Origin: Liolophura sinensis
Lineage: Eukaryota > Mollusca > Polyplacophora > Chitonida > Chitonidae
NCBI RefSeq assembly: GCF_032854445.1
Contig: NC_088299.1
Span: forward strand, 2,579,001-2,643,000
Direction: 5' to 3'
DNA: 64,000 nt
Shown here: positions 1 to 64,000 of the stretch, piece after piece
Numbering within the stretch: position 1 is the stretch's first letter
How the letters are laid out: every line of letters begins with the position of its first letter
Notes under the pieces: generated by a model
Databases searched by the model: none
What the model saw: the letters and a program-made list of their open reading frames with translations, nothing else
What the model was told of the DNA's origin: nothing
Translations under genes and position numbers: made by a program

Positions 1-1590
1 CCAGCCAGGTATTGATCGACCACTAAAAGTAAGACATGATTAAACATGATTTTATGAGGGCAGCAGGGTCTGTGCGCCAGTGCTAGCGTAGAACTATGAC
101 TCAAGAGCATTTGGCCATTTTCGCTCGCTGTGAGTTCGGTTCGGTGAGACTCGGTTTATCTCCAATGCCACCTGGAAGGTCTTCAGCGATCTGCGGATGG
201 TCGTGGGTTTCCTCCTACCATACTGCTGGCATCCGCCGTATAAGTGAAATATTCTTGAGTACGGCGTAAATTATATATCGATACGAGTAATATGTGAAGA
301 TGGCCACTTCTCCTTTGACAACGTACAATAATAATTCTAAATTTTTCCCAAAACATAAAATTTTACAGTATTGGGTAATTGTTGGTTTCTGAGAAAATGA
401 ACAAAAATAAATATGTGTTCACAAAAGTAATATGGGTAAATGATGTGTGCGATCAGAACATCTGATTAAATGGCGTGGGTGGGACCCTATGACCCTATGC
501 CTTGGAGTAGACGAAAACATAGGAATAGATTCTAATCTTTATTATAGAAACTGTTCTAATGAATTGGCCCTAATATAGGGGAAACTTTTGATATAATTAC
601 TTTCTGATGTGAACAAAGTGTTGAATTTTCTTAAATCTCTTTCAGCTAAATTTGGCCATTCCCATTTCGCAACTTTTCGTCACTATTTTTGTGGAAGTGT
701 TAGCCATTTATACACGTCCTCGTAAGATGGGCCTGGCCATTCTCATTATGGCTGCCGGATTTCCTGTCTACTGGGTGGGAGTCTGCTGGAAAAAGAAACC
801 TAGGGCTATTTGCAGGATATCAGGTAAAACTTCACCATGTCTCTGATCCACATTGTATGTATGTATGTATGTATGGGTATTTTCTCAGTTATATGACGGC
901 GAAGAGACATTAGTTGTGTGTACATATAGTGTGTCTTTTTGTGGTATGGCGAGTGCTGCCGCCACTGGAGTATCATGCCAAAGACACCAGATATGACACC
1001 CCACCCAACTCAGTTACATTATGCTGACACCGGGCCAATCAGTCATATTACCTTGCTCTAACCTTTCAGTACTGCATCATCGGCAAGCGATGCACCAACA
1101 CGTTCTGACCATTTTTGAAGTCTTTGGTATGACCCTACCCAGATTTGATCCTAGTTCTTTCGACTATTAGGCAACAGAAGGGATCCATGCTGTTTTAAGT
1201 GGCTTTAAGTCAGGTTGTCTAGCAAAGGGCGGTGGATCACTCTAGTTACCTTTGTTCACTAGCCTGACAATCGCGCGGTGTAAGCGAAAGACAATCTGGA
1301 GAATGGAACTAAAGATCATGCAGCCAAGGAATATATATCAAACCAATAAAAGAACGGAGACATGACACGTTAAATCAAAATGTTATCTTTTATCCTGACT
1401 TTAAAAACTTCCTTAAGTTCATAATACTTTTTCGGAGTCATTTGTTTGGTGGTGCATGGGGGTTGGGAGGGGGGCTGGTTTGAGCTCTTTCGGATCGCTA
1501 ATTATCAGGTGTATTATTTTTCTGTTTTCAGATCAAATTACTCGCACAATACAATGTGTATTTGAGGTGAACTACCCCCAGAATCTTTGA
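1..1590 (+). CDS. SLC7-family amino acid transporter light chain, copy A (3' part only)
   Basis: Last three coding exons of a multipass amino acid transporter: 1-28, 646-823 and 1532-1590 (stop TGA 1588-1590). The first fragment reads QPGIDRPLK before a GTAAG donor. The second (59 codons plus 1 nt) encodes two membrane segments and the motif VYWVGVCWKKKP. The third encodes a short cytoplasmic tail ending NYPQNL. Exon lengths (178 and 59 bp) and phases are identical to copy B at 17974-18151 and 18692-18750, and the proteins are nearly identical there, so this is the upstream member of a tandem pair. By family knowledge these are 12-TM light chains that pair with an SLC3 glycoprotein for amino acid exchange. 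The rest of the gene lies left of the window. No frameshift is seen, so it is probably functional. Confidence 0.9.
63..272 (+). mobile_element. S1 SINE (tRNA-derived), diverged, in SLC7 copy A intron
   Basis: Head GCAGGGTCTGTGCGCCAGTG to tail TTCTTGAGTACGGCGTAAA. Sits just after the exon ending at 28, the same place as the SINE 17427-17612 in copy B. Confidence 0.7.
925..1165 (-). mobile_element. S3-type SINE fragment
   Basis: CCACTGGAGTATCATGCCAA, GACACCGGGCCAATCAGTC and AGTCTTTGGTATGACCC modules; tRNA-like part incomplete. Confidence 0.7.
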
Positions 1591-1959
1591 TCTCCCCATC
1601 AGCACAGACTATGGTGCCCAATTGGCAGCTTGTTCCAAGACTATGTCGGTTACTGTGGAGAACCTCAAATCTCATACCGCTGACCGGAAGTGTTGATATA
1701 TGCGGAGTAATGTCGGTAGCAATATGGGCCACGCAGGGATACATTATCATCGAACTGTAGTCAGGAGATTTTTGGACAATTGAGTTGTTTTATTATGAGT
1801 TTTATGCAGATCGTCTATAACATACCGGTGTTTCTTTGCTGTTTTGATCGAAGCCTCTTGTACACCTCTTGGTATCCGAGATTACTTCTGGACTATACCT
1901 CAGTAGATTTTGATGACAATGACTGGAACTTTCGCCAGCAGGCCTTTTCCATCTGATTC

Positions 1960-2215
1960 ACTGCTGGACCGTTTGCCAGTAATTATTTATGATATTTGAT
2001 TTACTATTGGACTGTTTGCCAGTTGATTTTCGTAACTTCTGATTTACTGTTAACGGTTTGCCAGTAGATTTTCATGACATTTGATTTACCGTTGGACTGT
2101 TTACCAGTAGATTTTATGACATTTGATTTACTGTTAACCGTTTGCCGGTAGATTTTTATGACATTTGATTTACTGTTGAACCGTTTGCTAGAAGATTTGT
2201 TGACGTCGTATATAC
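1960..2215. repeat. ~55-bp minisatellite downstream of SLC7 copy A
   Basis: Five imperfect units with the core TTTGCCAGTAGATTTTCATG and ACATTTGATTTACTG. A decayed version of the same repeat occurs after copy B (19160-19400), so it predates the gene duplication. Confidence 0.75.
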
Positions 2216-2634
2216 TATGGCGCACTAGTAGATTATCAGGACATCGGAAATTACTAGAAGATTTGTAAGAAGAATGCAAAAATGAGCTGGATACTACTGG
2301 CAGTAGTTGATACGAATGTACATTTTTTAATATAACCCTGATCCCATGACTCATTAAATATGTTTTCCTATTTTATCAAGGATTTTTGTTGGATTTGTGA
2401 TTCATAATTTTGTACTGTTTGATTGTGCAAACTTCCGGGTAGCAGCATTTAAATTCCCTTCAATCACTACAAAGGGATAATATTCTGCATATGATGTTTG
2501 TTTGATTTGGATCTAATCGTTTTCAACATTATCTCGGTCACATCACGACGCTACTTAGTCAAATGTCGAGGGGGAGGTGAGAAGGGGGAGCGGTATGTGT
2601 CAGGCTATTCCAGTCCCAAAGGCGAAGGTTCTGG

Positions 2635-2925
2635 AACAAGGTTTTCAGACATATGATGACGAAGGAGTCCTTGGAGTGTATGTAATGTTCCTCCTTGTTG
2701 TAGGACGGATTTCCAGTGCTAGGGAAAGTAAGCAGCCCCGCCCGAGCCATTATACTGATACGGGTTGCACTATCCCCTTAATGCTGAACGCCAAACGAGG
2801 AAGTAACAAATTCCGCCTTTTCGGGGTCTGAGGTGTGACTCCACTCAGGACTGAACCTGGATCTACCGTCTCCGAAGCGGACCTTCTACCAACTGTGCTA
2901 TTGTGGCAGGTCCCACTAAGGGCTA
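2635..2925 (-). mobile_element. S2-type SINE
   Basis: Has GACGAAGGAGTCCTTGG, GCCCCGCCCGAGCC and, on the minus strand, a tRNA-like head with GGTAGAAGGTCCGCTTCGG and a B-box-like end. Confidence 0.8.
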
Positions 2926-4226
2926 CTTAAGACCCGCAAGCTGTGATGTGTCAGACAGCGATACGTTTTAGGAAATTTCTGGTGACAAAATCAGGGCGTG
3001 AATCAGAACAAAATACATATTTGACTCTTTTTTAATTCTTTTATCGTCAAGATTCATAACGTTTATTTTCCGGACATATTTTTAATACCCGTGTTTTTAT
3101 GGTTTTATGAGATGGAATGTCTACCAATATTGGGACAAATATAGTTTATTAGAATTCATTAGCTAAAATCCAAGGTTGTCCATCGAGAAACCCACCCCAT
3201 ACTGAAACCAATGATAATCACAGAAGCCCCATATGACCGATAGAAACCATTCTGACAAGCTTCAGAAGATGTGCTTTCAAAACTGTTGTGTTGGCGTGTA
3301 TTTGTAAAAACTTCCATTTGGTACATCTGACATTTGCGACTTAAAACGTGAACATGAATGATAGTGTAGAGGCTGCGGTTATACAGTGGGAAAAGGCCAC
3401 ATTTGTCGTCATGTAGACTTAATGACGAATTTTAACAATCGTGCCGTGGAGAGTGTGATCACGTGGTTCTGTTAGGGACGTCCTTTGTTCGTATTTGCTG
3501 TTGACTAAATTCAAAGAGTATCACTTTACAATGAATACTGTGTTTACGTACGATAGCTACATACATACTGAATAATGTGTTTTTGAGGGCGGTTTAAATC
3601 TGGGGCGAATATTTGTATCAGAGTGAATAGATGCTATAGGAAGATGGCGGTATGTAAAGGCCTTTACAATTATACATACCATTGAACGATTTCGACTGTG
3701 GAGATATACTCTATAACATTGGTAGGGTTTAACAGTATTGTCGTTATTAGGGAGTAGTCTCTCTGGATATAGCACCGACTCCAGTGCTGAGAATTGGTAG
3801 GATTTGTTACAATATTATATTGATGATATTATATATCGATGATTTTAATAGAGAAAATGTTTATTATTTATAGGCTCAGTTTTCAAAATATAAGTTTGAC
3901 GATATATTGTATTACAATACTATATATATCAATCATAGGCTTTGTTTTACAATATTGTGCTAATGATATAGGCTGTGTCTTAAAATATTATATTACTGAC
4001 ATGCGGTAAATGACCTAAAACTTCACTGAAAACATTGCATTTTTGCAGATAAAAATGCGTGTGTAAATATTATTTTTGGTGCTGAAACTAACATTTTCCT
4101 CGTAGGATATCATACTGCTTTCCAAGACACCTGACAACACCTTCCTAAGATCAATAGAATCCTCACAATCAGCCTCTGCACGTACATGCATGACCTGTGA
4201 CGGAAGTTGAGGGACTTCTCACCAAT

Positions 4227-7200
4227 ATGGCGACTTCACCGCAGAGCGGACAGGCGACCGAACTGAAGAAAACAGTTAACTTTAAACAGTGCACGGCAAT
4301 TCTCATAGCCTTAACGGGACACATCGCCATCTTTATCCGTCCCTCAGACATTCTGGCGAACATCGGCTCCATCGGTGGCTTCTTCATATTTTTATTGGTG
4401 AGCGGCCTGACATGTTTACTCCTGGCCCTGTGTTTTGCCGAGGTCGGGACGATTTACCCGAAAGCCGGCGGTCCTTACGCCTTCGTGTTGATCGTGTTCG
4501 GTAGTCTGCCCGCCTTCATAATCATGTGGGGATACATATGCCTTATTGTGGGACCCTTCTGGGTTATCATGGCTCACACTGCCGTTCTATACCTGGTCAA
4601 ACCATTCTACCCAAACTGTGACCCCCCGGAGACCGTCCTCAAATTACTTACAGCCTGGACCCTGGGTAGGTATATGTACCACTATACATATTTCAGCCAA
4701 TGTCAATTGTCGAGTTCAAAGCTGTGTCGTTTAATAAAGCTAGCGATGTCCAACATCATTTACCTTGAATTACTTAGCCTTATTAACTCTTCAAAGCCCT
4801 GAGCCTGGGTTCTAAGATATGCATGATTCACGTCCCAGTCAGGTTCCGGTTTACAATGCTCCGAAGTTACTGATGCTGAAGTGCGTTCACTGGCCGGCGG
4901 GGTGAGTGAGTGAGTTAGTGAGTGCTTGAAGTTTCACGTCGTACTTAACAATTTTTCAGTCAAATGACGACGAAGGAGTCCTTAGAGCGCATGCAATGTG
5001 CCTCCTCGTTGCAGGATGGATTTCCACCGCTTTTTTTTTCATCTAGTGCTGCTTCACTGAGACGACTTACCGAAGGCAAGTAAGCTGCCCCGCCCGAGCC
5101 ATTATACTGATACGGGTGAACCAGTCGTTGCTCTATTCCCTTCATGCTGAACGCCAGGCGAGGATGTTACAACTTCCTCTTTTAAAGTCTTAGGTGTGAC
5201 TCGACCCAGGATTGATCCTGGATCTACCGCTCCTGACTGGCCGGCGGAAAATCCCCTAGCTGAGGAACGCGAACCGCATTGCCATTGCCATCATTTCCAG
5301 TCGAAAAAGTAGGTTTCTGAACAATTTGGTATCTATAGTCAGGGAAGGGAGAATACGAAGCCTACAGCTCAGTATCAACCTTGCTGGTAGGAACATGGGT
5401 TTTCATACTGATGTTATTTAAAGTTAAAAAAAAGCTAAATTGTGACGTAAGGTTCATCATACAGGCAACTGAAAACTATGCGTAAAAATACTTTCATTTT
5501 TTTTTTGATTTTTCTATGAGTGTTGAAAGGCATTCAAACATTTGAAAACTATGATGGGCTTTATGAGCCATACTGACGATCTATAGGAACTCTGACGTTA
5601 CATCACCTTTTTTTCCTGATGTTCATGAGAATGAAGGCATTTTTGGGAACATTATTTCAGCAATCTTTCACTCATGGGTAAAAAGACTCGTTCCAACATT
5701 AGGTGTCGTCAAACAGTTCAGAAAACTTCCTGTGACCTCTGACAGTATGGTCCACAAAGCCCACTTTAGAATTCAAATGTGTGAGCGCCTTTCACTCTTT
5801 TCACAAAAATCTGAAAAAAATAAATGAAAGCATATTTATATACAGTTTTAAGTGGTCTATTTAGTGATGCCTACTTCGATTGTTAGTGGTCTTGTCCTTT
5901 AATGAAAGATTCAAGCAACTCTATGAACAAGACATGCTATAAGCCGTAACACTAGTATGTAGTGGAACTGAAGAAGATTTTGTTGCCTTTGACGTTAATA
6001 CAGCAATGACCGGTTTTATTTAACTAAAAACAATTGATGATAAAATTCCATCAGTTAAATCTTTGAGAGGAAATAGTGGTATTTAGAGTAGTGAAATACC
6101 ATGTGGATATGTCCCAAAACACATTGAACGTCTAGTTCTTCAGTGAGACGTTTGAGTTTTAGTAAAAATCCACATGTAGCTAACGTATGGATTTTTTTGC
6201 AACTTTTTTGCAAATATGTTTTCCAAAATGACTCTACCTTTTACAGCTCCCTCGTGAAGAGGACAAGTACAAGTTTGGTGATACAGCTTCTTGACTCCGC
6301 AATAAAGCGAGCTTTGTCTGTGGATGCTGTATATTGGTGTGGTGTGAAGGTGCATATGGGCACCTTTCGATGAGATAAGATTGAATTGTTTCTTTGATTT
6401 GTGTTTTACGCCGTACTCAAGAATATTTCACTTATACGACGGCGGCCAGCATTATGGTGGGAGGAAACCAGAAAGTTTCCTCCCAGAAGGATTGTTGTTG
6501 TACAAAAGCATGATAGCAATAGTTCTACCAGACAAATGTAATATTGTTTTGAGCTTTGTTGGCGGGAACAATAACGTATTTCTCATCATTATTTAGGTCA
6601 TCAAGTCGACCTACATTTTGTAAGACGTTCACAACTTGCTTGGCTCTTGTGTGACCATTAGTATTTATAAGATGGCTTGCATACACAATCGTTTTCTTTA
6701 CAAATGCCAGAGACTGAAGGTTCTCCCTTGTCCTGTTTTACCCCTTTTTTTAGTCTCCAAGTGCCGAAAGGACAACTTCTTATTAGCTTTCATATTTATG
6801 TTTCCAGGCTCCCTATACCTCAAACATCTCACAGGTATATTTCGAAGGTAATCATTGATTACAATATTAAGATAACTCGACATGTTAACATGGATAGTAG
6901 GTAAAGTTTGACAATTTACAGTCACATTTGTATCTACAAGATGTGTACTCAGACATCACAAAATCTTTGCTTTCGCGTAAGACACTCAGTCTATAACGAA
7001 CGTCAGACTGCGCGAACAGCCTGACAAGCACCGTCATTTGATGTTACGTCAGGCTCTACAAAAACTGGTAGGATCCCTGCCTTACCTTTTGCATATTTAA
7101 CTAATTCTTTGAATCCGATTGGTTGCTGATTTATGTGCAGTAACCGGTTTAATATTTTGTCCTATTTAATAGATAAACTGTACAGGCCATAAATCAAGTT

Positions 7201-10200
7201 TTGAACCAGCTTAATCCATGGATGATATTTGTACACATAAAGTGGAATACGCAATCTCTGAAATCCGCTGGTTAAATTATATTATAGTTATATGTTATAG
7301 TTATTTCATGTCAGTTTTTCGTAATTTGCTCATATCTTGAAAAATAATGGAAGTGGCAGGTTACATTGAGCCATATTCATATCATATTGGCATTTAAACA
7401 ATTAAACCTCTGATCCCGGGATCACGAAGCTATCCTAGATTTAAGTCGAATTTTAAATTTTAATCATTTAAATTCAGTATATTCCTTTATTTTTGCTGAA
7501 ATTTGTCGTAGAATAACTTATCTAGAAATTACGTTGTCTTGCGATATTTTGAGCTTGTAACATCAGAAATAGCAATTATAAAATGATCTGGAATTTTGAC
7601 TTAAGCCCAAGATCGCTTCGTTATCCCTCGGACTGGGTCTGAATATACTTGAGTACACATGAATGAGATGCTGTATGATTATAAAAAGCAGGGTTAGTGG
7701 ACATACTCAAAATCTTAGATTTTAAACTAACTTTGTTGATATTAAATGTTTGAGAGGAACGGTACATAAATTGTATGTTAATCTGGACATTGGTACGCTT
7801 CAGTGGTGAAAGCATATTAAGTCTTGAGTATGTTCATGAAATGGCAGAAATTTGAAACACGATGTAGTGGTTAACGGTTTATTGGCTACGCTTCTCCATT
7901 CCTATCTTTAGTTCCATTGTCTTGTTCTTGAGCCCTAGACAAGACTGTTGTAATGAGCTGTCGCCATTTTCACCAGATCGCCTTGTTTTTGTGTCCCCGT
8001 CACGGTGGCTGTGATCAGGTATCTGCATTTTCACTGTGTCGTCTTGTCGTTTGCCTCAGCCTCGGTGGTTGTAATTGGTTGTCTGCATTTTCACTTTGTC
8101 GTCTTGTCTTTGTACTCCCGTGACGGAAGTTGTTTGTATTTTCACCTTTTTCATCTTGTCGTTGTGCTCCAGCCTCAGTAGGTTGTGATTAACTCTCTGT
8201 ACTTTCGCCTTATTTTTTTGTCTTTGTTCTCCAGTCACAGTGGTTAATATTCAGCTGTCTCCAAACTATTAGGTCCCCAATCCCTATCGTCTTGTCCTTG
8301 TTCTAAGGTCACGGTGGTTATGATCAACTGTCTCTACCCAAACTTATCGTCTTGGCTTTGCTCTCTGGTCACAGTGATTGTGATCATCCGCCTGTAGTTG
8401 TCCCTCCCATCGCCTTGTATTTGTGCTCTAGTTAGGGTGGTTATGATCAACTCTCTGTGCCCCCCCCCCCCCCCCCTACGCCCTATCGCCTTGTGTTTTG
8501 TCTCCAGTCATAGGGACTGTGATAACTGTCTTGTATTTATGCTGTATTTTGTGATTAGCTGTCTGCATTTTCACCTTGCCGTTTTGTTTTTGTACTGCCG
8601 TCACGGTGTTGTGACCATTTGTCTGTAATTTAACCCTGTCGTCTTGTCTTTGTGATCCCGTCACGATGGTTATGATCAACTGACTGTATTTTCGCCGTTA
8701 TATCGTTTTGTATTTGTTCTCCAGTCACGGTGGTTGTCATCAACATTCTGTATTTTCATCTTATCATCCTGTATTTGTTCTCCAGTTACGGTACTTGTGA
8801 TCAACTGTCTGTACTTTCGCCTTATTGTCTTGTCCCTCTTCTCCAGTCACGGTGGTTGTTGGCAATTGTCTGTATTTTTCATATTATCGTCCTGTCAATC
8901 TTCTCAAGTCACGGTGGTTGTGATCAACAGTCTGTATTTTCTTCTTGTCACCTTGTATTTGTTCTCCAGTGACGGTGGTTGTCATCAACAGTCTGTATTT
9001 TCATCTTATCACCCTGTATTTGTTCTCCAGTCACTGTGGTTGTGATCAACTGTCTGTACATGAAGTACATCACCCGTGTCCAAACGTTCCTGAGCGGAAC
9101 CAAGATGGTGGCCATGTTGATCTTGATCATCGTCGGTTTGATCCAGTTTGCACAAGGTCAGTGAATGATCAGTTTCAATGTTGATCCGAAATTATGACCG
9201 CATAACCTTTATTTTGGTAAATATATATAGGGGTCATGTCCGACATTCGTATACCATTCGTAGCCCGTAAGCGGCGTTCCAAGTCGATAATCGCAAGATC
9301 CATGTCCAAAACAACGTTTAACACTAGTTTCCAAAGACAAAGGTATGTAAGAAATTATACAAATAGGAGATAAAGCTGGTAACACACAAGAAAGAAGTGG
9401 TCATCAGTTTTCAATGATGCCCGGCAGACAGAGGATGTTCCAGGCATGAACTCCATATCAAAGTTCAAATCCGTAGTCCATGAATGAGTTCCAGGTCAAA
9501 TAACAATTAAACAAGGTATCTCAGTCGCGCTTTGATTGCAACTGTTCATAAAGGCATCATGCTGCCTTTACGGCCCCTATCCCCAGGTTAAGCGGTATTT
9601 GATACAGTTCAAAAAATGACGAGCGTTACAGACCTTAACCGAACATTCTAAGCAAATTATGATAATTAGAAGCTCGTCTATAGTAAATTTATGTTAGTAG
9701 TTGTATGGTAGAACGTTTCAGCGTCAATATATTATACCATCATATCCTTATGTTGTTCCTTGCAACTCCTTCAGAACTCATTGCCGCACACACACACCCC
9801 CATTGTCACACATCTCCTTGTCACAAGACCAATTGTCTCACACCGCATTGTCTCACACTGCATTGTCACACACCCAACTATCACACACTGCATTGTCTTA
9901 AATATCAATCATAGTCACACGTGTAATTGTCCCACACCTGACTCATACATTAAATTGTCTCGCACCTCAGTTTCTCGTGCCCACCCTTCATGCTTTATAC
10001 CTATGTTGCAAATATCATTTCAGTCAGTGTTGGCTACTGTAATATATAAGCCTAAACACTTCCTTATTGTGTACTGTATGCTTGACACCGATCGACCAAA
10101 CTATACTACACTGTTGCTCAAGTTGGAATGAAATATTTTTACCACTTTTATAAACTGACGGCCAAAAGAAACTTTACGACTCCGTGAGTTAAATTTAACC

Positions 10201-13200
10201 AGCCTTTGTAGCAAATTAATACCAAATTATTGTAGGAAAACATTGTACGAAGCATATGCCCATGTGCAACAATTGTCATATACGTCCACACGAATTTGTT
10301 GGTAATAAGTGGTATAAAAACTTTACACACAGTGTGCTGGACTTGCACACTGACCTAAAAACCACCAAAGTAATTTCTCGATTGACTCCAGAACAACGCG
10401 AGAGGGCCCTGGGTATGGTATCCATGGGAGCCACCCATGCCCACGTTGCAAGAACCTTCGGCTGCTCTCGTGTAACTGTGTCAAACTTCATGCAACGTTA
10501 CAGACAGACAGGGCAGACATCGGACAGGCCAAGAACAGGCAAGTCTAGGGTAACTACGCCCAGAGAAGACGGATACCTGCGCACCTTACACCTGTCGAAC
10601 CGCTTCCTGACAGTGACGTCATCGTCAATAAAAGCCTTAGGTCCAGGAGAATCATAGCTCACGGAATTAGGGCCTATCGACCATTCAGAGGGCAGTTGTT
10701 GACAGGTGGGCTCGAATTGTACGCCGTTGACAGCGACGTGATTAGCAACGTGTTGTTTTCATGGATGAAAGCCGCTTCTGCCTGTTCCGAGCCGATGGCA
10801 AACGTCGAAGAGGCAAACGAACGGCTGCATCATGCGTCCAGGAGGTGGGTACCGTTTGATGGCGGCAGCGTGATGGTGTGGGATGGGATTTGTGGAGAGG
10901 AACGGACACCACTTTTCATCACCTACGGTAACAGCTCAACGTCACGTGGATGAAATTCTACCTCCTGATTCAACAGCAGCCAGGTGGTGTCCTGTACCAA
11001 TATGACAACGCCAGACCCCATACAACTGGAGTTGTGCAGAACTTCCTGGATGCCAATGATGTCAACGTCTTGCCGTGGCCTGCACGTTTCCCCATATATG
11101 TCCCCCATAGAACACCTTTGGGATATCATGGGTCGTCGAGTAAGACAACGGCCACACCTTGCAACCAAGCAAAAAGAACTGGTGTTCGTTCTCCAAGATG
11201 AATGGCAACGAATCCCTAGTCATCTCATCAGACGACTGACTTTTTCTATGCGTCAGAGAGTTTTTGCATGCATTGAAGTAAGGGGTGGCCACACGTGATA
11301 TTGATAGGTTTTGATATTGACTAATTTTAGAAATAATCAACTTTCACTTGTTCACTTGTAAAATGATTTGAGGGCTGCTTGGTCCGTTCTTACTCGAGAC
11401 TTCAATATCTAAAGTCATTGGTCTTTTCAATATATTAAACTTCAGTCATCCTGTTTTTTGCTTTGGCAAAATAAATTGATTTGAACTCTTTGTAAAGTTT
11501 CTTTTGGTCGTCAGTTTAGATTGATTCTTATAGTATATGTTACATGTATTTATGACATCTGAGGTGTATATCACCACAATACTTGATTGTTCAGTCTCTT
11601 CAGAACTGCATACTCAGCCTGAACTAAAGACTGAGAGCACAATCATTACTGCCGAGTGCGGCCACCCCTGGAGGAAATCGGGGCCTCAAGACGTTGGGGG
11701 TACACTTTCCACAAGGTTGTTAATGATGTCAATGGGCGGGGCTTCCCACTCAGTCAAGAGCCTCAGCTAACTTTTGTTGATTTTGGAGCTGATTGTTCCT
11801 GCCATTGATGGCTCGGCCTAAGACATCCCAGGCATGCTTGATAGGGTTGATATCTTTGGAGGAAGAAGGCTTGAAGAAATTCTGTCACTGCAGCTGCCCT
11901 GTGCGGCCTAGCGTTGTCGTCTTGCAGTCATGATTTGTTTCCATAAACCCTTCTTGCGAGTGGAAGGCAGTGGTTTCCCAGAATGCCCACGCACACGATG
12001 GCGTTGACGTTTCCTTCCGGCATCACCAGCGGCGTTTTCCCTCCATCATTAATACCGGCCCATATTATCGTTGAAGTGCCACCATCTTGAGCCCCTCCCT
12101 GAATATAGTCATCTCTGAGGTTCTCACCACGTAATCGTCGAACCCTTTATCTTCGATCTACACGGTCAATGACGTAGTGGTTCTCGTCCGTAAAGACGAC
12201 ATGTTGCCAGTGCCCGGGCAGTTATCTTCTGTGCTCTCTAGCCCAGCGTATTGGAGCAAGTCTGTGTTGAGCACTTAGGCGTGAACATTTGGTCTTTCGT
12301 CTTGCTCGGTAACCATGTTGTGGCAATCTTCAGTTCACAGTTTGGCGGGAAACGTGGATTCCATAGTGCCTTCTCCACAAACGACGAAGACGGCTCGTTG
12401 GCATTTTCCGGTTTCTACTGCACATATTAAGCAATCGGCGATCATCTCGTCTGGTAGTGTGGTCGTGCTGGAGATTTTCGTGTCCTAAAAATAACCCATC
12501 TCTCGATGACGTTGGAGGATTTTATAGACCGCACCCTGTAATATGCCGACCAAATCGGTGACTTCGGCTTGTTTTACCTTCTCCGTTGGAGTACAGGCAC
12601 TCATTGGCGTATTGGCAATGCCGTTGGGCTCGGCATATCCTAGAAAACCTATGTGTCAGTTTTTGTTGTGAAGGTAACAGCCAATCGTGAAGAACGTGAG
12701 CTCCTTTCATACGGGATTTGCGCAAGGAAGAGAACAAAACATCAGACGTCTGGTCCTTTATAGCTCCCAGCAGAAGGCTTTGTTACATAATTCAAGATTT
12801 GCATGAATTTGTTTCACTCAGGTCGTGGGCACGCATTATAAAATCATTAACCGGCTCTAATATAATTACTGAGGCGCTCAGAGAGAAATAAATTTGAAGA
12901 TAGGGCCTGAAATATTTTTATTTTAAATTTATGAGCAGCAGTGTATATAAAATGTTGTCTTCCTTCTTTGATGGCTATTAGCCTGAGATTGTGTAAGGTA
13001 AATTTCACATGATCAGCATGCTTTTCCTCACCTGAGCTATTTATTTGACTGGTGGTTATTCCGTATTCAAAAATATTTCATTTATACTACGGCAGCCAGC
13101 GTTATAGTGGGAAGTTATCAGGCAGAGCCCGAGATAAACCCACGGGCGTCAACAGGTTGCTGGCAGAACTTATGTACTGCCAGAAAGAGAGAGCAGTATG

Positions 13201-16200
13201 ACCTGGACTTGGCTTTTCTTCAAAAATCCCGATGGAGATCTTTTTTAATCCTGTGTCATTTACAGCAGGTGACTTTACACAGCTTGGAATCGCATGCTAT
13301 TTTTGGCAGAATAATTTATGTAGTTAGCTTACTAAGTACTGTTAATTACCGTTAATTACTGCGACCTACTTTATTGTTCTCTACATGTCAGTGTCTTCAT
13401 TTTTTTTATCCCTACACAGGAGAGAGGGCTAATTTCGATGACATGTTTGCGGGCACGACCACCGACCCAGGCGGATTTGCTATGGCAATCTTTGCTGGAA
13501 TATTTACCTATGGTGGCTGGTGAAGCAGATTTCTAAGTGAAATTTTCACTGAAAAACATCTGAAAATCTGAAAACCTCTCTGTCTCTCAGTATTACATTC
13601 AATTGCACTTTACTATTGGGGCCCCACATACAGCTTGTACAGCATTGGAATTTCAATATTTATATTTACATTATCGCTCTCATATTTCCAACTCGTTCAC
13701 ACTGGGTGGGTTTTTTTAATAGTCCTTGTGACACATTTGTCTGTACTGCGTAAGTCAGCTATGTTATTACAATATAACAATGATAATTACAAGTTTTATC
13801 ATTATAAGGCAGGTATTATCAAGCCTGCTGGAGGAAGTCAAAAGACCTAGTCGGTAAGATACAGCAGAGCTTCTTTTCACCTAAACGCCCGATGTCATTG
13901 TGTCATTTGTATATATGAATTTTCAAACTAAATGAATGATTATGGCTTAATATAATTAAAAACGTACAGCATAGAGAGTAAAACCAGAGTAGCGACGACT
14001 GTGTGGTAGCTGGCAAATGGTCACACGTAACTGATGAAATACGGCCTCTTGTCTATTTACCCCAGTCAAGGTTTTATTCTGACTGTTTATGTAAATGCGT
14101 AAATAGCAGAAATTTACATGCCCCCCCCCCCACCCCAACACAATGTTTTAAGCAGAATTAGGTACAAAATCTTTCAGGTCGTTTATAATATGATATGGGC
14201 TTAGGTAGCACTCTACAGATAGGTCTTATCTAATCATGAACAGAGAATTTGTGGATTAACCCGTTCATGTGATTTCATTCCAATGATTCCATTCTGGTGG
14301 CCATTCGTTGGTACATTGCGTCTTTTAGTATACATGTAATCCATAATTCTGACTACCACCATATACGCGAAAATTCTTTATTAAACTAACTTCGATAGTA
14401 AAAGTGAAAAATTCTTGAGTTAGGCAACTATGAAATACAAATTAATAAGTTTTTTGCCCCAGAGACGTACCACTGTCCCTGTACACTTCGTTTGCCGTCC
14501 TGATCGGGTTCTACATCCTCAACAACATGGCCTACCTGACACTTCTGACACCACAGGAGATGATCCACTCTAACGCCGTAGCCTTGGTGAGTGCATCGTA
14601 GACTTCACAGGAGCCTTGGTTCTCATCGCAAACCAGTAAGACCGTAGACTTTGCAGCGTAGGAACGGTTTTTAAAGGTGGAACATCGATATTTACCTTTG
14701 TATTCTTCCTAAAAGTGTTTATCGACTGCGGTTGTAGATCAGTAAGTGTGTCAGGTACCGAGGGAAAGTCGGTGGTTTTCTCATAAAGCTACCCACCATC
14801 GTATAAGTGTAAAATTCTTGAGTGCAGTGTCACACATCATTGAAATAAATAAATAAGTAAATAAACAATTGAATAAATAAACAAATAAATGTTTGTTTGT
14901 GCTACGAATAACTGAATCAATTCAGGACTATAGCCGTCAGCTGTAAGCTAATCATGCTAAAACAACACTTTTGTAGCTAGGGTTGATGATAGTGCAGGCA
15001 TGAATACATCTTGCTGAAAACGTAGCTTAGGCAATGCCAACTTGGCTCACAGATAAATAAATAAATAAATAAATAGGTAGTGCTGGACAAGAGAACAGGT
15101 CATTTGAAAATGTTACTTTCGGTATTCCATTTCAATTCTATCCAGCAACAGCTTTGTTCTTCTAAGACCACAAGTGAAAAGATTTTAAGTGTGACTTTCG
15201 TGTGCAATGTATGGGAGCTTAAAGTGTTATATGTTATTGTTTGTCTCTAAGATGTTTACGGATCGTGTGGCCCCGCCCCTGACTCCTGTCATCTCCATTC
15301 TGGTGGCCGTTGCGGCCATTGGCGTACTAAATGCTTCCATCTTAGGTCATTCCAGGTAAGGCTTCCACTAGCAGAGAAAAAAGCACCTACCATGTCCTCG
15401 ATTATAAGGTCTGTTAGCGATTTAGCTGGCACCCCGCCTTTAAATATTGTATTATACATTTTTTCTATTTTACTATGTCAATGCCTGACCTACATTTCCC
15501 CCCTTTTGTACGTTATATCCTGCACTGTAATTCAGTTGAGCGTTCTCAAGGCTTTGTTAAACAGGGTATACATATGCATCGGTGTTGTAAACCTGTTGAC
15601 GATCAAACCATCCAGAATATTTTGTACGTTAGTCTATAAATATTTAGCTATTAATCAAGTTCACTTGAAAGCAATCATTTATTCAAGTCCATTTGAGAGC
15701 AGTCACATTTACCGTCATCCACCGTTAAGAATTTTGCTGGGTTTGGAGACATGGGCTTTCATGCCATTCAACACTTGTACTCCATTTTCTGTACAGAACA
15801 CTTTGTGAGCTTGTGTTTCGCCACTTACTATTTTTGGAGACGTTATGTTGAAGCCTGTATCGCTCATTGTCTTTGTGCGATTACGTACATTTCATCCGGG
15901 TTTACCCTGAAAAGGACTTTGTGTATATTTCTGAGGCATGAAACATAGCTCGACACCTCGGCATCACAGACGCCACTGAGAAGTTACACATTAACAGGCA
16001 GTTGGTGAATAAACCACTTATAAGACTGTCATCCGTAGATTGGGGAATTGATCTTAACGGTGGATTCTATATTTACGTGGACTGACTAGCCTTTGAAAGC
16101 CGGAATATTCCACCCGGATTTGGGGGCTGTAAGCGTCGTCGTGTTTCTTTGTTCGATCTTGTGTAAGGCCTATCGCTGATCTGAGAGTTAAACAAGAAAG

Positions 16201-18750
16201 TTATTTTTCATCTGTACTTTCCGATAGTGGCACACTGACACATTTGCCAACAAACACCATTGTGATTTAATTCAGTCTGTGGACACATCTTGCCTAGAAC
16301 AACGGCTATCTTCGCTGCATGACGGACAGTCACCATCATACGTGTAACCGACAACTTTGGTGGCCTAATGATAGAGCGTCGGCCTCGAAGACTGGAGACC
16401 AGAGGACTGTCTATCTGGTTATTTTTCTCATATTTTTTTGGGAACACGTGAATTACCTTTGAAATGTGTCTCTCGATTATCAACTTTGGGACATTCCTTC
16501 ATTGTCTATGGATGGTATACGTATGTCGGACTTGCCGCTTAGATTCGAAATGTTGCCAAACCCCAGTATGGACTTTTACTGTGGATAGTGCTGTATTTTT
16601 TTCTTTTCCCACAGATTAGCATTCGCCGCAGCAAGGTCCGGTCATCTCCCTCGAGTCTTCTGCATGATCAACCGGAAGTACCTGACGCCTTGGCCTGCCA
16701 TTGGCCTACTGGTGAGCACGTGGTTTTATTTGCTTCCTGTTTAGAATCCTGCGTCCATCAAACACAAAGCAGAGGAAACACACATTGTAGTTGTCAGGTT
16801 CCCATACTAGCTAATTTCTAAAGACATCAAAATTACAAATATACTCCAAGTGCTGGTAGACTTGCATCCCCGAGGCCTAATCTCTTTGAATTGTTTTAAT
16901 GTGATTGTATATTAAATGTGATGACAACACAGCATTTTGAGTATTTCTAGACCAGTGACGTCTAATAAATTGTAATTAACATCACTTTTTTTTATCTAAT
17001 TCTGCCTAAGCCAGGGTTCTAGGGGGCGTGTGAATTGCTACTATGCAAGCACTTACGTGAATAGTTAGAATAAAACCCTGACTGAGGTAAATTGACATGA
17101 GGTGACCATGTTTAAACCGGCAGATTTACTCTATTGTGCCGTAAAGTGGCGACGTCGTCACATCGCAAAGGGACGTCACTCTGATGTCGTACTGTTGGAC
17201 GTATTGTTCCGTGACAACCCGTGCCTTTCCTTTCCACAGTTGCTCATCTCTCTGACCATGCTGTTCACCGGTTCTGTGTCACTTCTCGTCGACTTCATCA
17301 GTTTCTTTTCCATCTTCCTATCCCTTACCGTTGTTTGCTGCCTGCTCTTCCTCCGATGGTCCCAGCCAAATATTCACCGACCGCTGAAAGTAAGGCCTTT
17401 TTAAAACATTATTTGTAAGTGCAGCAGGGCCTCCGCTACCGAGTGGTTAGGGTGCTACTGCAGTGCAATGACTATCACCAATGCGGTGGCTGTGAGTTCA
17501 AGTCCAGTTGAAGCTGGCCTCCTTTCCGGTCGTACGTGAAAAAATCTCCCAGCATCCTGCAGAAGGTGGTGGGCTTGAGTGCGGCGTAAAACACCAGTTA
17601 AATAGATAATACACATATAAGTGCAGCTGTTATTGTTAACAGTTCTGTATGAAATTCGCCGCCGCACTAATAACTCTACATAAATACAATTTTACAATAA
17701 TGAATAGTTGTGAGTTTTTTGAGAAAATGAACAAAACAAATAAACATGGTAGCAAAAGTTCCATATGGGTAAAAGATGTTTGCGTTTAGAGCATCTGATG
17801 AAATGTGACGGGCGTGGTATCAGGAGCACAGGGATGGAAGTCGACAAAATATAGAGATTCCAGTATTTGTAATTGACACTGTTCCAATGAGTCAGCCCTA
17901 ATGTGAGTGAAAGTTTTGATGTATTCATTCTCTGACGTGAACAAAGTGTTTAATTTTCTTAAATCTCTTTCAGCTAAATTTGGCCATTCCCATTTCGCAA
18001 CTTTTCGTCACTATCTTTGTGGAAGCGTTAGCCATTTATACACGTCCGCGGAAGTTGGGTCTGGCCATTCTCATCGTCGCTGCCGGACTTCCGGTCTATT
18101 GGGTGGGAGTCTGCTGGAAAAACAAACCTAGGATGATACGTAGGATATCAGGTAAAAATACACCAACTGTCTAATCCGTGCTATTTTATTACATGTAGTT
18201 CGGCTGTGGATTTAAGTTTAGTGTCTAGTGAAGGATCATGGATCACTCCGGTGGTCTTCGCCCATAGGCCTGACCACCGTACGGTGTAAGTGAAAAACGA
18301 TCTCGAGAACAGCTCTAAACAGCATGCAGCCAAGGAATATATACAGCCATTAACTGCCACAAGTCACATGGCACCTTGTTATTACAATATATCGAGTTTT
18401 ATAATTATATAATCCTAACTTTAAAAACTTCTGTAATTTATAATCCTGGGGCCGATTCCACAAAGACATTTCTGGCTTAAGTCAAAATTTTAAAACGTTA
18501 CCACAATGTTAAGTTTTCGGTAATGGAAGTTGGAATCTTGATACATTTGTCCTAAGATAGCATTGATGAGGTGATCAAAATTTTAAATTTACAGGGCTAA
18601 TAAGCTCTAAAATTATGTTTCAAATTTTTGACTTAAGTCTAAAGTGGTAATGGGCCCTTTTGTTATCTGCTATATTTTTGTCTGTTTTCAGATCAAATTA
18701 CTCGCGTAATACAATGTGTATTTGACGTGAACTATCCTCAGAACATTTGA
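4227..18750 (+). CDS. SLC7-family amino acid transporter light chain, copy B (complete, 473 aa)
   Basis: Ten coding exons: 4227-4665, 9031-9156, 13420-13519, 13809-13853, 14463-14586, 15252-15355, 16615-16711, 17240-17389, 17974-18151, 18692-18750. They total 1422 nt with consistent phases. The protein fits the heteromeric amino acid transporter light chains (LAT / b0,+AT type, about 480-500 aa, 12 TM). Cys131 in the TM3-TM4 loop (FYPNCDPPE) sits where the family forms a disulfide with the SLC3 heavy chain. FTYGGW (217-222) matches the TM6 gate, followed by LLEEVKRPSRDVPL. Oddities: the TM1 substrate motif GSG is replaced by H-I-A (32-34), and the Arg of the TM3 IRP motif is Gly109. The start at 4227 is the first ATG before a protein-like N terminus; a non-coding 5' exon was not located. 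The fourth exon uses an AAG acceptor, chosen because it alone keeps phase. The substrate cannot be told from sequence. Confidence 0.9.
4900..5250 (-). mobile_element. S2-type SINE, near full length
   Basis: In SLC7 copy B's first intron. GTGAGTGCTTGAAGTTTCAC at one end, tRNA-like GGATCAATCCTGGGTCG (minus strand) at the other. Confidence 0.85.
6395..6484 (-). mobile_element. S1 SINE 3' fragment
   Basis: TTTACGCCGTACTCAAGAAT then CGGCGGCCAGCATTATGGTG. Confidence 0.8.
7408..7634. mobile_element. MITE-like element with inverted ends
   Basis: Ends GGATCACGAAGC-ATCCTAGATTTAAGTC and, inverted, GGATAACGAAGCGATCTTGGGCTTAAGTC. Non-coding interior. Related in layout (TTAAGTC...AAATTT arms) to 18446-18662. 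Confidence 0.6.
7925..9030 (+). repeat. ~62-bp minisatellite made of copies of an SLC7 exon's 3' splice site
   Basis: About 16 units spaced 60-65 bp (some longer) end directly at SLC7 copy B exon 9031-9156. Each carries a pyrimidine-rich TTGTTCTCCAG followed by TCACGGTGGTTGTGATCAAC, which are the true acceptor and first codons of that exon. Unit starts are visible near 8006, 8229, 8308, 8367, 8503, 8655, 8719, 8781, 8842, 8903 and 8966. Units close to the exon are the most intact; distal ones are decayed. Confidence 0.85.
8461..8476. repeat. Poly-C tract
   Basis: Run of 16 C inside the acceptor minisatellite. Confidence 0.9.
9785..9970. repeat. Low-complexity ~15-bp CATTGTCTCACACTG repeat
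   Basis: Units of CATTGTCTCACACTG with CA-rich stretch at the left; SLC7 copy B intron. Confidence 0.75.
10153..11516 (+). mobile_element. Decayed Tc1-like DNA transposon with intact terminal inverted repeats
   Basis: Ends are inverted repeats: AACTGACGGCCAAAAGAAAC on the left and its near-perfect complement on the right (11492-11516), flanked by TA on both sides as expected for Tc1/mariner insertion. It is about 1.36 kb long and lies in the SLC7 copy B intron between 9156 and 13420. Confidence 0.9.
10375..11298 (+). pseudogene. Tc1-like transposase pseudogene
   Basis: Readable pieces in several frames. The HTH region runs LTPEQRERALGMV, then SRVTVSNFMQRYRQTG. After VTTPRED and a divergent stretch comes RAYRPFRGQ-like sequence with a deletion. 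Then follow VPFDGGSVMVWDGICGEERTP, GGVLYQYDNARPHT (second Asp) and, in another frame, SPIEHLWDIMG (Glu) and RVFACIEVRGGHT at the C terminus. Frameshifts between these blocks and loss of the first Asp block mean it cannot encode an active enzyme. Confidence 0.9.
11600..12960 (-). mobile_element. Second, older Tc1/mariner-like relic
   Basis: Minus-strand remnants of a DDE transposase lie next to the first element in opposite orientation. The right end has ATATACACTGCTGCTCAT reading inward, the kind of end such elements have; a matching left end was not found, so the left boundary is a guess. Confidence 0.7.
11640..12760 (-). pseudogene. Tc1/mariner transposase pseudogene (Glu changed to Lys)
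   Basis: Minus-strand fragments: KQAEVTDLVGILQGAVYK (HTH), HVVFTDENHYVIDRVDRR (first Asp, about 12.15-12.22 kb), TSTIIWAGINDGGKTPLV, LQDDNARPHRAA (second Asp) and INPIKHAWDVLGRAI, where the third catalytic residue reads Lys instead of Glu or Asp. Many frameshifts and stops. Confidence 0.8.
13040..13216 (-). mobile_element. S1 SINE, partial
   Basis: TATTCAAAAATATTTC, ACGGCAGCCAGCG and AGCAGTATGACCTGGACTTG modules just before the SLC7 exon at 13420. Confidence 0.8.
14770..14890 (+). mobile_element. S1 SINE 3' fragment with AAATAAATAAAT tail
   Basis: CCACCATCGTATAAGTGTAA and TTCTTGAGTGCAGTG followed by the AAAT-type tail. Confidence 0.7.
17427..17612 (+). mobile_element. S1 SINE in SLC7 copy B intron (paralogous site)
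   Basis: GGGCCTCCGCTACCGAGTGG (A-box region), GAGTTCAAGTCCAG (B-box) and tail GTGCGGCGTAAAACACCAG. 38 nt after the exon end, as in copy A. Confidence 0.85.
18446..18662. mobile_element. MITE-like element in last intron of SLC7 copy B
   Basis: Left end GGGGCCGATTCCACAAAG and right end (inverted) AGGGCCCATTACCACTTTAG, each followed inward by CTTAAGTCAAA. About 215 bp, non-coding. Absent from the matching intron of copy A, so it is younger than the duplication. Confidence 0.65.
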
Positions 18751-18771
18751 TCTTCCTATCAGCACAGACTA

Positions 18772-18837
18772 TGGTGCCCAATTTGTCGCGTATTGGTGCC
18801 CATTTTGTCGCGTATTGGTGCCCATTTTGTCGCGTAT
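18772..18837 (+). repeat. Three 22-bp tandem units in the 3' UTR of SLC7 copy B
   Basis: TGGTGCCCA(A/T)TTTGTCGCG plus TAT repeated three times, 22 nt after the stop codon. The paralogous place in copy A (1612 onward) has one unit only. Confidence 0.85.
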
Positions 18838-19038
18838 TCCAAGACCATGTCAGTTATTGTGGAGGACTTCAGATCTCATCCTGCTGACCGGAAGTGGTGA
18901 TTTATGCGGAGTGCTTTGGGAGGTAAATGTGGACCACAAAAGGGTACATAATCATGGAACAAATTGTGACATGCCGTCAAACGTTTGAAATCATATCTGG
19001 AGACTGCTGGACACTTCAGCACCATGAATGTGGTCCAA

Positions 19039-19044
19039 AATAAA
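19039..19044 (+). terminator. Candidate polyadenylation signal, SLC7 copy B
   Basis: AATAAA 289 nt after the stop codon, the first canonical hexamer in the 3' flank. Confidence 0.5.
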
Positions 19045-19159
19045 ACAAACATTTCTTTGCTGTGTAGACCGCCGCCTTTAGTACCTTTAACATCTGAGCT
19101 TACTTTTTATGGTCCACCCCAGATTTTTATGAGAATGACTAGAACTTTGCCAGAAGGAT

Positions 19160-19400
19160 ATTAGCACCTGATTTATTGCTGGACTGGTTGCCAGTAGATC
19201 TTCAGGACATTTGACAATACTGTTGGACCAACTGCAAGTAGATATTTTCGACATTTAAAAATACTGATTCAACGTTAACCAGAATATCACAATTTAAACA
19301 GCTTCTTTCCGATTAATTGCTTTACCATTTGTCAATAGATCTCCATGACATCATATTTAGGGCTACTTCTTGACCGTTTGCTAGTAGATATTCAAGGCAT
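19160..19400. repeat. Degenerate minisatellite downstream of SLC7 copy B
   Basis: Diverged units with TTGCCAGTAGATCTTCAGG and GACATTTGAC-like cores, matching the array at 1960-2215 in position and sequence. Confidence 0.55.
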
Positions 19401-19709
19401 CAGATAACTGCACAGTGCCAGACACGACATCGGAAAGTACTAGAATTAGATTCTACTTCTGTATACGAGTGTACAAATGTGCAAGTTTGAACACAACTCT
19501 GTCCATGATGCTTTTTTTTTTATGAATGGCTTTGTTGGATAGTAAGATTAAATGTTTTTTTCAAATTTACAAGACTCTTTTGATTTACCATTAACCATGT
19601 CGTTCGGTTCGATCCACATTTTTTCTTCTGAATTATAAGGCACAACGCGAGTGCAAACCTCCCCGTGGATCATTACAACATAATCTTGTGCATGTTTTGT
19701 TTGATTTGG

Positions 19710-20335
19710 GTTTAACGTCGCTCATATCACGACGGGTTGCCCTCGCATCAGACCAGATCCAATAACGACACAGTGCTGCCTCACTGGAACGCCATGCCAT
19801 GGACACCAGACATGACGCTCCATCCAGTCACATTGTATGGACACCTGGTCGATCAATACTTGGCCTCGTTTTCTCATACTGAGCAGCAAGATTACTGATG
19901 TTAGTCTTTAGTACGAATCTATTTAGGATTGAACCCCAGTTCTCAGTATTTGTCCTCCAAATAGGGAAGAATCCCTATCCAAATCAAATAATGAAGTCCT
20001 GAACCCGGATCCGGAACCAAACTTTTAATGATTTACCATTAGCCCAAACATAACGTTTGCCAGAGATAATTTTGCGTGCATGTTTTGTGTGTGCGAATCC
20101 TGAATTCGCTGGTTTAATTTTTTTTTGTTTTTAAATGAGAGGTCTAATTGAACGGTCCTCCCTCCACAAACCCGATTGTTGGAAGGCACTTGTAAATTTT
20201 CTCACGTAGAGCATAGAACACCCACATTTCCGACACGGTGAGCTTAAAATGCAGAACAGCTCATTTTCGACCCAGATCCTGGATCTACCGCTCCCGAAAC
20301 GGACGCTCTACCAACTGCTATCCGGGCTGGTCATA
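19710..20335 (-). mobile_element. S3/S2 SINE fragments downstream of SLC7 copy B
   Basis: 19710-19990 carries GACACCAGACATGACGC and AATACTTGG modules. 20268-20335 is a separate tRNA-like head (minus strand GTAGAGCGTCCGTTTCGGG). Confidence 0.55.
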
Positions 20336-20351
20336 ATCTAAGAGATTCGTA

Positions 20352-20515
20352 TATTACTTATTTATTTATTGGACTGGTGTAATACGCCGTAGAATATTTT
20401 CTTATACGACAGCGACCAGCATTACGGTGAGAAGAAACAAAACAGAGCCACGGGGGGGGGGGGGGGTGGACCCACGGCAATCCACAGACTGCTGTACCAC
20501 TTGTAGACCAAGAAA
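20352..20515 (-). mobile_element. S1 SINE with a 14-G expansion
   Basis: Tail TATTTATTTATTGGACTGG at the left; G run at 20453-20466; CCACGGCAATCCACAGACTG after it. Confidence 0.75.
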
Positions 20516-21024
20516 GTGCATTTTAAGTCAGTAACCACAAAGACCCAGTTTTCTAAACTAAGCTTCAGTTCCCAACAAATCTTGAAGGAGCAATATATAT
20601 AAATAGTAAATAAAAACCGATAACATGTACCTTTGTCAAGTTACTAACAAAACTTTACCACGAATGACGAACATACTTGAACGCCAGATTGGAAAACTGC
20701 CTTATCAGTTGAACTACGGACCAGTGTGGTTCTGTTCTCGTACAGTGAAGGTTAGCCGATAACAGAACTTTGAATAGAAAAAAAAACAAATCCTGTTTCA
20801 GCGAGATGTACAATGTAATATATCTATAAATTCATTTTATATACAAAATAAGTACAATTCAGACAATTTTTAATTTTTCTTACCCAACAATTTTCATTCG
20901 CTGCAGATGACATTCCATTCGAGGACAATTTCCGCAGTAACAAGAAAAACACAAACGTACGAATTACGAACTCTTGATTAGAATAACAAAGAAAAACGTA
21001 AAACCAAAACAATTTCAAGGATGT

Positions 21025-24000
21025 TCACGTTAGCGCATTGATTTCACAAATGCCTTTGTTTTGTCGGAAGATGTTCTTGGTGTTGTACGTGAATATGTTT
21101 GCGTATCCACACAGACCGACGACGGTAAGGCCAGGAGGGTTGTAGGGGGCCAAAAAGTGGATATCCCCGGAACACGGAAGCTGTTCCATTCGCTTACGGG
21201 ACCGATGTCTGCTCGTTCGGGTCGCGTCTCTGTCATAGCCACGGTTTGCAGCCCGTCGATTTAACCTAGACGTCTGGACAGTCACCGGTTTGGCCTCTGT
21301 CACAGGGTCTTTCCTCAGACTTCGCGAGATTGACTGCAAGGAACTTTTGATGTCATCGGTGAACCATTTCTCCAGGCCGGGAATGGCGAATCTACCATGC
21401 TCTCCTCCCTTCATGCTTGGATTGACCCGTGGGATGAAGCCGGAAAATTGCATAGGGTTTAATCCTCTGTCCCGCATCCGACGATCTGGCTCTGGCGAGG
21501 CGCTCTCGGTAACTGCCTGCAAGGGGCAAACAAAAAACATTTCTTTTATTCCACAACGGCTTCCTGTGGGAAGCCGGTTCGAGTAATAACATTTTTAGTG
21601 CTAACTCACTGGAACGCCAGACAGATAAAATCCAGACAAAACGCCTCAAGTTACAAACGTACAGCGGGCCGACCAGTGATTGGTATTTGTAAGTAATACG
21701 AAATCCCGCTTCTAAACCGGAGTTTTCTTCAAAATGATAGTACTGACAGAATTCGCCATCCCTTCTACCAAGTTCAACCTCCTTGCTTTGTGGAGTTGGT
21801 CTAATTCTTGCATATTTCTGAAGCTGATTTCACACGAAGCGAAGTTCGGATAGAGAGTCCTTTTGCACACTATGATTATGTACATCATTTACCCGTAGTT
21901 GGTCTCGGTTGGTAGCAGACAGTCGCGTCCACTCTCCAACGGTAGAGAATGTTTTTGGATAGGAAAAAAAAATCCGCAATCTCTGGTAGTACTCGCTAGC
22001 AGAATACTCGAGCGAGTGAGTGCTTGGGATTTAACGTCGTACTCAATCTTTCAGTCCTATGACGAAGGAATCCTTAGGGTGTTTGTAATGTGCCTCCTTG
22101 TTGCAGGCCGGATTTCCACCGCTCTTATCTAGTGCGGCTTCACGGAGACTACTTACCGAAGGCAAGTAAGGCGCCCCGCCCGAGCTATTATACGTATATG
22201 GTCAACCAGTCGTTGCACTACCCCTTCACGCTGAACGCCAAGCGTGCAAGTTACAACTTCGTCTTTCAAAGTCTTAGGTGCAGAATACTCTATCTGGCTC
22301 GCTAGTCGAAAGTGCGTTCGCGCGAGACACTTTAGTTAAATAAATGTTACTCAATCTTTTCATGCTCGCAGTCACTCCTGGTTATGTATTGTTGGAAATT
22401 TCACGTGGTTTCACACATCGTCCTATACAATATGACCGCGTTTTATAATTCAGACTTTACAGTCTTATGCTCGTTTCATAAAAAGTGTAAAGGCTTAGCT
22501 TAGACGGTTAGCAGGCTAGCAATTTTGTCTAGCCGTTTTCAAATTTTGAAAGTCCACGGACAGAAGAAGAGAAAAAAAAATCCCGTCACCAGACGATTTG
22601 ATTTTATTTATTTGATTGGTGTTTTACGCCATACTCCAGAATATTTCACTTATACGACGGCGGCCAGCATTATGGTGGGTGGAAACCGGGCAGAGACCCA
22701 CGACCATCTGCATGTTGCTGGCAGACCTTCCCACGTACGGCCGGAGAGGAAGCCAGTATGAGCTGGACTTGAACTCACAGCGACCGCATCGGTGAGAGGC
22801 TCCTGGGTGATTACGCTACGCTAAAGCGCTAACTAACTGAGCCACGGAGGCCCTAGTATCAACAGATTTAGACAAGCATCCGTTGTTTTGCTTAGACTAT
22901 CTGGTGAAAGTTATAACCCTACGTTTGCAAATAATCCGTTTCTTTTAGCCAGCCACCTATATACATTCGGTACCAAAATTCCCTTTAGTCAGTTACACCT
23001 AACAAGCTTTACACATGTAAAAGTTGAAAGTTCATATTCTTCCAAAGAAAATGAAGATAGAACACTTACTCTAATTCATAATGTTAAACTGCATGAGCTC
23101 GGTTTCGACGGCAAGAACTCATTCCCGGGTAACGCCACAATTATTAAAAAAACAAGTGCCACTATTCTTACTGCATTTTCTTTGCAATAATATGGACGTC
23201 CAACATATCAATGCGTAGAACTTCTAGTTGTACGGGTCACTAACGGAAAGCAATTTTGGTAGCCAGAAGGACTGATTTTTACAGGTATGTAAATGAATAT
23301 AGGCGAGTGGGTAACATTATAGAAAGGAAAGTGAAATCATCTTCGACATTTATATATGTAGTAATTTATATGTATTTTGAAGTCGATTTAACAATTATTG
23401 TGGATTCTACCAATCATATTGCTGCAGAGCGGCCACATCACATGTTCTGGCAAGCCGGCTAAGCTTTAGACACTTTTGTGAAACGGCGTAGTCTTTTTCG
23501 CAGCTAGTTTACGTTAGCCGGTTAAAAAGATCCTTCGTCGACTAATATACCTTTGACGGCTGCGTAAGTTTTGTGAAACAGGACCCAGGTCTTATTCCTG
23601 GGCTAAACGAAACGAAAAAAAAACGAAACAAAAGCACGAAAGGGCCTAGTGAGCGTTTACGAGGACGAAGTGGCAAAACCTGGTTTTGCTTCGCACTTCC
23701 AGTTCTGTTTTTCCTCTTTTTGTCTTGCTCTTTTGCCTAGTCCTTTCGTTGTTTCGTCCATTCGCATTTTTTGTAGACTAAATCAATAGAAAGGACGAAA
23801 ACACGCATGGCCGCTATCGGCTTCCATACAGCCATACATCGATCAACAAGGCATCGATCGCAGCCAACCTTTTCTGCCATGAAGTCGAAGTGCCGATTAA
23901 TCCACGGGAGGTTTTGAAAAAAATCTGCGAACGACAGGTTTCTATATATTAGTGCACAATAAACGCAAAAGGTGATATAACAATTTACCTGCACTTCGAA

Positions 24001-27000
24001 CAATCCACCCGTGTGCGAGCAATTCATCTTTAATTCCACAACCCAAAATGACGAGTTCTGCCTTCGTTCCCACAGGAAGTTAGATTTAGCCAAGTTCAGC
24101 GCCTCACTGGTACAAAAACAAAAACTACGATAGATCGCCTGTCAGAATTGCCATTGAGTTAAAGATGATTACATATTTTCCATGACTCACACCAATGAAA
24201 TCTTAAGACCTTTGATAAACCTTTAACCCAAAGAGCGCATGCACACAATCTTCAGATGGCCATCATAGCATTTACAAAAAGGTCAAAAAGACAAAGATTT
24301 CATTTATACATGCATTAAAAAAATATAAATAAAAAAAGAAAATTGTTTATTGCTTGTAGAAAACCGAATGTTCACCATAAAAATTCAAAATTAATTCTGG
24401 AAATGTATTCATGTGATGATGCGTTATAAAAAGCCATACCAGTACCCAGTTTTTCACTTCTACTATTGCTGTCCCTTTTTATAGGTGGAAGAAGCCGGAA
24501 TGCTCGGCGTACAGCAAAGACTTTTCCCCACGTACGAGGTACAGATATATATGCAGATCACAGTGGTGGAAGGCGAGTGACCGTCAACGATTGTTAGACT
24601 ACACCAAAGACAAGAGGACCGACAAGTATAGAGAACTTTGGAATCAAATTCTCTGCTAAAGGCTGGACTCACACCAGCATCTCTGGTCTCTATATCTCTG
24701 GTCTCTATGAGACAGGTTTTTGGAAAAAAAAAAATCTCTTAATCTACTGACTTTGAAAATCATACAAACTTTCTTTTTTGACATGTAATTTCGCTGGACC
24801 AGAATTTTAAGGGTGTTATATTTAGAAATACTGCATGTACTGAATACATACTAGACAATATTACTAGTGACGTTCTATCGTTAATACTGTACCTTTTGTA
24901 CAAAACAATTACAGCAAGTTCACGATTTCGCTTCGCAATGGTATCAATGTTAAAAGGTGGTATCGCAAAATGTACTGCATATATTGACTTCCCCGTTTTG
25001 CATACTTGTAAAGTGCAATACTACGAGGGGTAAGATCCATCATGGATGCCCTACATGGGTTTTTTTTTTGCTAGGGTAAATGCTTAAGCCCTTTATACGC
25101 GTACCTTAAGTTTTTAATTCAGCCCTGTACATTCCCTGCAACTTTTGATGACCATCTCCACAAAATTTCATGAATTTCCAGTGGAGGTAGTTACGCAAAT
25201 TAAGCTCATTAATATGCAAATTAATGTAAGTATATATTTGAAACCGCCCAAAGACACGTAAATGATTAATAACAAATCTGTACAAAATGAATTTTGATAG
25301 AGGTTAAGAGATATAGCGATGCCGATAGTTTTGCAAATTGAGCGGATTAATATGGAGTTTTAATCCCAGGAAAAACCTAAAATAACCAAGAGGTGGAAAT
25401 CCCATCGATCATCAACCATGAATTCCATGTAAATACGTTCAACTCGTAGATGCAACAGTGAAGAAAGAGCCGGTAGTAATGGATATTAAACTGATTAATA
25501 TGCAAATTAATGCAAGGATAAACCTAGAAATGCCAAAAGACCGACAGGGCTACCTCAAAAAGCTCAAAAACTACGTAATATATATGCACCTCGCAGTCAT
25601 CTTCCTAGTAGGGGTTCCTAGTGCAGGCTTATCAGATGGAGAGTTTGGGGCCTGGTTAGCTTCGGGTCCATACATGTCTAGAAAGTTGTCCCCTATGGCT
25701 GAGGCGCGATAATAGTCATCGCCGCTAGAGGGCATCAGATGCTCAATGGGAATGGAACAGGGGTCGTCCATCGACGCACTGCCGGCACACTTATCTTGCG
25801 AGCCATTTACAAATCCGCCTTTTAGATACACTTCATCGAAATTCATATTAGCGAACTCTATGATTATCACCGTTCTGTCCGATGGTTCAAATTTACCTGC
25901 AATATATTAGAAGAAATGAATTATATTGTTGCGTGGGTTCTAGATTTTGTGGCATATCTTAATACCAGACACGTCTTCTCTAGTCTCCCAATATCTTTTG
26001 TCCTATTATAAGGATGTTTTGAGAGTCCCAGTGCTATACTTTCAAAAAGAAAACAAATTATGCAAATCCCACAAGTGGTGGGAAAGGGGAATTTATAAAT
26101 ATAGTAAATATTTTCCACACTTTTTCAGGAGTACAGGACATTTAAAAACAATGGAGTATGATGGACGTTTAAAACCACTCCTTATAATGGAATCCGACAC
26201 ATTCATGCATAAATAAATGCTGACGAGATCTGATCTTGTCTAATTTGTATTATAATTTGGTCTTCAAGAAACAAGTGTTCATATTTCAATTTAACCTGCG
26301 GATGGTCGTGGTTTCCCCTCTGGCTCTACCCGGTTTCGTCCCACCATAATGCTGGCCGCCGTCGTATTCTCGAGTACGGCTTAAAACACCAAACCAATAA
26401 ATAGTTCAGTTTACTTATATTTTCATGATTCGGATTTCGATTTTGCATGTAAAGAAAGAGCAAAAAATATCAGATTACTGTGTTGTATTTTCTCTGCATT
26501 ATCCTTCCATTTCGGGTTTATGATGATACATTAGCAAGGCTAGGTACGATGCGCATTTTGTCCATGCCAGCATGTATATAAATTTATCTTAGTTGTCCTA
26601 TTTAAATAGGAGGGTATTTTTTTTTGGAAGGGCGGGGGGGCGGGGGGGAGAATCCTTGCCTTTCATAACACAAGATATTGACGAAGGTATAAACTAACTT
26701 CATTACCGATCTTTAATCTCCTTTTTGGTGAAAGTAATTATTTGGGCTACACTAAAACAAATTCCACCGAATTTGTTCTTTTCGCTTTTTTTGCCAAAAA
26801 TCACCGGTATAGTGTTTGTGCAGGTCAGCGTTATATGCTGGAAATGTATAACATTTTACGCCACTAGTCAAGAGTCAGGAATCTATTACCAGATTTGTTT
26901 TCAGTGAAACCTTTAAAACTTAAATATTTTGCATCTAAATATTGTTCACGAAGTTCAAATTGGAGACCGTGCATCTTCAACGTGAAACTTGTTGCATTTT

Positions 27001-28617
27001 CAAAGTTTTAACTGCCAAGATCCTTACAGGTATATTCAAGTCAAATGTCAAAGTTTGACGGCAGTCCTTACTAACTAATCGGCCAAGGTACCCGTGAGTA
27101 ATTACAATATCCACTCTAAAATGCTTTAACAGTTCATAATTTTCTTTTTTAAATTTTATTTAAAAGAAAAAATTACTTATTCGGTTATGACTTCCATACG
27201 ATGCCAGAATTGCACATTTACTTGTGTGTGTCACCGTTATTTTCAACGTTACGTTAGCGCCTTACTGATAAAAACATTAGAAATTATTTAAGGATCGACT
27301 AATTTTTTAGGTTTATGGGGTATAAACGAAAAATTCACTGTATGAACTGTATGAATCCTTCTCTATAATTTAATTTAAGGAATAAAAAGGGTACTCAAAT
27401 GTTTTACTTTCATTAGAAACAGAAATGTTAATTGTTTTTTTTTCAGAAGGGAGCGCATCAGGCTCCAGAATAAACACATTTTAGGAGGGAGATTCTTTGG
27501 GCCAATGAAATTGGTGATCAAAGTTCTACAGTTACTAAGCAACGTCATGTGCACAGGGAACCAAATGACGAGACAGTTTACATCTCCGGGTCGTTTCAAG
27601 AAGAATTGTGAAGTTTTTCGAAAACCATTCGAAAACCATAATGTGAATTACGAGCTAGGGAACTTTGAGTTAGGCGCAGAAGATGCAGAGGGAGGTAAAT
27701 TTATTTCACGAGATGCATTTTCTAGAGAAGGCGTTTGAGCGGTTTATAAGAGACTACTGGTGTTGTATGCCAAGGACATGCAGGTAGGGACTTCGTCATG
27801 CCGGTTGCAAAACACGCGTAGTTGTAGCATATGGATAGTACCTCAGTATTTCAAACATACTGGTTGTCCAAGAACAATGTATGTTAAACATCAGTTGGAA
27901 AGTGATTTTGATCAAACTGGCTTGTGCTTGTTGAGCACTCGCATTTGGCTATACATATGCCCTCGCTGACCCAGTACGTCAACGCGTGTTTGTGATCAAG
28001 AGGTCTTAATTCATCCCAGACTGTCCACAGAATTTGCACTGATGCTCCGGTTTATGAATGTCGATACAATGCAGACGAAAGCAGATGTATTATGTATTCT
28101 GTGTGTCATTTTACACGAGGTGCGTTGTCTCTTTCAGTTCTATTCTTAGAAAAAGTAGTTCTACGTGGGCGTGGTTACATTTTTTCCGGTTTATTGGGGT
28201 ATAATCGCAAATCTGACCAATCGGATTGCGCCTTACAAGTGTACATTCAGGAATATTAAAGTATATATCTTTACCATTTATAGGTTACAATGAAAACCAT
28301 AACAATAGTAGCGGCGTTACAACTCCCGGTCACCTCGTGTTTTATTTATTTGATTGGTGTTTTACGACGGCGGTCAATATTCTTGTGGGAGGGGACTGGG
28401 CAGAGCCAGGGGAAATCCCAAGACCATCCGAGGTTGTTCCACACCTTCCCATCCACGGTCGTAGAGAAAGCCAGCATGAGCTGCTTGGTATTTAAGAAAC
28501 AGTTATACAAGACAATAGGGACTTACCAGTTTGCCGTCGTGCCAACCTGCTATCAAGGATATGGCCTTCAGCCATCAAGATACTCAAGCAGAACACGACC
28601 GTGCGAAACATAGTCAT
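21025..28617 (-). CDS. Unrecognised secreted six-cysteine protein, copy C (335 aa, basic insertion)
   Basis: Four coding exons on the minus strand: 28617-28527 (signal peptide MTMFRTVVFCLSILMAEG), 25896-25590, 24106-23989 and 21516-21025 (stop at 21027-21025). The sum is 1008 nt with matching phases. I do not recognise the family. The protein shares with copy D the blocks IEF...KGGF, DPCSIP..HL.P, FWVVEL.MNCS and a C-terminal CGYANIF.Y, plus six aligned cysteines, suggesting three disulfides in a secreted fold. Possible N-glycosylation sites are NGS, NSS and NCS. The last exon is 163 codons against 71 in copy D, owing to two basic, Arg/Ser-rich insertions ending in RSRKR (277-281), a furin-type cleavage motif. 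LARRQ just after the signal peptide may be another processing site. A TATA box and non-coding exon lie upstream at about 29.3 kb. Function unknown; an extracellular or biomineral-matrix role would be guesswork. Confidence 0.75.
22010..22300 (-). mobile_element. S2-type SINE, partial
   Basis: GAGTGCTTGGGATTTAACG, GACGAAGGAATCCTTAGG and CGCCAAGCGTGCAAGTTAC modules in the last intron of gene C. Confidence 0.8.
22470..23487. mobile_element. Inverted repeat pair bracketing a composite insertion
   Basis: TCGTTTCATAAAAAGTGTAA at 22472 and its near complement ACACTTTTGTGAAACGG at 23472-23487, about 1 kb apart in an intron of gene C. A full SINE (22600-22853) sits between them. Confidence 0.4.
22600..22853 (-). 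mobile_element. S1 SINE, full length
   Basis: From TTTATTTATTTGATTGGTG to the tRNA-like head, whose minus-strand reading starts GGGCCTCCGTGGCTCAGTTA. A good reference copy for the family. Confidence 0.9.
26296..26405 (+). mobile_element. S1 SINE 3' fragment
   Basis: CTGCGGATGGTCGTGG to GTACGGCTTAAAACACCAA, in an intron of gene C. Confidence 0.8.
28335..28490 (-). mobile_element. S1 SINE, partial
   Basis: TTTATTTGATTGGTGTTTTA and CCAGCATGAGCTG; ends 37 bp from the signal-peptide exon of gene C. Confidence 0.8.
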
Positions 28618-29227
28618 CCGTGCCCCGTCTGTAACAAGCGCAAAATCGGGTCTGAAAGGCATGCAAGGCGACATCAAGGTTTACAGCGAGATTCACAGGT
28701 TGGCAGATACACTCGTGTTTGCAGGCAAGTCCTATAATTGCAAAGAAAATTCAACTAGAAAAGCGGGATTTAGCAGTACATGAACCGTATCCTCTGGTCA
28801 AGAACAGAAGAGACGCTCCCTTCCACGCCTGTACATTTCGTGGGACTGTTTTAAGCTGATGCTGCTGTAATGTGGTAAAGAGACCTCAATGGTAGGGGGC
28901 TTCATCGACTAGCAAAGGCATAAACAACTGCCGATTTCGAGTAGTCTTCCACACAGATCCCGTGTTAAGTGAATGGTTCATGTTAATTTATAAGATGTCA
29001 AATATTTGACCAACTTACAAACCTACATTGTACTTGTTTGCAGCGGAGGCTGGTGCCTATGCTTCCGAACTGAATTTCCAGCCATAGAAGGAAGTCAGTT
29101 TATGAAAACAGTAGACATAAAAATAGTATAAAATTTAAATACGATAAATGTAAGCACCAACACAAACATGATTTGGTATCCTTTAGAAATATGACGTAGA
29201 TCTTGTGAGAATTAGCAGATTACTTAC

Positions 29228-29298
29228 CTCCGCACGAAAGAAGAAAACAGAAATCGACGCCCCAACCACCGCGGCCACCAGGACCAACCCTTCTGTAT
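29228..29298 (-). other. Predicted non-coding exon 1 of gene C
   Basis: The 3' boundary is set by the strong donor GAG|GTAAGTA. The 5' end is estimated from the TATA box. No ATG occurs, although one frame is hydrophobic. It would splice to the exon ending at 28628, which starts 11 nt before the signal-peptide ATG. Confidence 0.45.
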
Positions 29299-29323
29299 GG
29301 CAGAGGGCGGGCTGTGCTAAGAC

Positions 29324-29329
29324 TTTATA
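29324..29329 (-). promoter_or_regulatory. TATA box for secreted-protein gene C
   Basis: TATAAA on the minus strand within a palindromic CTTTATAAAG. About 30 bp downstream begins a GC-rich stretch without any ATG that ends in a consensus donor GAG|GTAAGTA at 29228/29227, that is, a non-coding first exon. The next coding exon, with the signal peptide, starts with acceptor TTACAG at 28629. Confidence 0.6.
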
Positions 29330-30224
29330 AAGGCCTGCCAGAAAGAGGCGCGCGTCGGTGAGTTAGACCGTCATCAAACAGTTAATCTGTATGTACGACG
29401 ACACGAATAAAAAATTCACGAAAAAGTTCTACAAATCCTCTACTATGCATTTGCGCAGGAAAAATCTGTTGGCCAGCATGTGTGTATTTGATGTCGATGA
29501 TATATGATTAAGGTCAGTACAAACGTATGTATTCAGTGTTGACGGCGAAGCTATAGACTCCATTGCTGATTAAACACTTCATTACAGGCCATACTCTCAT
29601 CTCAACACTTTATGCTTGGTTTCGGACATGCTTTACATTGGTACATGTATCTGGAATCTTAAGATGCCAGCATTTTTATTCAATCACATTAGCGATGACC
29701 GGCATTGTCTACCTTAACTTAGACATATTAACTATATTTATTCAAAGCACTGTGTTGTGGCGATATTTCTTTGATAAATATGGTTGACTCGCAGTTCATT
29801 TCACAAGGATTGACTGGCACCTTAGCTACTGACACTGATAGGAGTTTAAGCAACATGACGTTTGAAATAATCTGTAGTGACAAGTACGCAGTGTATGGAA
29901 TAAGTTTATTTCACAGTAGAAAAAACAACTCACTGTACATGGACTTGTTTGAAAGGCTATCGCAGGACTGTCATTTTAAGGCAAAATAGACGTGATAGAA
30001 ATTAATGGCGAAACCAAAATAAAACAGGCTACACTGACCGGCCGATCTCATAAAGTGACTTTACGTTGCTCGTTCAAAACACTGCGTATTGTAGCATGTT
30101 GTATGAAGGGAACTCGGGACATACAGTTTATTTCTTGTGGAAAGTCGCCTACATTCAGCGGTCTGTAAAATCAGTCATACTCACTATCACGTATCACGTG
30201 TCAGTGACACGTAACTCATTGCCT

Positions 30225-31400
30225 CAGTGACGCAATAATTATTCCAAAACCACTGGCATGCTGGATATTGGGTATCAACGTGTTTTGACGGAGGTCGACA
30301 CCAGTTACCTAAACTGCTATCGGTTTTACAGTAAACCCTGTTTGTAACACTGTCATATTTGAAATTATTAACACGTTTAGTATAATATAACCTTGCGGGA
30401 CGCAACCGTTGGCTGTCGAAAAAGTGGGTTTCTGAAGACCTTTACGTTTGCAGTGAAACAAGGGAGATTACGAAGCCTTTAGTGGAGAATCAACCTTGCT
30501 GATGACAAAGCAATAGAAATTTTTATCCTCTAGCCAATGTATTTATTTATTTGATTAGAGCTTACGTCCAAATCAATAATATTCCACCGATGACGGCGGC
30601 CATCGCTATGATAGGAAGAAAACGAGGGAAACACACGACCGTCCGCAGGTTGCCCCACGTATGGCCGGTGGGGAAGCCAGCATGAGCTGGCCTTGAACTA
30701 ACAGCAATCCCAAGACAATGTTTGTTGTGGGATGAGACATGTTATCTTTCCTGGCAGTAGGTGCATCCGGTTAACCTTTCTGTTGAAGTCCGTTTTATTC
30801 CAATCCCCGGTTTACTCCCACGATAATGTTGGCCGCCTTCGGATAAGTGAAATATTCATATTGGATAAGTAAAATTATTCCAGTCTACTGGCCCAATCGT
30901 CGTCAAACTTTGTAGCATATGGTTCTTAGCTTAGCTTCCACACTAACGCCCTACACATTGACATGTTGTACGTTTATCTTATTGCCAGGAAAATGCAATT
31001 AGAATACTTGTTATAATTTATAATTTTAAACTTCATTAGTCTTGTTTCAACACGATTATTGACGGGTGACGTCATAATTATTCCAGAACAAGTGGCATGC
31101 TGGACAATGGGCGTGGAGAGTAATTTGTTTTACAATAGGTGCACCAACATTGCAGTTAGATCAAACACCATGCAGTAACACAGCCAACACCAGTGTCCCT
31201 GCGAATAAACTACATGTACATTGTTTTAATAACAAAATTTTCTAGCATCCAGCGCTACAAACATACTACCGTGATATCATATACAGAAAAAAAAAGAGAT
31301 TAAATAAAATTCATTTATGAAGGTTACTAGTATGTTACACTAAAACGTGCGGACCATGTGAAATATGGCAGTGTCAGAAACAAGTCGATAGCAGTTCGGT
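30225..31400. repeat. Intergenic repeat cluster with direct and inverted pairs
   Basis: TAATTATTCCA(A/G)AAC..TGGCATGCTGGA occurs at about 30233 and again at 31073 (direct). ACACCAGTTACC(T/G)AAC at 30299 recurs inverted at 31390-31405. An S1 SINE lies between. Confidence 0.5.
30540..30880. mobile_element. Two S1 SINE pieces in opposite orientation
   Basis: 30540-30715 is minus (TTTATTTGATTAGAGCTTAC ... CCAGCATGAGCTGG); 30785-30880 is a plus 3' fragment (GTTGGCCGCCTTCGG, GTGAAATATTC). Confidence 0.7.
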
Positions 31401-32589
31401 AACTGGTGTCATTCTCATTCAAAACATACATGTACTGAACTCCGCCCAGTGTTCAGAATGTTACCCGAGGCAATGAGTTCTTGCCGTCGAAACCGAGCCT
31501 GTTCCGTTTAAAATTACGAATGATAAAAGTGTTCGGACATTTTCTGTGCAGTAGAAATTATGGATTTTCAACACATCCATATGTAGAGCTTGTGTTGTTA
31601 CGTGCCACAGATGAAAGCCAATTTTGGCAGACGGTATGACTGATTTCACAGACAGCTGAATATAGGCGGCTGGCTAAAAGAAATTGACTGTTGTGCCACC
31701 CTAACCACATTTTTGGAAATTTCTGACAATATTATTGTCAAATTAATCATCCAAAATTTACAATTAGTGTTGGTTACATATCTTTATCAGTTTGTAAATA
31801 TAACATATTTCGACAAGGACAGATTGGGTGCCCCACATTACCACATGACGGTTGTTTTTTTCGTAATAAATCTGGCTTTGCTAAGGAAAAATAATGCAAA
31901 GTCACAATATTTTTCTTAAAGGAATGGCTCTCCCGAGGTGGTTTTCTTACCAGCTGACCCTGACAAATTACTATGGTATCCTGCCCAATATGTACTCATT
32001 GTGACACGGGCAACCGTTCTCAGTTCCCTGCTCAAATGTGTGGTCCAAAATGCATCATTTTAACACTTAAACAGCAAAATCCAATTTATGGCATCGACAT
32101 CTGTCTATCCACTATAAGAAACCAGACTGACAACCGAGAGCTAATAGGTTTTTTGGACGTGACAGCAAGTTATCACGTGATGCGTTCAGCGCTAATAATT
32201 GGCCAAGTTCATAAGGTCTTCTACAACATGGCTACTCTGAGTGAATTGTCCGTCGGTATCATATCCCAAATGATGAACTTCATCTTCTCGGCTTTCAAAA
32301 CTTCATAGAATTTTTTAAATATTTTTCTGTGATGGAAAAAATGATATAGGACACAACTATGTATATACAGTGGCAGACTTTATGTTCACTTTAAATATTC
32401 CTACGTGCGGCATACATCGATCAAATAAACGATACTTAACCTTATGAAGTCTGTCGTTGATGCCTACAAAGCCCATTGTGTGAGAAAACTAATACGCATG
32501 TACCCTTATGATTGTGAGACAATACCCGGATTAATTATAAACCTTACAGCATATTCGGGTTGTCAAAGGCATGCCCTTGGTTCACATTC

Positions 32590-32845
32590 CTTTCTGCTAG
32601 ATCATTTATTAATCTCATTGCCCCCACTGAAGTATCATGCCGATAACACGAGACTGGAGACCCTACCTATTCATATTACACTGACATCGGGCCAACCAGT
32701 TATGTTTCCTTGCTCTAATGTATCAGTGCAGAGCGCAAAGCGAGGCAACAACAACTACTCACAAAAGTGCCATTTTTGTAAGTCTCTGGTATGACCAGAC
32801 TGATACCGACTCTTTTGGTTTGATCCCAGGTCTACCGGCATGTCA
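32590..32845 (-). mobile_element. S3-type SINE
   Basis: CACTGAAGTATCATGCCG, TACACTGACATCGGGCCAAC and AAGTCTCTGGTATGACC modules, in the region downstream of gene D. Confidence 0.8.
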
Positions 32846-33151
32846 CGTGCGTATATCCTTCACCCTTAGTTAAAAGAAAAAGAGAGGAACCGAAAAACAC
32901 ACGATTCAAGAGCTTTAATTTGGACTTGAAAACGTTACATTCGGAGGAAAAACAAAACAAGCCTGAAAATACAAGGATGATTTCAAATAAAGTTTCTGTA
33001 ACATTCAAGTAAAACATAACGACTGAAAAAAAAACCCCAATGAAAACAAAAAACAAAACTTATCTGAAAACCAAAAATGAGATAACAGTTGGTTATCAAG
33101 TAGAGGTGTGAACTTGAACAATGCTGGCATGTAGGTTACATGTTATAGTTC

Positions 33152-36100
33152 CTACAGGTCGATGATCTTGTTTACTTCACAGTAGCTTTTCTTGTAATAG
33201 AATATATTTGCATATCCGCAGAAGCCGATGTGACTTTCCGCTATATACGGGATGTCCCCACCGATCCCACCCACGCAGGACTCGTCCACAGCTCTATTCG
33301 AGGCAGTCTTACCCTCGATGTCGTGTTCGAACCAAAGACGGTCAATCCGAGGCAATTTACCCACCACCTGTAAAGAAGAAAATACTATCAGTATGCCTGT
33401 TGCACAAGCTCACTCTAGAATTCCAAAATTTAAATGCGTTTTACTATTTTAAAATTTTTATTTATTTGTTTATTTCAATAGTGTCAAACGCCCTACTCAA
33501 GTAAATTTTATTTATATGACGGCGGCCATCATTATGGTGGGAGGAAACCGAGCAAAACTCTAAGGAACCCACGACCATCCGCAGGTTGCTCTCAGACATT
33601 ACATTTGGTGCGGAAATAAAGGACAGCGATAACGACTTTAGAGGAAGATGTACAAAAAACTACGAGAATGGAAGTTTTGAAATACCACTAATACTAATAA
33701 CACCAGATTTTATACACAAACACAGGGATTTTATACACAAAGAACTTATTTAAGCACTCCTCTGATTGTCACTGTGGTGATTTTGTACACACGCTATTAA
33801 CGTTTTTCTGTACCGAAAGAATGTAAAATGTGATTGGAACCCTGTGACCCTTTGGCTAATGAAAAACGACAAAATGATTGGAATCTTATGTGTTTTAATG
33901 GTAACGCACATGAATTTCTATCACCACTGGTTTTATGCTTTATGTTGAAGCAGTAGTTGACATTACTCATTAAAAACGTTTGGTGCTGTTTTAGTCAAGA
34001 TTGGGTGTATCCGTCGAGTGCCTGGAGGACAGCCTGAATTCTCGCACCACAGTCAGCCTTCTGGTATTGTGAAGGGGAAGTTAATGCAATACCTCGTGCA
34101 AAGCAGCTCCCAATTGTGTCAGATGATCGTCGTGTGCAAGAAAGGGATCCGCTAGTACGTGATCTGGCCTAGTTGGTTATCGTTCAAACACATGGAATCG
34201 AAGGTGTACAATATCGCATTGTGAAAACCAGGGAGGTGCTTAACTATCTTCTTTGTGTATATATTATTCTTGAACAGTGATAATGAATTGCATGATTTTT
34301 TAAACGATGTCATAAAACGGGCAAATTTAGCCAACAAACCTTTACTTCGAAGAAGCCGTAGGTTTCCGAACAATCCATATCCAGTTCAACCAACCAGAAT
34401 GTAGACTTGTTGCGGTCACGTGTCGTCTTCGTCTGCTTTCCGCTCGTGTCCGAGTTGCATCTCGACAAAGCGGCCCTGTTCAGTGAAGAGATAAAAGGCT
34501 ACTAAGTGATTATAGCGGCATTTTGGAATCTCAGGCTGGATTATCTAGAGCACGTCATCGGTTCATGTGTACGTACAAACTTACATGTAAATGTCTGTTT
34601 GATTGAGATTTGACGCCATCCTCCAGAATATCTGACTTATGTACATCATCCATAAGCAGATACGTTTCAGTTAAATGGCAAACGCATCACAGAAATAGCC
34701 ATTCGGTACGGTATTTCATCGTTTCAATCAATTCATTCGACAAATCTCACTGTTTTAACGCGGCTTTACCAAGATTCCATTTTCCTCATGGGCGTGCCGG
34801 CAGCTTCTCTGCCGTCGTGAAGCCCCTGGTTCTCCTCCGCTCCCAGCATGTCCAGATACTTCTCCCCTTGAGCCCAGTCCGTGTAGTTACTGTTATCGCC
34901 TTCAGGGATCAAGTGTCTCATCGGGATAGAACACGGATTGTTCGAGGCTATTCCGGAGCAGCTAAATGTGGACGAGCCAGTGTATCCGCCACGGAGAAAC
35001 ACGCTCTCAAACAGATCTTTGTCGAATTCTATGGCGATGATGGTTTTTAGACCAATCATATCGCTGGCGGATGGAACTTCTGTGGGGTCTTCCGTCAGCC
35101 AATCAGGGTCATTATCGTCTGGTTTCATAGTGGTGACGGGAGCCTGCATTTCTGTGGGAAAACAAAGAAAAGTAATTTATAATTGATCAGCCAGATGGTG
35201 TAGACTTTCCACTTACAAGTACTTCACTGAATGAATGTGGAGGCAATTTTCTACATTCGGTCATAAGATTTATCTGTTAATTTGGTTTATTCATTAATAC
35301 ATTATTTGTTTATACCATTAGATCTTTATAAATGTTAGTAATGCGTTCACCACATTGTAATTAATATCACCGATTTTTTTTTTTTTTTTTTGGCCTCATT
35401 TTGCTTAAGCCTTAGTTGCGAGTGTTTAAGTATTTACATGGACATTGGGGTTAGTCATTGAGAGACCGGATGTATCGGTTACGTTTCACCATTTAACAAC
35501 GAAGACACAGTCGTCTCGGATATAGATTCCTCGGCATGCTGCAGCAGTTTATATTCATAATCCACACGCGAGACTTTATCACCTGAATGACGGTTCAAGT
35601 TTATGAGCGACGCAATTTGGTACATAAAATTGCGAGTCAGCTTACATGGGGTTGGCAGGAGCTCATGACGTTCCGGTAATCAAATCATGAACTTCATATT
35701 AAACATGCATACTGGAAGTATTGCGAAAGCAAGATATGGCCCTGCCGGTTTGAGTCGTCGAAATTCACAAGATAACAAAAATGATCAGAATTTTGTTCAA
35801 AGTACACAAAACGCCTGACAAAACCGTATTTATCAAACGTCTTAAGGGTTGAGTCAAAAATTCAAACACAGCTACAATTAAAATGTTTCGATTTAGAATA
35901 TATAAAATTCGTAAACTTATTTTTTTACTGCAGAGCAATGTACTAACCACAATTTTATTTCTTTTTTGTTCTGAGTTTGGCTTTTCTTGCCATTGAGGAT
36001 TTAAGTCTAAAGTTGCTTAATAAATATAGGCCCTGGTTTGTAACAAGTATAGGTTAGAACAAATATCCAACCGTTTTGAAAATCAAGCCCGAAAAACCGA

Positions 36101-36373
36101 TTCGTCACGGACAGACGGATCGACGGACTGACAGAAAATCCGGTAATCGGATTCGTGGAGGACAGACAGAGGAACAGACGGACTGAAAGACTAGTTGTAA
36201 ACCTATAGTTCCATCTGGTATAGCGGTAAATGAAATTTACAGCAAATAAAGTCACCTGGGTTCTCTTCTTCAAAATCATCCCAAGTCATATCCCGGGATA
36301 GATCTGAATCGAGCTGGTTGACAACTGCGGCACGGCATACTGTCAGACACGCCAAAGCCACGGGCAACAGCAT
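33152..36373 (-). CDS. Unrecognised secreted six-cysteine protein, copy D (283 aa)
   Basis: Four coding exons on the minus strand: 36373-36256, 35151-34770, 34475-34340 and 33367-33152 (stop at 33154-33152). The sum is 852 nt, with intron phases the same as copy C. The N terminus is a clear signal peptide (MLLPVALACLTVCRA) followed by an acidic stretch rich in D and E. The conserved core has FLRGGY, NPCSIPMRHLIPEG, FWLVELDMDCSETYG and the C-terminal CGYANIFYY..YCEVN. Seven cysteines are in the mature chain, six aligned with copy C. NYT and NKS are possible glycosylation sites. An in-frame ATG at 36442 would give a longer hydrophobic leader; I chose 36373 because it gives a standard signal peptide and a TTCTTCAG acceptor-like site lies between the two at 36403-36410. 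Tandem with copy C, 4.5 kb apart, same direction. No family name can be given from sequence alone. Confidence 0.75.
33455..33600 (-). mobile_element. S1 SINE, partial, in gene D intron
   Basis: TTTATTTATTTGTTTATTTC, ATATGACGGCGGCCATCATT and CCATCCGCAGGTTGCT. Confidence 0.8.
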
Positions 36374-37544
36374 TCCAAGGAGTTTCCCCAAGGCACAAAA
36401 GTCTGAAGAAAATGACAAGACAAAGAAGACGAGCATATACATGATTATATAAAAGGAAAACAGTTATTTATGCTTTGCTTTATATACTTCAGAATGTTTC
36501 ATTCATAGGATCATGACGGTTACACTACGGGAAGTGGAGTCGGATAAAAGCGGGGTGGTGGTAGGGGCTTGGCGTGCATTTGCCTTCGGACAAATCTTCG
36601 GACGTATTGCCTAACACGGGATGCCAAAAGTGAAGGACTTGTGGGTCATAGAAATGCCAGTTAGGTACTGAATTGAAACTGCTTCTATCTTGTATGCAAA
36701 GATGGAATCCAGAAGCAATTTCCTTATATCACATTTAGGGTTGGAGATACTCAACATTTTATTACAGATGTTGTGTCTCTAAAAGCCTAACTACCGGATA
36801 AACTTTTAATTTCGTCTTTAGCAATTCTTGAGTATGGCGTTAAACAATTAATAAGATTTATCAGGTTTGAGAACATTTGAGAAAATAAAATCCGTTGGAG
36901 TTTCATACCAGATGAGGGGTTGCTTCAACGTAAACAGCACACGAATTTGCTTATTTAGATGAAATGACAATTACACTGTGAAAGTCTATCTCGTCCCCAA
37001 CACAGGACAACAGAAAATAACAGAAAATAATAGAAAACAACCGAAAATAAATAAAAAGAAATCAAACTACAATCCGAAAAAAATGAAAAGAAATCAAGCT
37101 TAACTAAAACGGACTTTAACAGAACCGAACTGAACCAAAACTAAATGGCAAAAGCGTCGGACCACGCCAAAGAATCTGTATTTATACTAAATCCACCATG
37201 TAATATCTTCCTGAGACATGTTTATGGACATGCAAATTTCGTAATAACATATCTTCATGTAAGATTACACCAAAAACGTCATTCGTGGTCGGAGTAGACA
37301 GGTGTGTGAAGGTCTGGCATGACATGCACAGTGGTGTAAAGGCATATCTTTATCGTGTCGTACTCTTGTGTAGATTTCAGTTTTCATTTCGAGTTTTTCG
37401 ATAGCTTTAAACAAAAAATGCGGCTTTATTTCAGTAGAACTATATATACTCAGTGATGATTTGGCGGAACTGCTGATGTATATAAGCTGGCTGCAACAGC
37501 GTGATGCTTTCGTCTTGCATGTATGGTAAAATGAGGTGTGCCGC

Positions 37545-37740
37545 AAGGTTGTACTTGCGACCGTATCAGTATAATGGCTTTGGCGGAGCGGTTTACTTGC
37601 CTTCGGTAAGTCGTCTCAGTTAAGCAGCTCTGGATGAAAAAAAAAATCGGTGGAAATCTATCCTGCAACAAGGAGGCACATTACATGCGCCCTAAGGACT
37701 CCTTCGTCGCCATTTGACTGAAAATTGTTAAGTATGACGT
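37545..37740 (+). mobile_element. S2-type SINE, reverse orientation to most copies
   Basis: Reads GACCGTATCAGTATAATGGC, CTTGCCTTCGGTAAGTCGTC and CTCCTTCGTCGCCATTTGAC on the plus strand. Confidence 0.8.
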
Positions 37741-37911
37741 TATTATAAAAAAAAAAGAATAAGAAAGCATCTTGTTGAACGAGATAAATCGAGGATAATA
37801 TACAATTGTAGAGCGTACGTTTTATTGGATAATCAGTCATGATGTCCAGATCTGACCAATCAAGTACAGGGTATTGCCATCGAAATCACTAGTAGCTCCG
37901 CAAAATATCAT

Positions 37912-38101
37912 AGCAGTGGTAAGATTCCAATCCTTTCTCCATGTAGGCGTGATCTATTCATGGGTATTCCTGAAACACGCCATCACTGGAAATATGTTTT
38001 TCGGATTAGGGTTAGGAAACAGGGTTAGTTAGACGTGTTTCGTTGATATTCATGAATAGGCCACGCCCAGCTTGGAGAAAGGGTCGGAATCTTACCGCTA
38101 C
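37912..38101. mobile_element. Foldback element with ~68-bp arms
   Basis: Arm 37912-37979 is the imperfect reverse complement of 38033-38101 (shared GGAATCTTACC(A/G)CT, TTGGAGAAAGG-like, TATTCATGAATAG cores) with a 53-nt loop. Non-coding; intergenic between gene D and NDUFS3. Confidence 0.65.
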
Positions 38102-38847
38102 CAAATATCATACTGCATCGCGTGATGCTTGGAAACCAACGGACAATGGTAGGTTCCGAATAGTAAAAAAACCCCACCCATTTGATGTAAGGGAAATTTG
38201 GTTGGTTCTCTATGGCATTACAAATACGCCTAGATGAGTTTCTTTTCTCAGTCTGTATGAAAATAGGCTCAAGTGCGGAAACCAATTTTTAAAACCTGCC
38301 GACATCTTTATAGTTTTTAACAAGTGAGTGTCGATGACAGTATTGAAGTTTCTTGACCGTTACAGACTGACTGTCCTATGGCAGCCCGGTAACATGAAAC
38401 AAAATTTTAGACACATTTAAATGTGTAATTAGTTTAATGTGTAATGAAGTGTAATGGAGTGACTGGTTTACCTTCTATGTTGTATTTTCATATTGTACCA
38501 GAATTCTACTGGCGGAAGCGTCCCCGAGGTCTGGTCCCTTTGCATTGTTTTGAAGAGTTGTAAATTAAATGTAAGAACAATACAGTTTCTTGAGTAATTC
38601 GATCAGCCACATCTAATAAAGCAGTTCTAAGAAAAATCACGCACATCGAGAAAACCGAAAACCAAGTTGTTAGTTACAACCAAGCAGGCGCCAGTTTTAC
38701 AGTGGTGGTTTTACACATTACAGTGGTGGTTTAAATCTGTTTCCACTCTTCTTTCTAAGTAACTCGAGTTATATTATTTGTCGTCTTTTCTATTAGTAAG
38801 ACAAAAATAAATCAGCGTAAATCCAGTCGAATTTTTTTGACATTATT

Positions 38848-39010
38848 ATATTTATTTACTTGATTGGTGTTTTACGCCGTACTCAAGAATATTTCACTTA
38901 TACGACGGCGGCCAACATTATAGTGGGAGGAAACCGGGCAGAGCCCGGAGGAAACCCACGGCCTCCGCAGGTTTTTGCAAGACCTTCACACTTACGGCCG
39001 GAGAGGGGCA
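38848..39010 (-). mobile_element. S1 SINE, partial
   Basis: TTTACTTGATTGGTGTTTTA to CTTACGGCCGGAGAGG; intergenic between gene D and NDUFS3. Confidence 0.85.
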
Positions 39011-40096
39011 TTATTATACAGTAGCCCAAATACAGTAATTGCCTGAAACAAAAAATCAGCCTAGTCTGTGTAAATCGGCGATGAAGTCCCGAAAATTAAT
39101 AAATGGGGCTGCATTAAATCTTTTTCAAAGCAGTTTCATTCTAGAGCTACATATAGCACAAGTCCGAGTCCTGTGTTTACAAGTAATAATTTGAGCTATT
39201 CTTGCCAAATTTTGCAAAAAATGATTTGATTAGAGAATAAGAATATTTTGGCCCAAAAGCTCCGCTAAAGCCTCTTTAAAGACTTGGACCAAAGTCCAGG
39301 ATCAAGTGTTTTCGTCCGGAAACCATATTTGTGATCATGGAGTCAATAGTCAGATAGACTAATATAAAATGCACAAAATTTGTTGAAATGTGTGTGATTC
39401 CCAATGGCTAGGATGCCCTAACCCAACCACGTAGGCTGGTTGGTCATGCAGCAGTCATTTACACTTGAAACCGCCGTCTTGCTTTTTGTTGCACTACCAA
39501 GATAAAGTTAGTTATCTGACATCAGGAAGCATGGTAAGATTTGTTTGGTGCCAGTGATGTGTATTTTTCTACCCAGTGAAAACAGAGAGTGTGTCCAGCA
39601 TCATATCTATTCTTGGAAGAATAAAACACGAAACAATAATGTGGCAAATCTTGACTTGTTTTATTATATGAGCTCTACCTAGATCTAATAACAATAATAT
39701 GTACATTGTAGTAGCACTCTTCTAAAAGCACAACGATAATGTTTGCTTTAAGTGATGTTAAAACGTCACTGGAGTAAGGAAGTTAGTCCATCTGTCACAC
39801 AAACACAACCCAATACACCTACTCCGGCTCCAATACGTCAGAGAAAGAAATACTATTAACTTGTCTGAATGGGTTGACAAGTTCGGCAGATATCGACTGT
39901 ATTCCAGGTTTGGTTAATGTCAAACTTAGTACCAGCACACTTGTTCAAAACCATATACCATGGTTCCCACTAGTTTATCAAGGGCTTTTCAAAGATATCA
40001 TATCCTAGATTTCACAGGACTTTCTAGGACCATACAGTTCAAGCGCAAACCTTCAAAATCTTCATAAGGAGATTAACGTTCGTTTCTGGTAGTTAA

Positions 40097-40102
40097 TTTA
40101 TT
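40097..40102 (-). terminator. NDUFS3: Candidate polyadenylation signal, NDUFS3
   Basis: AATAAA on the minus strand 154 nt past the stop codon, giving a short 3' UTR. Confidence 0.5.
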
Positions 40103-40256
40103 GGCCCATTCAAACATAATGCATTCTGATATTGTACTTTAAAGGAACTGTACTTCATGGACTTTTCTAAGGACTTTTTAAGCTTTCATCCAAATTCAAG
40201 AAGTTGTAGGACCAGTGAGAACCCTGACATACACAATTAGCTAATGTAGTCGAAAA

Positions 40257-43200
40257 TCACTTTTTCTCGGGTGGAGGTTGGTTTTCTGTGCCAGACTGCA
40301 CCTGTTGCGCCGGTTGTGTCTCGGACTCGCGGAATGACGGGAACATCTCCCATGGGGAACTGTACTCAAACTTCCTAAACTCCTGCGTCAGCTCTATAGG
40401 CTCAACAACAACACGCTTCACCTCATCATCATAGCGCACCTGGTGAACAGAAACACAGGGAGTTAAGGTACAGTGAGATGGCCAGTGATTCATGCATTCA
40501 AGAAATGTTAAAGACAGCCAACTAACATATTAAAGTCATCAATGTCATCTGCAATAAATCACCCAAAATCAGTCCTTTTTTGTCGCACTTAGAAGAAACT
40601 TATAATTTTTAACCTCCCTATAAACTAAGTTTTAAAATCAAGTCCTCAGACATAAGCCAGTTTAGCTCTTATATAATAATTATGTACACTGTACCATATT
40701 TCTGGTTGATGTCCAGACAAAGCTAATCAAGTTGAAAATAAAGATGGTCGCAACAGCTATATTATTTTTAATACTCCCATCACTATATTTATTTATTTAT
40801 TTATTTGATTGGTGTTTTACGCCGTACTCAAGAATATTTCACTAATATGACCGCGGCCAACATTATGGTGGGAGGCAACCGGGCACCGCCTGGGGAAAAC
40901 CCACAGCCATCTACAGGTTGCTGGCAGACCCTCCCATGTACTGCCGGAGAGGACTTGAACTCACAGCAACCGCACTGGTGAGAGACTCCTGGGTCATACC
41001 GCTGCGCTAACACACTAACCCTCAGAGCCACAGAGGCCCTCTCCGCCAACATAAAAGCCACTCTCAGCCAACATATCATTTTAATGTCATACCACTTTCC
41101 AAATTGGAAGGTAATTGGCTTATGTGTTCTGGACTTATTCTCCCAGCTTAATTTTCTTGACAGAGACAAAATCCCCTTAATCAATCAGAGACAATGAATG
41201 AATGAGATGGATGCAAAACTACTTCCAAACTAACTTTAACAAAGTTGGGAACCTTACACCAGAATATATATTTGAACATACTTGGGTATTTATGTCATAC
41301 TCAACATATGATGACATAGTGTCATTAGGTGTATGTACATTTACTGTGTCTTCTTGTGTCCATGTGTTAGTCCATGCTAACAAAGTGCTACCACTACTGA
41401 AGTACCATGTCAAAGACACCAGACTGTCATGGCACACCACCCAGTCACATTATACTGACACCGGGCCAATTAGTCTTGTTCCCTTGCTCTAACCTCTCAG
41501 TGTTGAGTTCTGGGCGCCAAGTCTGGCAGCAACAAATACTACCCTACCTCGTTTTGATCCATGGTCTCCTGACTTCGAGGCAGACGCTCTAACCATTAGG
41601 CCACCGAAGTGGTGTTACAGCAGAATAAGCGGTGATTTTACTCTTATTTGCACAGATGGTGTTGCGTAGACCATCAGATTCTCCCAATCTGTTTGGATCC
41701 CTGTAGTTTATGATATTTGAACAGTTAGCAATGAAATGTACCTCAACATAACCACTTAAAGGGAAATCTCTTCTTTGCGGGTGTCCCTCAAAACCATAGT
41801 CAGTCAGAATCCTCCGCAGATCAGGGTGGTTGGCAAAAAATACACCGTACATGTCCCAGATCTGTAAATGTAATTGTAAAACACAAAGATGTTGCAGTAT
41901 GTTCATCACTATAGAAAAAATTCAAACATTTAAACACACTTGATTTTTCTGCTGATGTGTATCGGTACCATAGAAAAAATTCAAACATTTAAACACACTT
42001 GATTTTTTTGGTGATGTACATCAGTATGGGTACCTTAGAAAAAATTCAAACATTGAATCACACTTGACTTTTCTGGTGATGTATATTGGTATTGTGTTTT
42101 AGGCTATGCTTTTCTTTTAAGGAGCAGAACAACTCAAAATCTCAAATGAACTTGTATGAAACGTTTCAGTGCGTACCTCTCTCTCATACCAGTCAGCAGC
42201 TGCAAACACAGAGCACGCAGAGTCAAGGGGAGTTAACTCATCTGTGTAGGTTTTGACTCTTATTCGGCTGTTGTATCTCAGGGAAAGCAGATTATATATG
42301 ATCTACAAAAACAAATACAACAGATTAGGTTTTTTTTAAAGTGATAATACCATTGCATAGTCCATGCATGACCACCTCTGCAAAACTCCATGAATCTCCT
42401 TTCAGTGAAATGGCATTGCCCACAGGAGCAAAGATACAGACAGACAGATAGACACGGCAAAATGACACATACTGAACACAGCAATGTATTAAACAACAGT
42501 CTTACAAGGGTACCCTGTACTACAGGTCTGGGATGGGGTCAAGGTGGACACCTTTCCACATGTACTGACAGGAATCAATATTTAACACCTTTTGAGGTTC
42601 ACATACACAGTACAACGCTTCTTATCAATCGGGCATCAGAATTCCACCAAGCCATTTATTATCCAGGCCAAAGAAGATCAATGTACAATTGTGACAGGTA
42701 TGTTTTGACATACCACTGCTTCAGACATTATGCTCTCCAATCCTTAGATCCAACATTAACCATTGAAACAACACTTGTCACACACCCAAATGTGAAAACC
42801 AATGTCCACCACCAAACCTAACAAACCTCCAGAAAGAGTCTTTTTAGAACCAGTGAGAGCTGCACCTGAGTATGTGACCCTATAGGTCAGGGGACTGAAT
42901 GCTTGCTGCAGTGAGTGCTTGGGGTTTAACGTCGTACTCAACAATTTTTCAGTCATATGACGACGAAGGAATCATTAGGGTGCATGTACGTGTATTGTGC
43001 CTCCTTGTTGCAGGACGGATTTCCACCGCTCTTTTATTTAGTGCTGCTTCACTGAGACGACTTACCGAAGGCAAGTAAGCTGCCCCGCCCAAGTCATTAT
43101 ACTGATACGGGTCAACCAGTCGTTGCACTATCCCCTTCATGCTGAACGCCAAGCGAGGAAGTTACAACTTCCTCTTTTAAAGTCTTAGGTGTGACCCGAT

Positions 43201-46200
43201 CAAGGATTGATCCTGGATCTACCGGTCCCGAAGCGGACGAATGCTTGCAGGAAGAACCCTGACATAATAGGTCAGGTGCCTTCACTGCTTGCAAGGAGAA
43301 CCCTGACATTAAAGGTCAGAGGCTCTGATTGCTTGCAGGAGAACCCTAACATTATGGATCAGGGGCCCTGATTGTTTGCACAAAGAACCCTGACATAACC
43401 CTGATTGCTTCCAGGACAAACCATGACATTTAATGAATGATTATACCTTATGTCACTTCAACAATATTACAGCCATATATTGTTGCCACAATGACATTAA
43501 AGCTTTACCTCAAATCTATACTGTCTAGAAGGGACGTCCATTCCAGCAATGTCTGACAGGTTAACGAACTGGCCATTGTGATGATCCTTGAGGAAGCTGA
43601 GTACAGGTATGACCCCCTCCGGGTGAATCAGTATCTCCAGCTCCCCCAGTGCAACCTGGGCCTTCTGGACGTACTTAGGCAGACATTCAGCCACGTATGC
43701 CCCAAAGTCTTGTTGGGTTGTCCTCCACAACTCACTATCAGGGCGACGCACTGTGGCTTTAGATGGACAGATGAAAAATTGTATTTTTCACAATTTCCGT
43801 GAAATTTAAGTCAAGAAAATATATCTGCACACAATTATTTATATTAAATGCTCACAGGTTAACTCACAATGCTAGATGTGGCGGTCTACAACAGTATGGA
43901 AACATTTCAACAATTTTTACGTGTACACGTGTCATAATAATGACAATAAATATCAAGGTACACTACAGTACAGACCACATTAAAAAGAAAGTTATCAGCT
44001 TTTATCTATCACGTATCTATCAGCTGTCTCCCGCTTGTCTCTTGGATATCTCTCGCGTTGTTACTGTATTTCTTTCCCCCTCCTCAGTTAGCCTAATCAG
44101 TTAGACTGTTTACTGCCATCGGGGCTGTCTGAGATGTCCACAGTCCCTGTAAGCCAAACACGCTGGCTACCGCAGATCTATCGCAAGTCTATCACTGGTA
44201 GATTAACAGCCTTTCCGTACCTATTTTGTATTCTGTAAATGTGTAGGGGATACCTTTCAACCTCAAAACTCTTCCAGATATGGAAATATCCAAACCATCT
44301 TTGTGATTACCTAACTAACAATGTATGCTTTGCAACTCCACATAAATAAAAAATCCCATACTCATCTAAACTTTTAAAAAAAAGTAAAGGTTTCTCAAAG
44401 ACAAAAGTGTATCTTGGTTATGGCTGTTGAAATTGGTCTTATGCATTCCAAACATCTGTCTTCAGAACAGTTGTACATTTTAGATGAAAGTTGTTTGGAT
44501 ATGAAATGCTTGTATATGTTTTCAGGTTTACAGATGGTTACTTATATCCCTGGTCTAGGAGACATCATGTTGTCTTTCTGTAAACGACTGTAAATGACTT
44601 TCACAACGACCTATAAATATACATGTTCTCTGTATGATGTATGCTTTGTAGTTTCACGCAATAAATAAATCCGATAAAATAAACTCTTGGAAATGCCAGG
44701 TCCATCAAAGAAAAAACTGTATGTTGGTTAATATTGCCGTCTGACTTAGCGCACTGAAAAAACTATGTACAGATATCAAGTGCTTCTATATATTATCCAA
44801 AAGTCTTCCCGCAACCTGCATATGATTATGGTTTCCACAAACATCATCCATGCACAGGAGACATCACTCGTACAGTTCAGTTTTTTTAGTCATACAATGT
44901 AATTTATTTAAACACTCACGTTTACTTTCCTCAGGCGTGGGAGACTCAGTGGACTGCTTTCGGAAGAGTACTGCTGTGGGCCTGGTGTGTCTTAACACTG
45001 GCATGCAGAAATTAAAAGCCATGATGATATGATGTCATTTAATAAAAATACAATTTTTTTTGTTATTTTAATAACAGACATTATTCAAGTTACTTGATAT
45101 ATCTTGACCTACTAAACTCAATTCTGTAGCTAATTTTGATTGTCATCATTTTAAAAGCAGCATTATTTCAGTCCAAGAAAATTTAAGTATGAGAGCCTTG
45201 ACAGGTCTTGGCCTAATAGCCAGTTTTTGATCCGGCTGGGTATTCCACAAAAATGGTTACAGATCGAATGCTATCGATTTTCTCTAATCAACAGTGTATA
45301 ATATACGAGGCTTGACTCCGTATTTACCAAGTTATCGTATTTCTATGGCACATATCAGACATCTCTGCTCGATTCCTGACTTTTCTAAGATGGCAGTTGA
45401 TGGATAACATAAAATTTTGTTTAAAATCCAGTAACAGACTATAGCATTGTTTTGTGGTATAAATGAAAAACCTGGCTCAACTTGATTACCATATCTTGGG
45501 ATTCATGTTAATAATGCACGATTTTAAACACCTCGATGCTTTTCTTTTCACTTCGACATTTAAAATCGTGCATTTAACACTTAACTGTAGTTCAATTAAA
45601 CCAAACATCAAATGCCAAATATTTCCTGCTTGTTCGTTAAAATAACTTTGTGCAGTCATGAGTGTCGGGTGTACCAAAAATCTCAGAACCATACTCCAAA
45701 AGATACGAAATCAACCTAACAAGGCAGGAACATGCAACCAGTTTTAAATCTGATTTCAGTTTAGCGATGGTTTCACCAGTCATCATGGTTGTAGAATAGA
45801 AAGAACAATTTGCCTAGTCAGTCAAGCAAGAAGAGTCAACACTAAAGGTTTCAGTGAAGGCTTGTGGTTATTGTCTGCACAGTTGTCTCATTATCCAGGT
45901 TTTCTGCGCTTGGTCTCAGTAATAATCTGGATTTTGGATGCAACCCATACATCGTTGCTGCACACCACGATTTCAAAAAGAGGAAAGTCATCACTTGATC
46001 AGTTTTTTTTACCTAGACTGAAATAGATTTAAATGTGTATGAGTGATTGAAAGGATGCTTTTCTCCTCAGTCCACACAAGAAATCGACGTGTGCAGCTGT
46101 TTTAGAGTGGAATTAAATTCTTACTTCGTTCCGCGGAATTAACCAACTGGATTTTTCAGCTCAAACAGTCAAGGATTAAACGTTGATAGGTAAATTGTTG

Positions 46201-46560
46201 AAAATAGACCTCGGCGTTTAGTTTAACTGAACTAAGTTAAATGTTGTCGAAATCTGACGATCTCATATGTATATCCCTTCATGTGTCTTGCACAGCTACG
46301 CTACCCAGAAACCAAATGGCAGGTATCGAAATTTGGACTTGGAGTAATACCTTAGCCTCCAAAAGACATATAACATTTTTCATTTCATCAGTTGACACTT
46401 GATGACAGGTTACCCAACATGAATGACCACACCGTGAGATGCAGTTGATACTTATTGGTGCCATTACTGATTTTATTAAATAACAATTCATCAAGTTACC
46501 TCCTTGTCTTGCGAGATTTGAGACCATCGGCCTTGCCAATCTTCTAAATGCAGACGCCAT
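40257..46560 (-). CDS. NDUFS3: NADH dehydrogenase (ubiquinone) iron-sulfur protein 3, complex I 30 kDa subunit (269 aa)
   Basis: Six coding exons on the minus strand: 46560-46500, 44997-44920, 43750-43509, 42302-42177, 41861-41742 and 40439-40257 (stop TGA at 40259-40257). They total 810 nt with all phases consistent. The protein is the mitochondrial matrix-arm core subunit of complex I (bacterial NuoC type), in the Q-module near the quinone site. The N terminus ([15 protein letters not shown]) is a basic, Ser/Ala-rich mitochondrial targeting sequence. The family core is intact: [22 protein letters not shown], then the 30-kDa signature ERE (167-169) [19 protein letters not shown], and [16 protein letters not shown]. 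The tail is Gln/Pro/Lys-rich. Length is close to human (264 aa). In exon 2 the acceptor after GCCAG was chosen over an AAG seven bases on because only it keeps frame. Introns hold SINEs and tandem repeats. Head to head with CDK10. Confidence 0.97.
40788..41040 (-). mobile_element. S1 SINE, full length, NDUFS3 intron
   Basis: TATTTATTTATTTATTTGAT tail at left, tRNA-like head at right (minus strand AGGGCCTCTGTGGCTC). Confidence 0.9.
41320..41615 (-). mobile_element. S3-type SINE, near full length, NDUFS3 intron
   Basis: ACTGAAGTACCATGTCAAAG, GACACCGGGCCAATTAG and the minus-strand head GTGGCCTAATGGTTAGAGCG; ends 130 bp from exon 41742-41861. Confidence 0.85.
41909..42100. repeat. ~62-bp tandem repeat, three units, NDUFS3 intron
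   Basis: Units begin ATAGAAAAAATTCAAACATT and include ACACTTGATTTTTCTG and GATGTGTATCGGTACC. Confidence 0.85.
42908..43240 (-). mobile_element. S2-type SINE, near full length, NDUFS3 intron
   Basis: GTGAGTGCTTGGGGTTTAAC to CCGGTCCCGAAGCGGACG. The best preserved S2 copy here. Confidence 0.9.
43240..43430. repeat. ~45-bp tandem repeat, four to five units, NDUFS3 intron
   Basis: Core TTGCAGGAGAACCCTGACAT with GGTCAG and TCTGATTGC; units diverge from each other. Confidence 0.8.
45503..45580. other. Hairpin with 16-bp perfect arms in NDUFS3 intron 1
   Basis: AATGCACGATTTTAAA (45513-45528) pairs perfectly with 45559-45574 across a 30-nt loop. Pairing extends outward to GTTAA/TTAAC with one bulge. 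Confidence 0.6.
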
Positions 46561-47261
46561 TTTGCCCAACAACCCGGCCTCGTACCTTTGGTACAAAAAA
46601 CTTACGCGCTCTTTTATTTCATTTGAAGCCTGTTTTGTCTGATATGTTCTTCAGCGCTAGGTACTATTTTATACTTGTGTCAAAGACACAAAGTGGAAAA
46701 CTGGATTTATTTTTTGTAACACAACTTTTAAAATCGAATGTCTTGACACTTAAAACTTCAGAAATGTACGAGCCGTGCACTGACAAACATAAAGAGGGTT
46801 TACCGAGAGAGGCCGCAACATGTGTAGAGATGCGGTCTTTTGAATTTTAAAGCTAGAAAAACAAAACTAGCTGCGTCATATCATACGGTATATGGCAGAC
46901 ATTTTTTTGTTTATTTCGTAGGGGTTTCGCAAAGGTGAGACGAGGCGACAGATGCACAAAAAAAAAAAGATTTCAAAAGATTTGTACCCGGTACCGGTGA
47001 TACATGTAATCAGCAATGTTAATCATTAATAAACTTAATTGATTCACTGTGGCTACAATTGACAATAAACAGCCCAAATTTATAATGAATATTTGTCAGG
47101 AAAGAGTGGTATAAGATAGAGCTGTACAATGCATGTAGACTTAGCCTACAATGCACAGGCAGACAGGTGTTCTCATGCAGTGCATGTGAGCCTGTTTTGT
47201 TGTCAGCTCAGCTTTCTTGTCAGACTGTGGCTATATATGTCTTCATTTCATCCCAGGCTAG

Positions 47262-47622
47262 AATGACTGAATGACTGAATGAATGCCTGGGATTTTATTC
47301 ATGCCTAACAATTTTTCAGCCGTATGATATTGAAGAGTATTTAGGTTGGTAAACATATATACTATATGTTTTCATGTGGAAGGGTGAGTCCATGCTGCCT
47401 ATATGCGGCCACCACTGAAGTATCATGCCGAAGACACCAGACTTGACCGACCGCCCAGTCACATTATACTGACTCCATTCCAACTAGTTCTGTTTCCTTG
47501 CTCTACCTCCCAGTGCTGAAGACAAGTACCAAGTTCTAAAGTCTTTGGTATGACCCGACCCGGGTTTGATCCCGGGTCTCCCAAGGCGAGCGCTCTAACC
47601 ATTAGGCCACAAAAGTGGTCTC
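47262..47622 (-). mobile_element. S3-type SINE, near full length
   Basis: Starts with the shared GCCTGGGATTTTATTCATG-like end and finishes with the minus-strand head GTGGCCTAATGGTTAGAGCG; between NDUFS3 and CDK10. Confidence 0.85.
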
Positions 47623-47721
47623 CCAGGCTAGAAGGCTAAGATTTTAACCTGCCAGTCTAACTGGGGACATAATACACATAGGTTAAATACAGTTTGAACT
47701 GTCATTATGAAGGCGTCAGTC

Positions 47722-47990
47722 ATATGTCAGAGGCCTAGGTGGTTAGCATGCTAGTAAAGCACAATCATCTAGAAGCCTCCCATCGACGTGATCACTGAGT
47801 TCAAGCCCATTTCATGCTGGCTTCCTCTCCGGATGCATGTGGTCGTACATTGCCAGCAACTTGCAGATGGTTGTATGTTTCACTCAGGCTTTGCACGGTT
47901 TCCTTCCAACATATAATTTACCGGCTGTGATCATATAAGTGAAATAATGCGTCTTAAAACTCCAATTAAATAAATAAATAAATAAATAAA
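47722..47990 (+). mobile_element. S1 SINE, full length
   Basis: Head GGCCTAGGTGGTTAGCATG, B-box GAGTTCAAGCCC, tail AAATAAATAAATAAATAAA. Confidence 0.8.
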
Positions 47991-48320
47991 CTGTCATCAC
48001 AGCTTACTGATAACCTATAGACCCACAGCTCAGTGGAACTTACCTAATCCTAAAACATTACTATCAAACTACATGTAACTACATATGTTGGCTAGCAGAG
48101 CTCTAATTCCTCCATAATTTCTTTTATTCATTGGATTTATTACTTCATACTAAAGATTGTTTCATTTTAAGTGACTGCGTTCAAGTTTATTGGTGGAGGA
48201 AATTAGGGGGGTAAAACAGGTGCCTCAGTGAACAGAGTCTGCACTAGTATCTGCCAATTAAATCACAAAATGGACTAATACAGTTTAGACTGATTTATTA
48301 AATATCTTTGCATGTTGCAG

Positions 48321-48437
48321 ATTTGGAGACCGAGAGATAACTCAAGCATGTTGCATTTGCAGAGGTTGGGATGAAAACGACGATCGTCTTGTAGACAAGA
48401 CTGATGACAGCTGGCGTGACTGCTGACTGAGTTGATC
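48321..48437 (+). other. CDK10: CDK10 5' UTR part of first coding exon
   Basis: A TTGCAG acceptor-like site ends at 48320 and an in-frame TGA lies 21 nt before the ATG at 48438, so this stretch is probably spliced 5' UTR. The upstream non-coding exon was not identified. A strong donor-like AAAG|GTGAGA at about 46934, near the NDUFS3 start, is a candidate. Confidence 0.45.
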
Positions 48438-51400
48438 ATGGACACTGGTCAGCGGGACTCTCTTAAAGGCCGGGATGAACTGTGCCTGTACTCCATGTTG
48501 ACTGGGGAATATATAGAGATACCGGAGTCTCACAGGGTACTTAATTAGATGTGTTCAGAAACTTGTACCTCCACTGATTATACAGTTTTATATCTAACAC
48601 ACATGCAGTGTGAGAAGAGAAACTCCAGATTTTGGTCTAACACTACTTTTATACATGTACATGATGTAATTCTTCATTTACATATCATTCATGTACTTTT
48701 TTAACTTGCGTTGAATTGTTGTTTAAATGTTAAGAGAAGGTTACATACATGTATATGATTTTGTCAAGATTTACAAGTGGAGGAAAACTGTAGAGCACTG
48801 AGCGGCCACCCAACAAACGCCCTGACTAAAGGTGTTACTCCAGCTTCAAGAGAAAGGTGGAAATACTAAAGTGATATGAAAGAAAGCCTGTGGAACAGAG
48901 TTAGCACTGTGGTTCTGACGGATTATCAATAAATAACTCTGGTTAACCCTTATAATTAAAGAGTCATCTAAAACAAAAACTTGGCCAGTTTTCATAAACT
49001 TTAATTGATTGATGTAATTGAGGTAATTTCAGACAAAAGTGGACATGACAGAAAACTTTTGTTTCGGTATTATCCTAGGGCTGAAACTTACTACAAAAAG
49101 TGGTTTTAAGACAGTTCAATTTTTCATATTGAGAGAAAGCAACTCAGACTATCTCGATCTGTATTTTTTGAAATCTGCATTTAAGACACATATGTTTTGA
49201 TGCTGGTGTGGCTTTTTAAACCTGAACCAGCATGAACTGGATTTGAACCTGCAGCATTATTGGCCAAACTAGAGCATTGTAGCTGTGGTATGAGTGAAGT
49301 TAAATCAGAATAACCCATTGAAATGTGTTGCTACCATCACAGACTTACTCCTGTCATTTTATTAATTTTCATTTTAGTTAGGAAAGTGCCGTAGTGTCAC
49401 CGAATTCGAGAAGATGAATCGAGTAGGAGAGGGTACATACGGAATAGTTTGTGAGTGTTGTCGTTCATTGAGAAACAAAATGGAAAGAGATTGATGATAG
49501 GCAGATATTTTATGAAGTTTAAATATTATCAATATTGGGTGCAACCATGTATTGTGATAATGTTTAATGGAGAGTGAGCAAGTCACTGTTGTGCCTGGAT
49601 TATAAGCTCTTTCTCCATATGTAGGCTTATGTTTGATTTTGAATCCTACTCTATCGGGTAATTAGCTTTCACTTTAAATTGTAAGGATTGTTAACTATAT
49701 GTACTTCCTAATATAAAGTGGAATATAGAAGTTGATAGATGGGGTTCCCACTGGTCCTTCAAATACTTATATTTATTTTTGTTGAAAGTTTTGTGAGACC
49801 TTGAAAGTCCTTGGGACAGAACCCTGTAACAATGCATTTTAGGAAAAGTCCTTGAAAGTAATGAATGAATGCTTGGGGTTTAAGGGCGTGCTTAACAATG
49901 TTTCAGTCACATGACGACAATCCTTGAAAGCGAATGCATTTTGGGCAAAGTCCTTGGCAGTGAATGCATTTTGGAAAAAGTAATGAATGCATTTTGGGCA
50001 AAGTACTGAATGCATTTTGGGTAAAGTCCTTGGAAATGAATGCATTTTGGACAAAGTCCTTGAAAGTGAATTGATTTAGGGAAAAGTCATATATAAACAT
50101 TATAGTGCATTATTATTGAAAATGGACCAGAAGGTAAGGTATCAAAAGAGCAAATAAATGGTCCTGGAAATGTGCTGGAAGGCAGAAATCATTAGGCCCC
50201 TGAAAATCCTTGATAAACGTTTTATTTGACTGTTGTAGATAAGTAAGGCAGCAAATTTTGAGATGGATGACAACTTTTGGTTTATCACTGGTGACAAACT
50301 GTGACTGTTGGTTCTAATATCCATTATTTTGATAACGATGTTAGAACCAACATAGAATCATCATACAAAGAAGTTGACATCTATGGGTAATTTGTTGACT
50401 ACAGCTTTATATAAGTATCTACATCATGTATATGTACATACAGCTGTCCAGGGTAGTTTCTTCCTCACAACAGTTTCCTCACCACTTGTTTGTTTAAAAT
50501 ATTTTTGAATGTCAATTAAAAAAGTCTACTCTATTTGACCTAAAATTTCATCAATGGCTAACTTCCTTATTTTGATTTTAAGTGATTTCTTGATCTCCCG
50601 ACATTATCAGGCAGATTTTTACAACAGAAACACAGAAGTGATGTAGACCAAGTCAGTGGCTTAAAGGTTATAACATTTGCCTCAAAGTCAACCTTGGGTC
50701 GGATCAAACCAAAGCCTTTAGAAATGATACTTGTTGCTGTCTCATTTGGCGCTCAGAACTAAGAACTAAGAACTGAAACTGAACTGGTTGGCTGGTGTCA
50801 GTATGATGTGTCTGGGTGGGTGTCATGTCTGGTGTCTTCGACATGAAACTTTCAGGGGCGGCAGCACTTGGGCGGCATAGACCCGCCCTGCCACAGGAAG
50901 ACACAATACATATACACACACCTACCCAAATTCCTCGACCTTTTCGCACTCCAAGCATTTATGTACCTTTTTGATTTGTTTTTAGAAACAAAACTACATT
51001 AGTTGGATTGTTGATTTCAGGACTTCACAAAAAGTATAATTTTATCAATCTGCACAGAGTAATACCTTGCAAACATTTGAAAAGGTTGACGAATTACATT
51101 AGTGTCTCCTTGTTGTCATATGACTGCAAAAATTGCTAAGTATACTGTAAAATCCCATTTCTACATTATAGACACATCTGTGACCAATATCTATTAAAGC
51201 ATTGTTTGGCTGTTCGCAGATCGAGCTCGGGATACACAGTGTAATGAGATTGTAGCTCTGAAGAAGATGAGGATGGAGAAAGAGAAGGATGGTAATATAG
51301 TGTGCATATGGTCACAGGAGTAACTTGTGAACCCTTCAGGCTCATAGCTTTCTTCAGTATTGCGATTCGTTGTCTGGGACTAAATTGAGTAGATGTAATT

Positions 51401-54400
51401 TCCTACACAGATGAATCGAAACCAGCGAGAATACTTACTGGAGTGAGACTTGAACTCAGATTTAGAATATCTAACCCCAACACTCTACCAACCGAGCTAT
51501 CCAGCCAGATGGGAAACGTGTGTCTGTGAAAAATCTTTCCCTGCATATAACTAGATTTTAACGAGCAAGCTGTTCCCATCTTGTTGGATAGCTCAGTTGA
51601 GGAGAGGCTAGACACTCTCACAAGTTGTGAGTCCTAGTCTCGAGTCTGGATTTTCGCTGGTCTGGGTTTATCAGCGTAGGAAGTTTTCTACTTGTTGCTT
51701 CAATATTTTGCTCCTTCCTATCGCTAGGTGACGCAAAGTAGAGATTTAATCCCAGTCTTGCACAAGGAATTTCTGGAGACCCAATTGCTCATTGTTTCTG
51801 AGACATGGTGGTGATAAGAAGCGGTTAACAACACTCATATGTGTGGTTATCCCCAGGTGGCCACTTGAACTCTTCTCTTTATACTGGGGTGGAGCAGTAT
51901 CGTAGCGGAGCAGTATCGTAGCCACAGGGGCAACCAATGGTAAACCATGCACAGATACAAAACAATGGCTGCGATCCAAAATTGGTGTCAGCTTTGGCTC
52001 TTACCTCTCAGCACAGGACATAAGAGACCCAAATTCACCTCACAGTCATCGCTAAAGCAGCAGCCTCCATTTTGCCTTCACCACAGTTATGGGCCTTGAA
52101 AAGTTATCATTCCTAGATGGCGCATGCGTGTTAAATCTGAAAAGACAAGCCTTATGGCCGCCTTGTTCAGAAATGGCTTGACATGTCGTGAATACGAGGC
52201 TGGTGTGCCATTACAAAATGGAATATACATGGGATGTTGAGTGTGCGGGCGAGCTGAGAGGCAAGAGCCAAAGTTGACGCCAGTTTCGGACCGCAGTCAT
52301 TGTTTAGAAAGGATCTATCAGACATGGCGTGAATCAGTGTATGATTTACCATTGTAAGAGCTGAAGTATAATATATGGACATATGTGCAGCCTAACGTTG
52401 GTTGTTGGCCGTTTGTCTTCCACCAATAGGTGAAGCCGCGTTTAGGAAAAATCATCTGTAACTTGCCAATTTACAAGTTTAGCCCCCTTCACTCCACCAG
52501 TAAAACTGATCGCCATGAAATAAGCGAAAAATTCAAGACTGCGGCCTTTAAGAACAGTCGAAAACCCAAAAAGGTAGGGCTTCTATAGATTATTTTACGT
52601 CTCTGTCTGCCTTAATTTGTGATTCGGGGCCTCCGTGGTTCAGTTGGTTAAGGCGGTAGCGCAGGGTAATGACCCAGGAGTCTCTCACCAATGCAGTCGC
52701 TGTGAGTTCAAGTCCAGCTCATGCTGGCTTCCTCTCCGGCCATATGTGGGAAGGTCTGACAGCAACCTGCGGATGGTCGTGGGTTTCCCCCACGCTCTGC
52801 CCAGTTTCCACACACCATGATGCTGGCCGCTGTCGTATAAGTGAAATATTCTTGAGTACGGTGTAAAACACCAATCAAATAAATAAATAAATAAATCAAT
52901 AATTTGTGATTCAAGTCAACATAATTTTAATGTAACAGTATTGAGTTTATTATTATTATTATTATTCTGTGCTTCTACATTATCATTGATTGATTTCTTC
53001 AGGTATCCCAATCAGTGGGCTAAGGGAGATCAATATTCTACTCAACCTGCGCCATGAGAACATTGTGGAAATGAAGGAAGTGGTTGTGGGAAAGAGTTTG
53101 GAGAGGTGAGAGTTACTAGATAAATCAGTCACCATCTGTTCCCTACAGGAGTTCTCTCCCATATACATATACTTGCATGTGGTTTATGCAAATTCCGACC
53201 TTTTAAAGATGGTCCTCTTATCTCTTGTCTACATGTTCATTTCTTTCGAAAATGTATCTCTCTTTTTTAAACAGGTCTAAATTTTTATTTTAAGAATGAT
53301 ACTTTTTCAGTGTCAGAGTGCATAAAGTTGAAATTGACAAATAGTCTTTTTTCTGGAAAAGGTGCACTGTCCCAGTACTTTTTTGAGTTGAGGACATATT
53401 TAAATAATTGAAAAGTCTTGAAAAAAAGATCAACAAAAACATCAAAACTGAACAAAATCAAAAAGTGGATTTTAAATTTTATTTTGATTTTTGGATTTTG
53501 TTTTAGTGTTGGCATGTCCTTAAAAGACAAAATAAAATTGGTATTGCCTATTTGAAAAAATCTTTCATGCACGAGAAACCCAGTTGCTGAGACATGTTTG
53601 TCTTTTCGTCTTACTTCCATGAGGATAGAATTATTGGTATTGAAACTTTGATTAAAGTATCCTCTGTTGTTTCAGTATATTTTTGGTGATGGAGTACTGT
53701 GAGCAGGACCTGGCCTCACTACTGGACAACATGGCATCCCCATTCTCTGAGGCTCAGGTGAGTTCTCTCAACGATTCAAATTTAAACAAGCGCAGGTTCG
53801 CAGTCAGTGTGACATTCCATAAAAAAGTAACAAGCCTGTGTTGTCTAACAGTCAGGCCTCTGGTTAAGTCAGTGGCACATGGTAAAAGATAACATGTTAA
53901 AAATTTTAACTGACCAACAGGCAGGCAGAGGAACTTATAGATCTGGTTGTTGCAGCTAAACTTCTAGAGTATACATGCTGAAAACATGGATCAGATTAAC
54001 AAGAACAAATGTGCAGTGGTGTCTTGCACTCAGCTACCTTGTGAAGTGAATGGCCGGTGTTAAAAAAAAAAGTTAATGTAAGCCAGATGGATACAGTAAC
54101 TTACAGCAACCATATCATACATGTGGATAATATACAGAAAAAATTCTAACATTAATTGTGATATAATTCATGTACATGTATCATATTTATTTTTAATTAC
54201 AGGTAAAATGCATCATGATTCAGGTGTTTAAAGGACTGCGTTACCTGCACGAGAACTTCATTGTTCACAGGTATAATAAACAGGTTCCCTTCTGAAGAGC
54301 CTGTTACCCTTCAGGCACTTTCTAGAGTACTGTAAATCACACATATTGTAAATGGCTTAAAATTTTCTCTATGAGCATGTTTTGTCTGATTGTGAGAATT

Positions 54401-57400
54401 TCATTGATCCTAGAAAGGTGTTTTGAGGTTTGTTTGGAAAGTAGGCTGATGTTGTACTGAAGAAATGTTAGTTTCAGCAGCAGGGGCATTGTTGTATGAC
54501 ATTGATTTATGTAAATTTGCATATTTTGGGGCAAGATTTTAGGTCTGTCAGTGATTCTTTGGTAATCACATCAACACCTGATAAACCTTCCCGTCATGCC
54601 AAAACTATTACAATTGTAGTATGTTTTTGTGACTTGATGGACTGAAAGATGCATTTGTTGTAAGGTTGTCTTTTTTCTCTTTCAAAGACTACATTACTAG
54701 ATTACAAACCGCCAGAGCTGAGCTTTTGAGTTTAAAAATATTGTTTATTTGTTTTCAGGAAAGACTAAATCTGTTAAAATGCAGAAAAATTTGCTTCACC
54801 AAAACATCATCAACATCTGTCTCTATTTTTCCACAATAATTTCCATAAACTAAGGTACTTACTGAGTAAAGAAATGTAGTAAGCTCTGTAGATTGATAGA
54901 TACACTTTAGCTATACTTACATTGTTTGATCTTGTTTGGTTACTTCAGGGTTCGATAAGAGTTTCTTATCAGGCAATCGTAAATATTTCACTTCAGGAAA
55001 CCAATAATGCTCTTTAGATTGATAAATACAGGTTAATTTTTTTTTCAGAGATCTCAAAGTTTCTAATCTACTTATGACAGATAAGGGATGTGTTAAAATA
55101 GGTAAGGCAGCATATATTTTAATTTTGTGTTTTACATGCGAGCTGATACTAAAAATACAAAACTGGAATAATTTATTTTTCCATGATTTTCCTGTTTTTC
55201 AAGGCTTTTCGATCACATGAATTTTCAGGAACAGTTTCTGAGACAGTCCACATCTCCCACAAATTAGATTTTAAATTTTCAGTTTTATTTTTATTGTTAT
55301 TCTTTACTGTGACATTGAAAAAAGATTCATTCTGCCCATGACACAAAGACTTTTATTGGTGTGGTCTAAAGTAGGTTGAAATCTGAAAAACAGATAAACA
55401 TACAGCAATAAGTAACGGTAAGTGAATTGATCAGTAATGGTTAGGGCCATATACTGGTGGTCACATACAGGAGATGAATTTCTTATCTACATTCTTTAAA
55501 GAGATAGACCCAGCTGTCTCCTGAGGTTAAAGCGCTGACTCACAGCAACTATCAGGCACTTGACCAATGAGGTCACATGTTTTGGTCTAGTTCTCGCGGT
55601 TTGACTGCAGCTTTGTCTTAGTACGTGGCAGTCTTGGTGAGGGACAGTGGTTACTTCGTCCACCCCTGTTTCCTCTACCCATAAATTAAACGTGATCAAA
55701 AAATTCTTCAGTATGGCGTTGGAGCATGACAGGATTATAGAACCCTAGGAAATTCAATCTGTAGAAACACTAACCAGCAATACATGAGCTGAAGGCTCAG
55801 TTTACATAGCTTTAGGTTTGTATGCACGTAAGTGTTAAATGTTTATTTCAAGTTGCTTGGAAAATGGGAATTTTGGACATAGAAACAGCCGGGAAATTTG
55901 ACATTTTTTATGGCCAGTCAGTCAATCAGATCTTTAAAAGATTGTTTGTGTTTCCTAGCTTGTATTCTGTTGTGTGGCTCGATAACTGTTGCCATAGTAA
56001 TAGAAACAGGGATCCTTGATCTCCAGATTGCATGGGATATTTTCTCTTGAAAAATGTTAATGGAGTTAAAATCATATGTGTGGACCTGGTAATGCACTGT
56101 GAAAAAACAAACAATAAAAATAAAGAAAAACTCCCACACCAACTGGATAAAAGTAGTACTGTAATTCTTCAAAGTTTTGCATGTTTGCAAGATGTTTATT
56201 CAAGCACATTATCAAGAACAGTATTAAAAATACTGTTTATTTGTTTTCAGGAAAGACTATATCTAATAAAATGCAGAAAAATTTACTTCACCAAAACATC
56301 ATCACCATCTGTCTCTATTTTTCCGTAATAAACTGATAAAATTATACATTTTGTGAAGCCCTGAAATCTGCCAGCTAAACCATTGTAGTTTGGTCTCCAA
56401 AATCAAATTAAAAATGTAAAAACCTTGTACTTACAGTTGTTCTTTCATATATGAAAAGGATGAGGAATTAGGTTACATGCACTTGTGTGATATGTACTGC
56501 TCAAATAATTCCCGCGTTCACTTTTGTTGGCTTGTAGCTGACTTTGGTCTGGCAAGGAAGTATGGCGTACCTCAGTGTCCGATGACACCCATGGTGGTTA
56601 CTCTCTGGTAAGTTCATTCTCCCTATAGCCAAGGTCATATACCTGCATTTCTGTCGAGTTCACTCTGGCATCTTTGCTGTGTAATTCAGGTTCAGTTCAA
56701 ATGCATCCAATGAATTGCTAGGGCAAAGGATTTATTTATTTCTTTGATTGGTGTTTTACGCCGTACTCAAGAATATTACACTTATACGACGGCGACCAGC
56801 ATTATGGTGGGCGGAAACCGGGGAGAGCCCAGGGGAAACCCATGACCATCCGCAGGCTGCTGACACTAGGACAAAGGAGCCGTGACCTATCAATGTCCAT
56901 CTCAAAATGTTCACCACGGATATGATACGATCTGCTTGACTCGAGGTATGTGCAGAGAAATTTCATTGCATGACCTAGATAAGACCTGTAGCTAAATCAA
57001 ACTAGCTGCAGTGTTAAATTCTGCAAGGAGCCCTACATGCACTTGTACTGCCACGAAGCCAAGGAGAACTATTGACAGCGTGAAGGTGTGGTGAGCCAAG
57101 ATCAATTCTTTATTAGATTGTGTTATGGACTTTAGTGATAAGAAGTGTCCTACGACCGCCTGGGTAAGCTAATGGTTAAAGCATCACTGGACGCTCAGAA
57201 AACAGGACTGGTTGGCACGGTGATAGTATAATATGACTGGGTGGGGTGTCATGTATGGTGTCTTTGGCATGGTGTTTTGGTGATGGCTGCACTTTGGCAG
57301 CATGGACTCGCTCTGCCACAAGAAGACACAGTGTATGTGCACACACTTCATCATATGACTGAAATATTGTTCAGTAAAACCCCAAACATACACACATACA

Positions 57401-60400
57401 CAAAGTGTCCTACAGAGTCCAGTGACTTCCACTGTGCTCAGTGTCTTGTGCGTTATCTCCCACTGTTGAAATTGTAAATGCAGGATTTCACCTAACATTA
57501 AGTATGTAAAATTTCACCTTCTTAAGCACATAAAGGCCATAAAATGATACTTTTGATGACAATACTTAAGCTTTTCTGGTAATCAAACCTCGCTGAAAAC
57601 TTCTGAATAGCCCTATAAGGTAGGAAGATCAATGAGAATCAAGCAAACTTTATGACTTGAAAAAGGCCATACTTTTATACTGTAGAAATACAGTAGGTCA
57701 AATTCATGAAACACATTGTCATCTAATACTGTATGCGTCCTGCCACTATGGAGAAGTTTCTTCCATTCCATGTGTCAACGATGGATTTTAACGCCAATTG
57801 AATATAAAACCAAAAATTCCTAGTCTACCAGTATCATTTGTTTGTCAAGGCTTTGTATTAACACTGGCATGATTTTCACACCTTTAACTCCTCATGTTCC
57901 AGGTATCGGGCCCCGGAATTACTGTTAGGTGCTAAAACACAGACAACTGCCATTGATATGTGGTAAGTCAAATCAGGATGTATTGAATTTAACCCGTGTA
58001 AGTGAGCAGTACCTAGGTCTAGTGGTGAAACTAAATCGCTAGAAGGGGCCTCCGTGGCTCACTTGGTGAGCCTAATGACCCAGGCTTCATGGTCATGCTG
58101 GCTTCCTCTCCAGCCGCAACTGGGAAGGTCTGACAGCAACCTGTGGATGGTCATGGGTTTTCGCGAGGCTCTGCCTGGTTTCCTCCCAACTTCATGCTTG
58201 TCGTATAAGTGAAATATTCTTGAGTACGGTGTAAAACACCAATGAAATAAATAATTAAATAAATAAATAAATATGTAAATAAATAAATTGTTAGGACACA
58301 CAGGTGCAGGCTGAAAAGCTTGCCTTAGGCAGGGAATTTGTGGCTTCCTCCACTTTTACTGCTTGTGGGGTCTTGGTGACAACAAGCACTGTACAGGGCA
58401 TGTATGGCTGTTTGCACAGTCTAATGTTAATTGAAGACCACATTTGTATATCACTTGTGGAAAAGTTAGCCAGGTGGGTGGTTTTGTACACCAAGCACTT
58501 CCCTCACCAATAAATCTCGTGGCCATCGTATGAGTGAAGAATTCTTGAGTAATGTGTTATGCAAACAATTAAATAAATATGGTAAATGATGTAAAATGTC
58601 CCAAATGTCTAAATGCTAATCTTCCCTGAGTTCTCTTGATCTTTGAACCTTGTTTTCAGGTTTGTTTGAAAGATAGAATGTGATCCTAGTTTAAGTTTCA
58701 GTTACTAAAAGTAATATTTTATAACATTTATTTGCCTCTAGATGTAAAAATTGTTTTTGTTGGATGGAGCAAAATTTAAGGTCATTTACAGTAAGCAAAA
58801 GTCAAAACTGAGTGAAGTCCCATATTTGACTACTAAGTCACATGTTTGACCACTATGTCACATGTTTCACAACTAACTCACATGTTTGACCGCTAAGTCA
58901 CATGTTTACCACTAAGTCACATGTTTGACCGTTAAGTCACATGTTTGACCGTTAAGTCACATGTTTGACCGCTACATGTCTGCCCGCTAAGTCACATGTT
59001 TGACCGCTAAGTCACATGTTTGACCACTAAGTCACATGTTTCATCACTAAGTCACATTTTTGATCGCTAAGTCACATGTTTGACCACTAAGTCACATGTT
59101 TGACCACTAAACCACGTTTGATCGCTAAGTCACATGTTTGACCACTAAGCCACATGTTTCACCACTAACTCACGTTTGATCGCTAAGTCACATGTTTGAC
59201 CGCTAAGTCACATGTTTGACCACAAAGTCTCATGTTTGACCACAAAGTCACATGGTTGACAGACTCTTTCCATCTTCCTCTGTACACCAGAGAAGCTGAA
59301 TAGCGTACAACTGCATTTGCTTTGATGTGTGTTGTGTCCAGTGCAATAATAAACTTGGCAAAAATATGCTGTGTTTTACTTTGATAGAGATCCTATGACT
59401 TCAGGAAAAGCCAGGGATATGTTATATAAATACAGTATGGTCTATGTGTCTGTTGAGCTTTGCTATGCCATAATTACTTTGAAATATAATATTGCCTGAT
59501 CTTGATAAAATTGTGTGTGCAGGTTCATTTTGTCGAACCTCAAATCAAGTTTCATAACCAACCAAATCTGTGCATAATTTTCGCGTGCCTAAAGAACTGA
59601 ATGAAATTCTCATTGGGTGTATGTTTCTGAACAATAACTGCTCGAAATACTGCCTGATTTTGACTATGCTCGAAATCCAGCCAGATCCATTCAGAAGTGT
59701 TTAGCATTCAGAATATTTAGCATGGGATATTTAATATCCTGAATTTAATTTTTGTGTGATTCAGGGCTGCAGGCTGTATACTGGGTGAATTGCTGGGCCA
59801 CCAACCATTGCTACCTGGCCGTTCAGAGATACACCAGATAGGACTAATCGTGGACATGTTTGGGACGCCTAATGAGAGCATCTGGCCGGTAAGTCTGTAC
59901 ATTGTTAGCTTCATTTTGTACACTGAAACCTGTCAGTTGTCTCATTATCACAGAGAATAGTTTAACTTAAGACAGTGTTCTTTCATTTTATTTAGATTTA
60001 CTAATATATGTCTAGAGTAGTATTTGTGGAAAGCTGCCCAGTAGACAAAACAGATAGAGAAATCAGTAAACTTTACACACTTTATAGGAGCCTAAGCAGA
60101 ATAGCATATTCTTCATTAATCTTCGTTGTCGTGATATTCGTTGCACAAATTACTAACGTACATGTATTACGCATGTATTGCTGGGGGGCCTCTGTGGTGT
60201 AGTGGTTTGCAGCACAATTACCTATCCAGCAGCCTCTCACCAATGCACCCGCTGTGAGGTTAATTCCAGCCTATGCTGACTTCCTCTGCGGTCGTATGTG
60301 GGGAGGTCTGCCTGCATCCTGTGCATCCTCTCACCATAATACTGGCTGCCATTGCATGAAATATTTTAGAGTACTGCGCAAATCTCTTATCAAATAAATA

Positions 60401-63400
60401 AAACACGCACTCAGAGCTTGGAGGGGAGTCACCATTGAACAGGAAAAAGTACCCCCTTTTTTTGCGAGATTATTCAGGAGTCGTTGCCGGATTTCTGAGC
60501 TAAGGCGTTGGTGTCGGCATACATATAGCTGAATGGCCCTTGACTTGGGAGGTTGGGTGCTGGAATCTGGCACTGGTTGGTTTGGTAGCAGCTTTACGTC
60601 AGAAGGTTTAGGAGGTACATGGTGAAGAGCAGTGCTTTACTCCATTTCAGTCACTCTGTTTCCTTCAACCCTTTACCCTCACGGTGACATATTCTTGATT
60701 GCGCTAAAACAAAAGAAATATAGAAACAAAAAATTTTTGTAATGAGCCAGATTCAAGATAATAATTCTTTTTGGTTAAAGATTGTTAAAATGATAATAGG
60801 AAGAAATCTGCATCATCCATGAAAAGCAGTAAAAAAATAAATGACACCGCAATACATAAATGACAATGGTTGAATGAGGGGAGTATCTTTTTTCATGTAT
60901 TTCCGTGTGTTACTTTGCATGCATGTAGTTTGAAACTACATTGTGCAACATGTATTTATAAATGTGGCTTGGCAAAATGCAACAAAAAGTCACATTCTAA
61001 AGAAAAGCTCTGTGCAGAAATTAAATCGGTTTACATGAGATTTGTTTTTTTGGCAGAACTGTTTGAAATTCTTAGAATTACAGCCTGCCAATTTTAATTG
61101 TTGGAGTATGCTTCATTCACATTTGTATTTTGGACAATCTAAAGCCAAAGATAAAACTTCGATTTAGACTGAATACCAATATTTAATACTAGATTTGCAG
61201 GAATTCATTTTTCAAAATTAAAGAAACTTTTGAACCAAATTTGTAAGATGAAGTGAATCATGGAATTTTAGAATTTCCTGGATATTTGATTATGTTTCTG
61301 TCCTTAGCCTGTTTTCAAAACTTTAGGAGTATAATGATTTTGAATACATTAGCCATCAGTAAGACAGTGCTAGTAGATGTTTACCGTTTCTTTTTCTCAG
61401 AGTCTCTATCATGTCCTGGATTGAATACCAGTGTTTATTGAGAACAGAAAAGCTCATCCATTTAGATATCTTATCATCATACCATAGCTTTAAAAATGGC
61501 ACTTGTTGCTGCCTCGCTTGGCGTTTAGTACTGAGAGGTTTGAGGAAGGACACAGGACTGGTTAGTACAGTGTGAGAATAATGTGACCGGTTGGAATGTT
61601 ATGTCTGGTGTCTGTGGTATGATGCTTCAGTGGCAGCAGCACTTTGAAGACATGGACTTGTCTTTCAACAAGAAGATACAGTATATGTACATGAACTTAT
61701 TGACTCCTTGTCGTCATGTGACTGAAAGATTTGCTGAGTATACAGTATAAACACTCAGGCATGTCTGCATACATATATATATACAAATCACTGTCAACCA
61801 GTTGTCCAGTCCTGTTCATCTTTTAGGGATTTGATGATCTTCCAATGCTGGAGCAGTGTACGCTAAAGTCACAACCGTAAGTAAAACCAAAACTTAAAAA
61901 CAAACATGGCTGACTTGTCTGTGAGTATCGTCAAAGCACAGAATCAGTTTTATTTGTCAGTATTTTTTTCTGCCACAATATCTGCTTGTGTACCATACAC
62001 AACAAGGAATAGGCCAAGTGCTGTTTGGCCCGGTGTCAGTACAGTGTGACTGGGTGGTGTCATGTCTGGTGTCTGCGGTATGAAATTCCAGTGAGATAGC
62101 ACCATTACTATTTATTTATTATTTATTTGATTGATGTTTTACGGCGTACACAAGAATATTTCACTTATACGACGGCGGCCATCATTGTGGTTGGAGGAAA
62201 CCGGGCACCATTACATCTGCTGCAATGTACTGTGCCAAGGTCATACAGTTGTAGTGAGACTGAAATATTGTTGAAACCAAAAAATAACCCCAATTAAAAA
62301 AATAAAAAAAATTGTAAGCTGTGTCCTCCACTCCATGTGGTTAATAACTTTGGTGACAAGGGGTTGTCTAACGTTTGTTGAAGACCACTAGCCTTGCACC
62401 AATAAGGAGTAGACATCTCAGTAACTTGTCAGAGGTCAGTGGTTTAGTCCAGGCACTGTAATTAGTGTCCACCACCTGTGAAATTGACCCCAATCATCAG
62501 GGCCATATTTAGAGCCAATTAGTTAGACAAAACTTTTGGGCATCCAATCTAATCGGATTGGATAAAACTAACAAGTATTATAAACTTGAAAATATGATGT
62601 TTTTTTGTTTTTCAATAAAAAATTTAGTTTTCATATAAATTTCTTTCATTCACAGACTTAAATGCTCTTGGATAGCATCATTTGGATTTTAGTTGTATTA
62701 AATTTCTTCATGCACGATATCTGTGCCTTCTTAAATTATTTTTAGACATGGCCTTGATCATATCACTGAAAAAACCTTGAGTATGGCGCACAGCATTCAA
62801 ATAAATACATTCTTAACTTGCTACTTCTACTCGGTCAGGTACAACAATCTGAGGCACACCTATCCATGGCTCTCAGAGGCTGGTGTCCGACTGCTCAACT
62901 TCCTCTTCATGTATGACCCAAAGAAACGGTATGTCATCATTACAAACTTATCTTGTGTCAATTAATTTATATTTAACATACTCAAGAATTTTTTCACTTA
63001 TACCTCATTGGCCAGCATGAAGGTTGGAGGAAACTGGGTAGAGTTCAGGGGAAACCCACATCCATTCACAGGTTTCTGATTGACCCACATACGAATCCAT
63101 CATTACCAGCCTGCTATCCAAGCAGTAGCATGCCTTTGGTGCATGAAATTTAAATTAGTATTCTAATATTTAGAATAGGGATATAGTTTACCGGAAGGTG
63201 TTTGTTTGTGCTCAGTGATGTTTAAAACTGACCATTATTTTGAGAGTATGGTTCGTTTTTGTTTTTCTTCAGACATGGAAGTTCATTTTAATTATGTCAT
63301 AAATAGTTTCAGGCTCAGGCCTTTAACGTCTTCAAAGCAGTTTCCAGTATCATACCTAAAAAATTTTTTATGAGCTGAGCTAGACACTTGTATGTGTTTA

Positions 63401-63675
63401 TATGTGAGCTGAACTACTGGCTTCTGACAGAAAGGGGGTGTCTGTCTCTCTGTACCACGGTATTTCCTTTGATTGTTTTCGACTCAACATAAGTTTTGGA
63501 AGGAACTTGTTTGGCACTGAGTAGAAATGATTTTGCCTGATTTCCACTGGTCATATTTTCATTCTCTTTATAGTACATTTGTGTGAAAAAATACATACAT
63601 GTATTTATTTATTTCTTCTCAGGGCCACAGCTGAAGATTGCTTGGAAAGTTCCTATTTCAGTGAAAATCCTCTCC
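48438..63675 (+). CDS. CDK10: Cyclin-dependent kinase 10 (PISSLRE-type), C terminus beyond window
   Basis: Thirteen coding exons: 48438-48536, 49378-49450, 51220-51291, 53003-53105, 53676-53757, 54203-54270, 55049-55101, 56538-56607, 57903-57962, 59765-59888, 61827-61876, 62839-62928, 63623-63675. They give 332 codons plus 1 nt, with every phase matching. Ser/Thr kinase features: glycine loop GEGTYG (50-55), VALK lysine 72, PISGLRE helix (84-90; human CDK10 is PISSLRE), catalytic HRDLKVSN (Asp167), DFG (185-187), activation segment [15 protein letters not shown] (Thr200 region). The sequence after exon 2 tracks human CDK10 closely, including SFLVM-like [17 protein letters not shown]. By family knowledge CDK10 pairs with cyclin M and acts in cell-cycle and ETS2 control. 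The start ATG has an in-frame stop 21 nt upstream, and exon 1 ends IPESHR, matching PPEHR of human. About 25-30 C-terminal residues are expected past 64 kb. Confidence 0.96.
49800..50090. repeat. Irregular minisatellite in CDK10 intron
   Basis: Repeats of GAATGCATTTTGGGCAAAGT and CCTTGGAAGT-like blocks with 25-35 bp spacing, interrupted at 49860-49915 by a piece related to the S2 SINE head (GCTTGGGGTTTAAGGGCGTG). Confidence 0.75.
50640..50960 (+). mobile_element. S3-type SINE in CDK10 intron
   Basis: tRNA-like head AAGTCAGTGGCTTAAAGGTT, then GTTGGCTGGTGTCAGTATG and TCATGTCTGGTGTCTTCG. Confidence 0.8.
51408..51665. repeat. Head-to-head pair of tRNA-like sequences
   Basis: Minus strand about 51512-51430: GGCTGGATAGCTCGGTTGG (A-box) and GAGTTCAAGTC (B-box). 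Plus strand about 51582-51655: TTGGATAGCTCAGTTG with a degenerate 3' half. Their 5' ends face each other across an inverted repeat, 51494-51515 with 51573-51594. Anticodon arms do not fold as a normal tRNA. Confidence 0.55.
51930..52356. mobile_element. Inverted repeat element in CDK10 intron
   Basis: 51930-52012 (ACCAATGGTAAACCATGCAC ... GGCTCTTACCTCTCAGC) matches in reverse complement 52253-52356. The arms are about 85-100 bp at roughly 80-85 percent by eye, with a 240-bp centre. Confidence 0.6.
52625..52900 (+). mobile_element. S1 SINE, full length, CDK10 intron
   Basis: Head GGGGCCTCCGTGGTTCAGTT, B-box GAGTTCAAGTCCAGC, tail CACCAATCAAATAAATAAAT. Ends 103 bp before exon 53003. Confidence 0.92.
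54720..54840 (+). repeat. Intronic duplicate, copy 1
   Basis: About 110 bp nearly identical to 56222-56332; includes TTGTTTTCAGGAAAGACT, which resembles a 3' splice site. Both copies lie in CDK10 introns in the same orientation. Confidence 0.8.
56222..56332 (+). repeat. Intronic duplicate, copy 2
   Basis: Partner of 54720-54840; 1.5 kb downstream, in the intron before the DFG exon. Confidence 0.8.
56728..56872 (-). mobile_element. S1 SINE, partial, CDK10 intron
   Basis: TTTATTTATTTCTTTGATTG to CCATCCGCAGGCTGCTG. Confidence 0.85.
57165..57475 (+). mobile_element. S3-type SINE, CDK10 intron
   Basis: GTAAGCTAATGGTTAAAGC head, TGTCATGTATGGTGTCTTTG, GCATGGACTCGCTCTGCC. Confidence 0.75.
58048..58290 (+). 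mobile_element. S1 SINE, internally shortened head, CDK10 intron
   Basis: GGGGCCTCCGTGGCTCACTT then direct join to TGACCCAGGCTTCATGG, lacking part of the tRNA-like region; tail of AAAT repeats. Confidence 0.85.
58815..59257 (+). repeat. 20-bp satellite, about 22 units, CDK10 intron
   Basis: Unit CACATGTTTGACCRCTAAGT with point variants, a few 18-19-bp units and no non-repeat spacers. Lies between exons ending 57962 and starting 59765. Each unit carries CACATG, an E-box (CANNTG). Confidence 0.95.
60183..60402 (+). mobile_element. S1 SINE, diverged, CDK10 intron
   Basis: GGGGGGCCTCTGTGGTGTAG head, CACCAATGCACCCGCTGTG, tail ATCAAATAAATAAAAC. Confidence 0.8.
61485..61760 (+). mobile_element. 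S3-type SINE, partial, CDK10 intron
   Basis: TAGTACAGTGTGAGAATAATG and ATGTCTGGTGTCTGTGG modules; ends 66 bp before exon 61827. Confidence 0.7.
61995..62215. mobile_element. S3-type fragment joined to S1 fragment, CDK10 intron
   Basis: 61995-62105 is S3 (plus: GTCATGTCTGGTGTCTGCGG). 62105-62215 is S1 (minus: ATTTGATTGATGTTTTACGG to GAGGAAACCGGGCACC), inserted into it; S3-like sequence resumes after it. Confidence 0.75.
62970..63095 (-). mobile_element. S1 SINE, partial and diverged
   Basis: CATACTCAAGAATTTTTTCA, TGGCCAGCATGAAGGTTGG and TTCACAGGTTTCTGATTG. Confidence 0.65.
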
Positions 63676-63852
63676 GTAAGTAAAAAGTGTATGCACAGTG
63701 TGAAAAGGACAGAAAATCCAAACATTCAAAGAATGTACACTAGATTTGGAATGTAATGTTGATAAAACTTCAGTGTGTTATTTCACATTGAATTTTGTCA
63801 AGGAGTAATTCCATTGGAGAAAACCATTTAACATAGTAAGTACGAGAAGTAT

Positions 63853-63900
63853 CATCATCATCATCATCATCATCATCAACATCAACATCAACATCATCAC
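63853..63900. repeat. (ATC)n / (AACATC)n microsatellite
   Basis: Uninterrupted ATC triplets followed by AACATC hexamers in the last visible CDK10 intron. Confidence 0.95.
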
Positions 63901-64000
63901 TGTTCTGATGACAGAAGTAAATTTCGAAATACTGAGTCAAGATGAAGGCTTATTTGACAGGTGAACAGTACTTGTGTACTCATTATAAACTGATCAGTGA

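Follow-up and report, generated by a model that had tools for sequence, protein, structure and literature searches.

The window analysed here is a stretch of 64 kb (C5:2579001-2643000) in the 609-Mb genome of the chiton Liolophura sinensis, and positions given without a locus name refer to it. A gene that starts at 4227 and extends through 9156 and beyond encodes, by sequence similarity, an SLC7-type amino acid transporter. Its predicted product matches the Pfam family AA_permease_2 and, in a phmmer search of the PDB, 17 of the 24 matched sequences were named LAT, y+LAT, b(0,+)AT, xCT or Asc (E values from 1.5e-34 to 3.7e-25). We call this gene copy B; about 18 kb upstream of it there is a second copy, A, whose exon 2 is at C5:2570300-2570425. 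All features listed for copy B are on the + strand. Exon 1 (4227..4665), recognised by its open frame and by homology to SLC7 proteins and to paralogues A, C, D and E, measures 439 bp from the ATG and ends in phase 1, and the donor GTAGGT follows directly after 4665. Intron 1 (4666..9030) is a phase 1 intron of 4365 bp, compared with 1066 bp in copy A, and its donor and acceptor positions are homologous to those of copy A and paralogue C. The acceptor AG (9029..9030) is predicted from the homology of exon 2 to paralogues A, C, D and E. Exon 2 itself (9031..9156) is 126 bp long, is 97% identical to that of copy A and codes for (V)TVVVINCLYMKYITRVQTFLSGTKMV...

There were 26 exon matches to SLC7 proteins; junctions were examined in A to E, and L022-L024 were covered by TRF together with one exon of L023. 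In paralogue C (C5:17985501-17987200), exon 2 agrees in position and phase and is preceded by an ordinary acceptor. In the gene tree, paralogues D and E group together (support 81/78) and C has no firm placement. Other features of the neighbourhood are transposase-like frame fragments in intron 2 of copy B (10220-11300), which we take to resemble a Tc1/mariner-type transposase, and an array of about six units of 42-43 bp at 1950-2198, 3' of copy A, one short stretch of which matches 19168-19256 behind copy B.

A minisatellite made of the exon 2 acceptor junction

The end of intron 1 in copy B is occupied by a minisatellite (7977..9030, + strand) that was delimited by profile search, alignment and TRF, and that comprises 16 upstream units of about 61 bp and the intron half of the true-junction unit. 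In the alignment, each unit joins about 32 nt of intron end (pyrimidine tract and CAG) to about 29 nt of exon 2 start. The array is thus derived from the 3' splice junction of exon 2 itself, as the preliminary description of this DNA had claimed, and the count of about 16 units running up to the exon at 9031-9156 was also right. A profile built from the junction found 17 units in the 64-kb window at E<=0.01, all on the + strand between 7977 and 9058 and ending with the true junction; the rest of the window gave no match at this threshold. A smaller search target adds two weaker pieces, at 7916 and 8549, which we excluded from the alignment and from all counts. Some copy B units match the profile only partly, as at 8098-8133. 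TRF assigned the stretch 8549-9058 a period of 61 bp, with 8.3 copies and 76% matches, and placed a related array at 8027-8232. A run of 17 C (8460-8476) lies between two degenerate units. The same intron of copy A, proposed earlier as a comparison, contains the array as well, with 8 upstream units and the junction; one of the 8 is partial (L009:6785) and was left out of the unit alignment.

A chance likeness, or an accidental resemblance of a dispersed repeat to the start of exon 2, was the refuting outcome considered at the outset, and the genome is indeed rich in tandem arrays. Searches of the genome with the proximal, the distal and the copy A parts of the array nevertheless matched the A and B arrays only (9, 5 and 7 matches, which are lower bounds), and no dispersed or mobile copy of the unit was among the matches found. 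Moreover, exon codons and intron tail are in register in each unit, and other sequences show the same design at other junctions (see below). We therefore give such a coincidence hardly any probability.

The similarity of the units to the true junction is uneven. In copy B, units -1 to -4 are 87, 82, 73 and 92% identical to it and the 12 distal units 61-76%; the earlier statement that the nearest three units are almost identical was thus too strong. Identity rises toward the exon over the 16 units of copy B (rho 0.67, p 0.005), so that the decay away from the exon described earlier holds there, but it does not carry over to copy A, where the gradient is not significant (rho 0.32, p 0.48, 7 units). 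Nor does every unit have an acceptor, as had been supposed: an AG stands at the aligned position in 10 of the 16 copy B decoys and in 7 of the 8 copy A units, the partial unit at L009:6785 being the one without it. Among the 12 distal units of copy B the AG persists in 6; averaged over every pair of adjacent columns, the corresponding figure is 7.3 of 12. Retention of the distal AG is therefore no better than that of other column pairs, and we see no sign of the decoys being kept. The high retention in copy A could reflect either youth or constraint.

Origin of the array and likely exchange between the two copies

Paralogue C has no array, the A/B profile also being blank there, and it has the exon and the intron position; exon 2 is therefore older than the array. 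This agrees with the part of the preliminary description that made the exon the ancestral source. The further idea that the array grew outward from the exon finds less agreement, since three proximal units are common to A and B, copy A shows no significant gradient, and the codon ACT of exon 2 (9033-9035) is absent from every aligned unit. This last observation leaves ongoing copying from the present exon edge unsupported.

The three units of copy A closest to the exon pair one to one with three units of copy B, with 98, 100 and 89% identity. Such sharing suggests that the array probably predates the A/B duplication. It could also be explained by exchange between A and B and is therefore no proof of that age; the array is probably either older than the duplication or was copied between the genes. 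The exon-proximal part in copy B (8782..8942, +) is identical to L009:7112-7272 of copy A at 160 of 161 positions, and A/B similarity falls sharply, to a weak level, upstream of L009:7112. The genes themselves have diverged. Synonymous divergence is 0.32 in exon 1 and 0.076 in exon 2, with 0.08-0.14 over exons 2-4 and 0.27-0.35 over exons 1 and 5-7. When the identity of 8782-8942 was set against these exons, Fisher p values were 1.7e-11 for exon 1, 0.0008 for exons 2-4 and 0.058 for exon 2 alone. The simplest reading of such identity between diverged genes is a recent exchange, and it is likely that A and B recently exchanged the proximal end of the array. Given the lower divergence of exons 2-4 than of exons 1 and 5-7, the exchanged region may be wider. 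Copy B has in addition an extra unit of 61 bp (8943..9003, +), which adjoins the exon and lacks a counterpart in A, its placement within the repeat being ambiguous. Copy number therefore differs between the gene copies (8+1 in A, 16+1 in B) with the proximal units in common, one haplotype having been compared.

Purifying selection on three proximal decoys, in place of conversion or exchange, could also be invoked for this identity, and we note that synonymous divergence is lower in exons 2-4 too, so that low divergence extends past the array. Selection on splice signals, however, would not preserve all the bases. What is seen is identity that is uniform across all unit positions, beyond the splice signals, and that drops abruptly upstream of L009:7112. 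We consider selection on the proximal decoys highly unlikely.

Decoy acceptors and the reading frame

We then asked how the true acceptor compares with the other AGs of intron 1. The score was based on generic metazoan frequencies, not on a trained model, and served for ranking alone. On this simple scale 8 other intron AGs (of 51) in copy A and 21 (of 216) in copy B score at least as high as the true acceptor, and 13 of these 21 lie inside the array, in line with the earlier proposal of decoy acceptors in a row. Branch-site matches were to a loose motif and were kept out of the argument.

Use of the unit acceptors would add 61, 122, 184, 245 ... nt to the messenger, which shifts the frame or, where the addition is a multiple of three, introduces a stop. 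This bears out the expectation that upstream units shift or break the frame. Indeed, in neither A nor B is any unit acceptor both in frame and open, so that a correct protein requires the last acceptor. The sole in-frame and open AG in the array is an alternative acceptor 39 nt upstream of the true one (8990..8991, +), which has a weak pyrimidine tract and is also found in A. A few out-of-frame acceptors, at 8930 and 8969 in copy B and at 6980, 7064, 7070, 7115 and 7238 in copy A (L009), give a reading without stops as far as the end of exon 2. Recursive splicing was considered as well and rejected: in the copy B array, AG/GT occurs only at the isolated sites 8018, 8181, 8272 and 8307, and AG/GTAAGT at none.

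Further junction arrays at acceptors and donors

Among the tandem arrays of the other genes examined, we found three more that are built from a splice junction, in paralogues D and E and in a kringle-kinase gene. Paralogue D (C5:18060301-18067900, minus strand) carries 78 acceptor-type units of 37 bp, including the true one, which run into exon 2; each consists of 9 nt of intron and 28 nt of exon, and 71 of the 78, including the true site, have the AG. There is no significant gradient toward the exon (rho -0.19, p 0.10). Another array, of a 41-bp unit present about 56 times, occupies the same intron as the D array (reverse complement 1894-4217 of L020/L063, C5:18057301-18067900, minus strand), and no derivation from an exon is apparent for it.

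Paralogue E (C5:18041501-18047500, minus strand) shows the mirror arrangement. Here the end of exon 3 and its donor (CTG/GTAAGTGATG, the slash marking the boundary) are repeated in donor-type units of 34 bp that extend over 3.5 kb; they number 103 if the true one and a weak last unit (18/34 matches) are counted. A GT is present in 92 of the 103 and GTAAGT in 61, the true site included, and the gradient is weak (rho -0.22 with distance, p 0.025). In the kringle-kinase gene (C7, L048 and L065), the end of a kringle exon (WDYCDIPRC) and its donor form 21 donor-type units of 45 bp, including the true one, of which 18, again counting the true one, have the GT. That kringle exon (L048 and L065, reverse complement, about 1500-1540) is read in two frames, matching positions 1-57 and 61-79 of the kringle profile, which would correspond to a frameshift, an assembly error or an unusual exon.

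When the D, E and kinase arrays were shuffled, twenty times each, at most 1 unit was recovered. D lacks the donor array of E and E lacks the acceptor array of D, the A/B unit profile has no match in C, D, E or the kinase gene, and unit length and register differ among the A/B, D, E and kinase arrays. Surely separate junctions are three: the E donor, the kinase donor and the exon 2 acceptor, for which A/B and D are counted together. Each of the arrays adjoins one intact boundary and its exon, and extends away from that exon.

These genes also bear on the suggestion that part of the array is translated in isoforms spliced to upstream units. In paralogue D, 22 of 70 decoys are in frame and 9 of these are open into exon 2, which would add 111 to 1110 nt; in A and B, the AG at -39 and the out-of-frame acceptors without a stop in exon 2 point the same way. 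Against this, translation from the unit acceptors of A and B fails for want of any that is both in frame and open, and in paralogue E and the kinase gene a stop follows immediately past the true donor. The added residues would moreover sit, presumably, inside the membrane core of the SLC7 fold. Translated-array isoforms, one of the two outcomes envisaged in the preliminary description, thus appear very improbable, the weak AG at -39 being the one site of the A/B array that would allow them in frame.

How common the arrays are

A junction array is present in 4 of the 5 examined members of the SLC7 subgroup (A, B, D and E, not C). TRF was run on 44 loci, namely L015-L028 (SLC7 paralogues and haemocyanin) and L031-L060 (30 of the 138 kinase matches). 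For the kinase loci, the sequence around the arrays was read in L042, L045, L047, L048 and L060 and the rest were judged from TRF rows; by this partial inspection, 1 of the 30 (L048, to which the upstream part was added) has a recognised junction array. From TRF rows alone, none was recognised at 10 SLC6 loci (of 109 matches). Arrays far from visible exons could not be classed, and these rates are therefore rough and are lower bounds. Three arrays were set aside: a 67-bp array in intron 1 of the SLC7 gene of L023, which lies off the junction with exon 2 further on; a 44-bp array near an exon (window 43497-43787), which by eye is not junction-derived; and a 79-bp array in L060, which ends about 100 bp before the exon and does not contain its junction.

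Genome-wide, three GGTAAGT motifs in tandem spacing gave 1943 matches, compared with 2785 for the reversed control, hence no enrichment. Triple CAGGTAAGT gave 267 matches against 162; a single array can yield dozens of matches (C1:93392582-93394463) and the places listed are the first ones alone, so that this excess is not decisive. Arrays with CAGGTAAGT units at C1:93392582-93394463, C3:23271050-23271982, C1:2202310-2202543 and other places are candidate donor-type junction arrays. We make no claim of enrichment at splice sites, tandem arrays being simply abundant in this genome.

Two other kinds of repetition were noticed in this assembly. Seven copies of COX1, spaced about 15.5 kb apart, are present on C99 and one more on C632, with TGA read through, which looks like a mitochondrial genome assembled as a concatemer. 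On C8, eight haemocyanin beta-sandwich domains stand in a row and match haemocyanins in the PDB, including KLH1; the family is a molluscan one, in keeping with the host.

Discussion

The arrays have a close precedent in the 'mirages' of amphioxus. According to the available passages of PMC3087553, these are tandem repeats that span an intron/exon boundary, at 5' or 3' splice sites. Mirages, first described by Canestro et al. in 2002 as stated there and in the available text of PMC3902484, occur in amphioxus or lancelet genes for Adh3, the globins BflGb6 and BflGb9, troponin C and PGBD5 (both sources). In BflGb6, the repeat consists of the end of the intron and the start of exon 2; one haplotype has 6 copies of it and another has 3, and RT-PCR pointed to normal splicing, according to the passages of PMC3087553 that treat this gene. 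Published mirages are reported there and in those of PMC3902484 not to disturb splicing.

The likeness to our arrays is close. In both animals a boundary-spanning unit adjoins one intact exon, and many but not all repeats keep the AG or GT; BflGb6 has exactly the form of A/B, the end of the intron with the start of exon 2. Copy number varies between haplotypes there and between gene copies here. The differences are that the host is a mollusc and not a cephalochordate, which we treat as a matter of the known range of mirages and not as a defining feature, that the arrays reach 78 and 103 units as opposed to 6 and 3 in BflGb6, and that two gene copies in tandem both have the acceptor array and show traces of mutual exchange. 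Moreover, RT-PCR was performed in amphioxus, whereas the molluscan arrays are known from sequence alone.

Two other systems also resemble ours. Turri et al. (1995) reportedly described, in the human gene IFI6 (6-16), a minisatellite with repeated splice donor sites. It too lies at an exon edge and offers several splice sites, but its donor units are short, reportedly 12 bp, and it concerns one human gene. Reed and Maniatis (1986) are said to have duplicated 3' splice sites experimentally for the study of site choice. In those constructs, as here, similar acceptors in a row compete for one donor; they were built, whereas the molluscan arrays are natural and hold as many as about 70 acceptors. 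In the open-access literature, the matches listed included no mirage from any animal other than cephalochordates, and the available parts of PMC4039745 and PMC3862624 describe no junction arrays. What is new here is the presence of mirage-type arrays in a molluscan genome, in several genes of two gene families, and at a much greater length in two of them.

We consider it probable that the array is a junction-spanning minisatellite of the amphioxus mirage type, tolerated since splicing uses the exon-proximal copy. The scenario would be as follows. First, a chance tandem duplication across a splice junction would start the array, and unequal exchange, conversion or slippage would make it grow. 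Such a duplication would be survivable only if the exon-adjacent copy is the one spliced; the remaining copies would then become intron, free to multiply and to decay, and most of them, if used, would give frameshifts or stops. Survivorship of this kind would account for the fact that every array, whether at an acceptor or at a donor, leads away from an exon that is intact. Second, the true site may be chosen as the partner of the other end of the exon, by exon definition, and may also be marked by the sequence of the exon body, which lies behind the last copy alone. Exon definition favours, where introns are long, the splice sites nearest across the exon, as stated in the available text of PMC9225289. 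Section 9 of that text adds that competing 3' sites generally favour the upstream one and that exon definition reduces this preference (PMC9225289). Proximity alone may therefore not explain the choice of the last acceptor. Two observations count against this scenario: the true acceptor scores below several decoys, and the gradient that outward growth would produce is not significant in A and D and is weak in E.

One must also consider that the array might be a selected regulatory device, in which decoys slow or divert splicing and unproductive splicing sets the transcript level. Most decoys would be unproductive, four of the five SLC7 subgroup members have arrays, and copy A keeps the AG in 7 of 8 units, all of which would suit such a device. 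However, the AG has been lost from 6 of the 12 distal units of copy B, with a retention no better than that of other column pairs, and A/B identity is spread uniformly over the unit and not concentrated on splice signals. Moreover, paralogue C does without an array and the kringle-kinase gene has one, so that the feature is not specific to this transporter. On balance, regulation by decoys seems improbable, and we retain the tolerated mirage as the preferred explanation.

A bolder extension would be that splice junctions are preferred seeds for minisatellites in this molluscan lineage and not just tolerated ones, transcription or splicing (for example through R-loops or strand breaks at splice signals) promoting local tandem duplication, and that many genes are affected while splicing stays accurate by virtue of robust exon definition. 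The triple GGTAAGT result speaks against preferred seeding, and we regard the proposal as unlikely. If it were true, many genes would have an exon flanked by tens to a hundred decoy splice sites.

The amphioxus cases had suggested a local curiosity. Arrays at three or more separate junctions, in two gene families, suggest instead that such structures arise repeatedly where minisatellites abound. In each array, as many as about 90 similar sites, one of them correct, compete in a natural experiment, and RNA-seq of this species could therefore measure directly how far position relative to the exon governs splice-site choice. Finally, the arrays provide material from which new introns and exons could form, as has been proposed for the amphioxus globins in the available passages of PMC3087553.
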